Shown one piece after another: positions 1 through 64,000 of a stretch of DNA of 64,000 nt. The DNA is from Bacteroidota bacterium. Its GTDB lineage: Bacteria > Bacteroidota > Ignavibacteria > Kryptoniales > JAKASW01. The DNA is taken from NCBI GenBank assembly GCA_021789975.1, contig JAJYIT010000004.1:1-64000 (forward strand). The letters are read 5' to 3'. The notes beneath the pieces were generated by a model, which saw nothing but the letters and a program-made list of their open reading frames with translations, had not been told where the DNA came from and ran no database searches. Position 1 is the stretch's first letter. Every line of letters begins with the position of its first letter. The translations under genes were made by a program, and so were the position numbers.

Positions 1-1
1 G

Positions 2-67
2 CTTCACCACTCCTATCCGTTCCTCATCAACGGAAAGAGCTTCCGTTTGAAAACCATTAACAAATAG
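2..67 (+). CDS. C-terminal end of an unidentified CDS running in from the left edge (…LHHSYPFLINGKSFRLKTINK*)
   Basis: Frame open from the window edge to TAG at 65-67; product not recognisable. Confidence 0.3.
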   Translation, partial: LHHSYPFLINGKSFRLKTINK

Positions 68-212
68 GTATCTTCAACTGTGCAATTTTCCGCGGAATAT
101 TGTGCAACTTTCGGACGAAATCAACAGAGGCCGAGCAAGTTGTGATTACCATGGTCGATGAGCAGCCGGATAAACCGCTGAAGACTCTCGTGCGTGGAGT
201 TATGAGCTCCGA

Positions 213-494
213 GGAACAGGTTCAATTCCGGGATACACATTAGTGGCTTTTTCCGAGGGGATTACAGAAGCAATGGACTGCAATAGAGAACAAATTGGAG
301 AAGACAGACCGACAAAGCTGGTGATGGACGAAGTCGGAATCACCGCGGCGGAGTTGATGGAGCGCCTGGTGAAAGCCGTTAAGAGTCATGCTGGACAGGC
401 TCCTCAGCACGACGACATGACTTGGGTAGCGCTGGTTCGAACGCGATCCAACTTGGCTGCATGGGCACAGCGAGCCACTAGTCAATGCGGCTAA
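213..494 (+). pseudogene. C-terminal fragment of a SpoIIE/RsbU-type PP2C phosphatase
   Basis: GTGSIPGYTLVAFSEGITEAMD…GQAPQHDDMTWVALVR matches the family ending (PGDxLVLFSDGITEA … QHDDMTLV); the rest of the domain is absent upstream. Confidence 0.65.
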
Positions 495-591
495 AACGCG
501 ATAGCACCGCCCGGGCTTCGCTGGAGTTCTTCTGAAACGAAAGTCAATAATTTTTGTTGAATGATTAAAGACAGAATTGGAGTTGTAGCAA

Positions 592-1116
592 ATGGAAGAC
601 TTGAGTTATCCTATCGGAAAATTTGGTCCTGAATCAGGGTTGACGGAAGCAAAGCGGATTGCATTGATCAACGACATTTCATCTGTCCCGTCGCACCTTC
701 GCGAGGCAGTCAACGGTCTCTCCAAACATCAACTTGAGACACCGTACAGACCCGGGGGGTGGACCGTCAGGCAGGTTGTACACCATTTGCCGGACAGCCA
801 CATGAATGCTTACATCCGTTTCAGACTTACACTGACTGAGAGCGAGCCGACGGTGAAACCATACGAACAGTCTCTTTGGGCGGAACTGCCGGATGCGAAG
901 TCTGCCGACATCGAGTTGTCCATGCGCCTCCTCGACGGACTGCACCATAGATGGGTGTTTCTACTGAGAAGCATGAAACCGGATGATTTCAAACGGACAT
1001 TTCGGCACCCGGAAACTGGAATTCAGACGCTTGAATATGTTTTGCAGATGTATGCCTGGCACGGCAAACATCATGTTGCGCACATTACATCGCTGAGAAA
1101 CAGGATGGGGTGGTAA
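592..1116 (+). CDS. DinB/YfiT-family protein (putative metal-dependent hydrolase / bacillithiol transferase-like)
   Basis: YPIGKF…PYRPGGWTVRQVVHHLPDSHMNAYIRFRL…YAWHGKHHVAHI: conserved His motifs of the YfiT/BstA group. Confidence 0.85.
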   Translation: MEDLSYPIGKFGPESGLTEAKRIALINDISSVPSHLREAVNGLSKHQLETPYRPGGWTVRQVVHHLPDSHMNAYIRFRLTLTESEPTVKPYEQSLWAELPDAKSADIELSMRLLDGLHHRWVFLLRSMKPDDFKRTFRHPETGIQTLEYVLQMYAWHGKHHVAHITSLRNRMGW

Positions 1117-1193
1117 GGAAAGAGTCCTTCACGAAATGTGTTTAGGACTTCTGTAATATTGATCTCGAAGTGCGATTTCCTTCGGTCGCGCCA

Positions 1194-2819
1194 CTATTCC
1201 GTTTTTCCTTGCTTCAGTTTTCTCCATAGTGTTGACCCGTCGATCCCGAGTATCCGAGCCGCCCTGGCTTTATTTCCACCCGTTAGCTGGATGATCCGGT
1301 TTATGTAGGCAACTTCCATGGCAGCAAGCGTCGGGTTACCTTCCATCACGGATTCGAATGCTGCGTTGGGTGATTTGATCAAAACAACCGGAAGGTGTTC
1401 GGGCAGTATCGTGCCGTCCGGGCTAAGAATTGCAGCTCTCTCAATCACGTTCTCAAGCTCCCTTACATTGCCGGGCCAGCTGTATTCCTGAAGATACTCG
1501 ATGCAGGATGAGTGGATGTGCAGGTCTTTTATTTTGAACTTCTTCGCGAGCCTATCAACGAAGAATCGTGTAAGGGGAAGAATATCCTCCTTTCGCTCTC
1601 TAAGTGGAGGGACTTTCAATTCCATTACTGCGAGCCGGTAGAACAAGTCTTCTCTGAATTTTTTCTGCTTGATCAATTCGCGTAGGTCTTTGTTTGTTGC
1701 TGCAATGACTCTGATATCGACTTTCCGCGATATGCTCTCTCCGATCCGAAGGATTTCGTGCTCCTGCAAGGCACGCAGAATCTTAAGCTGCATCGCCGGA
1801 GTTACATCACCTATCTCATCCAGGAATATCGTACCCCTATCTGCGACCTCGAACAAACCGGCCCTGTCTTTCGTGGCGCCGGTAAATGCCCCGGCCTTGT
1901 GACCGAAGAGTTCACTCTCCAGGAGGGATTCAGGGAGTGCGCCGCAGTTTACCGGAATGAATGGACCCTTAGAGCGAGGAGAAAGTCTGTGAATGTACTT
2001 TGCCATCACCTCTTTACCCGCTCCTGTCTCTCCGGTTATCAGGACAGTAGAGTCGTATGGAGCAACCTTGTTAGCTATAATGAGTAGTTGCTTATATGCC
2101 TTGCTGTGAATTTCTATGAAAGAAGGCTTGACGGTTGTACCGAGCGCCTCGATTTCTTGTTCGTATTTCTTAACGAGTGACGCTTTCTGCCTGAGTCGCT
2201 CAGTAAGTTTTTCCACCTTCTGTTTTATGTCGTGTAACTTGAAATAGTTTATATACGGTTTTATCTCGTCACCCCACGAGGCAGCATCTTTGCCGGTTGC
2301 ATGGCAGACGACGTTGCCCTGTGCCTTGCATGAGCGCTCGATGAAGCACACATCCTGGCCGAGACTGAGGGAAACGAAGCCGCTGAAATATCCGGATAGG
2401 ATCCAGCATACCGGGTGGTCCGTTTTTCCCAATGTGTACAAATGTTCTTCGGCTTCTTTTGAGTCTACCCAAGTGAGTTCCATTACGAAAGTTTTCGAAC
2501 TCTCTTCGTATGACAGCTTGTCGACAATGTCTCTGGCGATGCCTTCTAGGGAGTGCAATTTGCAACCCGCCTTTATCAATTCCAGCTTGTCATCCCACTT
2601 GAAGTTGTTCAACAAAGCTGATGCATCGGCCTGGCCCTGAAAATAGCCGAACCTTGTGAGCACACTTCTTGCGTGGTCCAGGTTGGCGGTGTCCAGCAGA
2701 TCTTTCCTAAACTGCGCAAATGCGTGCAGGCTATGTAGGACGACCTCGCGACCGCCCAATGTCAGGGTTCCCTCGGAAAAGCTGACGATCTCTTCCAGTC
2801 TAAGATCTTCGGATTTCAT
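1194..2819 (-). CDS. Sigma-54-dependent Fis-family activator with N-terminal XylR_N/V4R-type sensor domain
   Basis: [15 protein letters not shown] (Walker A), GAFTGA loop, Walker B FLDEIGD, C-terminal Fis-like HTH ([22 protein letters not shown]). N-terminal region with [36 protein letters not shown] typical of V4R. ORF track begins at TTG 2840; ATG at 2819 (MKSEDL) is more likely. Confidence 0.92.
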
Positions 2820-2821
2820 TC

Positions 2822-2839
2822 TGCAATGGTACCATTGCA
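2822..2839. promoter_or_regulatory. 18-bp perfect palindrome TGCAATGGTACCATTGCA, candidate operator/UAS
   Basis: Direct reading; sits between the divergent sigma-54 activator and the M20/acetate kinase operon. Confidence 0.6.
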
Positions 2840-2909
2840 AGTTACATATGTTTCAGGAGGGCATCAACTGATACTCTTCATATCTGGCGGGAAATGACGC
2901 AATCCTATC

Positions 2910-2924
2910 CGGCACGGGAATTGG
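2910..2924 (+). promoter_or_regulatory. Candidate sigma-54 (-24/-12) promoter CGGCACGggaaTTGG
   Basis: Near match to TGGCACG-N4-TTGC, 37-51 nt upstream of the M20 gene start and about 70 bp from the palindrome. Confidence 0.5.
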
Positions 2925-2960
2925 GCTATTAACAGGTGAGACAAAAAGCGAGGAAACAAG

Positions 2961-4214
2961 ATGTATACTCTATTGAAAGAATATGCGAACATTTTGAGTA
3001 GCGACGCGATCACGTTCGCGTCTGAGCTTGTCAGCACACCGAGTCCGAGTCTTTGTGAGCAAAACGCCGCGAGGTTGGTGGAAAGACGCATGAGCCATCT
3101 CGGATTCGACAAAGTCATCACCGATGACTTCGGAAATGTCATCGGAATAATGTACGGGATCGACTCACATCCGACAGTACTTCTAAACAGTCATATGGAC
3201 ACAGTCCTTCCGGGAAAGGGAGAGACGATTTGGGAGATGCCCCCTTACTCGGGAGCCATTGAGAACCATCGCCTGCATGGCCTCGGCAGTTCAGATTGCA
3301 AGAGTGGAGTTGCCATGCAGATGTACGCTGCATATCTGCTTAAGAAGTCCCTGCTACCTCTCAGAGGGACCCTGGTGGTTGCCGCGACGGTCTCCGAGGA
3401 AAACGGCCTCAGCCTTGGTGTTCAACACCTGCTGTCGAAAACGCTACCTGATATGAAAATAAAAGTCGACTACGCCGTGCTAGGCGAACCGACGAATCTG
3501 GGTTTGTTCTACGGCCACGACGGATGGGCGGAGTTCAGGATTGGTCTTGGCTCCACGAATCCCGATAGCCTCCAGCAGGCTGCAGAAGTGATCTTTCAAA
3601 ATCTGACCGATGCGAGCCGGGAAAGAGTTCTGGAAGGAGGGCTTGAAACCATGAGAGTCGGAAGACCGGAGATTGATGTCCTCACCGGGTCTGCGGGCAT
3701 CAATTTGAACAGGCGGCTGTTCGCAGAAGACGACAGCGAAGGTGTCGCCGAGAAGTTGCGCGATTATAGTCTGCGTAGCCTGGAACAATACGCCGATCGC
3801 GTGGGAAACCAGGAGGACGACTTGAATTTGGACATCCGCATACGAGAAGAAATCCAAAAACTGAACAATGGAGAGTCGGTCCAGGTCAGGTTCGTTACAG
3901 ACGCGTGGGAGACCGATCCGTTTTCACCGTTGGTGGACCGGGCACGACAGGCCCTTGAATCGGCGGGATGCAAAAGCCGTCCGGGAAAGTGGAGACTTCC
4001 ACAGCTCGCTATGGGAACGGCGGGAAGTATTCTTACGAAGCGATTCGGCATTCCGACGATCGGTTACGGCCCCGGCAACGAGGATCAGGCACACGCTCCA
4101 AATGAATTTGTCGAGGTTGATAATATCAGAGAAGGAATTTTAGGCACAGCATCAATAGTCCATAGTCTCGTCGGTACTCCGGTTTTTGGTTGGACCGCAG
4201 ATATGGAGATATAA
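2961..4214 (+). CDS. M20-family metallo-hydrolase (YgeY-like)
   Basis: LLNSHMDTVLPG, GLGSSDCKSGVAMQM, ATVSEENG, AVLGEPTNL: M20 metal-site motifs. Confidence 0.88.
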   Translation: MYTLLKEYANILSSDAITFASELVSTPSPSLCEQNAARLVERRMSHLGFDKVITDDFGNVIGIMYGIDSHPTVLLNSHMDTVLPGKGETIWEMPPYSGAIENHRLHGLGSSDCKSGVAMQMYAAYLLKKSLLPLRGTLVVAATVSEENGLSLGVQHLLSKTLPDMKIKVDYAVLGEPTNLGLFYGHDGWAEFRIGLGSTNPDSLQQAAEVIFQNLTDASRERVLEGGLETMRVGRPEIDVLTGSAGINLNRRLFAEDDSEGVAEKLRDYSLRSLEQYADRVGNQEDDLNLDIRIREEIQKLNNGESVQVRFVTDAWETDPFSPLVDRARQALESAGCKSRPGKWRLPQLAMGTAGSILTKRFGIPTIGYGPGNEDQAHAPNEFVEVDNIREGILGTASIVHSLVGTPVFGWTADMEI

Positions 4215-4323
4215 GAACGGAGCCACGGAACAAGGGAGACGGAACACGAACACATGACTCAAAATCTTTGTCCGTGCTCTGTGTCCCGTTTTTCCGAGTC
4301 CCGGAATAGAAACGAGTGATGAA

Positions 4324-5619
4324 ATGACGACGAAGGAATCGGGTATCGCGAAGGCTTCCAGCAACATCCTTGTTTTCAATGTCGGGAGTTCTTCGCTGAA
4401 GTATAAAATGACCTCTATGCCGTCAGGCAAAGAGCTCCTCGGGGGTGAAGTTCAAAGGATCGGAGCAAAGACGGCTGAACCCTCCATGATCATTCACTTC
4501 AGTGGGGGGAGAAAGTCGGTTTATAATAAGAAGATATCCGGATATGGGGAGGCTTTAACTGAAGTTATCGGCATCATATCATCGGAAGACTACCCGCATC
4601 CCGATTTCATTGCACACCGGTATGTGCATGGTGGTACACAATTCAGAAGCGACTCAATTATTACGTACGACGATCTTCATGCACTCCATGAGACCGAAGA
4701 GTTTGCCCCGGTTCACAATCCTCCTGTAATCGAGCTGATTAGGCGTTGCATGGAACAGTATCCCGATATTCCGCAGGGTATAATCCTCGATACTTCGTTC
4801 CACTCTACCATACCCGAGTACGCCGGCAGCTACCCGTTGCCGAAGGATTTGACAAACCGATTTGGAATACGAAAGTATGGGTTTCATGGCATCAGTCACC
4901 AGTATGTCGTGGAAGAGGCAGCACAGTTCCTCGGTATCCCGCTGGAGAGGTTCAACGCTGTAAGTTGTCATCTGGGGAGCGGTGGGGCGAGTCTGTGTGC
5001 GGTTGTCGGGGGCAACTCGGTGGACAATTCAATGGGATTCTCACCGCTCCAGGGCCTTGTAATGAGCACTAGAAGCGGAGACATCGACCCCTCCATTGTT
5101 TTAAAGATGATCGTTTATGCCGGTGGGGACCACTCGAAGGTCAACCGCCTTCTGAATAAAAAGAGCGGAGTGCTCGGCCTGTCTGGTATGTCTTCGGACA
5201 TAAGGGATATTATCAACATGTCTGTTAATTACGATGACGAGAGAGCTCAGACTACATTGGATGTGTACTTGTGGAGAATCAAGAAATATCTTGGGGCGTA
5301 CCTGGCCGCCGTCGGTCGTGTGGATGCTATTCTGTTCACGGACACCATCGGTGAATCCGTGCCGCTGGTAAGGGAGACGGTGTGCAGAAATCTCGATTTC
5401 TTCGGGGTGAAGCTTGACGAATGGAGAAATTCACACTTGTCGGGGTTTCCATACGATGTCTCTGTTCACGGCAGCAATGTTCGCATCGTTGTTGTCAAGA
5501 CTGACGAAGAGAAGGGAATTGCGAGAAGGGCGTACGAGCTGGCAGGATTAGGAGGAGGAACATCAATCGCCGAAAGTGATGGAACGAGGGGCATTCCAGA
5601 AGAAGAGGCAGACAAATGA
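4324..5619 (+). CDS. ackA: Acetate kinase / acetate-propionate family kinase
   Basis: VFNVGSSSLKYK, AHRYVHGG, ILDTSFH, RKYGFHGISHQY, CHLGSGGAS, MSTRSGDIDPS, KTDEEKGIARRAY. Confidence 0.92.
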   Translation: MTTKESGIAKASSNILVFNVGSSSLKYKMTSMPSGKELLGGEVQRIGAKTAEPSMIIHFSGGRKSVYNKKISGYGEALTEVIGIISSEDYPHPDFIAHRYVHGGTQFRSDSIITYDDLHALHETEEFAPVHNPPVIELIRRCMEQYPDIPQGIILDTSFHSTIPEYAGSYPLPKDLTNRFGIRKYGFHGISHQYVVEEAAQFLGIPLERFNAVSCHLGSGGASLCAVVGGNSVDNSMGFSPLQGLVMSTRSGDIDPSIVLKMIVYAGGDHSKVNRLLNKKSGVLGLSGMSSDIRDIINMSVNYDDERAQTTLDVYLWRIKKYLGAYLAAVGRVDAILFTDTIGESVPLVRETVCRNLDFFGVKLDEWRNSHLSGFPYDVSVHGSNVRIVVVKTDEEKGIARRAYELAGLGGGTSIAESDGTRGIPEEEADK

Positions 5620-6725
5620 AAAGGCTGATCGTACTTGTACCGGAAGGTTTGTTCATGGAATATTTTGTCTATGATTTGCCCGAGATCAGAACCACGTGCC
5701 GCGATTGTCATCCTGAATATCAGCGTGGTGGAAGGATGAGGTTCAGGGGATCGGGAGCATCGCTCGCTTCAATAAAAGGAACGATAGAAGGTTACAGTCC
5801 GGATAGTGTCGCGGTCCGGGTGCGTTACGGTGGGAGTAGATTCAAGGATGTTTCCGTGTACGACAGATCGCTGTTGCCGGAACTGGAGAAATTGATACCG
5901 ATATCGCCGCTTGATCTGCCGCCGGTAATAAAGCTGCTGAAGACTCTGGACCGGGTTGTCCCGCCGCCGCAGATACTGCTGTTCTTCGAGACTTCTTTCT
6001 TCAGCAATCTGCCGGTGCAGGAGAGGATCTACGCGATCGATGGGATATTATCCGGCTCACGCGTACCTCAGCCGGATCAATACCGGAAGTTCGGCTACCA
6101 CGGCTTGTACCACGAAGCTGCTGTAATCGGGATTAGAAAGAGAAACCCTGACGTGCGCAAGATCGTTTCGATATGCCTCGATTCCGTGCCGGAGCTTGCG
6201 GCGATCAATGCCGGAAGGCCGGTTATGGTTTCGAGCGGCTCAACTCCTCTCGAGGGCTTGCCCGGAGACAGAACTTGCGGGGACATAGATCCCGGTGTTG
6301 TTCTCTTTTTAGAGCAGAGGAGCGGGCCTGAAATGGTCAATGAGATTCTAACGCGTAGAAGCGGGCTGTCCGCGATGTCCGGTAAGACGGTCACACTTGA
6401 CGATGTTTTTGAGGATGAAATCACAAACCGGGAGGCAAGCGACCTTTTCAAATACCGGGTGCTGCTCGAATGTGGTTCGGCCATCGCTTTGATGGGAGGG
6501 CTTGATGCAGTAGTATTTTCAGGTAAGTATATCCAATCGGCAGAGAAGCTTTCCGGCTGGCTTACGTCTAAATTGTCAGGACACGGCGTGTCAGGCTCAC
6601 GCATACCGCAGGAAGTTCCGGATATTGAAGAAAGCAGAATTCCGGTTTTCTATTCAAGAGACCCTTTAGACAGGATAATCGCGGAGAGATGTTTGGAAAT
6701 GGACGTCTCAGCAGTCGGGTACTGA
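5616..6725 (+). CDS. Divergent acetate-kinase paralog, probable pseudoenzyme
   Basis: ATGA overlap with ackA stop. Retains VRVRYGG, FETSFF, KFGYHGLYH, GDIDPGVVLFL but lacks NxGSSSxK, HLGSGAS, TRSGDID register and the C-terminal NEE motif. Confidence 0.8.
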   Translation: MKRLIVLVPEGLFMEYFVYDLPEIRTTCRDCHPEYQRGGRMRFRGSGASLASIKGTIEGYSPDSVAVRVRYGGSRFKDVSVYDRSLLPELEKLIPISPLDLPPVIKLLKTLDRVVPPPQILLFFETSFFSNLPVQERIYAIDGILSGSRVPQPDQYRKFGYHGLYHEAAVIGIRKRNPDVRKIVSICLDSVPELAAINAGRPVMVSSGSTPLEGLPGDRTCGDIDPGVVLFLEQRSGPEMVNEILTRRSGLSAMSGKTVTLDDVFEDEITNREASDLFKYRVLLECGSAIALMGGLDAVVFSGKYIQSAEKLSGWLTSKLSGHGVSGSRIPQEVPDIEESRIPVFYSRDPLDRIIAERCLEMDVSAVGY

Positions 6726-6737
6726 AGTTCGGCCATA

Positions 6738-6763
6738 AAAAAAGGCACAAGTGATTGCGCCTT
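6738..6763 (-). terminator. Possible minus-strand terminator after the Wzz gene
   Basis: AAGGCaCAA-gtga-TTGcGCCTT near-perfect stem followed on the minus strand by a T-run (plus-strand AAAAAAA). Confidence 0.4.
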
Positions 6764-7022
6764 CTGCAACTGTCCACAATGGCCCACGGGAGATTCCGTG
6801 AGCGGCGGATTCCTATACAGCTTCTTTTCTGATTGAGCTCAGGCTATCGCACATCGAGGGGCGCGAGCCGCTCCTTCAGAAGGTTCGTACCAGAAATTGT
6901 GTGTTTTACGTTCAAGGTCCTTTCGATCCATCATGCCTCATCTCATCCCGCTTCCCGTATCATGCGTCAACTGTTATCTTCTTCTTTCCATACCTTCTTC
7001 TCACCTTCTCAACTTCTCGACC

Positions 7023-8186
7023 TCATGTCTCTATGGTTCCTGAACTTCCCTTCTCCGCTGGATGTTCCGCAGCCTGTGCCACGGCACCGTCGGCTGAAAG
7101 CCCATCACCCATCATGTATCCCGCATATTTCTTCAGACTTGGTTTGGACATGAAGTAAAGTCCGGAGAAAATGCCGGACAGAAAGAGTATGATTATGAGC
7201 GTTTTTAGTTTACCAGGCCCGGCCTTATAAATTGGATTCCTCGCGTAGTCGCGCACATTAATAATGGGTGTGTCCTTGATTACATCTATTTTTGCGAGCT
7301 CATATTGGTTCCGAAGTTCCAGGTAAACAGATCCAAGTATGTCCACGTTTCTGGAAAGTCGTGATTGGATTAGCATAAGTTCGGGCGACTGCAGTATCAT
7401 ACGATTCTGTTCGCGGAAATCACGCAAAGCGTCTTCAGCCATTTTGAGAGAATCACTCACCTGTGACAGTCTCTCCTGTATATATGCAAGCTGGTCACTT
7501 GCATAAGATTTCCTTTTTGTTCGCACATAGTGGTCGAGAGATTTGACAAGATTGTCGACTATTTCTGCCGACAAAGCCGGCTCGGACATCTTTACGGACA
7601 CCGTCATGATCTTGTTTATTTGATCCATGCTGGTGGAAATTCTCCCAGCGGTCATTGCACGGTATGCCTTCAGAAACATCTCCCACTTTTGTAGAGCAGG
7701 GGATAGATTCTTGTCGGGCTTGATCTTCAGATACTGAATCAGGTTGACCGAGTCCGGAAATTTTTCAGTCTTATACTTTGCGTAGATCACCGGAGCAACC
7801 ACCGCCTTGCTCTTGAGGAGGTTCTCATATATACCGGTCGGGGAAGATTGTCCGACGCTTACGCCTGCAAGAGATGCAAGACCACTTAATTGGCTCAAAG
7901 TCGTTTCCTTCTCGCCATAGTCGGGAAGAATAGTTATCGAACTCACGTAATAGTTCTTTACCAGGAAAAGCAGGACCAGGACCGTAGCCAGACCGACCGC
8001 TGCATTAAAGAGTATGAGCTTCTTGATATTCTTCCACAGGCTCTGAATGTGTGGACGTAGATTCAGTGCCATACGTCTAAAGCCTTCGTCGAATGAGATG
8101 TCTTCTTCGCCGTCGAAGGCGTCTAAGTTGTCGTAGTTTGTTTTGTCTTTGTTCATGAGTTCATTACCTGAAAGGGTTGTCCCCAC
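7023..8186 (-). CDS. Wzz/GumC-type polysaccharide chain-length determinant
   Basis: N-terminal TM, periplasmic coiled-coil (YIQERLSQVSDSLKMAEDALRDFREQNRM), C-terminal TM (LIIILFLSGIFSGLYFM). Start may be MNKDK at 8156. Confidence 0.85.
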   Translation of the reverse strand: MGTTLSGNELMNKDKTNYDNLDAFDGEEDISFDEGFRRMALNLRPHIQSLWKNIKKLILFNAAVGLATVLVLLFLVKNYYVSSITILPDYGEKETTLSQLSGLASLAGVSVGQSSPTGIYENLLKSKAVVAPVIYAKYKTEKFPDSVNLIQYLKIKPDKNLSPALQKWEMFLKAYRAMTAGRISTSMDQINKIMTVSVKMSEPALSAEIVDNLVKSLDHYVRTKRKSYASDQLAYIQERLSQVSDSLKMAEDALRDFREQNRMILQSPELMLIQSRLSRNVDILGSVYLELRNQYELAKIDVIKDTPIINVRDYARNPIYKAGPGKLKTLIIILFLSGIFSGLYFMSKPSLKKYAGYMMGDGLSADGAVAQAAEHPAEKGSSGTIET

Positions 8187-8277
8187 CTCTCCTTCTAACC
8201 GTGTGCGCTCTCTAAACCTTCCTGCCTGCAGCAGTGATGTTTAGAGAATGGAGTGAATCGGCAAGGAGCGAGTAGTT

Positions 8278-10707
8278 TTATAGCTTCGATATAGTTAGGA
8301 TCAACACTGCCGCAGAGCTCACAACCGTGATAATATCCCTAATTGCCGGCCAGGCGCTTACACCGGGAGTCTTAATCTCAGACGGGACATAGATCACCGA
8401 ACCAGCCAGTATCTTCGGATCCGGTATGAAGAACCATCCGGATGAGTACCACTTAGCGCCGTTTGGGAGTAGAACGATCTCCTTTCCATCCGCGGAAGTA
8501 GTGGTGTATCCACCAGCCTGCTTGATGTAGTAACTCAATCCAGCCCCATTTCTGTAAGGCACGGTGGAAGGGAGACCCACATCTCCGGCAACTGTGACTG
8601 TACCGGGATCCTTTGGCACTACTAGACTGTCGCCGGGATTCAATTGAAGGTTATAAATCGACGAAGTATCCCTCGTGATTGCACCCCACCGTATCGGTAT
8701 TCTGTTGCCGAACTCTGAGTCAAACTGGCTCCGGTTAATAATAGGCTGTCCGCGATAGATCCTGAAAAAGGTCGTATCGGGAATACTTGCTGCTTTCAGT
8801 AACCTTAGCTGTCGGTTGGTTCGAACAAGATACATTCCTTCCGTGTAGGCGCTACTTTTTAATCCACCAGCCCTAGTTATAAAATTGGCAAGCCGTTCGC
8901 CTCTGTATAGTATGGTGTAGCTTCCGGGGAACGCGACTTGGCCGGTAATTTCAACGGTCTCAGGCAAGCGTTTGGCGGAGTCGGCTTTCACGAGAACATG
9001 ATCGAAATCGCGGAGCGCGAAGTCCATCCTCCGCCGGATGTTCCAGTAATCCTCAGGTAGGTTGACGATATATCTGGTCGCGAACACATCTGAATTGACA
9101 GTATCCATCCTGGTGATTTCGACGTCCTTTGTTGTGGCAAAGTAGGTGAGTCCACCTGCATCAACTATAAGATCCGTCAGAGTCATTCCCTTAAGACGCG
9201 GGAATATCCCGGGTCTTCTCACTTCACCTGAAATAGTCACAGTTCTTGTTGGAAAGAATTCTTCATCTCTGAATACGTATACGGAGTCTCTATTTCCGAG
9301 AACAGGATCGTCTGTGGAGTTTGCATCCATAGCTTTCCCAAGGTCGAAGGAAAGGAATTCCTTTCTACCTGACCGCAGCGTCCTTATCAAAGTCGCCTTG
9401 CCAAGGAACGCATCGGGTAGTAGGCTGTCTGCCTTTGCGATTAGATCGCTAACGGTCATGCCGTTACCTGTCAACTCGTACACACCTGGTTGCCTGACAT
9501 CGCCTTCGATGGTCACCTTGTTCGCGGGAAGGTTGTTAATCGGATTTACTGTTACGACATCGCCATCATCCAGTCGGTAGCTGCTTTGATCGAGAGCCTT
9601 TACGGATTTGAAACTCAGGTCGATGTTCAGGATGTTGTTCCTGTAGTCACCTCTTTCACTAAACGGGACTACGCGATTGATGTGTACGGTCTGGTAATAC
9701 GCATTGAAATCCAGACCGCTTGCGAACTTCAGGAGGTCGCCGAGCGTCTCGCCTCTTTTAAGCTCATATATTGCAGGACGGAATATGCTTCCAAGGATCG
9801 CAACTCTCTTTCCGGCCGGAGGGACAAAGACAATATCTCCGTCGTTTAGATGTATATCGTCGGACTGGTTCCCCTTAATAAGATAGTTGTACAGATCGAT
9901 ATTGGCGACGACATTACCGTTTCGTACAACCTCAACGTTCCTGAGTGTGCCATTAATCGTCGGACCTCCTGAGTAATACAGCGCGGTAAAAGCCGATGAA
10001 AGGGCTGGAAGCGTGTAGCCTCCCGGCTTGGCTACTTCGCCCAGCACATAGATCTTCACGCTTCTCAATTGGCCGGTCGACACGTTGAGATGCGTCCCGG
10101 CATATCCGCTGGAAGCTGCACGCAGTGATGAGTAGACTTTTGACAGCCGATCGTACAACTTTTGACGAAGCTGCCCCATCGTTAACCCGCTGACGTTTAT
10201 CAGACCGACGTTGGGTATGTAGATGTCGCCATTCTTCGACACCACCAGATCCTGAACAAGCTGGGTCTCACCCCACAGAGAGAGTATGATTTCATCTCCC
10301 GGACCAACTACGTAATTAACCGGAGTCGGGACATTTTCGGCAGGCTGGAACGTGGTCGGGGAATATGTGAACACGTTATATCCGAAAGCAGTTAGCCTGT
10401 CGGCACCGGGTCTATCGGCAAAAGCCGGAACAAAATAATGCGACCGTGCAGCAGGCGGAGGTGGAGAGGCGATCGCGTGCGAAACGACCCGGGAAGACGG
10501 GGGCAGCGCTACATTCGGCGTGGTTTGGTTGGTTCCCTGGCTCTGTTCCAGCATCTTGACTTGGTTTGTGTCAACCGTGTATCCCATCTTGGCGGCTCTC
10601 TTCTGAATTTCTTCAGGAGTCAGGTTGCCATAGGTGTTGGTTTGTGCAAAAACAGTTGCCAGAGGCAACATCAACGAAAGTATAACAGGAAAAAATGCTC
10701 TTATCAT
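8278..10707 (-). CDS. SLBB-domain polysaccharide export protein (Wza-like, multiple SLBB repeats)
   Basis: Poly_export motif NYVVGPGDEIILSLWGETQ…VSKNGDIYIPNVGLINVSGLT; repeated VxGxVxxPGxYxL-type SLBB units; signal peptide; C-terminal TM. Confidence 0.93.
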   Translation of the reverse strand: MIRAFFPVILSLMLPLATVFAQTNTYGNLTPEEIQKRAAKMGYTVDTNQVKMLEQSQGTNQTTPNVALPPSSRVVSHAIASPPPPAARSHYFVPAFADRPGADRLTAFGYNVFTYSPTTFQPAENVPTPVNYVVGPGDEIILSLWGETQLVQDLVVSKNGDIYIPNVGLINVSGLTMGQLRQKLYDRLSKVYSSLRAASSGYAGTHLNVSTGQLRSVKIYVLGEVAKPGGYTLPALSSAFTALYYSGGPTINGTLRNVEVVRNGNVVANIDLYNYLIKGNQSDDIHLNDGDIVFVPPAGKRVAILGSIFRPAIYELKRGETLGDLLKFASGLDFNAYYQTVHINRVVPFSERGDYRNNILNIDLSFKSVKALDQSSYRLDDGDVVTVNPINNLPANKVTIEGDVRQPGVYELTGNGMTVSDLIAKADSLLPDAFLGKATLIRTLRSGRKEFLSFDLGKAMDANSTDDPVLGNRDSVYVFRDEEFFPTRTVTISGEVRRPGIFPRLKGMTLTDLIVDAGGLTYFATTKDVEITRMDTVNSDVFATRYIVNLPEDYWNIRRRMDFALRDFDHVLVKADSAKRLPETVEITGQVAFPGSYTILYRGERLANFITRAGGLKSSAYTEGMYLVRTNRQLRLLKAASIPDTTFFRIYRGQPIINRSQFDSEFGNRIPIRWGAITRDTSSIYNLQLNPGDSLVVPKDPGTVTVAGDVGLPSTVPYRNGAGLSYYIKQAGGYTTTSADGKEIVLLPNGAKWYSSGWFFIPDPKILAGSVIYVPSEIKTPGVSAWPAIRDIITVVSSAAVLILTISKL

Positions 10708-11067
10708 ATTGACCTTAACTTCAAACTGTGACTACAGGTTGCTTAACGACTTCAGGACTTTTAGACAAGGAGATCAATGGACCTGGAGATGTTTTGGAGG
10801 AATCGGGGATCATCACCTCTAAATCGGCTACGCGGTCGGGAAATTCCGCCGCGGGCCGAAAAAATCTGACAAGCGCCCGCGTAAATGACTGTCTCTATTT
10901 GTGCCACGATGCGTGGTCCGAACGCCCGCCGCTGCAGAGTCGATACTTCCGATGTCGCGGGTAGCCGTCGTTCCATGCTTCCATCGTTCCACCACTTTTC
11001 TGTTCCCAAACTCTCCCGCTCCCACACTCCCTGAGTCCCCAAGTCCCAACTGCTCCCTTCTCTTTCC

Positions 11068-12468
11068 TCAGTACGCCTTCGGGTCTCCTTTAATCGTCTG
11101 CCACACCGTCATAAGGATGATCCGCAAATCCAATTCGAAAGACCAATTCTCGATATACCATAGGTCAGCGTCGGTGCGCTTTTGCATTATGGAGAGATCG
11201 CTCGTACCACCGCGGAGTCCCCTTACCTGTGCCCAACCCGTTACACCGGGCTTCACCAAATGACGAGGCATGTAAGCTCTGAGTTTATCTCGCAGGGCGG
11301 CATTTTCCTCTGCGTCGTGCGGCCTCGGGCCCACAACGGACATTTCACCTTTCAGCACGTTGATAAACTGCGGAATTTCATCGAGATTTGTCTTCCGCAG
11401 TAACCTTCCGAAGGTAGTCACTCGCGGATCGTCGTAGGTCGTGTGGATGTGTTTTCCTTCCTTATCGACGTTTAACGATTCAGGAAGCATCGACCTGAAT
11501 TTATAACAGGTAAACTCGTGGCCGTCTCTTCCCCAACGCGTGGGTTTGTAATAAAGCGGTCCAGGGTTGAGCATTTTCTGAAGCGCGCAAATTAAAGGCC
11601 ATAGCCAGGAACCAATTAAAAGAAAGAAGGCGACCGTAAATACGATGTCGAACACACGTTTGAAAATTCTCCAATAGAGTTGGGCAAGAGCGCTCTCGCG
11701 CACGGAAATTACCGGAAATCGTCCGAACATAGTTACGGAATATTTGCCCGAGACGAGATTTGAATACTCAGGGACGATCCGAACACGTGTCGTGTATCTA
11801 TCACAGGTGTTCAAAACCTCTTCGATTCTTTCCATCGCCTTGCCCTGCAAAGCGATAATAACATCACTCACGTGTCTAGCCGTTATGAGCTTTTCCAACT
11901 CGTCAACACTCCCTAAGGATTGTCCATTTAGGTCAGGTCTTTTAGTGTCATCGACGAATCCAAGAAGGTTATAACCGAACTGAGGGTTGGACTGGACGGC
12001 GTCGTAGAAATCTCTACCGACGATTCCCGCTCCAACGATAACAAGATTCCGCAGGTTGCGCCCGCGCCTTCTGATATATTCGAGCGTACGCCTGACTAAG
12101 AATTTCTCACTGGTCAGACCGATGAACAGAATGACGGCGTAAGTGACCACGAAGAATCTTGACAGCTGCGTTTCTTTCAGGAAGAAAAGAATGACAATGG
12201 AGCTCAAGAGTTGTACGACGGTAGCCTTTCCAATCGCCCCGAGTTCGAATCCAAAATCTCTTGATCTGAATTCGTCGTAAATCCTACTTGCCCCGGCGTA
12301 TACGAACCAAATAATTATCATGGAGAGGAACAGAATGTATGCGCCTCTCCCGAAACTGATCTTGCTTAGAGCAAGCGAGATTGCTGAGCTCATCCAGAAT
12401 GAAAGAGCCAGAACTACGTAGTCGGCGGAAATACGAATCAGGTAGAGTGATTTACGCGTTGCTTCCAT
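11068..12468 (-). CDS. Undecaprenyl-phosphate sugar phosphotransferase (WbaP/WcaJ-type)
   Basis: N-terminal TMs, CoA-binding-like VGAGIVGRDFYDAV, C-terminal YKFRSML, RLLRKTNLDEIPQFINVLKGEMSVVGPRP, KPGVTGWAQVRG. Confidence 0.95.
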   Translation of the reverse strand: MEATRKSLYLIRISADYVVLALSFWMSSAISLALSKISFGRGAYILFLSMIIIWFVYAGASRIYDEFRSRDFGFELGAIGKATVVQLLSSIVILFFLKETQLSRFFVVTYAVILFIGLTSEKFLVRRTLEYIRRRGRNLRNLVIVGAGIVGRDFYDAVQSNPQFGYNLLGFVDDTKRPDLNGQSLGSVDELEKLITARHVSDVIIALQGKAMERIEEVLNTCDRYTTRVRIVPEYSNLVSGKYSVTMFGRFPVISVRESALAQLYWRIFKRVFDIVFTVAFFLLIGSWLWPLICALQKMLNPGPLYYKPTRWGRDGHEFTCYKFRSMLPESLNVDKEGKHIHTTYDDPRVTTFGRLLRKTNLDEIPQFINVLKGEMSVVGPRPHDAEENAALRDKLRAYMPRHLVKPGVTGWAQVRGLRGGTSDLSIMQKRTDADLWYIENWSFELDLRIILMTVWQTIKGDPKAY

Positions 12469-12572
12469 CGGATATCAGTTTTACGGTGGGTTCCTTTTAT
12501 CGTCATGAGGTGGGTGCAACTTCTGCTGATCCGTGGTGTTGTCGAACAAAGGAGGCAGAGGCAGCAATCGTA

Positions 12573-14234
12573 TCAATTGAAAAGAAAGGAGTTGGAGAAT
12601 CTATAGTAGAAAGTCAGTATGAATGAGATCTGGTTCTTCACAAGTCCGGGATCATAGTTGGCGTTGCGCTCGTGTGAGTAGATAAGACTGACACCTACAT
12701 ACACGTTATTCACCGGCTGGTACATTGCATCAAGGCTAAACAGGCTGGTTTCTTGAATTACTCCATATGGAAAAGGCTCGCGATAACCGGTTTGCACCGT
12801 GATGTTCGGATCCGTAAGCCACGGCATAGTGTACGGGCTGGCAATGTTGGTACTTCCGTGCTTAATGTGCATTCCTTCAATGCCTACCTTCCAGTCGGAG
12901 GAAATCCACTGAGACAGTTTCAATTCGACATTCCAGAAGTCATCACCGAACGGACTAGCGATAGGATAATTGTATGACAGGAGCTTCAGAAAGCTGGCCC
13001 AATTGTATTCATTGTAAACCCGGTTTCCTGCCATCATATATTGCAGGCTTAGGTCTGTCCCGCTTATTCCAAAGGTGCTGAACAATATGTCAGCGGCGCG
13101 CATTCCGGCCTGAATTGCGTAAAGGTCAGGCTTCAAGTCTCCCTTGGACTTACGATCTACCTGCCAATCGTCTATCATAAGATCGCCATACAGGTTTATG
13201 TCTTTTGGCCAGAAGACGCTCAAGTCTGCCCCGAGGAAATTGTTCGTTGTGGACTCAAGATGGTCATTGACGGTCGATTCAAAATTCACCCGCATCGGGT
13301 TCGTGCTAATCAAGTTTATTGACGCATTCGGTCCCCCGAAGATCGCGGCCTGGTATATCCCCAGAAAGAATTTATTCAGCACGTTGAATTCTGCCCGTGA
13401 ACCGGTGAAATACCTGTTAGCCGAAGGATCCGGCACGCCTGCCGTAGGAAATGGCATATAAGAATTCGTGTCGGGAGTGAACTCCGGCATCGGATTCAGT
13501 TGGGCAACGAACCAGTTGAACTTAACTAAGTCAGTTTTGATGAAGAGTGATACCATATCCAGAGGGCCGGGCGTTGTAGATACAAGCGTCTCACCGTTGT
13601 CCCCGAATCCCCACGACAAATAGTCGCGTCCAAACATGAGGTCGAAATATCTGTTTGAGTACTGAATGTATGCCTGTTGCGCAAGTGCGTCGATTCCGAA
13701 CTTTGTCGAGCCCGTGTAGATGGAGTCATCCCTCAGTGTTTGATTGACGGTGGCATCGGTATATAAAGCAAGATGGTTCCCGACATCAAAACCAAATCCT
13801 ATCGTGAGGATCGGCCTGAACTCGGGTTTGTCTGCATATTTGAAAGGTCCATAGTATCCATTTACGAAATTCAGATAATCCTCTTCGGAGATTCTTGCGC
13901 CGGTCAGTGCGGTATCGGGCCGTGCTCGTTTTGCCCGCAGCAGCTTCATCTCGTACGCAAACTCGTGATCCAATTTGTCGATAAGCCATCGGTCCACCGC
14001 CGGCAATATTTTGTGACCGGTTTCGTTCCGCAAATGATCGAGTGCCTCGGCTACTTCCATCCTGCGGTACGGTTTGAATCCCGGACTGAGGTCAAGCAAG
14101 TAGCCTCGCGTCTGGAGTTCCTGGATTGCGCTGTAGGTCCAGTTGCCGGCAGGAATTGAATAGTTGTGCTGCGCGAGGGCCGCGTTGCACACAAGCGCGG
14201 TGTAAAGAAACGTATAAACGGACTTTTTAAGCAT
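12573..14234 (-). CDS. Wzi-like capsule assembly outer-membrane beta-barrel protein
   Basis: Signal peptide MLKKSVYTFLYTALVCNAALAQ, barrel-like repeats with terminal aromatic FYYRFSNSFLFN; located in the capsule locus. ORF track start at 14435 is probably too far upstream. Confidence 0.65.
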   Translation of the reverse strand: MLKKSVYTFLYTALVCNAALAQHNYSIPAGNWTYSAIQELQTRGYLLDLSPGFKPYRRMEVAEALDHLRNETGHKILPAVDRWLIDKLDHEFAYEMKLLRAKRARPDTALTGARISEEDYLNFVNGYYGPFKYADKPEFRPILTIGFGFDVGNHLALYTDATVNQTLRDDSIYTGSTKFGIDALAQQAYIQYSNRYFDLMFGRDYLSWGFGDNGETLVSTTPGPLDMVSLFIKTDLVKFNWFVAQLNPMPEFTPDTNSYMPFPTAGVPDPSANRYFTGSRAEFNVLNKFFLGIYQAAIFGGPNASINLISTNPMRVNFESTVNDHLESTTNNFLGADLSVFWPKDINLYGDLMIDDWQVDRKSKGDLKPDLYAIQAGMRAADILFSTFGISGTDLSLQYMMAGNRVYNEYNWASFLKLLSYNYPIASPFGDDFWNVELKLSQWISSDWKVGIEGMHIKHGSTNIASPYTMPWLTDPNITVQTGYREPFPYGVIQETSLFSLDAMYQPVNNVYVGVSLIYSHERNANYDPGLVKNQISFILTFYYRFSNSFLFN

Positions 14235-14247
14235 CTCTCGGTCTTTT

Positions 14248-15555
14248 TCATTTCTCGATGTGCGATGCGCCCGTGTCAGAGATACGGAGGTCATTCGCGT
14301 GTGATGTGTTCTTACTATTCGGTGCCGGACGTGCAAGAACACACCCCTTGAGAATTTCGAGGTAGTCCCGGGCCAGGAGCGAACGCTCTGCATTTTTCTC
14401 GACCCATCTTCTCCCGCATTTGCCAAGAGAAGCAAGTTGTCCTTTGGGGATCGCGGATATCCTCTCTATTTCATTTGCAAGTGCAATGCTGTTTTCCGGC
14501 TCAACAATAAATCCGCAGCCGGCTTCTTGTATTATCGTCCCGCACTCGCCTTCAACCAGGCCGAGAACCGGGACAGATGCAGCCATTGCTTCGTACAGCT
14601 TTGAAGGTATTGTTCTCGCGAAGAGTGGAACTTTTCTTAGTGAGACCACAAGTATATCGGATGCCTTGTAAATGGCTGGTACTCTCTCAAAAGGCTGCGC
14701 GCTCATAATGGTCACGTTCGTCAGCCCGGCGTGATTCTGGAACTCGCTAAGTGATTCCCTCTCTACTCCATCCCCTACGAGAAGAAAATGTATGTCTTCA
14801 CGGCCTCTTTCCTTTAGAGATTTTGCGGCGGTGAGTAGCGTCATTAGTCCCTGAGATGCACCGAAAGTCCCGATGTAAGAGATGATGAACTTCTCTCGGA
14901 AGGAAAGTTCGTGACGGATATCGGGTGGTTCATCGAAGTTGTGCAGCAACACGCCGTTCCGCACCAGGGATATCTTTTCAGGGTCGATGCCCCGTCTGCT
15001 TAGCTCATCAACGCTGCCTTTCGCGACAACCACTATGTGCTCTGCATTTCGATAAAGGGAATTCTCAAGTGCCCTGGAGAAGTATATCGCAATCTTGCTT
15101 TTTATGATTCCTAAATCTATCGCCTGTTGGGGCCACAAGTCGCGGGCTTCAAAGACAAAAGGGGTTCTTTTTATGAATTTCAACAGGAGTGCCGACAGGC
15201 CTATGAATAGTGGCGGCGAGCTGCAGATGACAGCATCGTAGTATGACCGGTCGAAGACGGTTACAATAAACGTGGAAACGGCCATGCTAAAGTGATTGAG
15301 CAACCTTAGGAATATCCCCCTGTTTGGAGTGTTGAACTTCTTTGTACGTATAATTCTGATTCCCCCGGTGATCTCTTCTTGAATCCATTTTCCCTTGTAC
15401 TCTGCGGGAACAATCCCGGTCGGATGGGAAGGGAAGCCCGTGACCACGGTGACCTCGTGGCCGGTGGATGCCCACATCTTTGCAAAGTCGTAGACCCTAC
15501 GCGCACCACCGTTGAGTTCAGGTGGGAAGTGGTGTGTAATGTATAAAATTCTCGT
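14248..15555 (-). CDS. Glycosyltransferase family 4 (WbuB-like), non-canonical or mutated start
   Basis: HEVTVVTGFPSHPTG, SYIGTFGASQGLMTLL, PSKLYEAMAASVPVLGLVEGE. Homologous N-terminus (T/M)RILYITHHFPPELNGGARRVYDFAKMW lies in frame upstream of the first ATG (15477) and begins at ACG 15553-15555. Confidence 0.85.
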   Translation of the reverse strand, partial: TRILYITHHFPPELNGGARRVYDFAKMWASTGHEVTVVTGFPSHPTGIVPAEYKGKWIQEEITGGIRIIRTKKFNTPNRGIFLRLLNHFSMAVSTFIVTVFDRSYYDAVICSSPPLFIGLSALLLKFIKRTPFVFEARDLWPQQAIDLGIIKSKIAIYFSRALENSLYRNAEHIVVVAKGSVDELSRRGIDPEKISLVRNGVLLHNFDEPPDIRHELSFREKFIISYIGTFGASQGLMTLLTAAKSLKERGREDIHFLLVGDGVERESLSEFQNHAGLTNVTIMSAQPFERVPAIYKASDILVVSLRKVPLFARTIPSKLYEAMAASVPVLGLVEGECGTIIQEAGCGFIVEPENSIALANEIERISAIPKGQLASLGKCGRRWVEKNAERSLLARDYLEILKGCVLARPAPNSKNTSHANDLRISDTGASHIEK

Positions 15556-15580
15556 TATAAAGCTCGGCGATTTTGGAAAG

Positions 15581-17362
15581 TCAGGACAGTGAAACCTTGA
15601 ACATCTTCATCCACCTGTAGAGCGTATAGATCGCAAGCAGCTGCATCGCCACTTGCTCGTACTTCTTTTCGTCTTGTGCTGCAGCTATCATGTACCCGAG
15701 TTCATCGTTGTCGAAGAGATTGTATGCTGCCAGGTAGATTTTCACCTCGTGCCAGTCGATGTCTTTCTTTATCCATGTTTCAATCGGGTATCGAAACCCT
15801 TGCTTCCTAACGTCGAAATACTCATCGGCAAGCTTCTCCTTGAGAATTTGCTTCAGCCGGCGTTTTGGGGTGGAAGTCTGCAGATTGATGCTCTCGAAAA
15901 ATGCAGCGACGAGTCTTTTGTCCAGCAATGGTACGCGGACCTCGACTGAAGCCGCCATGGATGCCTTATCCATATAGATGAGGTTGTGACTTGCGAGGAA
16001 ACCCTTGAAGTCGAGATACAGAAACCTTCGCTCATCGTCCAATTGGCAAGAACCAAGGATTTCGGAAATCTTTTCAGAATAATTAAGAAACCAGTCTGTC
16101 CCTCCGAGGAGTCTGTCGATATCTTTTTTTGAAAAGTAACTCGTCAAAGAGAAAAAGTTAGCAGGTGTTGCGTGCCATGCGAAACTCTTTGCCCGTCTGA
16201 GATCTCGTCTTGCCTTTCCTCTTAGCATTCGATACGGGAACATGGTGACAATTCTCGTGAGCAAAAGGTGCCTCAGAACAAAATATCTAGTGTATCCGGC
16301 GTCTATTTCATCGCCGCCCATCCCGGATAACATCACTATTCTACCCGCTTCGCGAGCGAGTCTTGCGAGATGATAGGCGGGAAGAATCGCGGGATCTGCG
16401 ATCGGCTCATCCAGGAAATATATCAGCCTGTCGTAAGTAGAGAGGCTTTCATCAGACGTCGTTGAAGATCTGACATCCGATCGTAATTCCTGGACAAAAT
16501 AGTCCACTCTTCTGCTCTCGGTGTCATTTAGCCTTAGGTTTAGAAGAAGCGGCCTCTCCTTCAGGAGTGAAAGGGCAAGGATCGACGAATCCACCCCCCC
16601 GCTGAAATAGATTCCATACGGGACATCTGCAACTGTCTGTTCCCTCACAATCGAATCTATATCGGGGGTTACTCCACCAGCTGCGGGACCGCTGATATCC
16701 CAGTATCTGGTTTTGTTGTGACTTAATTCGTGGAGGTCGACTTCGATGTATGTGCCTGCCTCCACCTTGTAAATGTCCTTGAACATCGTGTCCGGCTCAT
16801 AGACCCATCCGTTTGCTAGATACTCGCCGAGGCATTCGGTATTCATAGTCGGCTCTATCAGGTTCAACTCGAAGAAATTTTTGATCTCGGAAGAGAAACC
16901 ACATTGACCGTTTTTCGAGAAGTAATAGAGTGGTTTGACTCCAAGGTGATCGCGCACGAGAAAGAGCTTACCGCGCCGCAAGTCTGCGAAGACAAAAGCG
17001 AACATGCCATTGAGTGACTTCAAGGTCTCGTCGATCCCCAAGTTTGCGATACTCTCATAGAGAACTTCAGTATCTGTTTCGGTAGCGAACGCTATGCGGA
17101 ACCGATCTGCTAACTGCGTCTTGAGTTCCCTGTAGTTATAGATCTCGCCGTTGAAGACGAGATAATGATCGCGATCCTTACTGAAAGGCTGATGGCCCTG
17201 TGGACCGAGCCCGATTATACTTAGCCTCGACTGGAACAATGTGAGATGCGTGTCGTGGTATTGAGTCGCAATACTTCCCCAGTCGTCGGGTCCTCTATGG
17301 GGCAACAGGTTTCGATCTATACTTAACCGCTTACTGCCGGCCAGGCCGAAAATGCCACACAA
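15581..17362 (-). CDS. Asparagine synthase (glutamine-hydrolysing)-type amidotransferase, copy 1
   Basis: MCGIFGLAG (Cys2 nucleophile), HRGPDDWG, VFNGEIYNYRELK, YFSGGVDSSILAL, EVRVPLLDKRLV. Confidence 0.93.
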   Translation of the reverse strand: MCGIFGLAGSKRLSIDRNLLPHRGPDDWGSIATQYHDTHLTLFQSRLSIIGLGPQGHQPFSKDRDHYLVFNGEIYNYRELKTQLADRFRIAFATETDTEVLYESIANLGIDETLKSLNGMFAFVFADLRRGKLFLVRDHLGVKPLYYFSKNGQCGFSSEIKNFFELNLIEPTMNTECLGEYLANGWVYEPDTMFKDIYKVEAGTYIEVDLHELSHNKTRYWDISGPAAGGVTPDIDSIVREQTVADVPYGIYFSGGVDSSILALSLLKERPLLLNLRLNDTESRRVDYFVQELRSDVRSSTTSDESLSTYDRLIYFLDEPIADPAILPAYHLARLAREAGRIVMLSGMGGDEIDAGYTRYFVLRHLLLTRIVTMFPYRMLRGKARRDLRRAKSFAWHATPANFFSLTSYFSKKDIDRLLGGTDWFLNYSEKISEILGSCQLDDERRFLYLDFKGFLASHNLIYMDKASMAASVEVRVPLLDKRLVAAFFESINLQTSTPKRRLKQILKEKLADEYFDVRKQGFRYPIETWIKKDIDWHEVKIYLAAYNLFDNDELGYMIAAAQDEKKYEQVAMQLLAIYTLYRWMKMFKVSLS

Positions 17363-17374
17363 ATTGAAGCTCTC

Positions 17375-18241
17375 TCAGTCTTTCGATTTTGATTTCATTT
17401 CCAGCCAGTAGACATCCGTCAGAAAGGTGTACCATAATCCTTGTAGAAAGTGGTACACGAATCCCTGCACACCGTCGAGGAATCCAACAAGAATGAAGTA
17501 CCGGTAGATGAACCAGATGAAGGGTCGAACCAGAGGAGGCATGAGTGGATTCCATATTCTCTCTCTTATCCAGCGCTTGCGCTCCGCCTGCCCGCCAGAC
17601 AACCTCGCCATCGGATCGGCTTCACCGTTTCTTCGTCGATTCTCTGACTGGAGCAGTTCGTGTGCTTCAAGGTACGCATACCTATTGTGTTTTGCGGTCC
17701 ACTGGCTTAGAGGCCGTCTGTCGTCATGGACGATGTCATGATTGAACATAACTGTCTCCCCGTCCACTTCGAGATGTTCATTGACGGGTCTCGGGTTGCA
17801 ATGTGCATTGCGGTGCCTGACAAGTCTGAGCAGATAGAGCGGATACACACCACCGTGCTTGATCCATTTCCCCATCCAGATCAAGCGGCGCTTTAGATAG
17901 ACGCCCGAGATACCGACCGGTAGGTTGGGAATTCTTCTGAGGATTTCTTCTTTCAGATCATCGGTGATATATTCATCAGCATCGAGAAAGAGAATCCAGT
18001 CGTTTTTGTAAGGAATGTTGCGCAAAGCCCAGTTACGTTGTGAGGAGTAATCCATGAATTTATTCTGATAGACAGATGCGCCGTATCGTCCGGCGATGGA
18101 AAGTGTACCGTCCGTAGAATAGGAGTCGACCAGGACAACCTCGGACGCCCAGTCTTTCACTGAAGCGAGGCATGATTCCAGATTGATTTCTTCATTGAAA
18201 GTAAGAACGACAACGCTGACCGGGGTCTCTGCCATCAACAA
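17375..18241 (-). CDS. Glycosyltransferase family 2 (WaaE/KdtX-like)
   Basis: SVVVLTFNEEINLESCLASVKDWASEVVLVDSYSTDGT, DWILFLDADEYI, KHGGVYPLYLLRLVRH. Confidence 0.93.
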   Translation of the reverse strand: MLMAETPVSVVVLTFNEEINLESCLASVKDWASEVVLVDSYSTDGTLSIAGRYGASVYQNKFMDYSSQRNWALRNIPYKNDWILFLDADEYITDDLKEEILRRIPNLPVGISGVYLKRRLIWMGKWIKHGGVYPLYLLRLVRHRNAHCNPRPVNEHLEVDGETVMFNHDIVHDDRRPLSQWTAKHNRYAYLEAHELLQSENRRRNGEADPMARLSGGQAERKRWIRERIWNPLMPPLVRPFIWFIYRYFILVGFLDGVQGFVYHFLQGLWYTFLTDVYWLEMKSKSKD

Positions 18242-18298
18242 GTCAAAACGGGTGATTCTTGATACTGGAGAAAAGAGTCGTTCATCGAGCGGAATGTC

Positions 18299-19495
18299 TC
18301 AGTCGGAGATCACCCAATCAGGTAGCGGCTCGTGGCCGAGCACCCAATTGTAAGACTTCACCATGCGTTCCCCGACAAGGTCCCAGGAAAACTCACGCTC
18401 CATCCATGCACGACCGCGTTGTCCCATTGCCGCCAGATCTTCCGGCGTGGATGATAAAGCCTTTTCCAAGCATGATATAAGCGGGTCCACTCCAGTATCT
18501 ATCCACCAACCGGCCTGCCGGGTCCCCAGCCCGGACCATGGAGCACCTTTCGAGACGATCGCCGGGGTTCCCGACGCCAATGCCTCTGCCACAACCATGC
18601 CGAAATTCTCGTTGCGGGTGGGCAAAACGAACAAATCTGCCTCGCTGTATGCCTTCCACTTCTGTTCTCCATAGAGGGCATCGTTGAACTGTACCCGTTT
18701 GAGCGCGAGCGATTGGGCAAGATTTCGAAGTTCGGCAAGGTAACCTTGTTTGTCTGCACCAACAATATGGAGTCGCCATTCCGGAAATTTGTTTTCAGTT
18801 ACGGACCACGCCCGCAACAGCCAGTCGAGGCCTTTCTTCGGATGCAGCCTTCCGAGATACATTAGAGTCCGCGGACCGTCCGACCGCTTAGCCATAGCGG
18901 GTGGAATATCGATTCCATTGGGGATTACGGCCACCGGCTGTCGGAATCCCATGCGACGTATATCTTCATACTCGGAATGACTTGTGGCGTGCCAGCAAGT
19001 GACTCCCTTCAGCGACGGCTTTTGGACGAGTGGCCAGAACAAGCGCTTGACTCGCGATCCATGATGAAAGGGCCAGTCGCCCAGAGTGCCTCTTGGCGAA
19101 ACGACATAAGGAATACCGAAGTGGTTTGCTATCCGACCGGGATAGACGTTAGGCATCATCCAGAGGCTGTGGTTATGGATGATTTCAATGGTGCGGTTTC
19201 TCGCTTGCTTTTTCATCCATCGCCACATCTCTGAGGACCGCCCCAGCCGCTGAGGATAAACTCCCATTGCAAAAGATCGGGCGAAAGTCGGCAACTGTTT
19301 CGTTGGACCCCAGTCGAGACAAGCAAGCGTAACTTTCATTCCTTGTTTAGTTATCGATTCACATTGTCGCACAACGGAATATGTCGGGCCACTCGCCTCG
19401 ACGGCAAGGGCCGGAACCGTATGAAGGATCAATGGGAGGAAGAAATCCCGATCTCGGGCTTGACGACTTTCTCGATGTATTCTGAAAGAAGCCAA
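18299..19495 (-). CDS. Glycosyltransferase family 4
   Basis: VPALAVEASGPTYSVVRQCESL-type N-terminus, YLGRLHPKKGLDWLLRAW, TRNENFGMVVAEALASGTPAIVSKGAPW. True start may be TTG at 19432 (…LILHTVPAL). Confidence 0.9.
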   Translation of the reverse strand: MASFRIHRESRQARDRDFFLPLILHTVPALAVEASGPTYSVVRQCESITKQGMKVTLACLDWGPTKQLPTFARSFAMGVYPQRLGRSSEMWRWMKKQARNRTIEIIHNHSLWMMPNVYPGRIANHFGIPYVVSPRGTLGDWPFHHGSRVKRLFWPLVQKPSLKGVTCWHATSHSEYEDIRRMGFRQPVAVIPNGIDIPPAMAKRSDGPRTLMYLGRLHPKKGLDWLLRAWSVTENKFPEWRLHIVGADKQGYLAELRNLAQSLALKRVQFNDALYGEQKWKAYSEADLFVLPTRNENFGMVVAEALASGTPAIVSKGAPWSGLGTRQAGWWIDTGVDPLISCLEKALSSTPEDLAAMGQRGRAWMEREFSWDLVGERMVKSYNWVLGHEPLPDWVISD

Positions 19496-19603
19496 TACCT
19501 CAGACGAAAGGTTAATCTTGTCGTTGGCACTGTCAATTTAGTCCGTTCTTCCCAATTGGCATATCCCTGTGAAATAGTGTGCGATGATTTGTCTGCAGTC
19601 CGA

Positions 19604-21460
19604 TCACCTGTGGGCTTCGCGTAATATGGGCTCTCGCTGAAAATTTCTACCTGATTGTTGCCGCATCAATTCTCTGTGTAAGAAGTGTCCGAGCACCACG
19701 ACGCTCCAAAGCCGCGTCCAGTGGATCACTCTTTTCTCGAAGAACTCTCGCCTCAGTCTGGCTGGAACAACCTCCGGCAAAGAAGTTAGATGAGATGTTC
19801 GATCCAACCCTTCTTCGACAAATGATCTTAATGGTCCTCTCATCCACTCGTCCATGGGCAACGCAAAGCCCTGCTTTCTTCTTTTCCACCTTCGATCCGG
19901 CAATAGGTCTTTTACAGATTCGACAAGGAGCCACTTTTTTGTATTAGGTCGCGACTTGGATCGCATCGGCAAACTCAGGACGTATTCAACCAGGTCGTTG
20001 TCAAGGTAGGGAACCCGAACTTCCAGCGACACTGCCATACTCATCTGGTCGGTATCGCGCAGCAACATGTCACGGGTGTAGTAGGACAGCTCGGCCCAAC
20101 TCGTGCGGGCGAAGTCATCCGGAAGATCAGGCATGTCCCTGAGGACAAACGGAACCTCCGGCAGACCCGCATCATGCAGCATCTCTGCCGTCCAGAAACT
20201 TCTGCGCCAGTGAGCTAAAACATAAGCGTCCCGATTTGAAGGCAGATTTGCGAGGAATTTTCCATAAGTGCCGAAAGGCCTGAATCTTTCTCTGACTTTT
20301 TCTGGTAACAATTGTGCAAGCTTCATCGCCTGCACATCTCTAAAGTTCCGGTATCCTCCAAACAACTCATCAGCACCCAGACCGCTGAATGCCACCTTCA
20401 TGCCCTTTTCGGAAACCTTCCTGGCGACTATATATGTGTTGATAGCGTCCACAGAAGGGAGATCCATCTTAAAGACGGCCTCCTGGACGAGTTGCAATGC
20501 TTCTTCTTCAGCCACTTTGATTGTTTCGTGGTCGGTCCCATAAAACTGTGCGACTTCCAGCGCCGATTCCGATTCATCCAGCAACTTGCTCTCGAATCCG
20601 ACCGTGAAAGTCCTCAGGCGCTTGCCGTAGACGCGGGAGGCGATTGCTGTCAGGATCGTGCTATCTAAACCGCCGCTTAGAAACATCCCGACTGGAACGT
20701 CAGAAAGCAAGTGTCTCTCCACCGAACGTTCCAGCAGATCCCTGACTTCGCGTGCTGGATGCGCATAATGTTGATCTGTCGGAAGTGGCTTGGCTGGCTT
20801 CGAGGGAGGCCAGTATTTGTAAGTGCGACGTACCCCCGTTCTATCAACCACCATCCAATAACCGGCCGGTACAGACTTGATTTCCGGGAAGAGCAATTGA
20901 TCGTCCGGGCAGGCTCCCCATTGGAGAAATGCGGAAATGGATTCGGGGTCCACCGCTTCCTCGCGAATATGCATCAGAGTTCTTACTTCGGATGCGAAAT
21001 CAATCCGTTCGCCGGATATCCTGTAGTACAATGGCTTGATTCCCATCCTGTCACGGGACAAAAGAAGCGAACGGTTTGATGCATCATAGACGCCGACGGC
21101 AAACATCCCTGACAGCCTGGTGATGATATCTGTTCCCCAAAACCTGTATCCGATCAGTATCGTCTCTGTATCGCTTGTACTGATCCAATCTTTGAATAGC
21201 GGGGCGAGTTCTTTTCTTATCTCAAGGTGATTGTATATCTCACCGTTAAAGACGATTACGTTGCCTGTCTTCGGGTCATGCATCGGCTGGTTGCCGTTTA
21301 TAGTAAGATCGAGTATTGAGAGGCGGGTGTTGCCAAGCCACACGAGTCCGTTTTCGGAATTCCAGGTTCCTGTGGCATCAGGTCCACGATGTGCGAGAGT
21401 GTTGATGTCGAGAGGCTCGACTATCTTTGTGCTGCTAAAGCGGCCTGCGATTCCACACAC
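19604..21460 (-). CDS. Asparagine synthase (glutamine-hydrolysing)-type amidotransferase, copy 2
   Basis: MCGIAGRFSS, LAHRGPDATG, VFNGEIYNHLEIR, MFLSGGLDSTILTAIAS, FSGLGADELFGGY. Confidence 0.94.
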   Translation of the reverse strand: MCGIAGRFSSTKIVEPLDINTLAHRGPDATGTWNSENGLVWLGNTRLSILDLTINGNQPMHDPKTGNVIVFNGEIYNHLEIRKELAPLFKDWISTSDTETILIGYRFWGTDIITRLSGMFAVGVYDASNRSLLLSRDRMGIKPLYYRISGERIDFASEVRTLMHIREEAVDPESISAFLQWGACPDDQLLFPEIKSVPAGYWMVVDRTGVRRTYKYWPPSKPAKPLPTDQHYAHPAREVRDLLERSVERHLLSDVPVGMFLSGGLDSTILTAIASRVYGKRLRTFTVGFESKLLDESESALEVAQFYGTDHETIKVAEEEALQLVQEAVFKMDLPSVDAINTYIVARKVSEKGMKVAFSGLGADELFGGYRNFRDVQAMKLAQLLPEKVRERFRPFGTYGKFLANLPSNRDAYVLAHWRRSFWTAEMLHDAGLPEVPFVLRDMPDLPDDFARTSWAELSYYTRDMLLRDTDQMSMAVSLEVRVPYLDNDLVEYVLSLPMRSKSRPNTKKWLLVESVKDLLPDRRWKRRKQGFALPMDEWMRGPLRSFVEEGLDRTSHLTSLPEVVPARLRREFFEKRVIHWTRLWSVVVLGHFLHRELMRQQSGRNFQREPILREAHR

Positions 21461-22584
21461 TATTGGTCTCGCTGGATCAGTTGCTTGTACAATTTCAGAT
21501 AACCATCGACCATTCGTGATGTCGAATATTTCTCCGCGTTACAGTAACCGAGCTCCACCATCCGATCTCTGTTGCGAAGCCCGTGCAAAATCACAGTGGC
21601 GGCGGCCTCGTAATCTTGAGGATCGAGATACGCAGCTCCTTCCCCGCCAACTTCCATCATAGGATGTCTGTTCGAAGTAAAGACCGGGCATCCACACGCT
21701 TGTGCTTCGATTATCGGCCAGCAAAAACCTTCATATAGCGAAGGATAAATCAGTGCCTCCGCCGACGAGTAAAGGGCGCGAAGTTGCTCTTGAGTCGGGT
21801 TCCTCACCTCGATAAGTTTTGGGCCGACTCCGCACCTGCTTGCTTCTTGTAACAAGTCCCGGGGAAGACCCTTGCCCGCCATTACCAGTCTGTGGTTCGC
21901 ATAAGTTGCATCACGGACGAGATGACTAAAGATTCGGATAACTGCCGCCCTGTTCTTGTAGAAGGAATTACTTCCGACGTGCAAGAAGAACTTTGAGTCA
22001 CGGTTAATATGCAATTTCTCAAAATACATCAGTTGTTCCCCCCGGGGCATCGGAGTATATGAATAGTTAAGTCCATTGTGAACGACGGAAGTCACCGGGG
22101 CCGCTGTCCCGCATAGCCTTAGCAAGTCCGATTCGGTTGTCGCGGATACGCACGCGATATGTTGAGCCTTCTTCAGGCTATTTAAGATCCACCGTTCGTA
22201 GACGCGACCAGTAAGTTTAACCTTGTTTTTAGGAATTTCTCTTCTAGCGCTCCTTACTGCGATCATATCATGGCAGGTGACAACGTGCGGTTTTCCCCGA
22301 AGCCACGGAACGTATAGAGCATTTGCATGATCGCAGATGTGGATTACGTCTGCCCATTTTACAGCAGGCTTAAGGTCGACCGGAAACAGAATGAACATAT
22401 CTAAGTAGCCGAGCCACTTGCCGACGCCAACCGGTTTTCGCATAACCCTTCCGACTTTGGTCTTCGGACGCAGAAGCCAGGACTCATGACCGTGAGCCTT
22501 AATCTCCTTATCCAGAATCGTGGCAAACTGATCCATACTCTGGCTATAGAGGTATGGGTAGTTCCCGACGAGGAGAACCTTCAT
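21460..22584 (-). CDS. Glycosyltransferase (GT4-type)
   Basis: MKVLLVGNYPYLYSQSMDQFA, VGSNSFYKNRAAVIRIF, PSLYEGFCWPIIEAQACGCPVFTSN. ATG 22584 overlaps the methyltransferase stop (ATGA). Confidence 0.9.
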   Translation of the reverse strand: MKVLLVGNYPYLYSQSMDQFATILDKEIKAHGHESWLLRPKTKVGRVMRKPVGVGKWLGYLDMFILFPVDLKPAVKWADVIHICDHANALYVPWLRGKPHVVTCHDMIAVRSARREIPKNKVKLTGRVYERWILNSLKKAQHIACVSATTESDLLRLCGTAAPVTSVVHNGLNYSYTPMPRGEQLMYFEKLHINRDSKFFLHVGSNSFYKNRAAVIRIFSHLVRDATYANHRLVMAGKGLPRDLLQEASRCGVGPKLIEVRNPTQEQLRALYSSAEALIYPSLYEGFCWPIIEAQACGCPVFTSNRHPMMEVGGEGAAYLDPQDYEAAATVILHGLRNRDRMVELGYCNAEKYSTSRMVDGYLKLYKQLIQRDQ

Positions 22585-23309
22585 TTTGTCGCGACGGTCA
22601 GGAAATTCTGGGTGAAGAGCGCTCCCTTGCCGGTATCCCCCGTCTCGACAGCCAAATAGGTCCTCAGGAGTATCCGCAAGAATTTCCATGAAATCCACCG
22701 GATCGTACTCTTCAGTCCGTGCGGTACAGGCTGTTCTTCGAAAGACTCTACATTGGTAAACCCCGACGACAGGAGAAGCTGAGCGATGGATGTACGTGTA
22801 AACGCGATCTCGTGAGTTATGTCCAAATACCGCATGCGAAGTCCAAAGGGTGACTCGGCGTTAACAGTGTGAATAATCCACCTGCCTCCTGACTTAAGGA
22901 CACGAAGTACCTCATCCATGAGAACGAGGCCTTCAGTTCGATCAAAGTGTTCGAGGACATCGAAGCAAATAACCACATCTACCGAATTATCGGGCTGCAC
23001 TTTAACGGTCGTCAGGAGATCACCATGTGACACCTCGTTGATGCCGAGCTTTCTAGCGGCCTCTACCTGTTCTGAGGACGTATCTACTCCGTGGATATGC
23101 GAATAGCCTGACTGTTTGGCGAAATGTATCAGGGCTCCGTGCCCACAACCTAAGTCCAGGATGTTTGCTCTATGATCATCAGGGAAGTGAGACTTGACAA
23201 GCTTGCGTAAGTAAGGCGCGCGAGGCTTCAGACCATCGAGTGAGTCTGGAGCGAGGCTGGCTACTCGACCGCTATTGTAACTTCCGTAAACCCGGTCCCG
23301 ATAACTCAT
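22581..23309 (-). CDS. Class I SAM-dependent methyltransferase
   Basis: ANILDLGCGHGALIHFAKQSGY, VDVVICFDVLEHF, VLKSGGRWIIHTVN. ATG 23309 overlaps the upstream stop (ATGA). Confidence 0.9.
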   Translation of the reverse strand: MSYRDRVYGSYNSGRVASLAPDSLDGLKPRAPYLRKLVKSHFPDDHRANILDLGCGHGALIHFAKQSGYSHIHGVDTSSEQVEAARKLGINEVSHGDLLTTVKVQPDNSVDVVICFDVLEHFDRTEGLVLMDEVLRVLKSGGRWIIHTVNAESPFGLRMRYLDITHEIAFTRTSIAQLLLSSGFTNVESFEEQPVPHGLKSTIRWISWKFLRILLRTYLAVETGDTGKGALFTQNFLTVATK

Positions 23310-24982
23310 TTGGCTTCTGTCTTTCGTCCGTGCAGCCATCTAGATGGCCAGTAAGTCAGCCAGTAGATAATTCCATATACGAATGCAACCTGCAGCCAAC
23401 CCCTTACCAGGTAACCTGCAACTCCTGCCAGCGAGTCGTTTCCACTGGCGGCGCTTGTAAAAAGGAAACACCATGTGAAGAAGGAAACAACAACGATTGG
23501 GCTTAGAACAGGTATGCGATATCCGCGTTTCGAGAGTCGTGAAATTGTCAGTGCGTCTGAAAGTGCAAACACAAAAAAGGCGATGATGGCAAAGAACAGA
23601 GGATACCACCAGCCGAAAAGAGCGTAGCCGCTTCCGAAAAGAGAACCGGTATAGAAAGTTCCAAGGACCCCGTGCATCCCGGTCGCTTCATAGAGGAGGA
23701 AGTCGCCAGCTGATTTGGAAATCGCTGATGCTTTATTGACATCTATTCCGATAATGTGAATGAAAGGAGCCGGCAGCTCGGAGAGAACTCTATCGAGTTG
23801 TTCTGTCTCGAAAGCGGTTTTCGCCGGCTTGCTAAGTGATTTGGCTAATGTGATGGAGTTGTCTGCATACTTCAAATTGCACAGTCTGTCGAAAAAGAGA
23901 TTCCCGGTATAATATTCGTCATAGACAGTGCCGAGTCCGGAAGCGAGGCTCTTATATCGGCTCACGGTGTTCTTGTTCTCGTACGCCCTGAGTGTGCTCG
24001 CAACCAATGCGAGTGGCGACTCTGCACCACGCTCATTCCGCACGACCACCATGGTCATAGCCAAATCCGTGATGGGACCGGAGAGTATTAACGCTGCCGC
24101 AACAGCTAGCCCGGTTCTTCTCAAGAGAGCAGCATCTGCTTTGTATATCCCGGCGGCTATTCCGTAAAGGTAGACCAGGCCAATGGAAGCAAAAATGCCG
24201 AGCAGAGCAAACCGACTGTTACTACCGAGCAAAACATAAACCATCAATACTATGTACGATAATATGATCCAATACCACTTATTGTCCCGTTCCCTCTTTC
24301 CTCCCACAGTCTCTCGAACAACTGCCACAAGCGGTAGATACGCAGCCGGATAAAATCCCTGGATAAGTCTGTCCTTGATACCAAGATGAGCTTGCCGGAA
24401 GGCTCCTAGTGCGAGAATCTCATAGGCAGTTGCTGCCAGGCCAATGAGGCCCATAAGAAGGAGTTGGACGTTTGACGGTGCCTCAAAAAAGTGCAGGGGT
24501 TTATAGAGCTTTTTTGTGATAACCAGCCGGAGGTAGCTTAGAAGGCTGCTCCTTCTATAAATTGTGTGGGCTGCCAACAAAGCGAGCAGGCAAGCAACGG
24601 CATTGACCATTACCAAAACCGGATGATCAAGATTGTTTGTAAGCGGTACACCACTGACAATTGTCGCCACCGGGGGCAAAAGAAAATAGCAACCGACATA
24701 CCCGATCATGACTACTGTAGAGATAGGATATCTAACAAGATAGTCTCTTTTTGCGAAGGCAGTAACACCAATCATGCCACCTAAAAGAGTGAGTAATGTA
24801 GAAATAGCGTTCTGAGTGTATGACCATCGAATCCATTGAGCAAGGACAACGCAACACCAAGCAAGCAAACTCATCCGCGTCAACTTTCCCAGGTCAATGC
24901 GCTCATCGTGCATCGGCGACTTACCGTGCGGGATAGGATTTGGAGAAATCGGAGTTTGCGGGCTTGAGGACACGGCTACCAA
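23306..24982 (-). CDS. Polytopic membrane protein, probable O-antigen/capsule polymerase (Wzy-like)
   Basis: About 12 hydrophobic segments with a long central loop; position in a Wzx/Wzy locus. Confidence 0.7.
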   Translation of the reverse strand: MVAVSSSPQTPISPNPIPHGKSPMHDERIDLGKLTRMSLLAWCCVVLAQWIRWSYTQNAISTLLTLLGGMIGVTAFAKRDYLVRYPISTVVMIGYVGCYFLLPPVATIVSGVPLTNNLDHPVLVMVNAVACLLALLAAHTIYRRSSLLSYLRLVITKKLYKPLHFFEAPSNVQLLLMGLIGLAATAYEILALGAFRQAHLGIKDRLIQGFYPAAYLPLVAVVRETVGGKRERDNKWYWIILSYIVLMVYVLLGSNSRFALLGIFASIGLVYLYGIAAGIYKADAALLRRTGLAVAAALILSGPITDLAMTMVVVRNERGAESPLALVASTLRAYENKNTVSRYKSLASGLGTVYDEYYTGNLFFDRLCNLKYADNSITLAKSLSKPAKTAFETEQLDRVLSELPAPFIHIIGIDVNKASAISKSAGDFLLYEATGMHGVLGTFYTGSLFGSGYALFGWWYPLFFAIIAFFVFALSDALTISRLSKRGYRIPVLSPIVVVSFFTWCFLFTSAASGNDSLAGVAGYLVRGWLQVAFVYGIIYWLTYWPSRWLHGRKTEAK

Positions 24983-26053
24983 CTAGGCAGGTGAAAGGGG
25001 TTTCTTACGTGCATGGTCGGTGCCGGAGGCATAGGTCGCCGCAGTTGCCATTGAAATAATGGAAGCCAAAACCGGCTCATTGAAGAGATTGTTGTGTATC
25101 GCACGTTCGTAGCCAGCCTTAGCTAAATTCCTTCGGCGTTGTTCATTGACCAAGAGATCGTTACATACACTCGCGCACTCTTCGGCACTATTCCAGAAGA
25201 TTGCCTCCGCGCCTTCGTGGTACAGGGCGATATGTTCAGAAGTTCTCTCTGCGCAGAGTAATGAACCGAGCGCCGGAATCTCGAGGCTTCGTTGGGTATG
25301 TAGGTCTCGGTTTCCCTTGCTCAAGAGACCAAGGCACACCTTAGCCGCTAAAACCGCAGCGGAGTAAGATCTATCGTCGTTCAGTGCCGGCCCGCGCCAG
25401 TACTGTTTCAGGATATTCCACTCTTTCGATTTCTCCCAGTGGTTGCCCCAGATTGACAGGGGAACACCCCTATCTATAAGCTCCACCATGAAAGGTCCTC
25501 GTTCGGGCATCCAAGTGCCTACAAATACGACGTCACTTGTGAATTTCCTCTTCTCGTCCGGAGTTAGTGATCTTGGGGCGTGGGCCAACTCATCGGCAGA
25601 ACGCCAAACGCGTACGACCTTTCGGGCTTTTGCTCGGTATGCTTCCTGAACATTCTGTTCCCTTACTACCGCGAGCAAGTCGTAGTATGGAACGGCCTTC
25701 CTATACTGGACGAATCGCTTCCAATCACGTGGACCGAAGGGATCATCCACTGCGTAATTCACGATTGGCGCGCCAACACGACGCAGTCCGGCAATGGACT
25801 TTTCACCAAGAAACTCGCCTTGGTCGACCCAGATCAAATCGGGACTTGTTTCCTTGGTCTCTTGAGAGATCTGCTGGTGTAACAACGTGTCTAACCCCAA
25901 TCCACCAAAGTGATAAGCCCATCTCCCGGCCCATTTCGAAGTTCCCAACCAACGCCAGGGGTCAATGACTGTAACCACGTGTCCCATGCGTTTCAGAGCG
26001 TTCGCCCGATGCAGCGAAGTACCCAGATTCTGTCCTATGTAAAGTATCCTCAC
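24983..26053 (-). CDS. CgeB-like glycosyltransferase family protein
   Basis: MRILYIGQNLGTSLHRANALKRMGHVVTVIDP, SPDLIWVDQGEFL, DVVFVGTWMPERGPFM, RSLEIPALGSLLCAERTSEH, LFEDG-like tail. Confidence 0.85.
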   Translation of the reverse strand: MRILYIGQNLGTSLHRANALKRMGHVVTVIDPWRWLGTSKWAGRWAYHFGGLGLDTLLHQQISQETKETSPDLIWVDQGEFLGEKSIAGLRRVGAPIVNYAVDDPFGPRDWKRFVQYRKAVPYYDLLAVVREQNVQEAYRAKARKVVRVWRSADELAHAPRSLTPDEKRKFTSDVVFVGTWMPERGPFMVELIDRGVPLSIWGNHWEKSKEWNILKQYWRGPALNDDRSYSAAVLAAKVCLGLLSKGNRDLHTQRSLEIPALGSLLCAERTSEHIALYHEGAEAIFWNSAEECASVCNDLLVNEQRRRNLAKAGYERAIHNNLFNEPVLASIISMATAATYASGTDHARKKPLSPA

Positions 26054-27237
26054 TTCGACTCTAAAATCTTGGCTCTTTCCTCTGCTATCTCATGGCATAG
26101 ATTGGCATACTCTTCGCCGTACCTGTTCCACCCTCCGAGGAATTTCACACGTTCTATTGCTGCATCGCTCATCTTTCGGCGTAAATCAGGATCATCTGCC
26201 ATCTGTTCCAGGCGGACTGTGATTGCCAAAGGATCCCTAATCGGAACAATGAATCCTTCTTTACCATCCTCGAACAAGTCGGCGGCTCAGGTGTTTGCTG
26301 TGGACACGAGAGGACACCCGCAAGCCATCGCTTCCCCTTGCACAAGAGCAAGTCCCTCTTGAATGCTCGGCAGCACCATAACATGACTTACTCTCATGTA
26401 ATGCTTCAGTTCAGCGTGAGGTTTCACCCCAATAAAGTTGATATGGTCAAAGTGTTTGCCAATCATAAGTTTTCTTACCTCAGGCTGTAACGCTCCGATG
26501 ATGGTTAACTTCTTTCGTCTGTTCTTAAAGTTCGAGAATGCTTGGAGTAAATAGGGTACTCCTTTCTGAAACGAAACCTGACCTACGAAGAGGACGTTAA
26601 ATTCGTACTGCGGAGGGTCTGAAGTCTTGGAGAAGGTGGTCAGATCGGCGCCATACGGAATCTTTCTCACTTTATAACTCGGAATACCTTCATGTATGAA
26701 CGATTCTCGTGCGAACTCCGAAGGGACGGTGATAATGTCGGCAGCAGCATATTCAGTTTCCTCATGTGCCATGGCCTTCGAGTTTATCCCGGGGAATTCT
26801 TGCCCCCACCGGGCAAACTCTTCACGCAGGATATTATCTTGGTAGCGGATGTGACTCGACCCGCGATCGCAGATATATTTAGCTCCCCGCCTTTGGGCCA
26901 GCGGTCCTGCTTTGTAGCCCGTACCAGAAAGCGCGATAAAGACATTACATTCTGGAAGCTTATGAGCAACGTAAGCAGGGAAAGCAGTCCTATTGAGAGA
27001 TTCGAGTCCTTCATCTAACCAGGGAATTCTAATTCCGTACTTGGACTTCGCCATCAAGGGAGCGTGAAACCAGGGAAATGTGTGAACCTTCTCTTTTCCC
27101 AACCCTTCGCGCTTCAAACGTAGGTGTGGGTATGTCGAGAAGATGCATTTTAGCATGCCTCTCTTGTACAACTGCTTGGCCAAATGAAATTGATGGAATG
27201 TTCCCCAAGTGGCCTGTACAACCTCTGGTATGCGCAA
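26050..27237 (-). pseudogene. Glycosyltransferase family 4 interrupted by an in-frame TGA (26287-26289)
   Basis: 27237-26290 reads …CGCPLVSTANT, then TGA, then in the same frame AADLFEDGKEGFIVPIRDPLAITVRLEQMADDPDLRRKMSDAA; the typical family reading is VSTxNTGAxDLFxDGxEGFIVP. Confidence 0.85.
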
Positions 27238-27249
27238 GACGTAAGTTCT

Positions 27250-27909
27250 CTATTGTGTTTCAGAAGGGGTGTTGGCGATAGGTATATCCCGAAACTGAGG
27301 AGTGTCTACTCTCAACTCGGGCTTACCGAGCCACGCCTCAAACGCGGCCACCCACTCCACAGGGGAGTAACAAAGGTTTCGAGATCGTTCTCCAACTCGT
27401 ACGGCAGGATTACCTGCCACCACCGTAAATTCAGGAACGCTCTTCGATACGACGGACCCTGCCCCGACCACAGCACCTTTGCCAATGTGTACCCTAGGAA
27501 GGATGATTGAGTTCATCGCGATCCAAGCGTATTCATCTACTGTTATAGTTTCCTTTCTGGTTCCAAACCGTACATCCTTTGTTCGATGGGTCGCAGTTAG
27601 AAAAACACAGCCGTCATTTATTGAGACTCTACTTCCAATGGTTATCCTCTCGTGCAAGGCAAAGTGTACGTGTGATCCCACGAAGCTCATATCCCCTACG
27701 GTCAACTGTCTTCCTGGACCGTCTAGATTCAGGTCCCCAACTATTGTCAACACGCCGAGCGAGACACCTTTCAAACTGAAACGGGTTCGGCGGACGACAA
27801 TCATCATCAGGTTCAGCCAGTTCCATATCCGTTTTGCCCAAACCTTTGACCATCTTCTAGAAAGAAGTTTCGGTCTTTCCCTATTCGTCCAAAGGTAATT
27901 TATTATCAT
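27250..27909 (-). CDS. Left-handed beta-helix (hexapeptide) acyltransferase
   Basis: AWIAMNSIILPRVHIGKGAVVGAGSVVSKSVPEFTVVAGNPAVRVGER. ATG 27909 overlaps the wzx stop (ATGA). Confidence 0.9.
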   Translation of the reverse strand: MIINYLWTNRERPKLLSRRWSKVWAKRIWNWLNLMMIVVRRTRFSLKGVSLGVLTIVGDLNLDGPGRQLTVGDMSFVGSHVHFALHERITIGSRVSINDGCVFLTATHRTKDVRFGTRKETITVDEYAWIAMNSIILPRVHIGKGAVVGAGSVVSKSVPEFTVVAGNPAVRVGERSRNLCYSPVEWVAAFEAWLGKPELRVDTPQFRDIPIANTPSETQ

Positions 27910-29279
27910 GCTCGGGATACCCTCTTCAAAGTAATCCAAGGGCTCTTCAGAAAATTCTGGAGGTACGACTGCCATGTTTCCCCGGTTAGTTTAAGGGCCT
28001 GGTTTGTGGCGTCATAAAGGAGTGGGAAATCTATTGCGATCAACGATATGACGACTCCGTATATTTGAAATTCGATGGCGAGCACCCATGCCAGTATTAC
28101 TCCAATACCTCTGAAAGCCAAGAATGAAATACTGAAGCGCTGGTGCTTGTTCACCGACATGAGTGTAATCCAACTTGACTGCCACGTTATTTGCTCGAGG
28201 GCCGAGCACAGCAAGAGCCACAGCAGCATAGGGTCACTCCCGATTGCCTTGTGGGTCCAAAAGGCGAGGATATTGCCTCCTCCAAACCCTATTGCGACGA
28301 CACCGATCAAACCGAGCCATAATGAAACTCTTGACGACTCAAGATACAATTTCCTGGCTAAGCCGACGTCTCCTTTTCCCATCGCCGCAGAAAGTTCGGG
28401 CCAGAAAGCTTGATTTGTCGCGGTAACTACTTGGACTACTGCTCTGGTCAGAGTCCTGTATACTGAGAATATCGCAACCGCTGCAGGTCCAAGTACAACT
28501 CCGATAATCAGCACTATCCCTTGAATACCGAGCGCCAGACCAAGTGGAAAACTCATGAATGCAATCGACGGCCTGAGCAGGCGACGTATTATAGCGACGT
28601 GTGCGAATCTGAATCCGAACTGCAGCCAAGCGGCATCACGATGGAGGCTGTACCACCATAAGATGTAGAAAATGACTCGGCCGATAATAAAGCCGGCAGC
28701 TACCCCTGCCATCCCATAGCCTAGACTTAACGCTGCCATGGCGATAATCCATTCGAAAAGCCGTGAGGAGTTTCCCCAGGCAGTCCCTTTGCCGTACTTC
28801 CCGATGGCACGGAAACCCTGGCTTAACATGCCTCCCTGCAGTCCCAGCAAAACGTACGCCGAGAGGAGAAGCAACACGACTCTGACTTCATGGGGCGATG
28901 CGGCGTGTACGTTCAGCAGATTACCGAATGGCACCAGGTACACGACCGGGATGATTACAACTACAAAGGCGGCCGACACAACAGTGATCATCACCCACGT
29001 ACTCTGGAACACACCAAGCGCTCTCTCCTGGTCCTGGCTTGAAGTAGCCATCGCCATCTCGTTGCCGGCAACAGACGCAAAGCCCAGGTCACTCATGCTC
29101 AGGTAGGAAGGCACTGCGCTCAGAATCAACCACTCACCGTACTTCTCGATTCCCCAGAAATGCAAGAAGAGCGGCACGCTGGCAAGTTGGATAATGAATG
29201 TGACGGCCTGGCCGTACATATTCGCTCCGAATCCTGTGAGGAGCCTTCGTTTCAATCCGTGTCTGGGGAAATAGTCCAT
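27906..29279 (-). CDS. Polysaccharide/oligosaccharide flippase (Wzx/RfbX family)
   Basis: Polytopic; N-terminus FGANMYGQAVTFIIQLASVPLFLHFWGIEKYGEWLILSAVPSYLSMSDLGF is a classic Wzx signature. Confidence 0.92.
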   Translation of the reverse strand: MDYFPRHGLKRRLLTGFGANMYGQAVTFIIQLASVPLFLHFWGIEKYGEWLILSAVPSYLSMSDLGFASVAGNEMAMATSSQDQERALGVFQSTWVMITVVSAAFVVVIIPVVYLVPFGNLLNVHAASPHEVRVVLLLLSAYVLLGLQGGMLSQGFRAIGKYGKGTAWGNSSRLFEWIIAMAALSLGYGMAGVAAGFIIGRVIFYILWWYSLHRDAAWLQFGFRFAHVAIIRRLLRPSIAFMSFPLGLALGIQGIVLIIGVVLGPAAVAIFSVYRTLTRAVVQVVTATNQAFWPELSAAMGKGDVGLARKLYLESSRVSLWLGLIGVVAIGFGGGNILAFWTHKAIGSDPMLLWLLLCSALEQITWQSSWITLMSVNKHQRFSISFLAFRGIGVILAWVLAIEFQIYGVVISLIAIDFPLLYDATNQALKLTGETWQSYLQNFLKSPWITLKRVSRA

Positions 29280-30218
29280 CGGGGTTATCTCGTCAAACTC
29301 GCATCGACCATTGTCAACTTCCGGTCACGCAATGACGAACTGCCTAACTAAAAGGGTTACATCTGACAACAGTGGAACATGAAACATATGAGACTCGCAA
29401 GTACGCAAGGATAACCGATTGTGATATTAGAACTTCGCGATCTTGGCGCGCCTGTCGGTTAATCTGAAGTCGGGGGTGCCTCCCATCAGTGAAGTCATAC
29501 GCGATGACCCGTCGAGGGTCAGCCGATGTCAAACTCACTTTGTGTGATGACAAATCTGGTTCAACCTTTGCGATTCCTCTGCCCGCCTCACAAACCTCGC
29601 CTGTCATGCATCTATACGATTCCAAAGACATTCTGAAGTGTTCCAGTGTCGCCGGGCTTACGACCGTCACCGATCATGTATTTATAGGATTCCATTTACA
29701 GCTTCGCCTTCTCACTCACAGCGTATTTCTGAAAGTGTTCCTCTCTAGGAAGAAGCGTGACGCATCGACTCCATTCTATTTGACTGCCTACTCTTTTGAC
29801 GGATGGTCGCTGCGGAATCGATCAAATCTTGCTTACAAGGGATTGCTGTTTTTCAGCTTCTTCAATGTTGGGTTTCAAGAAATTGGAATCGTGATGAACG
29901 GCAGGGAAAGCGCAGTGCGCAACCTTAAGGTTAAAGCTACGGTCAAATACGCAATCGATGGATCTGTGGGTGCGGCCAGCCGGATCTTGTTTGTTGCTCG
30001 CCAGCATATTTGGTCAAGTTCCCCGGTCTTTAAGCTTAATGTGCGTAGGCTATCTCCTGTCAAGTACCGCCTAATCGTTCTTCATCAACTTTGTCCAACC
30101 TGTTTGATTGGACTTTTTCTGTCGGCATCCCTATCTATTCTGTGCATTAGATTATAACAAGTTATGGCAAGTGAGGCAAGTCCGAAACGTTGTAATATCG
30201 CCGAAGCTTGCTCTTGCG

Positions 30219-30806
30219 TCAGCGCGAATATCTTCCCATTAGATCTGCTTCGCCGATGATGTGTCCCTGCATTGCTTTCATGACTTCCGGCTTCGTGCTG
30301 CCGGCACCGAGTTTCAAGCCAGTGTCCAGAGCATAGAGCTTGAAGAAGTATCTGTGTGTGCCGCCGGGAGGGCAGGGCCCACCATATCCTATATTTCTGA
30401 AATCGTTTCTACCCTGAACGGCACCATCCGGCAGGGTTTTATCGGTTGGCATGTGCTCCTTGAGATCATGCGCATCTGCTGGAATGTTGAAGATGACCCA
30501 GTGTATCCAAGTTCCCATGGGAGCATCGGGGTCTTCAAGCAGCAAAGTAAAGCTCTTGGTCTCCGGTGGAGTATCTCTCCACACGAGAGGCGGCGAAATA
30601 TCTGCCCCGTTGCAACCATATTTCTTGGGAATCTTTTCCCCCTCGCTGAATGCCGGACTTGTCAGAACAAATTTGCTTTCCACTTCAGTCGTTGACATTG
30701 TGTCCTCCTCATTTATAGTCGAGGTGTTCTTTTGTCTCGGTGTGTCTCCACATCCGGAAACAAGAATTGCGGTTAGAAGTAGGGTGCATATTTTTGACAG
30801 AACCAT
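30219..30806 (-). CDS. YbhB/YbcL family (PEBP / Raf-kinase-inhibitor-like) lipoprotein
   Basis: Lipobox LVSGC; LEDPDAPMGTWIHWVIFNIP, GYGGPCPPGGTHRYFFKLYALD. Confidence 0.9.
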   Translation of the reverse strand: MVLSKICTLLLTAILVSGCGDTPRQKNTSTINEEDTMSTTEVESKFVLTSPAFSEGEKIPKKYGCNGADISPPLVWRDTPPETKSFTLLLEDPDAPMGTWIHWVIFNIPADAHDLKEHMPTDKTLPDGAVQGRNDFRNIGYGGPCPPGGTHRYFFKLYALDTGLKLGAGSTKPEVMKAMQGHIIGEADLMGRYSR

Positions 30807-30882
30807 GCTGGACCAACCTCCGATCTCGAGAGTTATTCTAAAAGTACTAACGCTCTCTGTTTCAATAAACCTGGAGAGACGT

Positions 30883-32136
30883 CTACCGCTGCCTGTAGCC
30901 CTCCAGGAAATTCTTGAGTGATTCAAGTGCCTTCGCGAGAACGGATTGTTCCGGCAGGAAGACTATCCTGAAATGATCCGGCTTGAACCAGTTAAATCCG
31001 GTTCCCTGCACGATTAGGACGTTCTCTTCTTTCAGGAGATCCAGCGCGAACTTCTCGTCATCTTTGATGTCAAACATCTCCGCGTCGATCTTCGGAAAAA
31101 AGTAAAATGCGCCTCTAGGTTTTGTGCATGATATGCCGGGAATCCTTTTCAACAGCTCATAGCCGACATCTCTCTGTCCTTTCAATCTCCCGTCGGGAGA
31201 AGTGTGCCATCTTATCGTGTTATCACTCTTGAGCGCAGGTTCTATTGCATATTGTGCCGGCACGTTGCTGCAGAGCCGCATGGACGCCAGCATGTTTATC
31301 CCTTCCAGGTAGCCCTCTGCAGCGGCAGTGTTTCCGCTGAATACCATCCAACCAACTCTGTAACCGGTGATGAGGTGCGATTTCGACAGACCGTTTAAAG
31401 TGACACAGAGCGTATTGCTATCGGCAAGAGAAGCGGCCGATACGTGCTCCGTACCATCATATAGAATACGGTCATATATTTCATCGCTGAATAAGACGAT
31501 GCTGTGCTCCGCCGCGATCTGGGCAAGATGGAGGAGAACCTCTTTCGGATAGACTGCCCCGGTGGGATTGTTGGGATTTATAATTACCAACCCTTTCGTT
31601 CGGTGCGTGATCTTCTTTCGGATGTCCAGGATGTCCGGATGCCAATCGGAACTTTCGTCGCAGATGTAATGAACGGGTCTGCCTCCCGCCAGGACGACAG
31701 CCGCCGTCCATAGAGGATAATCCGGTGCGGGGATCAGGATTTCGTCCCCTTCGTTGAGGAGTCCCTGCATTGCCATGACGATCAGCTCGCTTACCCCGTT
31801 CCCCACATAGATGTTCTCAACGCCTACGTTCTGAATGCCACGGCTGTTTGAATAGTCGGCAATCGCGACCCGGGCAGAGAGAAGGCCTTTTGAATCGATG
31901 TAGCCCTCCGCCTTAGTGAGGTTCCGTGAAATTTGTTCAACAATATCTTTGGGCGCTTCAAACCCGAACGGAGCCGGGTTGCCGATGTTAAGCTTGAGAA
32001 TTTCCTTCCCGGCGTCTTCAAGTTTCTTTGCTTCATCGAGCACCGGTCCTCTGATATCATAACATACGTGGTCTAGCTTCGACGACTTCTTGAATGATCC
32101 CATGTTTTTTGAATTCGATTCCTGGTATTGTGTCAT
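30883..32136 (-). CDS. PLP-dependent aminotransferase class I/II (AlaA/AspC-like)
   Basis: LNIGNPAPFGF, VYVGNGVSELIVMAMQGLL-type, NPNNPTGAVYP, SDEIYDRILYDG, SKSHLITGYRVGWM (PLP Lys). Confidence 0.93.
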   Translation of the reverse strand: MTQYQESNSKNMGSFKKSSKLDHVCYDIRGPVLDEAKKLEDAGKEILKLNIGNPAPFGFEAPKDIVEQISRNLTKAEGYIDSKGLLSARVAIADYSNSRGIQNVGVENIYVGNGVSELIVMAMQGLLNEGDEILIPAPDYPLWTAAVVLAGGRPVHYICDESSDWHPDILDIRKKITHRTKGLVIINPNNPTGAVYPKEVLLHLAQIAAEHSIVLFSDEIYDRILYDGTEHVSAASLADSNTLCVTLNGLSKSHLITGYRVGWMVFSGNTAAAEGYLEGINMLASMRLCSNVPAQYAIEPALKSDNTIRWHTSPDGRLKGQRDVGYELLKRIPGISCTKPRGAFYFFPKIDAEMFDIKDDEKFALDLLKEENVLIVQGTGFNWFKPDHFRIVFLPEQSVLAKALESLKNFLEGYRQR

Positions 32137-32370
32137 TTAAAGGCTCGCACGATCTTTTTGCGCCTCTTCTAACCGCGAACCTCGCGATGGACGCCAAGGG
32201 ATCTCAGTTCTCGACAATGATTTCATTGCGCACTCGGCGATCCCCGTGGTTGCTTTCCTGTCTCAAAACGTGATGCGAACTGAGATACTCTCCAAATTCT
32301 GACTTAGCGAACTTACAAGCAAGCTCTTTTTCATCCTTTAACCGCAGGTTGCGCTTTCTTAAATTTACAC

Positions 32371-33762
32371 GTGCTAGTTCGGCTAAGAGATAGTGAGACC
32401 ATAGCCGCAATTGCAACTCCGCTTGGGGAGGGTGGAATAAGTGTGGTCAGAATCTCCGGCTCTGAGAGCTTCTCTATTGCAGACAGGATGTTCGTTGGCA
32501 GGGGAGCATTGAAGGATGCTATAACTCATACCGCGCATTTTGGCAAATTGGTGGACGGAGGAGGAAAGTTCATAGATGAGGTCGTTGCGATAGTATACCG
32601 GGCTCCTAACAGCTATACCGGGGAGGATGTTCTTGAACTCAGCTGTCACGGCGGCTATTTGGTTACTCAGAAGGTGCTGCGCGCTGTTCTTGCCTCAGGT
32701 GCCAGAAGCGCGGAGCCGGGCGAATTCACCAGGCGGGCATTTCTCAACGGGAAGATGGACCTGTCGCAGGCTGAAGCCGTGGGGGATCTGATCCACTCGC
32801 AAAGTGAATCGGCTTATCGAAGCTCGCTCCGTCAATTGTCAGGCGAACTTTCAAAGGAGATGAGAAGTCTTCGGGACGAACTTATGAATCTGTCTTCGCT
32901 GCTTGAGCTGGAGCTCGATTTTTCGGAAGAGGATGTTGAGTTTGCGAACAGGGGACTGCTGCGCGAGAGATTGGCTAAAGCCATAGGAGCTATCGAGACA
33001 TTGCTAAAGAGTTATGATACTGGTAGAATCTATCGTGAAGGGGTAAACGTAACGATAGCGGGCAAACCAAACGTGGGAAAGTCGAGCCTGCTAAATGCGC
33101 TTCTGGAAGAAGACCGCGCGATCGTTAGTGATATTCCGGGCACCACACGCGACACTATAACGGAGACGATTTCGGTCGGTGGGGTCCTCTTTCGGCTTTC
33201 AGATACAGCTGGTTTAAGGGACACTGCGGATTCAATTGAGAAGGAAGGTGTTGAGAGAGCTGAAAAGAAGGCATCAGAAGCGGATGTTCTGCTCCTTGTC
33301 ATGGATTATGGGGAGCGGGATTATAACGGCAGTGAACCCCAGTATCTCAAGCTTGCTTCAGCCTGCGAGAAAACGAGGGTCAAGTTGGCCCATGTCTGGA
33401 ATAAAATTGACTTGTACGAGACTCTTCCTCCGAGAGAGCCCGGAAGGGTGCCCGAGTTCTATGTTTCGGCCCTTCGTGGCGAGGGAATTGATACGCTCAG
33501 GAATGGGTTATCTAAGATGGTGTTAACAGATGATGTTAGTGAAGGGTCTGTGGTTGTCACCAGCACCCGTCATAGGGAAGCGCTGGAGAAAGCAGGAAGG
33601 AGCCTGAAGTTGGCGCTTGCTACTCTTGACGAACGGCGATCGGGCGAATTCGTGGCGCTAGATCTGAGGGCGGGGCTCGATTCCCTTGGAGAAATTACCG
33701 GCGAGGTAACCACTGAAGATATTCTTAGAAACATATTCTCGAAATTCTGTATTGGCAAGTGA
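32371..33762 (+). CDS. mnmE: tRNA uridine-5-carboxymethylaminomethyl modification GTPase MnmE
   Basis: IAAIATPLGEGGISVVRISG, GKPNVGKSSLLNAL, DIPGTTRDTI, DTAGLRDT, C-terminal FCIGK. GTG start. Confidence 0.97.
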   Translation: MLVRLRDSETIAAIATPLGEGGISVVRISGSESFSIADRMFVGRGALKDAITHTAHFGKLVDGGGKFIDEVVAIVYRAPNSYTGEDVLELSCHGGYLVTQKVLRAVLASGARSAEPGEFTRRAFLNGKMDLSQAEAVGDLIHSQSESAYRSSLRQLSGELSKEMRSLRDELMNLSSLLELELDFSEEDVEFANRGLLRERLAKAIGAIETLLKSYDTGRIYREGVNVTIAGKPNVGKSSLLNALLEEDRAIVSDIPGTTRDTITETISVGGVLFRLSDTAGLRDTADSIEKEGVERAEKKASEADVLLLVMDYGERDYNGSEPQYLKLASACEKTRVKLAHVWNKIDLYETLPPREPGRVPEFYVSALRGEGIDTLRNGLSKMVLTDDVSEGSVVVTSTRHREALEKAGRSLKLALATLDERRSGEFVALDLRAGLDSLGEITGEVTTEDILRNIFSKFCIGK

Positions 33763-33806
33763 ACAGTGTCGAACATCGCGTGGGAAATTGGAGAACAACA
33801 AAAAGT

Positions 33807-33820
33807 GTTTCACGTGAAAC
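33807..33820. promoter_or_regulatory. parS-type ParB/Spo0J binding site GTTTCACGTGAAAC
   Basis: Perfect 14-bp palindrome matching the bacterial parS core. Confidence 0.85.
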
Positions 33821-33930
33821 GGTCGGCGGAAGCAAGGTGCCGGGATGTTAAAGGCAAAGGCAGAACCCTTGGTGTATTCTCGTTTCCTGTTTCAGCAGGC
33901 TTGCCCCTGCCTGTTAGGTAGTAGCTTCCG

Positions 33931-35805
33931 ATGGTGAAAAAGCAGTACGATGTTGTTGTGGTTGGCGCAGGTCATGCTGGAGTAGAAGCCGCTATGGCCG
34001 CCTCAAGGATGGGGTGTTCGGTACTCCTTATGACTATGGATATTGCCGCCGTAGGGAGAATGTCATGCAACCCGGCTATTGGTGGCACGGCAAAGGGAAA
34101 TCTCGTGAGAGAGATCGATGCCCTTGGGGGCGAGATGGGCAAGATTGCCGATGCAACTGGCATACAATTCAGAATGCTCAATCGCTCAAAAGGACCGGCT
34201 GTTTGGTCGCCGCGCGCCCAAAATGATAGGGAAGGATATTCGGTAGAGGCAAGAAGGCGCGTGGAGGCACAGGCAAATCTCCATGTCATGCAGGATATGG
34301 TAACCGACATTGTGGTTGACGGAAATAGACTGGCAGGCATCGAAACTGCGTCAGGTGTGAGGATACCTTGCAAAGCACTTATAATCTCCTCGGGAACCTT
34401 CCTAAATGGCGTTATGCACACAGGCATGAAAAGCCGAATAGGTGGTAGATTCAATGAACCCCCGGCCGTCGGCCTGACTGCTTCACTGGAAAGGCTCGGT
34501 TTTGTCAGTGGCCGGCTCAAGACCGGCACCCCGCCTCGAGTCGACCGCCGAAGCGTAGATTTTTCTGCCCTCGAGGAGCAACCCGGAGATCCAGAGCCGG
34601 AGCCATTCTCGTACCAGAATTCCGAAGTCACGAAGGATCAGGTTAGCTGCTACCTTACCTACACGAATCATCTTACGCACGATGTGCTGAGAAAGGGTTT
34701 CGATAGATCACCACTATTCACCGGGGTCATTAAGGGTATTGGGCCAAGATACTGTCCGTCTATTGAAGACAAGATTGTCAGGTTTGCGGAAAGGGATCGC
34801 CACCAGATTTTTCTTGAGCCCGAAGGGCGCGATACGAACGTCATGTATGTAAACGGCTTTTCCACAAGCTTGCCCGCAGAAATCCAGGATGAAGCTATGA
34901 GGACGGTCCCCGGTTTAGAGAATGTTGAAATGCTACGTCCGGGGTATGCCGTTGAGTACGATTTCTTTCCTCCGCATCAGGTTAAACTTACGCTGGAAAC
35001 TCATCTCGTGTCCGGTCTGTATTTTGCCGGCCAGATAAACGGAACTTCAGGATATGAAGAGGCTGCCGGACAGGGGATCGTGGCAGGGATCAATGCGGCG
35101 ATTGGAGTAAAGGGTGGAGACCCATTCGTTCTTAAGCGCTCGGAAGCCTATATCGGAGTCCTCATCGACGATCTTGTCAACAAAGGAACAAGCGAACCAT
35201 ATCGCATGTTTACATCGCGAGCCGAATACAGGCTGATGCTCCGTCAGGACAATGGGGACAGGAGACTCATGAAATATGGGAGAGACTTCGGATTGATACC
35301 AAATGCCGTGTATGACACCCTGAAAAGAAAAGAAGAGCATATCGAAGTTCTGCTTGAATACTCCAAGCGGAAAAGTGTTCCTCCGGATGCAGTCAACAGG
35401 TATTTAGAGTCGCTTGATTCGACCCCGATAACCGAGAACGAGAAGCTGGCCCAACTAGTCAAGAGGCAGAATGTCAGGCTCTCGGATCTGCTAGGTCTAG
35501 AGTACTTCAAATCCGACTCTCTCCCTCGCGACTCGGCAGTCGACAAGAAAGCAGTTGAGCAGGTGGAGATCGAATTGAAGTACGAAGGTTACATTAGCAG
35601 ACAAAATGACGAGATCGGAAAATTTGTAAGGTTCGAATCCATGGAGATACCTGAAGGTTTTGACTTCGGCAAAGTGAAATCACTTTCGACTGAAGGGAGG
35701 GAGAAGCTGATGAAAGTCATGCCAGCCTCTATTGGACAGGCCAGCAGGATTTCAGGTGTTTCCCCCGCGGACGTATCTGTGCTGATGGTTTATCTTCATG
35801 GATAA
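33931..35805 (+). CDS. mnmG: tRNA uridine-5-carboxymethylaminomethyl modification enzyme MnmG (GidA)
   Basis: [68 protein letters not shown]. Confidence 0.97.
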
Positions 35806-35884
35806 GGAATCTTGTGAATACATGAGCAACAGCGGCGGTCCTTATTCGATCAATGGAAGAGAATAGTGTGGATAAGGAATCTTG
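35799..35884. repeat. Direct repeat TGGATAAGGAATCTTG (35799-35814 and 35869-35884)
   Basis: Two identical 16-bp copies 70 bp apart; the first covers the mnmG stop codon. Confidence 0.7.
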
Positions 35885-36007
35885 CAAATGGATGAGTTGA
35901 GGAAGTGGTCTTCATGGAGTTGGTGGAAGAAGACACCATAGATGAGGAAATGATGAATACCTGACTGAGACCGACAAACCGGTGCGATTCTGTCGATGAC
36001 AATAAAC

Positions 36008-36021
36008 GTTTCACGTGAAAC
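36008..36021. promoter_or_regulatory. parS-type ParB/Spo0J binding site GTTTCACGTGAAAC
   Basis: Second perfect copy, upstream of murQ. Confidence 0.85.
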
Positions 36022-36045
36022 AGACCTATTTGTTAAAGGAGATTA

Positions 36046-36984
36046 ATGAGTAAACAGAGAGCGTTGTTCGAAGAGCTTAACACGCTTACGACTGAAAAGA
36101 GAAATCCGAAGTCGATGGAGATCGATTCAAAGTGTACTATTGATATCATCAGAATAATTAATGACGAGGATAAGAAAGTTGCTTTTGCGGTCGAGCAGGA
36201 ACTGCCTTACATCGCGCAGGCAATTGACATAGTGGTGCAGGCATTCAAGGAAGGAGGACGCCTCTTCTACGCCGGAGCGGGGACGAGCGGGCGCATTGGA
36301 ATTCAGGATGCGGCCGAGTGTCCGCCAACCTACGGATCAAATCCAAGACTTATCCAAGGGATGATTGCAGGCGGAAAACCGGCAGTCTTTAAGGCACAGG
36401 AAGGAGCGGAAGATTTTGAGGAGAACGGTGAAAACGATATTGTGGCACACGGAATCACCTCGAAGGATGTCGTTTGCGGAATTGCTGCGAGCAGAAGGAC
36501 TCCCTATGTGGTTGGTGCTGTCAAGAAAGCGAAAGCACTCGGCGCAAAGACACTCTTCGTGACTACAAATCCTCGATCAGAATTCAACCTGGACGTCGAT
36601 GTGGCCATCTGTCTGGAGGTGGGCCCGGAAGTAGTCATGGGATCGACAAGAATGAAATCGGGAACAGCCCAAAAATTGGTCCTCAACATGATAACAACTG
36701 CCGTTATGATTAAGCTCGGAAAAGTTTATGAGAACATGATGGTCGACCTTCAGATGACCAACAAGAAACTGGAAGAGAGATCGAAGAGGATTGTCATGAC
36801 CATTACCGGGGTTGACTATTCCGAGGCGGAGAGAGTTCTGGGAGAGGCAGGCGGACATGTGAAGACAGCTGTCGTTATGATTCGGGCAGGTGTCGACCGG
36901 AACGAAGCCCGGGAGAGACTTGAGAGAGCCGACGGATTTGTAAGACATGCAATTGAAGATGCCTCCGGTGTCCCTCTCATCTGA
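36046..36984 (+). CDS. murQ: N-acetylmuramic acid 6-phosphate etherase
   Basis: RLFYAGAGTSGRIGIQDAAECPPTYG, MIAGGKPAVFKAQEGAEDFEENG, MGSTRMKSGTAQKLVLNMITT. Confidence 0.96.
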   Translation: MSKQRALFEELNTLTTEKRNPKSMEIDSKCTIDIIRIINDEDKKVAFAVEQELPYIAQAIDIVVQAFKEGGRLFYAGAGTSGRIGIQDAAECPPTYGSNPRLIQGMIAGGKPAVFKAQEGAEDFEENGENDIVAHGITSKDVVCGIAASRRTPYVVGAVKKAKALGAKTLFVTTNPRSEFNLDVDVAICLEVGPEVVMGSTRMKSGTAQKLVLNMITTAVMIKLGKVYENMMVDLQMTNKKLEERSKRIVMTITGVDYSEAERVLGEAGGHVKTAVVMIRAGVDRNEARERLERADGFVRHAIEDASGVPLI

Positions 36985-39900
36985 AAAACTCGTAGACCAG
37001 CTCCTGGACCTCGGCACACTCAACAAGACCATCAAGCTGATCCGGGAAAACAGAAGCGCAAGACTCCACTCAGTCAGTGCGCCGTTTATGACACTTGTTA
37101 TGGCGCGCCACCTGAAGTTGGGAAATTCTGCCGTCCTTCTGGTCATCGACGATAGCGAGGTAAGCGAGAGAATTCAATCAGACTTCGAAGTACTTTCGAG
37201 TTCGGCACCCATAAGTCTCATCACCGAAGACCAGCCGAACTTGTCCGGACTCTTTTCTTTCTACTCGGGCGAAAAGAATCTTTACATTTCAGACTATGCT
37301 ACTCTTTTCACTAAAATGCCAGCTCAGGAGTCGCTCAAGGCTACTGCCGTTATGATCCGACCGCAGATAGAGATCGATCATGATGAACTAGTAAGCAAGT
37401 TGGCCAAATACGGTTACCAGCGAAAAGACTATGTTGAGGAGGTGGGAGATTTCTCGGTACGTGGGAGTATCGTCGACTTGTTCCCGGAGTCGAGTGAGAA
37501 TCCGCTACGGATAGATTTCTTCGGAGATAATGTAGAGACGATCCGAATATTCGACCCGATAACTCAGCGCTCGATTCAAACGATTGGATCGTTTACGCTT
37601 CTTCCGTTCTCCAATTCCAACAAAAACGAGATTGCATTTGCGGATCAGATTCCCGAAGGTGCGACCGTTTTCTTTTACGAACCTGGAGCGATCCCCAGGG
37701 ACCTATCTTCCGGTTTCAAACGTTTCGCCGATGCGATTTCAGCGAAAGCAAAGCTGATATACTGGAAGTCGATTGAACGGCGTGAGACAGACCACGATGT
37801 CAATGTTGTCCCCCAACCGACCTTCGGCGGTAAACTGCAGCTTGCGGCAACAAAGATTGCTGAGCTTTACAACGGCGGCTATAAGTTATTAGTCGCATCC
37901 AGCACGAAGCATCTTGAAGAGAACTTTTCAAATCTGCTGGCAGAATTCGATGAACTGAACGGCACTCTATTGCGGCAAGAAGTCAGGCTCATCCAGGCAC
38001 CTCTTTCAGGCGGGTTCATCCTCCCTGATGACAAGTTTGCACTTCTCACAGAACATGAGATCTTCGGTCGACGTTCGCCGCTTATCTCACGGAAGGAGAA
38101 AGCTAAGAAGTTTGTCGGGCTCCTCCGCCGGGATCTGAGTTCTCTACGGAAAGGCGACTATGTGGTTCATGAAGACCACGGGATCGGCCGATTCCTGGGT
38201 CTGCAGAAATTGAAGATTATAGACAGCGTACAGGAGTGCGTGAAGGTCGAGTATGCCGAAGGAGACATCCTCTATGTAAACATCGACTACGTCGGAAAAC
38301 TTCAGCGCTACGCTTCCGAAGATGGCTTCACGCCGAAGCTCTCGAAGCTTGGCGGACCTGAGTGGCAGCTTATGAAGAATCGCGCCAAAGGTAAGTTGAA
38401 GGACATAGCGAAAGATCTCATCAAGCTGTACGCCGACAGGAAGAAATCGAAAGGGATATCCTTCCAGAGGGATAGCATATGGCAGCACGAACTTGAAGCC
38501 TCTTTCATCTATGAGGACACAGCGGACCAACTCCGCGCGACATCCGAAATAAAGAAAGACATGGAGACAGAAAGCCCGATGGACCGGCTCCTCTGTGGAG
38601 ATGTCGGATTCGGGAAAACGGAGGTTGCTGTGCGTGCGGCTTTCAAGGCGGTGATGAGCGGGAAGCAGGTTGCAGTGCTTGTCCCGACTACAATACTTGC
38701 TGAACAACATTACAATACTTTCCGAGATCGTCTTGCCGATTACGCCGCAAGAGTCGAGGTTCTTTCTCGCTTCAAGAAAAAGACGGAGCAAAGGGAGACA
38801 CTTGAACGGTTGGCCGAAGGAAAAGTGGATATAGTGATCGGAACACACAGGCTTTTGTCCAAAGATGTAAAATTCCACGACCTCGGCCTTCTTGTCGTCG
38901 ACGAGGAGCACCGTTTTGGAGTCCTTGCTAAAGAAAAGATCAGGCAGCTCAAAGCGAACGTTGACACACTTTACATGACTGCAACTCCAATTCCGCGCAC
39001 ACTATACATGTCACTTTCATCTGCGATGGACATCTCGATCCTACAGACGCCTCCTGCAAACCGACTCCCGATCGACACATACATCGTAAATTTTGACGGA
39101 AAACTTCTTCAGGGAGTTATTGAGCGTGAGCTCGGCCGCGGAGGACAGGTGTTCTTTGTGAGTGACGCGGTCAAGGATTTAAGCAAGCTTGCCGACTTTG
39201 TGCGACGAAGGGTCCCGGACGCCAGAGTGGGTATTGTCCATGGTCAACTGAAGGCCCCGGAAATTGAGCGTACGATGGTACACTTTCTCGAAAAGAAACT
39301 CAATGTCCTCATTGCGACGAAGATCATCGAATCAGGAATTGACATTCCTTCAGTCAACACGCTCATCGTGAATAACGCCGACCGGTTCGGGCTTGCAGAA
39401 CTCTATCAGCTTCGTGGGCGGATAGGCAGGTCGAATGTGCAGGCCCACGCTTACCTCATCTCAAAGCCATTCTCCAATCTCACAAGGGATGCAGCGCGGA
39501 GGTTGACCGCGATAGAAGAATTCAGCGAGTTAGGATCAGGCTTCAATCTCGCGATGCGCGACCTGGAAATTAGAGGCGCAGGCAATGTACTCGGACGCGA
39601 GCAGAGCGGGTTCATTAACAATCTCGGTTTCGAAATGTATAACAAGGTTCTGGAAGAGGCAGTCGAAGAGGCGAAGTTCGAGGAAAACTTAACCGATCAG
39701 CTCGATTCCCTGACTCGTAGGAAAGTTGAACCGCGCGTGACTGTGGACGTCGATGCTTTTATTCCTGACGACTTTGTCACCGCTGACGCCGACCGGTTCG
39801 ACTTTTACAAAAGATTGTCGCGGGCCGGGTCAACCACCGCAATAGACGATCTCCGTGAGGAGATGAAAGACAGGTTCGGCGCTTTGCCGGAACCTGCCGA

Positions 39901-40198
39901 TAACTTATTCAGGTTAATAAAGGTTAAGATTACTCTCGAGCGCTTGAGGATACCCAAACTTGAAGAGCACGAAAAATTGATATCCATCTTTCTTCCGGCA
40001 GATGACCAGGATTTCTACAAAGAAATTTTTCCTCAGATGATGAATGCGCTGGACCGGATTAGCGACATCAAGCACCGCGTGACGCAGGAGAATGGAAGTG
40101 CGAAGGTAGAGATAACTTTCCTGCCGGGTCCAGGTGATGGTCAACCGGGCAAGATGGATCGGCTTGAGCGGCTGATAGATGTGATGAAAGTGGTGTGA
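36959..40198 (+). CDS. mfd: Transcription-repair coupling factor
   Basis: CarD-like RID (GDYVVHEDHGIGRFLGL), LLCGDVGFGKTEVAVRAAFKAV, DEEHRFGV, MTATPIPRTLYMSL, QLRGRIGRS. Start 36947 or 36959, overlapping murQ. Confidence 0.96.
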   Translation: MPPVSLSSEKLVDQLLDLGTLNKTIKLIRENRSARLHSVSAPFMTLVMARHLKLGNSAVLLVIDDSEVSERIQSDFEVLSSSAPISLITEDQPNLSGLFSFYSGEKNLYISDYATLFTKMPAQESLKATAVMIRPQIEIDHDELVSKLAKYGYQRKDYVEEVGDFSVRGSIVDLFPESSENPLRIDFFGDNVETIRIFDPITQRSIQTIGSFTLLPFSNSNKNEIAFADQIPEGATVFFYEPGAIPRDLSSGFKRFADAISAKAKLIYWKSIERRETDHDVNVVPQPTFGGKLQLAATKIAELYNGGYKLLVASSTKHLEENFSNLLAEFDELNGTLLRQEVRLIQAPLSGGFILPDDKFALLTEHEIFGRRSPLISRKEKAKKFVGLLRRDLSSLRKGDYVVHEDHGIGRFLGLQKLKIIDSVQECVKVEYAEGDILYVNIDYVGKLQRYASEDGFTPKLSKLGGPEWQLMKNRAKGKLKDIAKDLIKLYADRKKSKGISFQRDSIWQHELEASFIYEDTADQLRATSEIKKDMETESPMDRLLCGDVGFGKTEVAVRAAFKAVMSGKQVAVLVPTTILAEQHYNTFRDRLADYAARVEVLSRFKKKTEQRETLERLAEGKVDIVIGTHRLLSKDVKFHDLGLLVVDEEHRFGVLAKEKIRQLKANVDTLYMTATPIPRTLYMSLSSAMDISILQTPPANRLPIDTYIVNFDGKLLQGVIERELGRGGQVFFVSDAVKDLSKLADFVRRRVPDARVGIVHGQLKAPEIERTMVHFLEKKLNVLIATKIIESGIDIPSVNTLIVNNADRFGLAELYQLRGRIGRSNVQAHAYLISKPFSNLTRDAARRLTAIEEFSELGSGFNLAMRDLEIRGAGNVLGREQSGFINNLGFEMYNKVLEEAVEEAKFEENLTDQLDSLTRRKVEPRVTVDVDAFIPDDFVTADADRFDFYKRLSRAGSTTAIDDLREEMKDRFGALPEPADNLFRLIKVKITLERLRIPKLEEHEKLISIFLPADDQDFYKEIFPQMMNALDRISDIKHRVTQENGSAKVEITFLPGPGDGQPGKMDRLERLIDVMKVV

Positions 40199-40296
40199 AA
40201 GCTATACGATTACCGTACATAGGTTGGAAACAGGGCGTCTGTGAAGCAAATCTAAGGGGAGCGGAGGATCTCAACTCATGAGAAAGGTAGGAACAA

Positions 40297-40521
40297 ATAA
40301 GCTTAGAACAAATTGAGGACGAAGCTCTCCAACTTTCGGAAAGAGATCGTGCGAAGCTCGCAAGGAAGCTATTGCTGAGTCTTGACACACTTTCTGAGAG
40401 CAAGATAGCGGATGACTGGTTAATAGAGGCCCGGCGTCGCGCAAGGGAACTCGACGCGGGGACTGTCCAACCTATTTCCGCTGAAGAGGTCAGACGTAAG
40501 GCTCAGGCTTTACTACGATAA
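40297..40521 (+). pseudogene. Addiction-module antitoxin (PF09720/TIGR02574-like) with ATA in the start position
   Basis: ISLEQIEDEALQLSERDRAKLARKLLLSLDTLSESKIADDWLIEARRRARELDAGTVQPISAEEVRRKAQALLR*; in-frame TAG lies just upstream. Not in the supplied ORF track. Confidence 0.75.
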
Positions 40522-40719
40522 GCTACTTATTCCACTAAACAGCCGAGGCTGAGCATCTTGAATCAGTTGCATTCTACGAGCTGAAGGGAGCCAGGGCTTG
40601 GTGCGGCTTACCTGGCGGAGTGCGAGAACGTGATGAGCCATGTATGCGAGGGACCGGATCGATATCCAATAGAAAAAAACGAACTGAGCAGAGATCACCA
40701 GCTCATTTTGAACAGCTAA
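40518..40719 (+). pseudogene. RelE/ParE-type toxin remnant (premature stop plus frameshift)
   Basis: ISYLFH*TAEAEHLESVAFYELKGAR then +1 shift to GLGAAYLAECENVMSHVCEGPDRYPIEKNELSRDHQLILNS*; overlaps the antitoxin stop. Confidence 0.7.
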
Positions 40720-40895
40720 TATCTGGTTTCTCGTGCAAACATCTGTGCGAGGGTCTGGGCTTGACGTTCCAGGATTTGAGCGGGAGACAACATCATGGAG
40801 CGCCACTTAATCTTGCCGTGCCACCTCTTGGAGAAACGTTTCGCTAGCGATTTCCTGCTCGCGGATTTCAGTAGTCCGTCTTTGTTGATATCCGG

Positions 40896-42057
40896 GTGGA
40901 ATCGTACCAGTACCCGATGGGAGAAGACGGTGCCATAAAGAAGCTGCTGGAGGCATCTCTGGAAGGTATGCCGGAAGCTGAGCTTACCGAGCATCTTGAC
41001 TACGATAAATACTCTCCGTAATGCAAGAACAGTGCCAACAGCAAAAACGGTAAGAGTCGTATGACGATGCGCAATGACAACGGAGAATTGCACCTGATGG
41101 TGCCGCGGGATCGGAACGGAAGCTTCGATCCGGTAATCGTGAAGAAATACTAGAGGACACTTGGCTTAATCGGAGATAAAATCATCTCGATGTACGCGAA
41201 AGGAATTACCACCAGAGATATACAGTCTCACGTTCAGGAGGTGTATGGTCTTGAAATAAGTCCGGCTCTGGTATCCCAGATAACCGGCAAGATCATCGGG
41301 CTGGCTAAGGAGTGGCACAACCGGCCACTGGGGGCGGTCTATCCAATTGTGTTCTTTGTTGCCATCCACTACAAAGTCCATGATGACGGAAAAGTCGTGA
41401 GCAAAGCTGCGTATACGACCCTGGCGGTGGACATAACAGGCAAGAAGGACTTGCTCGGCCTATGGGTCTCCGAAGCCGAAGGAGCGAACCTCTGGCTGGC
41501 CGTCATGACCGGACTAAAGAACCGTGGGGTGCAGGATATCCTTATCGCCTGCGTCGATGAGTTGAAGAATTTTCCGGAAGCAATAAATACTGTTTTCCCG
41601 AAAACGGAGAACCAGCTTTGTGTTATCCACCTCATCCGCACCGCGCTGAAGTACATCGCCTCCAAGGATCAGAATGCCTTCATGAAGAACCTCAGGGCAG
41701 TGGACAATGCCCCGACCGAAGAAGCCGCCCGGGTGGCTCTCGATAAGCTCGAAGAAGTCTGCGGGAAGAAGTACTCCCTATCCATAAAGGTCTGGAAATA
41801 GAACTGGGAACACGCCTCCACCTTTTTCAAGTACCCTGAAGAACTCCGGAGGATGATCTACACGACCAACGCCGTAGAGGCTCTACATCGCCAGTTCAGA
41901 AAAGTCACGAAGGCCAAATCCATTTTCCCCAACGATGATGCTCTTAAAAAATGCTCTTCCTCGCTTACAGGGACATATCCAAGAAATGGATCAAGCCCCT
42001 CCAAAACTGGCCCATTGTTCTTTCTCATCTCTCAATTATCTTTGCCGACAGATTAAA
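40896..42057 (+). mobile_element. IS256 (Mutator)-family transposase pseudogene
   Basis: EAELTEHLDYDKY, LMVPRDRNGSFDPVIVKKY, DKIISMYAKGITTRDIQSHVQEVYGLEISPALVSQIT, GLWVSEAEGANLWLAVMTGLKNRGVQDILIACVDELKNFPEAI, MIYTTNAVEALHRQFRK. Stops at 41019, 41151, 41799 in one frame and a frameshift near the A-run at about 41945. Confidence 0.88.
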
Positions 42058-42172
42058 CGATGTCCTCTGAGACAGAAAATCCATTTACACAAATTTTCTT
42101 ACGAACTCGAAATTTTCTGTCATGGTCTTTCGCATTATAGGTCGGCACATTTCGAGATTCTTCAGCTCCCCG

Positions 42173-42751
42173 CTAGAAAAGCATTTGCTCAGGCGGCGGA
42201 TAAAGCACCCTCGTACCTTCTACAACTGCAAACTGTGTGAGCTTGTGAGGTGAAACTTTATCAGCGCCCATGATATGTAGCACGATCACTCCGTGCTCCA
42301 GTAGAGAATCTGAAACAAGCGACCTGTGGCAGCGCCATGGCACAGCCTCGGCACACATGATTGCCGTCCTGCTTCTCCGCGACAACTCTATCAAATAGGT
42401 TATAGCCTGTTCAAACATTTCAGTTTGCATGTAATCAGCGAATCCCCTGAAGCTCGCGTTTCGCCAGCCGAGATTTATGGAATCTTTTCGTGCGTGCCTT
42501 AGGCCGCCGAGCGAAGGTTGATGGAGGTAATCGATTGCTGCCGACCTGAGCGATCCACGAAGAAATTCGGAGGCGAACTGTGGATTATGTTTTGATTTCG
42601 GGATGGCTCGAATATCCACCAAGAGCTTTACTCCGTTTTCTTTCAGGAGTGAGATAAGCTCGCCTATTTGCCTGGTGGAATGCCCAATCGTGTAGATTTT
42701 AAGCCAGGATTGTTTTTCGTTTACCTTGTCGGTATCGGGAACTTGAGTCAT
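42173..42751 (-). CDS. DUF488 family protein
   Basis: IYTIGHSTRQIGELISLLKENGVKLLVDIRAIPKSKHNPQF…LGGLR, MCAEAVPWRCHRSLVSDSLLEHGVIVLHI. Confidence 0.93.
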   Translation of the reverse strand: MTQVPDTDKVNEKQSWLKIYTIGHSTRQIGELISLLKENGVKLLVDIRAIPKSKHNPQFASEFLRGSLRSAAIDYLHQPSLGGLRHARKDSINLGWRNASFRGFADYMQTEMFEQAITYLIELSRRSRTAIMCAEAVPWRCHRSLVSDSLLEHGVIVLHIMGADKVSPHKLTQFAVVEGTRVLYPPPEQMLF

Positions 42752-43083
42752 TTTTCCTTCACTCCGTTTATGTTATCTTAATATCGTCTCATAAAGTTCC
42801 GCCAAATAATCTTCGGGATAGACTTAACCAAGGAGTTGAAAATGGACTTGATGAGCAGGTTTGCTTTTGATGCCGAGATGGCGACTATCCGTGGAATCTC
42901 CATCGCCATTTGTTGATCGAACAAAGACAGAATAGATACTGATCACGATTTCTAGTAGCTCATTTCAAAGGAGCATGTTTACTAGACTTCTGTAGAGATA
43001 CGAATGCGAAGCCTTTCGGGGAAGGAGTTTACGAACGCACCACTGCCGAAAAGGGTTGAAATCACTAAATCATAAGAAAAGTA

Positions 43084-44904
43084 TTGAGAGACTATAAGCT
43101 AAGAAATATTGCCATAATTGCACACGTTGACCATGGGAAGACAACGCTGGTCGATTTCATGCTGAAACAAACGGGAACCTTCCGTGAAAACCAGAACATG
43201 GGTACACGTATTCTGGATTCCAACGATCTTGAGCGCGAGAAAGGAATAACAATTCTCGCCAAGAATGCTTCAGTAAGGTATAAAGATGTCAAGATAAACA
43301 TTGTAGATACGCCAGGCCACTCGGATTTCGGCGGTGAAGTTGAAAGGACGCTGATGATGGTTGACGGTGTCCTCCTTTTGGTGGATGCAGCCGAAGGACC
43401 GTTGCCACAGACAAAGTTCGTTCTTCGAAAAGCACTCGAGCTCAACCTAAGACCGGTTGTAGTCATTAACAAAATTGACAGGAAGGATGCCAGGCCGGCC
43501 GAGGTCCTCAACGAGATTTATGACCTGTTTATTTCGCTCGGCGCGAACGACGAGCAGATAGACTTCCCTGTGATATACACAATCGCAAAGCAAGGAATCG
43601 CGAAGCGTTCACTCGAGGAAGAAAGTCACGACCTCTCTCCTCTTTTTGAGACGATCCTGAAGCAGATCCCCGAACCTCCTGCCGACGCTGATTTGCCTTT
43701 TCAGATGCTCGTTATGAACATCGAATACAACGATTATATCGGTCGTCTCGGAATAGGCAGAATATTCCGAGGGACAATTAAGGACGGAGCTCCGATGCGG
43801 GTGGTCCATAAGGACGGCAAAGTAGAAGATGCACGCATCACGAAGATCTACACCTTCGAAGGTCTTAAGAGAGACGAAGCGATTGAGGCAAGTGCAGGCG
43901 AGATAATAGCTCTTGCCGGAATGGAAGATGTCGACATTGGAGAGACCATCTGCGACCCGGCCGATGTGACGCCGCTGCCGTTCGTCAACATCGAGGAGCC
44001 GACGCTTTCGATGAACTTTGTCGTCAACAATTCACCCTTCGCAGGCAAAGAGGGGAAGTACGTTACCACGAGAAACCTTGCCGAGCGCTTGATGCGTGAG
44101 CTGCGGGCTAATGTCAGCTTGCGTGTGGAGCCGGGAGACACGCCGGATGTATTCAAAGTCAGCGGACGTGGCGAGCTTCATCTTGCCATTCTCATCGAAA
44201 CCATGCGGAGAGAAGGTTACGAATTCCAGGTCGGCAAACCTCAGGTGATTTACAAGACGGTCGGCGGTGAGCTCCGTGAGCCGGTCGAACAGGTTATCAT
44301 AGATGTGCCCGACGAGTACGTGGGTACGGTGATCGACAACCTTAGTCGCCGAAAAGGCGAAATGAAGAACCTCAGCCCGAGTCACGGAAATACCAGACTC
44401 GAGTTCATCGTCCCGGCCAGAGGCTTGATCGGGTTCAGGACCGAATTCCTCACGCAGACTAAAGGGACCGGGATCCTTCATCACAACTTCCACGGGTATG
44501 AAGCATACAAAGGAGAGATTGAAGGACGGAACAAAGGAGCCGTGGTGGCGCTGGAAACCGGAACTGCGGTGGCATATGCAATGTGGAAGCTCGGAGAGAG
44601 AATGTCATTCTTCATTGAGCCCGGCACACAAGTTTACGCAGGCATGATCGTCGGCGAGAATGCGAGAGACGACGTGATCGTCGCGAACGTGTGCAAGACA
44701 AAGCATCTGACGAACATGCGCGCGTCGACCGCCGACGAGGCGATTCGCCTCGAACCACCGATCCCGATGACTGTAGAGAGAGCTATTGAATGGATAAATG
44801 ACGATGAGTATGTTGAGTTCACACCTAAGTCAGTCAGATTGCGAAAGACGATCCTCGACCATGATGAGCGGTATAAAGCGAGAAAAAGGACCGCGGTAGG
44901 GTAA
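43084..44904 (+). CDS. typA: Translational GTPase TypA/BipA
   Basis: [87 protein letters not shown] start. Confidence 0.97.
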
Positions 44905-45028
44905 GAAAGCTCTCGGGCGCTTCGCGCCTTCGCACGGTTGAGGGTTTCTCCCCTTCCTTGATTTTAGAACCCTCCAAACCTATATTTTCAGGCAATATTC
45001 ACCAAACACCAAGATTTTACGGGAGATT

Positions 45029-45589
45029 ATGGCTACAACTTCAGATTTCAGGCCAGGTTTAACAATTCGCTACAACAATGACCTCTGGACGATTGTCGAA
45101 TTCCAGCATGTCAATCCGGGAAACTGGCGAGCATTTGTCCGCGCTAAGATGAAGAACATCAAAACCGGCCAGGTGATCGAGAATCGTTTCCGAGCAGGTC
45201 AGGACGTCGACGTTGTCAGGATTGAACAGCGTGCATACCAATACCTTTATCGCGACGGCGATATGTTTGTCTTCATGGAGAATGATACCTTCGAGCAGAT
45301 TCAGGTCCCCGAAGAAGTTGTGGGTGAAGGAAGTGATTTGCTGAAAGAAAACGAGACAGTTCAGATCTTCTTCAACGGAACTGAGATTACCGCGGTTGAG
45401 ATACCTATTTTCGTCAGCCTGCGCGTGGTCGAAACCGAGCCGGGACTGAAGGGTGATAGTGTGAACAACGTCATGAAGGCCGCAAAGCTTGAGACCGGAG
45501 CAACAGTGAATGTTCCTTTATTCGTCAATGAAGGAGATATGTTGAAAATTGATACGCGAACCGCTTCTTATGTGGAACGCGTAAAATAG
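45029..45589 (+). CDS. efp: Elongation factor P
   Basis: [53 protein letters not shown]-terminal [25 protein letters not shown]. Confidence 0.96.
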
Positions 45590-45599
45590 ATTGCCCCTA

Positions 45600-45639
45600 C
45601 CCGACTAAGTCGGGATCTCGACCCGAAGAGACTGGGTCG
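45600..45639. repeat. Two tandem hairpins between efp and accB (CCCGACT-A-AGTCGGG; CGACCC-N9-GGGTCG)
   Basis: Direct reading: arms 45600-45614 and 45619-45624/45634-45639. Confidence 0.7.
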
Positions 45640-45678
45640 AAGAGAAATCGGCGCCCTTTCATTTTACCGGAGTCTACA

Positions 45679-46173
45679 ATGGACCTTAACTACATCAAGA
45701 AGCTCGTCAAACTGGTTGACGAAAGCGGGGTAGATGAAATAGAGATTGAGGAAGAGGGGACGAAAATCAGAATCGGCAAACATCGTCAGAACTCGAGTGC
45801 TGTGCAACCGTTCTTTCCGGTGAATATTCCACTGGCGCAGCTCTTGGCTCAACCGGCGGCAGATCAGCAAGCGAGTTCCGGCGGTGCGGTTGTTCAGTCT
45901 TCCCCTCAGCAGGCCAAAGTTGAAGAGAAGAAATACCACCAGGTTAAGTCGCCTATTGTCGGCACATTCTATCGAGCTCCTGCCCCGAATGCCGATCCCT
46001 ACGTACAGATTGGATCGACCGTGCAGCCCGGAATGGTTCTCTGCATAATTGAAGCTATGAAGCTGATGAATGAGATCGAATGTGACGTGTCAGGAAAAGT
46101 AGTCAATGTCCTGGTAGAGAACGGCCAGCCCGTGGAATACAATCAGCCGCTATTTGAAATAGAACCCGCGTGA
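45679..46173 (+). CDS. accB: Acetyl-CoA carboxylase biotin carboxyl carrier protein
   Basis: [46 protein letters not shown]. Confidence 0.96.
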
Positions 46174-46177
46174 CCGC

Positions 46178-47518
46178 TTGTTCAAGAAGATCTTAATAGC
46201 CAACCGTGGTGAAATAGCACTCCGCATCATAAGGAGTTGCAAAGAACTCGGGGTGGAAACTGTAGCGGTATATTCAGAGGCTGATCGTGATTCACTCCAC
46301 GTTAAGTTTGCGGACGAGGCCGTTTGCATCGGCCCGCCACCCAGCCGCGAAAGTTATCTTAACATCCCTCGACTGATTGCTGCGGCTGAAATAACAAACT
46401 CGGATGCGATTCACCCGGGGTATGGCTTCCTCGCGGAGAATGCACAGTTCTCGGAAATCTGTGAGAGCAGCGGAATCAAATTCATCGGTCCAAGGCCCGC
46501 GATGATCACTGCTATGGGAGATAAGGCACTTGCAAAAGAAACTATGCGCAATGCCGGTATACCCGTTGTCCCGGGAAGCGATGGAATCATTGAAGATCTC
46601 GCCGAGGCAAAAAAAATGGCGGAATCCATAGGCTATCCCGTTATCATAAAGGCAACGGCTGGCGGAGGCGGCAAAGGAATGCGCCTCGCCTGGTCGCCAG
46701 ACGAGTTCGAAAGACAATTCCAGATGGCCCGCACCGAAGCCGAGGCAGCCTTCGGAAACGGGAGTGTCTATATAGAAAAGTATGTCGAACAACCGAGGCA
46801 TATAGAATTTCAGGTTCTCGGAGATCAGTACGGGGAGGTAATTCATCTCGGCGAGCGCGAGTGTTCCATCCAAAGAAGGCACCAGAAGCTGATCGAAGAA
46901 TCGCCTTCTCCGTTTATGGATGCTGAATTGCGTGAGAAGATGGGAGCTGCGGCGATCAAGGGGTCGAAAAGTGTTAAGTACGAGGGTGCCGGCACAATCG
47001 AGTTCCTGGTCGACAAGAATAGGAATTTCTATTTCATGGAGATGAACACCAGGATACAGGTTGAGCATCCGGTAACCGAGCAAGTAGTCGGACTAGATCT
47101 GGTGAGGGAACAGATCGCGGTAGCGGCCGGCGCAAAGGTGAGTAAGAAGAAACTCAGACAAGTCGGACATGCCATTGAGTGTCGCGTAAATGCAGAAGAC
47201 CCCTCGAAGGGATTTCGTCCCAACCCCGGAACGATTTCAGGTTTTCACACGCCGGGAGGCTATGGAGTGAGGACAGACACTCATGCATACGCTGGATACA
47301 CTATTCCGCCATATTATGACTCACTTATCGCAAAACAGATCGCATTTGGCGCGACAAGGGAGGAAGTTGTCGACCGGATGTACAGGGCACTCGAAGAGTT
47401 TGTCATTGAAGGAGTTGCAACTACAATTCCGTTCCACATGAAAGTAATGAAAGATGCAAGATTCAGGAAGGGAGATTTCGACACTCACTTCCTCGATTCG
47501 TTCAATTTTTCTGATTGA
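46178..47518 (+). CDS. accC: Acetyl-CoA carboxylase biotin carboxylase subunit
   Basis: [87 protein letters not shown] start. Confidence 0.97.
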
Positions 47519-47529
47519 AGGAGGCTAAA

Positions 47530-47913
47530 ATGGAATTCCCAAAAGACTTGAAGTACACAAAAGATCACGAATGGATTCGCGTCGATGGGGCCGTCGGTGT
47601 AATGGGAGTAACCGATTATGCTCAAAGTGAACTTGGGGATGTCGTGTTTGTCGAACTACCCTCGGTCGGCAAGAAACTCGAACAGGGAAAGCAATTTGGT
47701 ACGATCGAAGCCGTCAAGACGGTATCCGATCTCTACGCCCCGATTAGCGGTGAAATAGTTGAAGTAAACGAGACCTTGAAAGACTCTCCTGAAGTTGTAA
47801 ACAAGGACCCGTACGTGGGAGGCTGGATGGTCAAAGTGAAAATCTCGGACAAAGCCGAGCTAAACAATCTCCTCGATTCCACAAGATACCAGGAGATGGT
47901 AGGACAGCATTGA
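47530..47913 (+). CDS. gcvH: Glycine cleavage system H protein
   Basis: YTKDHEWIRVDG, GVTDYAQSELGDVVFVELPSVGK, GTIEAVKTVSDLYAPISGEIVEVN (lipoyl Lys). Confidence 0.96.
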   Translation: MEFPKDLKYTKDHEWIRVDGAVGVMGVTDYAQSELGDVVFVELPSVGKKLEQGKQFGTIEAVKTVSDLYAPISGEIVEVNETLKDSPEVVNKDPYVGGWMVKVKISDKAELNNLLDSTRYQEMVGQH

Positions 47914-47919
47914 TAGGTC

Positions 47920-47985
47920 GCAGGGCGTAGGTCGTAGGGATTATGGTGCGCACCTATTCCTTACCACCTATGACCTACCACCTGC
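47920..47985. repeat. Inverted repeat between gcvH and gcvPA
   Basis: GCAGGgcGTAGGTCgTAGG (47920-47938) vs CCTAtGACCTACcaCCTGC (47967-47985), 28-nt loop. Confidence 0.7.
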
Positions 47986-48004
47986 TCTAAACAGGGAGTC
48001 ACAC

Positions 48005-49345
48005 TTGCCATATTATCCAAATACAGACGAAGACCGTCGCGAAATGCTTGACGCCATCGGCGTGACAAGCTTTGAAGATCTAATCAAAGACATTCCGCAT
48101 GAAATCAGACTGAAAGAACCTCTGAAAATCCCGGCCGCGATGAGCGAGATAGAGGTTACCAAACATCTTTCGTCGCTGGCAAAGAAAAACGTGAACGCCC
48201 AGGATGCAATTTCGTTTCTTGGTGCGGGAGTCTACGATCATTTCATCCCATCGGCAGTCGCAGCACTTCTCGGACGTTCCGAATTCTATACGGCTTACAC
48301 GCCATATCAGGCAGAAGTCAGCCAGGGTACGTTGCAGTCAATCTATGAATACCAGACGATGATCTGCAAGCTCACCGGAATGGATATTTCCAACGCTTCG
48401 CTTTATGACGCAGGAAGCGCACTTGCGGAAGCATCGCTGATGTCCGTCTCCCACACCGGCAGAAAGAAGATCATCGCGGCGCATCCTATACATCCCCACT
48501 ACCTGCAGGTGGTGAGAACTTACATTCACGGTCAGGGGTTCGAGCTGGTCGAAGTGCCGCCGCGTGATGGGTTGGTGGATATTGAATCAATGAGAAAAGC
48601 GGTCGATGAAGGCACAGCAGCTGTGATGGTACAGCAGCCTTCGTTCTTCGGTACACTGAATGACGTTTTTGAAATCGGAGAGATTGCCCATTCAAAGAAG
48701 GCATTGTTCGTCGTCGATGTTAACCCAATGTCGCTCGGCTTACTCGTGCCTCCCGGCGAGTATGGAGCCGATGTCGTTGTCGGCGAAGGGCAGCCACTTG
48801 GAATACCACAGAGTCTCGGCGGGCCGTTCCTGGGGATTTTCGCAGTAAAGGAAGCGCTCTTGCGTCGATTGCCCGGGAGACTCGCAGGAGTTACGGTAGA
48901 TGCCGAAGGAAATCGAGGATTTGTTCTTACTCTTCAGACCCGGGAGCAACAGATACGGCGGGAGAGAGCCACTTCGAATATCTGCACCAACGAAGGTCTT
49001 ATCATGCTGGCGGCAACGATATATATGTCGCTCATGGGTAAGGAAGGTATCCGTGAGGTTGCCGAGCAGTCGAGCGCAAAGGCACATTATCTCGCGGGGC
49101 AAATCGGGAAGATTCCCGGTTACGGCCTGAAATACGAGCAGCCTTTCTTCAACGAATTTATTGTTTCAACTCCGGCTCCCGCTAATAAGGTCATCGAATT
49201 GGGAGTTGAAAAGAACTTTCTCGCAGGTGTCGATATCGAGAAGCTGACCCCATCCGAGAAAGGGATGCTGGTTGCCGTGACAGAGAAGAGATCAAAGGAA
49301 GAAATGGACCAGTTCGTGGAGTTCCTACGAACCATCGGGAAGTAG
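48005..49345 (+). CDS. gcvPA: Glycine dehydrogenase (aminomethyl-transferring) subunit 1
   Basis: SFLGAGVYDHFIPSAVAALLGRSEFYTAYTPYQAEVSQGTLQSIYEYQTMI. TTG start. Confidence 0.96.
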   Translation: MPYYPNTDEDRREMLDAIGVTSFEDLIKDIPHEIRLKEPLKIPAAMSEIEVTKHLSSLAKKNVNAQDAISFLGAGVYDHFIPSAVAALLGRSEFYTAYTPYQAEVSQGTLQSIYEYQTMICKLTGMDISNASLYDAGSALAEASLMSVSHTGRKKIIAAHPIHPHYLQVVRTYIHGQGFELVEVPPRDGLVDIESMRKAVDEGTAAVMVQQPSFFGTLNDVFEIGEIAHSKKALFVVDVNPMSLGLLVPPGEYGADVVVGEGQPLGIPQSLGGPFLGIFAVKEALLRRLPGRLAGVTVDAEGNRGFVLTLQTREQQIRRERATSNICTNEGLIMLAATIYMSLMGKEGIREVAEQSSAKAHYLAGQIGKIPGYGLKYEQPFFNEFIVSTPAPANKVIELGVEKNFLAGVDIEKLTPSEKGMLVAVTEKRSKEEMDQFVEFLRTIGK

Positions 49346-49574
49346 GTACTCGCTCGATACTGCGCTCCTGCTTAATCCGTTTTCCGAAGAAATCTCTGCA
49401 TAGACTCTGATCCATGCGCTATGCCTGGAGCGGTTGTGTAAGAAACCCCTCGCCATTCCGAACGGACTTTCACTCCGAAGCATAATCTTCTACTCATTCA
49501 GAATCTGTCTGAAATCTAATGCCTTCTGTTGATTCCTTTTGCAAATTCACCAACGGTCGTTAACTTGAAGTCGC

Positions 49575-51125
49575 ATGGATAAAATTCTCATTCTCGATTT
49601 CGGTGCACAATATACTCAGCTGATCTCCCGGCGCGTCAGAGAGCTCAACGTACTGAGTCTCGTGGAGAATTTTGATTTCTCTTATGAGAAAGTCGTACAG
49701 CTTGGTCCGAAGGGCATAATCCTTTCAGGCGGGCCATCAAGCGTGTATCAGCCCGGAGCTCCGCTTCCGGATAAGAGAATACTTGAGGCAGGCATACCGA
49801 TCCTCGGTATCTGTTACGGGCTTCAAGTAATTGCGAGACTTCTGGGCGGCGATGTGGATCGGTCTGCTCACCAGGAATTCGGCAAAGCGCTCCTCGTGGT
49901 GGACGACGCGAGCGATCTATTCGCGGGAATTGGCGATGTATCTAAAGTATGGATGAGCCATGCCGACAAGGTTACAAAGCTGCCCGAAGGGTTCGTTCCA
50001 ATCGCACACACCGATAACTCTCCGGTCGCTGCCCTCCGGTCGAAGTCAAGAAGCATGTATGGTGTTCAGTTTCACCCTGAGGTGGTCCATACGGCCAAAG
50101 GAAAAGAGATACTTTCAAATTTCCTTTTCAGGGTATGCGGCTGTGCCGGCGATTGGAAGACGGGGAACTTCATCGAAGAGAAGATCCGCGAAATAAAAGA
50201 GGAAGTCGGAAGCGGAAAAGTCGTTTGTGCGTTGAGTGGCGGTGTGGATTCTGCCGTCGCGGCAGTTCTTATACATAGAGCCATAGGCGAGAGGCTGCAT
50301 TCTGTTCATATCGACAACGGCCTCATGCGCAAGGATGAAAGCAAGAAAGTCGTCGAGTATTTCAAGAATAACTTCAGCCTGAACCTTCATCACATCGATG
50401 CTTCGGATGAGTTCCTGAATAAGCTCCGCGGTGTTGTCGACCCTGAAAAGAAGAGAAAGATAATCGGCAATACCTTCATAGAAATTTTCGAAAGGGTCGC
50501 CCGCGAAATACAATCGGAAGATCAAGGAGGAACTATCGAATTCCTCGCACAAGGGACGCTGTACCCTGACGTGATAGAATCAAAATCGCATAAAGGGCCT
50601 TCTGCAAAAATAAAAACTCATCACAATGTCGGCGGGCTGCCGGAAGTAATGAAGCTGAGACTTATCGAGCCATTCAGGCTCCTCTTCAAAGACGAAGTTC
50701 GACAGGTGGGTCGCGAGCTCGGAATTTCAGACGAGATAATCGAAAGACACCCTTTTCCCGGACCGGGCCTCGCCGTGAGAATACTCGGAGACGTGACGCG
50801 AGAGAAACTCGATATTCTTCGCAAGTCTGACGATGTCTTCATCGACGAGATCAGGAAGTTCGGGATTTACAGGCAGATTTGGCAGGCGTTTGCAGTACTT
50901 CTTCCGGTTCAATCCGTGGGAGTGATGGGTGACGAGCGAACTTACGAGTACACTATCGCGCTCCGTGCCGTAACCAGCGAAGATGGAATGACTGCAGACT
51001 GGGTGCAGCTCCCGTATGAACTTTTGAACACCGTATCTAACCGGATAATCAACGAAGTCAGGGGAGTAAACAGAGTCGTTTACGACGTGAGCAGCAAACC
51101 TCCGGCGACTATAGAGTGGGAGTGA
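49575..51125 (+). CDS. guaA: GMP synthase (glutamine-hydrolysing)
   Basis: [70 protein letters not shown]-terminal KPPATIEWE. Confidence 0.98.
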
Positions 51126-51173
51126 ATGTTTAGTTCAAAGCTCTTATAATCTTATGAAGAACTAAAACTGAAC

Positions 51174-52133
51174 ATGCCACTTTCAGCCAAAAACATGCTC
51201 GACGAAGCTCTCGACTATTTGAGCGAAGAAAAACCGCTCCATGCTATGCAGATTCTCAGACGAGCGATCGATAATGATCCTGATTACGGTGAGGCTTATC
51301 TGAAGCTTGCGGAAATCTACATCGGCTCGAAGAATTATGACGCCGCGGAAAAGATCCTTTCGGAAGGTCTCGCACAGATCGAGTTAAATCGATCTGAGGA
51401 TTCTGTCCGTGACAGGTTATCTTATGCACTTGGAAGTCTCTACTATAATCTGGGAAATTCTGAGAAGGCCCTTCCTCTCCTCAGGATGCTTGATTCATGG
51501 CGAAACCCCGGCGTTCATCTGGCTTTGGCAACGATCTTCATCGAACAGAACCATTATTCCGACGCAATGTCTGAAGTGAGACAGGTCCTAAGGATCGACG
51601 CAAAGTACCCGGATGCAAACGGCGTGCTCGGTAGAGTCTTCCTCAAACAGAAAGATTTTAATAACGCCATCAAGTTCTTTAAACGGGAGCTGGCTGTCAA
51701 CGAGACATCGGTTGAGTTCAGACTTGATCTGGCGACTGCTTATTATTTGCTTGGCGCACTTTGGGATGCACTTGAAGAGTTCACGCTGTTGATCGATACC
51801 GATCCGGATTTCTTTCCGGGCTGGCTGATGTGCGGCAAGATACTTCTCGAAGTGGGTAGATTGAGCGAGTCGGAATTTTACCTGAGTAGAGCAGAGAGTC
51901 TCAACCCTAAAAGCCCTGAGGTGATGCACTCACTCGCCAATTTATATAGCACGGTGGGTGAAATCGACAAAGCGAGGTCAATCTTTGATGAGCTTGCGAA
52001 ATCAGGTTCTTTGATTGAAGATGATCAGGATGCACTTGAGCGATTGTCCAGAAGCCGCGATCTGACCGAACCGAACTCCGTGTGGTCGCATAAACCCGAC
52101 GAAACGGTTGGCCGAAGGAAGCACAGGCGCTGA
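51174..52133 (+). CDS. TPR-repeat protein
   Basis: Serial TPR units (AYLKLAEIYIGSKNYDAAEKIL, LSYALGSLYYNLGNSEKALPLL, DANGVLGRVFLKQKDFNNAIKFF). Confidence 0.85.
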   Translation: MPLSAKNMLDEALDYLSEEKPLHAMQILRRAIDNDPDYGEAYLKLAEIYIGSKNYDAAEKILSEGLAQIELNRSEDSVRDRLSYALGSLYYNLGNSEKALPLLRMLDSWRNPGVHLALATIFIEQNHYSDAMSEVRQVLRIDAKYPDANGVLGRVFLKQKDFNNAIKFFKRELAVNETSVEFRLDLATAYYLLGALWDALEEFTLLIDTDPDFFPGWLMCGKILLEVGRLSESEFYLSRAESLNPKSPEVMHSLANLYSTVGEIDKARSIFDELAKSGSLIEDDQDALERLSRSRDLTEPNSVWSHKPDETVGRRKHRR

Positions 52134-52140
52134 TTAATTC

Positions 52141-54078
52141 ATGAGGACATTTGTCCTTATCCTCGTCTTCGCGGGAGCGTCGACTGCGTGGGCCCAGATC
52201 CCCTTCAGGCAAGCTGACGAAACCGCTTACACTCAAGGCCTGACAAGCTTCAATCAAGGCGACTACGCCACGGCGTTCGAGTATTTCGACCAGGTTATGG
52301 GCGATTCGCTCAATCAGCGTTCGGCTGAAGCCTATTATTACGGCGCGCGGTCGCTATTCAATATGCGTCAATTTACGCAAGCCGTCGGCGTGATAGACAC
52401 CTTTCTGCTCGTTTTCCCGGGTGATGAACACAGATATGACATGATGAATGAGCTGGGCGCGGTCTATTTTGAGCTGGGAGATTATGACTCCGCTGCGGCG
52501 CAATTCGTAACTGTGATCGATTCAGCATCAGACCGGGTCGTGCGTGATCAGGCAGCCTCAAGCTTGCGCGCACTTGTGGACTCGGACCTCAGTTTCCCGG
52601 AAATAGAAAGTCTCTTCGGGAGTTGTCACACCAGGGCGTCTTCGCTTATTTTCGCGCTAGGGTTTGCCCGTCGCGCGTATTTCTCCGACAGATACGCTGA
52701 CGCCGACACCATGCTGAATGAATTCAAACAACGATATCCTCAACCTGGCACCGGAAATGGCGAAGTGGAAAAATGGATTGCGAGGATTGCTGCCGACAGC
52801 GTCTTAACTCGGGCTCCCGTTAAGATCGGAGTGCTTTTGCCCCTTGAGTACGGTGCTGGGGTAGGCGACCGACTGCTCCTCGGTCTACAGTTGGCCCTGG
52901 ACGAGTACAACGCAATCTATCCCACCAAAGTAGGCATAGTTCTCGAAAACTACGGCACTAGCATGGTTACTCTTTTCAGAGATATGCTCGGACTCTGCCA
53001 GGATTCAAGCGTCAAGGCAGTTGTCGGCCCGGTCTACAGCAACGAGGTGAGCGAAGTGGCGGGTCTTGCCGATTCAAATCGTCTCCCGCTTATTACTCCT
53101 ACTGCCACACAAGTGGGTCTAGCATTAGACAATGCATACGTGTTCCAGGCCAATCCTGATTTCCAGACTAGAGCGAGATCTATGGCAGATTACGCCGTAG
53201 ACACTCTTCATATAAGGAGCATAGCGATACTCTCACCATCCGATTCTTATGGCCGAGAAATAGCGGGATACTTTGTCGGAAGATTGAGAGAATTGGGGGT
53301 CACTCCTGTTTCGATGCAGTACTTCCCCAGCGGCACAACCGATCTCTCTCAACAGATCGAACAGATAAAAAACGATGCTGCTTCGCACGATGAGCCCTAT
53401 GTCGACTTCGGCAAACTGAACAGAGACGATCTCGCGATGCTCCGCGGCTTCGGAGTGTCTCCATTCCTCATAGACTCACTTGTCAGGGTGAACGGAAGCG
53501 TGGATGCCTACGATCTTTTTGGTAAGAATCCGATACGTGTCGCCGACTCTCTGGGGATACCGATAGACAGCCGCACATCCCTGGGAGACTTTGACGCCCT
53601 CCGCTCTCTCGGAGCCGTGTTCGTTCCACTTACATCTCCGAAAGAAATTGGAGTGGTTGGCGCTCAGTTGGCATACTACAATGTCAAGACGCAATTGTTA
53701 GGCACGGACGACTGGTATGACCTGAATGAGTTGTCAAGCAACGATCCGTATATCGAAGGAGTAATTTTCTGTAGCGACAGTTACTTCAACAAAGCCTCAC
53801 CTGCATATAGTGCCGTCAGCGATTCACTTTCTCAGATTTCAGATGCGGATCTTGACCGGGTAGTCGGATACGGATACGATGTAATGAACTTGCTGCTGAG
53901 CGCTATAAATTCGGGAGACACAACGAGGGGATCCATTACCGGTGCTCTGAAGGAAACGACGTTCGACGGATTACATTCGACTATATCGTTTCGGCGAAAT
54001 AACTCGAACCATTACATTCACATACTGCAGTTCAAGAACGACGGGATAGTTGATTTAGGAGAAATGGACGTGAAATAG
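52141..54078 (+). CDS. N-terminal TPR plus periplasmic ligand-binding (LivK/LpoA-like) fusion protein
   Basis: Signal peptide; TPR (GDYATAFEYFDQVMGDSLNQRSAEAYYYGARSLF); VKIGVLLPLEYGAGVGDRLLLGLQLALDEYN, VKAVVGPVYSNEVSEVAGLADSNRLPLITPTAT. Confidence 0.85.
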   Translation: MRTFVLILVFAGASTAWAQIPFRQADETAYTQGLTSFNQGDYATAFEYFDQVMGDSLNQRSAEAYYYGARSLFNMRQFTQAVGVIDTFLLVFPGDEHRYDMMNELGAVYFELGDYDSAAAQFVTVIDSASDRVVRDQAASSLRALVDSDLSFPEIESLFGSCHTRASSLIFALGFARRAYFSDRYADADTMLNEFKQRYPQPGTGNGEVEKWIARIAADSVLTRAPVKIGVLLPLEYGAGVGDRLLLGLQLALDEYNAIYPTKVGIVLENYGTSMVTLFRDMLGLCQDSSVKAVVGPVYSNEVSEVAGLADSNRLPLITPTATQVGLALDNAYVFQANPDFQTRARSMADYAVDTLHIRSIAILSPSDSYGREIAGYFVGRLRELGVTPVSMQYFPSGTTDLSQQIEQIKNDAASHDEPYVDFGKLNRDDLAMLRGFGVSPFLIDSLVRVNGSVDAYDLFGKNPIRVADSLGIPIDSRTSLGDFDALRSLGAVFVPLTSPKEIGVVGAQLAYYNVKTQLLGTDDWYDLNELSSNDPYIEGVIFCSDSYFNKASPAYSAVSDSLSQISDADLDRVVGYGYDVMNLLLSAINSGDTTRGSITGALKETTFDGLHSTISFRRNNSNHYIHILQFKNDGIVDLGEMDVK

Positions 54079-54118
54079 TTTTCAATCAAACAACACCGCA
54101 GGAAGGGGGCGGGCAGTC

Positions 54119-54841
54119 GTGGAAAAAAATGAAGCGCAAATCGGAAACAAGCATACTCTTCGTGAGTGGCCGGATAGCGAAAAACCGCGTGAGAAGCTTC
54201 TTTCACAAGGCAGCACCAAACTGACAGACGTCGAGCTTCTTGCTATTCTCCTTCGGACCGGGATCAGATCAAAGACGAGTGCGCTCACGGCACTTGATGT
54301 GGCCAGAAACCTGCTTATGACATTCGACAACTCGCTTGGTACGTTGGCAACGAGAGACGCACTCGAGCTTTCCAATGCCGCAGGTATGGGAACAGTAAAG
54401 GGCGTCACGTTGGCGGCCGCGTTCGAGATAGGCAGGAGAATCCAAAACAACCCAGTCGTAAATAATCCTCTTCTTAATAATCCCGAAGCCGTTCATAATT
54501 TCATAATGAGAGACTTTGCTGGCGAGAAGAGAGAGATTTTCAGAGTAATTGCTCTCAGTACCTCCGGGAAAGTCAAGCGGGTTAAAACCATGACCGAGGG
54601 AACATTAAGCGCAAGTCTCGTCGATGCCAGGGCTGTTTTCAAGTTTGCCATCCTTGAGGACGCAGCAAGCATCATCGTGGTACACAACCATCCGAGCGGG
54701 AAACTCGACCCGAGCAAGGAAGACATTCAGATAACCAAAGATCTCGTCCACTCAGGCGAGTTCCTCGACATTCCCGTGCACGACCATCTTATCGTCGGGC
54801 CGACAGGATATCTGAGCATGAAGAACGCAGGCTACGTGTGA
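54119..54841 (+). CDS. radC: RadC family JAB-domain protein
   Basis: REKLLSQGSTKLTDVELLAILLRTGI, VVHNHPSGKLDPSKEDIQITKDL, IPVHDHLIVG (JAMM motif). GTG start. Confidence 0.95.
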   Translation: MEKNEAQIGNKHTLREWPDSEKPREKLLSQGSTKLTDVELLAILLRTGIRSKTSALTALDVARNLLMTFDNSLGTLATRDALELSNAAGMGTVKGVTLAAAFEIGRRIQNNPVVNNPLLNNPEAVHNFIMRDFAGEKREIFRVIALSTSGKVKRVKTMTEGTLSASLVDARAVFKFAILEDAASIIVVHNHPSGKLDPSKEDIQITKDLVHSGEFLDIPVHDHLIVGPTGYLSMKNAGYV

Positions 54842-54900
54842 AGAATTCTCTGCCTTTGAATGTTTCGCCCTAACTGCTATAATTTTGCGGAGAGGAAACA

Positions 54901-55278
54901 ATGGGACTTACAGTTCTGAATGTTGAGGTCGGAAATCCGGTTAAACCAGGTGAGACAGAAAAACTGGAATTTCTGATCGATTCGGGTGCAATCTACTCTG
55001 TGGTACCGGCATACGTGCTTGAGAAATTCGGGCTTGTGCCTCTTTCGGAAGAGGAGTTCCGATTAGCAGACGGAACTAGAATAAGTCGCAAGAAAGGTTG
55101 GGCAATGTTTAGGTATGGTCAGAAGGTCGGCGTCGCGGACGTAATCTTTGGAGAAGAAGGTGATTCAACCTTGTTGGGCGCATTCACCTTGGAAGCGCTG
55201 GGCCCAGCTCTCGATCCGATTAAGCGTGAATTGATAGAATTGCCACTGATACTCGGAGCGTCTACCGTGGAGCGCTGA
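54901..55278 (+). CDS. Clan AA retroviral-like aspartic protease family protein
   Basis: LEFLIDSGAIYSVVPAYVLEKFGL (D-S/T-G motif), LLGAFTLEALG. Confidence 0.75.
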   Translation: MGLTVLNVEVGNPVKPGETEKLEFLIDSGAIYSVVPAYVLEKFGLVPLSEEEFRLADGTRISRKKGWAMFRYGQKVGVADVIFGEEGDSTLLGAFTLEALGPALDPIKRELIELPLILGASTVER

Positions 55279-55381
55279 CTTAATCAGAGAACTTTTCCTT
55301 CAGGCTTAAATTTCCTTGGGGAGATCGGAGAAAGAATCGGATTTTCCCCTTTTCGTTTGGACGCAACTCAAATCGATAAGA

Positions 55382-55410
55382 AAAGAGCGGTCCAGGAATG
55401 ACCGCTCTTT
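55382..55410. terminator. Hairpin AAAGAGCGGTC-caggaat-GACCGCTCTTT, probably bidirectional terminator
   Basis: Perfect 11-bp stem between convergent genes with flanking A/T. Confidence 0.85.
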
Positions 55411-55438
55411 AAGAATACTCGACCAGACCTTTGGCGAC

Positions 55439-56080
55439 TTACTTTTCCACCGGGACACCCTCGTGCTGGGGCTTCTTCGTATACGTTCCGAAAGCAAAAT
55501 CCCACATCGGAGAGCTCACGCCATAGTTGGCATCCGGGTCCATGTAATGGTGCCTCATATGCTGCTGCTTTAGATAGAGAGAAAACTTACCGTGCAGGCT
55601 GAAGTGATGAACTGCGTAATGAGTAAGATCGTAAGTCAAATAGCCAAGAATGAATCCTGCAAAGAAGGGTGGGAGATAAAACGAACCGAGTATCTTCATG
55701 AAAACGAAATAGAAAACGACCGCGAGAGGGATGCTGACAACCGGCGGCATGACAAGACGTGTTGAATCATTTGGATAATCATGGTGCACTCCATGGAACA
55801 TGAAGTGTATCCGCTTTCCCCACTCGCTCTTGGGCACGAAGTGGAATACGTATCTGTGGAGTATATACTCCGTGAAACTCCATACAAGTAGGCCCAGTAC
55901 GAAGAGCAAAATTGCGTAGCCGAAGTTCACGCCGGCAATGAGCGTTTTGTAAGCCATATAGCCGACAACCGGCAAGTAGATTATTGCTGGAATCGAAGGA
56001 TGAACATGAGAGAAGATTTCCAGGAAATCGCTTTGGAACATGCGTGCGGATTCATCATTGTTAGACACGTACCGCTTCAT
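55439..56080 (-). CDS. Fatty acid hydroxylase / sterol desaturase family protein
   Basis: WSFTEYILHRYVFH, HFMFHGVHHDYPNDSTRLVMP, YAVHHFSLHGKFSLYLKQQHMRHHYMDPDANYGVSSPMWDFAFGT (His clusters). Confidence 0.93.
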   Translation of the reverse strand: MKRYVSNNDESARMFQSDFLEIFSHVHPSIPAIIYLPVVGYMAYKTLIAGVNFGYAILLFVLGLLVWSFTEYILHRYVFHFVPKSEWGKRIHFMFHGVHHDYPNDSTRLVMPPVVSIPLAVVFYFVFMKILGSFYLPPFFAGFILGYLTYDLTHYAVHHFSLHGKFSLYLKQQHMRHHYMDPDANYGVSSPMWDFAFGTYTKKPQHEGVPVEK

Positions 56081-56292
56081 CGGGACACTCCTTTGTTCGG
56101 ATTAGGATGATCTGATTCACAATCTCTTAAACCGAATCTCGGCATCTAAAATTCCCCCTCCCGCTATTACGTCCCGGCGTATATACTTACGCTGGCCAAC
56201 ACAGCACACCCTGATAATTTTCGGGAGGACCTGAGAAATTTCCCCTTGGCAGCCTTTGCCCTTAGAACTGCCAGAGGCAAGCAACTAAGCGC

Positions 56293-56580
56293 CTATTCTT
56301 TTTCCGCCTTAGCGTTGTATACGATCTTCCTAATCGTATCGAATCTCAAATAGGGGTATTCGTCCTGAATCTTCTCGATCGCATCCCCGACGCTCATGTA
56401 GTTTCGCAAATCCTTGAACCGACGTTTGATCTGATAATCTCTCACCGCCTTATAGTCCAGCAGGCTGTTCTCAATCAACGTCTTATAGACATCGTCAGTG
56501 ACGATGTCGCTCAAAGGATTCTCAACCTGAGCTTTTTGAACTCGCTTCTTTTCTGAGGGGAGTCCGCCTATCTTTTCCAT
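56293..56580 (-). CDS. Small conserved-looking hypothetical protein (95 aa)
   Basis: Intact ORF with plausible codon content (VYKTLIENSLLDYKAVRDYQIKRRFKDLRNYMSVGDAIEKIQDEYPYLRFDTIRKIVYNAKAEKE). Confidence 0.55.
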   Translation of the reverse strand: MEKIGGLPSEKKRVQKAQVENPLSDIVTDDVYKTLIENSLLDYKAVRDYQIKRRFKDLRNYMSVGDAIEKIQDEYPYLRFDTIRKIVYNAKAEKE

Positions 56581-56795
56581 TTGTTCCTCATGTTTCTTAG
56601 TGAGACTGTTAGTTCTGATGCGTTAACCAAGTCTCCACTTCCCCTCCAAATATGGTTCAAGATTCTTATTCATTTTGATTAATTAGACTCTAACCAACCA
56701 TCAATAGTTTCGTCAACTGCGTATTGCAATGATTCCAACGTGTCTCTGGTCTCTGATGGAGAAACCCTCAAAATTCTCGATATCCGAGCAACTGC

Positions 56796-56875
56796 GCGCT
56801 CTACTGGACTCGAACCAGTGACCTTGGCGCGTAAGGCGCCACGCTCTGAACCGACTAACTCAGTATCCAGAACGC
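56796..56875 (-). pseudogene. Degenerate tRNA-like sequence abutting tRNA-Val, 7-bp acceptor stem, anticodon loop CCUUACG
   Basis: Minus strand: GCGTTCT…TGGCG-CCTTACG-CGCCA…GGTCACTGGTTCGAGTCCAGT-AGAGCGC; D-arm region about 6 nt longer than in the neighbour. Confidence 0.6.
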
Positions 56876-56877
56876 CG

Positions 56878-56952
56878 TGGGCTCTACTGGACTCGAACCA
56901 GTGACCTCTTGCGTGTGAAGCAAGCGCTCTGAACCGACTGAGCTAAGAGCCC
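56878..56952 (-). tRNA. tRNA-Val (anticodon CAC)
   Basis: Minus strand GGGCTCTTAGCTCAGTCGGTTCAGAGCGCTTGCTTCACACGCAAGAGGTCACTGGTTCGAGTCCAGTAGAGCCCA; full cloverleaf. Confidence 0.95.
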
Positions 56953-57210
56953 GAATAATTCACCCAAATAGAATCCCGTGCCGGCGGCATCGTGCCAAGA
57001 GGCCTGGTTCATCATATCTGACTACATCAAAGAACCGAGAATTTCTGCAATCAAAGGCTAAATCCGCTATTAATCTAACCAATCTGACGTTGGCAATCAA
57101 GAAGAGGCACCTGGTAGATTGTGTCCAGTTGTCCAACTGCACAGGCTGCTCAAAAACGAGGGATTTTGCAGGGCCGGAGTTGTTTGGGGCGGGTAGACCA
57201 CCCCCTCGAT

Positions 57211-59034
57211 CTATGATAACGCATCTTCCATGACTCTTGCGGCTACCTCGTACTTCTTGAAAGGGGGAAGAAAGTAGGCTCCCGCGACAGCGCCTTTAAT
57301 TTCTCTTAGAAGTTTTGCCGATATCTCGATCCCTATCTTTGCAGCCTCATCTCCTGCCCGAAACATTCTCTCCCTGACCTTCGCGGGTATGTTTATTCCG
57401 GGGATCTCGTGATGAAGAAACTCGGCATGCTTATGGCTTCGAAGGGGTAGTATTCCCGCTATGACAGGGACCTTCAATGTCTCAACCACTTTCAGAAACT
57501 TGGTGAACGTATCAATTTCGTAGATGGGCTGCGTGAAAATGACCTCTGCCCCCGACTCCACTTTTCGGACTAGTTTCTCCATCTCATAGTCGAAATTTTC
57601 AGTTGAAGGGTTTGCCGCGCAGGCAATCAGGAAGGATGATGACTCACCAGATTGGTTTCCCATCGAATCCAGTCCAGAGTTCATGTTCCTTACTATCTTT
57701 ATTAGTCCAACTGAGTCTATATCGAACACCGATTGTGCTTGTGGAAGGTCCCCAATCTTGGCTGGGTCCCCCGTGATAACGAGAATATTTCGGACACCAA
57801 GTGCATGTGCGCCCAGGAGTTCAGCCTGCAAACCTATCATGTTTCTGTCGCGAGTCGCAAGGTGGGTTATCGCCTCGATCCCGACCTCGCTCTGGACGAG
57901 ATGAGAAATGGCTATCGAGCTCATCCTTATCCTGGCGCGCGCGCCGTCGGTGATGTTCACTGCATCAAAGCCATGCTGCTTGCAGAACCTTGCGCCTTCG
58001 AGGACGGATGACATGTCCAGGCCTCTTGGGATGTCGAGTTCAACAGTTGCAACGAATTTCTTTCCGATCTTGGCAGAAAATTCTGACCGCCTGTGCAAGA
58101 CCTGCTCAGGTGTTTCTTCTTCCACGGTTGTTCTTGAACGAACCGCAATCGGTATGCGATCTATCTTGACACCTTGAACTGCCTCGGCAATAGCCCTGAT
58201 GTGAGAGGGAGTTGAACCGCAGCAGGCGCCCACAACGGTGACGCCGGCTTCTACGAGCTGTTTGGCATAAGTGGCGAGGTATTCTGGAGTAGCATGATAT
58301 ATTGATCTGCCGTCTACGAGAGTCGGTATCCCCGCGGCGGGTTGTGCCGACAAAACGACATCCTCAGAATATACCGACTTGATGATCCCGTACATGCGCT
58401 GCGGCCCTACGGTGCAGTTGGACCCGACGACATCGACACCCTTTGACTTGATGTGCCTGACAACTTCGACGGGAAATTCCGTCGCCAGGATTGCGCCGTC
58501 TTCAGAAAAAGTCTTCTGAGCAATGATCGGAATCTCAGGGGATACTTCCTTCGCGGCGTCGATAGCCGCATCCAGTTCGTTCAAGTCTAAGAAAGTTTCG
58601 AGTATGAGAAGATCCACTCCGGATTTGACGAGAATGCCTATTTGCTCCTTGAAAACCTCTTTCGCGTCGGAAAGTTTGGTCTTGCCGAGCGGTTCGAGCA
58701 GCCTTCCTGTCGGCCCGACTGCTCCCGCTACATAGACTGTGTCGCCGGCCGCTCTCTTTGCTATCTCTACTCCCGATCTGTTAATGTCTTCCAGTCTTTC
58801 GTCAAGGTGATAAGCTTCGAGGCGCATCCGATTGCCGGAGAAGGTGTTCGTTTCAATAATCTCGGCGCCTGCCTGTATGTACTCGCTATGTGCCCTTTCA
58901 ACTATATCCGGATTCTTGAAGTTGTGGATCTCGGGAGGCTTTTCTGCATACTCATAGAGTTCTAGGAGTGTTCCCATCGCGCCGTCGCAGATTATGACGC
59001 CATCTTTCAGCCTTTCACGGAACGGTTTCTTCAT
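57211..59034 (-). CDS. Bifunctional homocysteine S-methyltransferase / methylenetetrahydrofolate reductase
   Basis: N-terminal DGAMGTLLE…ETNTFSGNRMRLEAY…VVGACCGSTPSHIRAI (Zn Cys pair); C-terminal MetF GLQAELLGAHALGVRNILVITGDPAKIGDLPQA, VIFTQPIYEIDTF. Confidence 0.94.
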   Translation of the reverse strand: MKKPFRERLKDGVIICDGAMGTLLELYEYAEKPPEIHNFKNPDIVERAHSEYIQAGAEIIETNTFSGNRMRLEAYHLDERLEDINRSGVEIAKRAAGDTVYVAGAVGPTGRLLEPLGKTKLSDAKEVFKEQIGILVKSGVDLLILETFLDLNELDAAIDAAKEVSPEIPIIAQKTFSEDGAILATEFPVEVVRHIKSKGVDVVGSNCTVGPQRMYGIIKSVYSEDVVLSAQPAAGIPTLVDGRSIYHATPEYLATYAKQLVEAGVTVVGACCGSTPSHIRAIAEAVQGVKIDRIPIAVRSRTTVEEETPEQVLHRRSEFSAKIGKKFVATVELDIPRGLDMSSVLEGARFCKQHGFDAVNITDGARARIRMSSIAISHLVQSEVGIEAITHLATRDRNMIGLQAELLGAHALGVRNILVITGDPAKIGDLPQAQSVFDIDSVGLIKIVRNMNSGLDSMGNQSGESSSFLIACAANPSTENFDYEMEKLVRKVESGAEVIFTQPIYEIDTFTKFLKVVETLKVPVIAGILPLRSHKHAEFLHHEIPGINIPAKVRERMFRAGDEAAKIGIEISAKLLREIKGAVAGAYFLPPFKKYEVAARVMEDALS

Positions 59035-59157
59035 GGACAAACGCAATCACCCTTTCAGTATTGTGTGAATATATAAATTACCAAATTTCTCGAGGAATAC
59101 AAGAAGTGGTGCAACATTTGATAATCCGGTTGCGTAAAATGAAGGAAACTTCCTGAG

Positions 59158-61527
59158 ATGACGAGGGTCTTCGCAAAGATATTGCTGGCTTTCTTCCTCC
59201 TGGTAACAGAAAGAGTTGCGCAGCAGACTTTTGCCGTGAGCGGGAAGGTATATGACTCAAAAACCAGTGAGCCACTGCCTTATGCAAATGTAAGAGTCGC
59301 TGGGACATCGGCCGGCACAATCACAAACCTCGACGGATCATATCTTCTCTCCGTGGCTCCCGGCAAATGTATTCTGATTTACAGCTATATCGGGTATCGT
59401 GCCGACACGGTGACTCTGCTTGTGAACCGGAACATCACTCGCGACGCGCGTCTCCGGCCTGCGGATATTGTTCTCCCGGAAGTTCTCACTGTCGCAGAAG
59501 ATCCGGCCAACGCCATCATTCGCAGGGCAATCAGGGAGAAACACAAATGGGCAAAGCTGCTGCACTCTTATGAGTTCAAAGCATTCACGCGCATGACTTT
59601 CTACAGGGATACATCGATAGCAGGCATCACCGAATCATACAGCGACGGCTATTGGCAAAAGGGGGATACGCTTCGCGAAGTCGTGACTCAGAAGCGTGAG
59701 ACGGAAAATCTTCCCGCAACTAACATGGTCGCCTCAGTCGGCGGAATTGTGAACTTCACGGATGATGTAATTGGCCTGATGGGATATAAGTTCGTCGGTC
59801 CAATCGCCGAAGACGCATTCGATTACTGTAAGTACAAATTGTTGAAGACTTTTCGCAAGGACGGCTTCGAGGTCTACGAAATAGAGGTGATACCTGGTTC
59901 GCGAATCGTTCCCCTGTTTTCGGGCGAGATCATGATCGCCGACTCTTCATTCGCAGTTGTGGGAATCGACCTCCGGCCGAACGATGCGTTCAACATACCT
60001 TTCACAAGCGATCTGAAGTTGAATTACGGTCAGCGGTATTCCTTATACGACGATAGATTCTGGATGCCGACGGACATAACGGTGGGATTCGGAGCGAAGA
60101 TTGGGTTTGCAGGCTTGTCAATTCCTAAGATCGTCTTTGACCAGACATCGGTGATTTACAATTACAAGATAAACACCTCAATTCCGGACTCTATTTTCGG
60201 GAAGAAAGAACTGGTCGTCGACTCAAACGCAGCAAAGTACGATTCGACATTCTGGAGTGAGCACGAGGTGCTTTCGCTGACAGTCGCCGAAAAGAAGGCG
60301 TACCTGACACTTGACAGCACACAGACGCTTCAGAAGCAGTTCAAACCTACCGGAGCGACCGCAACGCTGCTGGGAAGCCAGAACTCCATCTCGGTTCTCA
60401 AATACCTGGACCTGAGATATGACAGGGTTGAAGGTCTCTTTCTCGGTGGGACCTACACCTACACAAGCAAGCCGGGGCATGCATCGCTGAGGATTTCAAG
60501 TGGAGGAACGAGTTTCTCGCAGCTGACCTCATGGGGGTGGAGCTTGAGCGCACATGCGGGCTACGGAATTTCGGACAGGCTTTTCAAATGGAAACTTGGC
60601 GGCGGAATTCCGTTCGGAAATGGAAACATGTTCGAGGTGGGAGCAGAAGCATACAGGGACATCGCACGCTTCCCTGACGGCGACTTCTATCCGACGATTG
60701 TCACGTCGGTCTTTTCTTTGTTCGGCCGCGATGATTATAGTGATTATTACATGACCTACGGCTGGAGGGCACATCTGAGCGCCAGTCCGATGAACGATTT
60801 CAAGGCGGTCTTAACTTTCCTTTCCGAAAGCGAGACGAGCAATACGAACCATACCAACTTCAATCTTCTCTCCTTTGGTCACGCATATCGACCTAACCCG
60901 CCGATTGCTGACGGTCAGATGCGAAGCCTGCAGTTGGATCTCCGGTTCGGTGGAGACAGAGTTCCGTTTGGAATTATGCCGGTAGACGCCGTGGAGCTCT
61001 CTGCGGAATATTCGTCTCACGCATTGATGGGGAGCGATTTCAGTTTTAGCCGATACTATCTGACGGCGTTCTCCCATGTTGCGACTTTCCTTCAAAGCTA
61101 TCTCTTCCCCCCGCAGCTTCAAGTGAGATTCGCAGGTGGATATTCGACGGGGACGCTTCCGCCGCAAAGGGACTTCGTCCTCGATTCCCAGCTTGGACGG
61201 TTTGCTGAGTTCGGTGTCTTCCAAACCGCATATCCGAGAGAGTTTGTCGGCGACAGTTTCGTAATGTTCTCCGCCGAGCAGAATTTCAGGAACGTGCCCT
61301 TCCTGCTGGCGGGGATCCCGTTCTTGTACAAAAGCGGGATGGAAGTTCTGGTCGATGCATCCGCTGCAAATTCATGGCTGGGGGGCAGGTCAACGACACA
61401 CGGTTGGTACTGCGAAGCTGGAGTCGGGCTTGGAAAAATATTCGGTTTCATCCGCGCCGACCTGACATACCGGCTGAGCAAGCCGAACAATTTGTTTTTC
61501 ACGGTCGGGGTAAGCAGCCTACTCTAA
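59158..61527 (+). CDS. DUF5686 / carboxypeptidase-like regulatory domain outer-membrane protein
   Basis: Signal peptide; VSGKVYDSKTSEPLPYANVRVAGTSAGTITNLDGSYLLSVAPG…LIYSYIGYR; NAIIRRAIREKHKWAKLLHSYEFKAFTRMT (DUF5686). Confidence 0.9.
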   Translation: MTRVFAKILLAFFLLVTERVAQQTFAVSGKVYDSKTSEPLPYANVRVAGTSAGTITNLDGSYLLSVAPGKCILIYSYIGYRADTVTLLVNRNITRDARLRPADIVLPEVLTVAEDPANAIIRRAIREKHKWAKLLHSYEFKAFTRMTFYRDTSIAGITESYSDGYWQKGDTLREVVTQKRETENLPATNMVASVGGIVNFTDDVIGLMGYKFVGPIAEDAFDYCKYKLLKTFRKDGFEVYEIEVIPGSRIVPLFSGEIMIADSSFAVVGIDLRPNDAFNIPFTSDLKLNYGQRYSLYDDRFWMPTDITVGFGAKIGFAGLSIPKIVFDQTSVIYNYKINTSIPDSIFGKKELVVDSNAAKYDSTFWSEHEVLSLTVAEKKAYLTLDSTQTLQKQFKPTGATATLLGSQNSISVLKYLDLRYDRVEGLFLGGTYTYTSKPGHASLRISSGGTSFSQLTSWGWSLSAHAGYGISDRLFKWKLGGGIPFGNGNMFEVGAEAYRDIARFPDGDFYPTIVTSVFSLFGRDDYSDYYMTYGWRAHLSASPMNDFKAVLTFLSESETSNTNHTNFNLLSFGHAYRPNPPIADGQMRSLQLDLRFGGDRVPFGIMPVDAVELSAEYSSHALMGSDFSFSRYYLTAFSHVATFLQSYLFPPQLQVRFAGGYSTGTLPPQRDFVLDSQLGRFAEFGVFQTAYPREFVGDSFVMFSAEQNFRNVPFLLAGIPFLYKSGMEVLVDASAANSWLGGRSTTHGWYCEAGVGLGKIFGFIRADLTYRLSKPNNLFFTVGVSSLL

Positions 61528-61700
61528 CCAGTCGGTGGCCGGATGAAGGAATTCGAAGCTATCGCGATTTGATGCTCAGTGAAACACAACGCCAGGCAGT
61601 GGCGGGGGAGTTTTCAGAGGGGCGCTGGCTGAATTTCGGGCCCGACGGACTTGTCCGATTCCATCGGGCCCATCATGACATCGACACTTTGCGAATGTTG

Positions 61701-61743
61701 GTAAACCTTGTCAAGGTTTCCCTTTACCCTTGACAAGGTTTAC
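61701..61743. repeat. 16-bp perfect inverted repeat whose arms are themselves near-palindromic
   Basis: GTAAACCTTGTCAAGG (61701-61716) … CCTTGACAAGGTTTAC (61728-61743), 11-nt loop. Confidence 0.8.
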
Positions 61744-61827
61744 CGCTTCAAACGCTTACAAAGTAACACGATTATTTCGTCAACAATCCGCCAGACACCA
61801 CGGCGGATTTCTGCAGCAGTGTCTTTG

Positions 61828-62091
61828 TCACTTCTGCATCAACATCTTCTTCGTCTGGTTCACTCCGGGTCCGGTCAACCGGTAGAAGTAAACACCGCTT
61901 GGCAATCTTGAAGCATTGAAGGTCACGGAGTGAATACCCGCTTCTTGTGATTCGTTTAGAAGTGTTGCCACTTCTCTTCCAAGTGCATCGTAGACCTTCA
62001 GAGTAACATAGCCGTCGGATGATAGCTTGTAGCTGATAGTCGTGGTAGGATTAAAGGGAATCGGATAATTCTCCAGAGCTCCATCCTTCAA
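61828..62091 (-). pseudogene. Orphan T9SS type A C-terminal sorting domain
   Basis: ENYPIPFNPTTTISYKLSSDGYVTLKVYDALGREVATLLNESQEAGIHSVTFNASRLPSGVYFYRLTGPGVNQTKKMLMQK; frame upstream closes within about 100 nt, so the passenger is missing. Confidence 0.85.
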
Positions 62092-62176
62092 TCGCTGATC
62101 GCCGGCTGCTTTCGAAGATCCCGCTTGAAAGAACTGCTCATAGCTTCCATCGGCATTCTCGCAGGGTGTCTCCGTA

Positions 62177-62359
62177 ATGCAAAACGTAAAGCGATGGAGG
62201 AACAGCAGTCAGATCCAGAGGTGGACCGCTACGGCGTTATTGGAAGCAGAGAAGAAGTTCAGAAAGATAACGGGATTTAAATCGATGAGCGTACTGGTTG
62301 CTGCGCTCGATGAAGAATACCGACGAAGAACACTTGACACCAAACAATTAGCAGCATAA
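62177..62359 (+). mobile_element. C-terminal fragment of a transposase (mutator-like)
   Basis: NVKRWRNSSQIQRWTATALLEAEKKFRKITGFKSMSVLVAALDEEYRRRTLD resembles transposase C-termini (VKRWR..xxxRWxAxALLEAEKxFRxxxGY). Confidence 0.6.
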
Positions 62360-62557
62360 TTTTATGCCTCGGATACACTTCGCCTTCGGAATTCCAACGG
62401 AGAAAGGGGCATCATCCTTATTAAGCTTGGTGCGTACCTGGTGAAACTTTGTACAATATCTCGCACGCTGGAATTTGCAGTTGGTTTCCTATGTGCTGTT
62501 ACTGCTGGGCAACTCGCTCAGCGATTGACGACCCGAACCACGATGCACACTCTCGGG

Positions 62558-64000
62558 CTACGGCCTGATTCCTATCTCCATCTCATGCCTCTGCACCACA
62601 TATTCCGAATACGGCGCGATATAAACATTCTTGATCGTCGGTGCTAGATTGTCGTCACTGCCCTGCCTCAGAACTAGCACGATGCTGTTCGTCCCTTTCA
62701 TATTCAGCCATCCATCAGGCAAATAGAAATCCTTTTGCGGGCCGCGCGATGAGTACCTGCCGAACAATCTGCCATTGATCCAGATCTGTGCGCTTCCTGT
62801 CGACTCCATGTGCAGCCGCCATGGAATTATCCAGCCGGGTTTTGCAGGCAAAGTGAAATCGCCTCTGTACCATGTTATGCCGTCGGTCTGTGCTGCCTGC
62901 GAAAATCGTGTGAATGGTTTCCAGTTTAAGTTGTCGAATGATGTTTTCTCCCACCCCGCAATCTCTCCGGCAAGTTCATAATGATATTTCAGACTCACAT
63001 CAAGTGGTTCGGGGGTTCCCCACTTCAGGACGACAGGTCTCCATATGCCGCCGCCGCCCTGCGTGTTCTGAACATAAAGGGCAATAACATTCTCTCCCGG
63101 TTTGCCTAATTTTGCGAGCGAGACGGTGAACGGTATGTCATAACCGTAGTTGTCGGCCGCGAAGTGTCCGTTGACAAAAACAAACGCATTGTCGTCCACA
63201 CCCTTGAAAGTAATCGACGTGTTTGACCTAAGAGCTTCTTCCGTAAGCATTACACTCTTCCTGAACCACCATCCTTTGTTGGGCCTGATGAAGCTTTGAC
63301 TACCGTTCCCGACTTTGACTTCGTGCCAGGACGCGTCGTTGAAATCCGGAGATGCCTGCTGAGGGCTGTTCTTCGGCAACGGTTCCGGCTTCGGTGAATG
63401 CTTCCAATCATCCAGTGCGGTGATCTGGCCGTCCGCGGAATAGGAGATCGACTTGAGTCCCTTGTGCTGTTCCATGAATCCACCGTTTGGCCATCCTTCA
63501 TTTTCATAATAAATGTCTATCTGGTGTTTTCCTGCGCTCAATTCCGTGGCTGACAAACTCTCCTCGTCGCTCCCTGTCAGACCAGGCACAACTTTGCCAT
63601 CAACCAGCACGGAATGCCAATCATCGTAATAGTAATCGCACTTAAGCAGTCCATTCTTCAGGAACGTAAATTCGCCGGAGTAGACCGTGTAACCACCCCT
63701 GGTGTCACCATCGATATCGAGAGGAAGAATGCTATCGCCACTTACGGGTGCTTCTTTCCAGGCGACTTCAGTTTGTGCTTGTGCGTCCGACCTGACCTTC
63801 AGGTCTCTTATCGGGATCGGGCGTAATGTGAAGTCGGGCGTCGTAAATGAAAAATTCACCATACCTGTTCTTGGAGATATGACACTTCTCACGGGCTTAC
63901 CGTCCATCGTCACCGATGAAACTTTGCCGGCGGCCAGCACGGCAAAAGTGTTGTCCCCCGGCCGGGTCTGCAGACGCAACCCAAGATCACTTCCATTGTG
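62558..64000 (-). CDS. C-terminal part of a glycoside hydrolase with beta-galactosidase jelly-roll-type domains (truncated by window edge)
   Basis: FNDASWHEVKVGNGSQSFIRPNKGWWFRKSV, FKGVDDNAFVFVNGHFAADNYGYDIPFTV, ITWYRGDFTLPAKPGWIIPWRLHMESTGSAQIWINGRLFGRYSSRGPQKDFYLP; frame open to base 64000. Confidence 0.8.
   Translation of the reverse strand, partial: HNGSDLGLRLQTRPGDNTFAVLAAGKVSSVTMDGKPVRSVISPRTGMVNFSFTTPDFTLRPIPIRDLKVRSDAQAQTEVAWKEAPVSGDSILPLDIDGDTRGGYTVYSGEFTFLKNGLLKCDYYYDDWHSVLVDGKVVPGLTGSDEESLSATELSAGKHQIDIYYENEGWPNGGFMEQHKGLKSISYSADGQITALDDWKHSPKPEPLPKNSPQQASPDFNDASWHEVKVGNGSQSFIRPNKGWWFRKSVMLTEEALRSNTSITFKGVDDNAFVFVNGHFAADNYGYDIPFTVSLAKLGKPGENVIALYVQNTQGGGGIWRPVVLKWGTPEPLDVSLKYHYELAGEIAGWEKTSFDNLNWKPFTRFSQAAQTDGITWYRGDFTLPAKPGWIIPWRLHMESTGSAQIWINGRLFGRYSSRGPQKDFYLPDGWLNMKGTNSIVLVLRQGSDDNLAPTIKNVYIAPYSEYVVQRHEMEIGIRP

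Follow-up and report, generated by a model that had tools for sequence, protein, structure and literature searches.

An acetate kinase paralogue with degenerate catalytic motifs, paired with a variant AckA in scattered bacterial phyla

The window analyzed here, a stretch of 64,000 nucleotides from a Bacteroidota genome, encodes two acetate kinase homologues in tandem: a variant acetate kinase that carries the catalytic residues (AckA; positions 4324..5619, + strand), identified by its PF00871 match, a residue table, and its place in the tree, and a 369-aa paralogue (AckB; 5616..6725, + strand). The Pfam match, a structure model, orthologues, and dN/dS support AckB as an intact, conserved and, judging from its motifs, catalytically degenerate acetate kinase paralogue. 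We propose that the pair forms a two-subunit acyl kinase, probably of the Pi/PPi type, with AckA as the catalytic and AckB as a noncatalytic, structural or ligand-sensing subunit, a reading to which we give about an even chance.

The AckB paralogue

The AckB reading frame opens with an ATG that overlaps the AckA stop codon as ATGA (5616-5619) and contains no internal stops. The preliminary description had called the gene intact and coupled to ackA, which the open 369-aa frame and the ATGA overlap confirm, and since the frame is open and kept in other genera, a frameshift or annotation artifact is ruled out. AckB matches PF00871 with 104.9 bits (cut-off, 22; E = 4.8e-30) over profile positions 85 to 331 only, and scores 97.8 bits against TIGR00016, under the subfamily cut-off of 293.4 bits, as do its relatives. 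The AF2 model of AckB (pLDDT 87, pTM 0.88) finds acetate kinases as its top structural matches (TM ~0.75), and an acetate kinase fold is predicted for AckA and AckB alike by single-chain AF2 models. A single-sequence scan of the genome contigs gave no match.

With respect to residues (numbered here as in the Methanosarcina thermophila acetate kinase), the alignment shows that the AckB of the window is missing N7, S10 to S12, and K14 and carries D148E, H152F, H208C, R241T, G331K, and E384L, so that every motif loss listed for it beforehand is present in the alignments. The "shifted Arg" of RTCGDIDP, which had been counted among these changes, is indeed seen in the window but is specific to it; the AckB family consensus is TTCGEIDP, and AckB therefore keeps no catalytic Arg. 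We distinguish two types of AckB, corresponding to two genomic settings described below. The PHOSPHATE1 residues N7, S10 to S12, and K14, together with H208, R241, and E384, are lost in types I and II, barring sporadic single residues. In type I, the PHOSPHATE2 segment is replaced (CLDSVPEL in the window; 6174..6197, + strand) by one that the type I alignment shows to be conserved in its own right (Cys in 29/31, Leu in 31/31, Pro in 28/31, and Glu in 29/31), and the ADENOSINE motif is replaced by a sequence that is mostly FSG(R/K)Y (FSGKY in the window; 6516..6530, + strand). D148 has become Glu in type I, and F152, C208, P213, E214, G238, G330, and Y332 are near invariant there.

The acyl pocket is largely preserved in type I AckB, with R91 in 24/31, H123 in 23/31, H180 in 27/31, P232 in 30/31, and position 122 being Leu in 21 and Met in 7 sequences (28/31 L or M); the AckB of the window itself has Asp at 123 in place of the acyl-pocket His. 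In type II AckB the pocket is largely gone, with R91, H123, and H180 lost. Carboxylate sensing thus appears possible in type I AckB only and, because the type II pocket is lost, is not a role common to both types. To go by these residues, a role that types I and II share must be structural or regulatory.

The variant AckA and the Entamoeba enzyme

AckA matches PF00871 with 369 bits (E = 2.2e-110) over profile positions 2 to 392, its conserved portion beginning near 4360. It had served beforehand as the sequence against which AckB was compared, and it is itself unusual: its HLGSGGAS (4969..4992, + strand), an extended PHOSPHATE2 loop with an extra Gly in the alignment with the M. thermophila and Entamoeba histolytica enzymes, and its ADENOSINE motif FTDTIGES (5335..5358, + strand), with Asp 330 and Thr 331 (compare FTDQMGLE in the E. 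histolytica acetate kinase, EhACK), differ from the HLGNGxS and FTGGIGEN of ordinary acetate kinases, which the canonical AckA of the same genome (contig C33) carries. Compared with canonical AckA (M. thermophila 1G99/1TUU; TIGR00016), the AckA of the window has the same fold and retains the catalytic residues, whereas canonical AckA has HLGNGxS and FTxGIGEN and no AckB partner, and AckB is without the phosphate-binding residues.

The same departures are found throughout the AckAs that are paired with an AckB. They retain the catalytic set N7, S10 to S12, R91, H123, D148, H180, H208, R241, and E384, and the acetate-pocket residues V93, L122 (as L/I), P232, and F179 are conserved; K14 is present only in type I AckA, type II having mostly Thr, like EhACK. 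The PHOSPHATE2 motif of the aligned paired AckAs is of the HLGSGGAS or HLGTGGSS type, with a second Gly in the loop, N211 is changed to Ser or Thr, and G239 is changed to Ser. Position 330 is Asp in 39/39 paired AckAs, and position 331 is T/S or D/E, never Gly (Thr in type I and Asp in type II, with Gln in EhACK). In the M. thermophila enzyme, mutation of N211, G239, or G331 lowers ATP activity by ~6- to 200-fold (PMC4390882).

The E. histolytica acetate kinase is described as the only characterized Pi/PPi-dependent one and as unique to Entamoeba (PMC5517563). EhACK (PDB 4H0O) and the AckA of the window share the extended PHOSPHATE2 loop, the change of N211 to S/T and of G239 to S, Asp 330, and a non-Gly residue at 331; they differ in that residue 331 is Gln in EhACK and Thr or Asp in the bacterial AckAs, and in that an AckB gene accompanies the bacterial ones. 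Since these active-site changes match those of the PPi-dependent Entamoeba enzyme, AckA likely uses Pi/PPi rather than ADP/ATP. In that work, Dang and Ingram-Smith reported the signature in only four named bacterial sequences (Anaerolineaceae), noted as possible relatives, and some metagenome ones, left PPi use by such bacterial enzymes open, and saw no switch of donor upon simple changes to the pocket (PMC5517563). The four Anaerolineaceae kinases resemble the AckAs described here in the extended PHOSPHATE2 loop and the ADENOSINE Asp, with Asp at 331 as in type II AckA; the difference is that the kinase is treated alone there, no partner gene being mentioned in the sections concerned (PMC5517563).

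The relationship to EhACK extends beyond the motifs. Among PDB entries, a type II AckA scores highest against the Entamoeba enzyme (323 bits, versus 294 for that of M. thermophila), and in FastTree analyses of 89 taxa with all motif columns removed, EhACK nests within type II AckA in 97/100 bootstraps, while all paired AckAs and EhACK group together in 88/100. Convergence of the motifs as the cause of this grouping is rejected, as the grouping survives removal of the motif columns. Taken together, the signature, the PDB match, and the nesting of EhACK make PPi use by the bacterial paired AckAs a good inference. Recombinant EhACK shows activity without any AckB (PMC9983610), which indicates that the partner is dispensable for PPi chemistry as such.

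Distribution, pairing, and genomic settings

Orthologues of AckB are present in five genus-mates at 46 to 52% identity, with a remnant in a sixth (G007) and a divergent, 28% identical version in a seventh (G008). A profile search recovered 44 AckB loci from many phyla, under record labels that include Bacteroidetes, Ignavibacteriae, KSB1, Lentisphaerae, Planctomycetes, Desulfobacter, Kiritimatiellales (including the cultured Pontiella sulfatireligans), Glassbacteria, Polyangiaceae, Omnitrophota, Marinamargulisbacteria, Sumerlaeota, Auribacterota, Raymondbacteria, Acidobacteria, and Thermoleophilia; because most are MAGs, any single label may be mistaken. At 41/44 loci, AckB directly follows an AckA on the same strand; of the three others, one has an internal deletion, one is a C-terminal fragment, and one lies at a contig edge. 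The genes overlap at 24 of 35 junctions, 10 of these 35 by exactly 4 bp. For pairs of sequences that are not saturated, dN/dS is 0.06 to 0.29 for AckB and 0.035 to 0.16 for AckA, indicating purifying selection on both. The suggestion of selection that the preliminary description drew from 369 stop-free codons is thereby borne out; it had named absent orthologues or a dN/dS near 1 as grounds for abandoning the idea, and we find orthologues present and AckB ratios well away from that value.

Searching with an AckA profile instead, we found AckAs with the signature in 9/241 genomes of the Pontiella phylum, 2/396 of the window's own phylum, and, in the phyla of other records, 1/246 (Phycisphaerae, L069), 1/198 (Desulfobacter), 1/82 (KSB1), and 1/297 (Acidobacteria), the sole signature match in most phyla being the genome used as the center of the search. 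AckB adjoins the signature AckA in 15/15 genomes found by AckA score alone, five of which (L089 and L093 to L096) are absent from the AckB search. AckB is absent from the flanks of all 72 canonical AckA loci inspected for it, and chance adjacency of the two genes is rejected on this count; 19 additional high-scoring AckAs have the canonical loop as well. The counts from the AckA-only search thus indicate a module that is rare and patchy but tightly linked. A canonical high-scoring AckA is also found in 27/29 pair-bearing genomes, which argues against a housekeeping role for the pair, and a phosphotransacetylase homologue is present in 25/26 genomes checked.

Both AckB (support, 0.999) and paired AckA (0.973) are monophyletic, and the splits between types I and II match between the two trees. 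Within type I, AckA and AckB distances are correlated (r = 0.85; 0/2,000 permutations as high), a value that is partly due to the shared history of the loci, and AckB evolves faster, with a mean type I tree distance of 3.0 versus 1.4 for AckA.

The type I setting is that of the window, in which a divergent sigma-54 activator is followed by M20-AckA-AckB. The first gene of the operon encodes an M20 metallohydrolase (ArgE/DapE/YgeY-like; 2961..4214, + strand; PF01546, 7e-27), and the divergent gene encodes a sigma-54 enhancer-binding regulator with XylR_N, V4R, AAA+, and HTH_8 domains (1194..2840, - strand; homologues begin near 2819). A putative sigma-54 -24/-12 site, CGGCACGGGAATTGGG (2910..2925, + strand), lies ~35 bp before the M20 start and has a weak -12 element. 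Across the family, 29/41 pairs are accompanied by the M20 gene, the metal-ligand positions of which are conserved, and 24/41 by the sigma-54 regulator. Sites with at most two mismatches occur on the M20 side in 19/23 intergenic regions and on the other strand in 1/23, with 2.1 expected from shuffles. We observe that the -12 element reads TTG(A/G), not TTGC, in the window's genus (window 2910-2925; L044, L045, L048, and L064), and that near-perfect TGGCAC-N5-TTGC sites are found in several other phyla. A YfiT-family bacillithiol transferase (592-1116, + strand; NF009807, 244 bits, over the cut-off) adjoins the regulator in several genus-mates.

In the type II setting, AckA and AckB are followed by a FolE2-like protein, which accompanies 7/41 pairs and matches PF02649 but falls far under the NCBIfam FolE2/MptA cut-offs (L082 8929-9723, L080 9179-9961, L170, L042, and others). 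In two type II genomes, no more than ~5 kb separates the pair from canonical ackA-pta, a hint of acetyl-phosphate metabolism. Genus-mates that lack the pair have a membrane PPase just as often, so that its presence, considered as a possible sign of PPi metabolism, does not discriminate within the genus.

Several further loci are of note. The window's genome (G000; 4.7 Mb) holds, besides its canonical AckA on contig C33, another acetokinase (C65) and a butyrate kinase (C37), the last followed by a phosphate acyltransferase homologue (L005 349-2436) and thus part of a separate buk-ptb-like pair. A genome of the Pontiella phylum (L100; G484 contig C55:259468-261923) has tandem canonical-looking acetate kinases (HLGNGSS and HLGKGCS) and no AckB. 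A Raymondbacteria MAG (L174; G318 contig C38) has a second AckA-AckB pair with a distant M20 upstream, which may bridge types I and II.

A possible two-subunit acyl kinase and its alternatives

That AckB is intact, conserved, degenerate, and nearly always placed after ackA makes a dedicated pseudokinase subunit the best reading, as had been proposed from the window alone, with the correction that its partner belongs to an Entamoeba-type clade and is not a normal AckA. AckA would retain acyl-phosphate chemistry, most likely with acetyl phosphate or a related acyl phosphate on one side of the phosphate transfer and Pi/PPi on the other. AckB would most likely take the place of one of the two protomers in the usual homodimer, where it would stabilize or regulate AckA, with the sensing of a carboxylate ligand as one possible means, and the divergent sigma-54 activator, with its small-molecule V4R domain, would turn on the M20 hydrolase-AckA-AckB operon. 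We infer the AckA-AckB complex, the inactivity of AckB, the use of PPi, the physiological substrate, and the link to M20. Counting against this reading are the activity of recombinant EhACK in the absence of a partner, the residue at 331, which differs from the Gln of EhACK, the failure of simple pocket changes to alter the donor (PMC5517563), the lost acyl pocket of type II AckB, and the membrane PPase that does not track the pair.

A possible, though not a probable, variant keeps the two subunits and changes the chemistry, the donor not being PPi or the acid not acetate; the kinase might, for example, take up a carboxylate that the M20 enzyme sets free or use another phosphoryl donor. Residue 331, Thr or Asp where EhACK has Gln, is in keeping with this, as is the usual presence of a separate canonical AckA, and the linkage to M20 in type I and to the FolE2-like protein in type II suggests pathway-specific roles. 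The active-site departures common to the clade and the nesting of EhACK within it nevertheless favor Pi/PPi, and both the conserved acetate-pocket residues of AckA and the canonical ackA-pta near two type II pairs speak against this variant. It is unlikely that AckB instead catalyzes a novel reaction itself (relying, for example, on the Cys that replaces H208 and on the CLEPxPE segment) and is linked to AckA only by the operon: the near-invariant residues of type I would fit, but most of them are absent from type II (Y/H at 208), although both types adjoin AckA, and Pfam and NCBIfam recognize no known active-site pattern in AckB.

That AckB is a relic, a decaying tandem duplicate of ackA, is highly improbable: relic or drift is rejected by dN/dS, by intact frames across many phyla in a monophyletic AckB, and by a pairing so strict that the signature AckA is always accompanied by AckB in the sampled genomes, against which stand the faster evolution of AckB and one loss in a genus-mate. 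In this genus-mate (G007 contig C1; L041 7370-8510 = L050), a single deletion fuses the C-terminal part of the regulator to AckB codon ~82 and removes M20, AckA, and the AckB N terminus, which implies that this organism can do without the cluster, unless the assembly is collapsed.

A pseudokinase subunit of the ASKHA superfamily, which the preliminary description did not recognize as described, is not new as such, since TsaB, a paralogous subunit of the catalytic ASKHA protein TsaD without the usual nucleotide- and metal-binding fold, is a precedent (PMC9654439). Like TsaB-TsaD, which acts in t6A synthesis, the AckA-AckB pair joins a catalytic ASKHA protein to a paralogous, putative subunit that has a defunct nucleotide site and co-occurs with it strictly. 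The two systems differ in that function and interface are unrelated, and in that TsaB is truncated in the C-lobe and AckB reduced in the N-lobe. A search of open-access full text, with most subscription journals outside its scope, found no description of an acetate kinase pseudokinase, heterodimer, or pseudoenzyme, or of AckB.

Given that a canonical acetate kinase is usually present beside it, it is conceivable, as speculation, that the pair could swap PPi and ATP via acetyl phosphate. We regard as doubtful the fuller picture in which rare but widespread bacterial acetate kinases are heteromeric and PPi linked, a pseudokinase with a preserved acyl pocket regulating the PPi-using subunit and sigma-54 controlling the exchange of ATP and PPi pools beside the ordinary ATP kinase, and in which Entamoeba took up the catalytic subunit alone; if true, this uptake would account for how its unique enzyme arose. 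The analysis also carries a warning, in that family searches label AckA and AckB alike as acetate kinase. The clade of the PPi-dependent Entamoeba acetate kinase can now be followed through many bacterial phyla, with the kinase paired with a conserved, catalytically degenerate paralogue. Two questions thereby come within reach of direct tests: do bacteria possess PPi-linked acetate kinases, and of what use is a pseudokinase subunit to an ASKHA acyl kinase?
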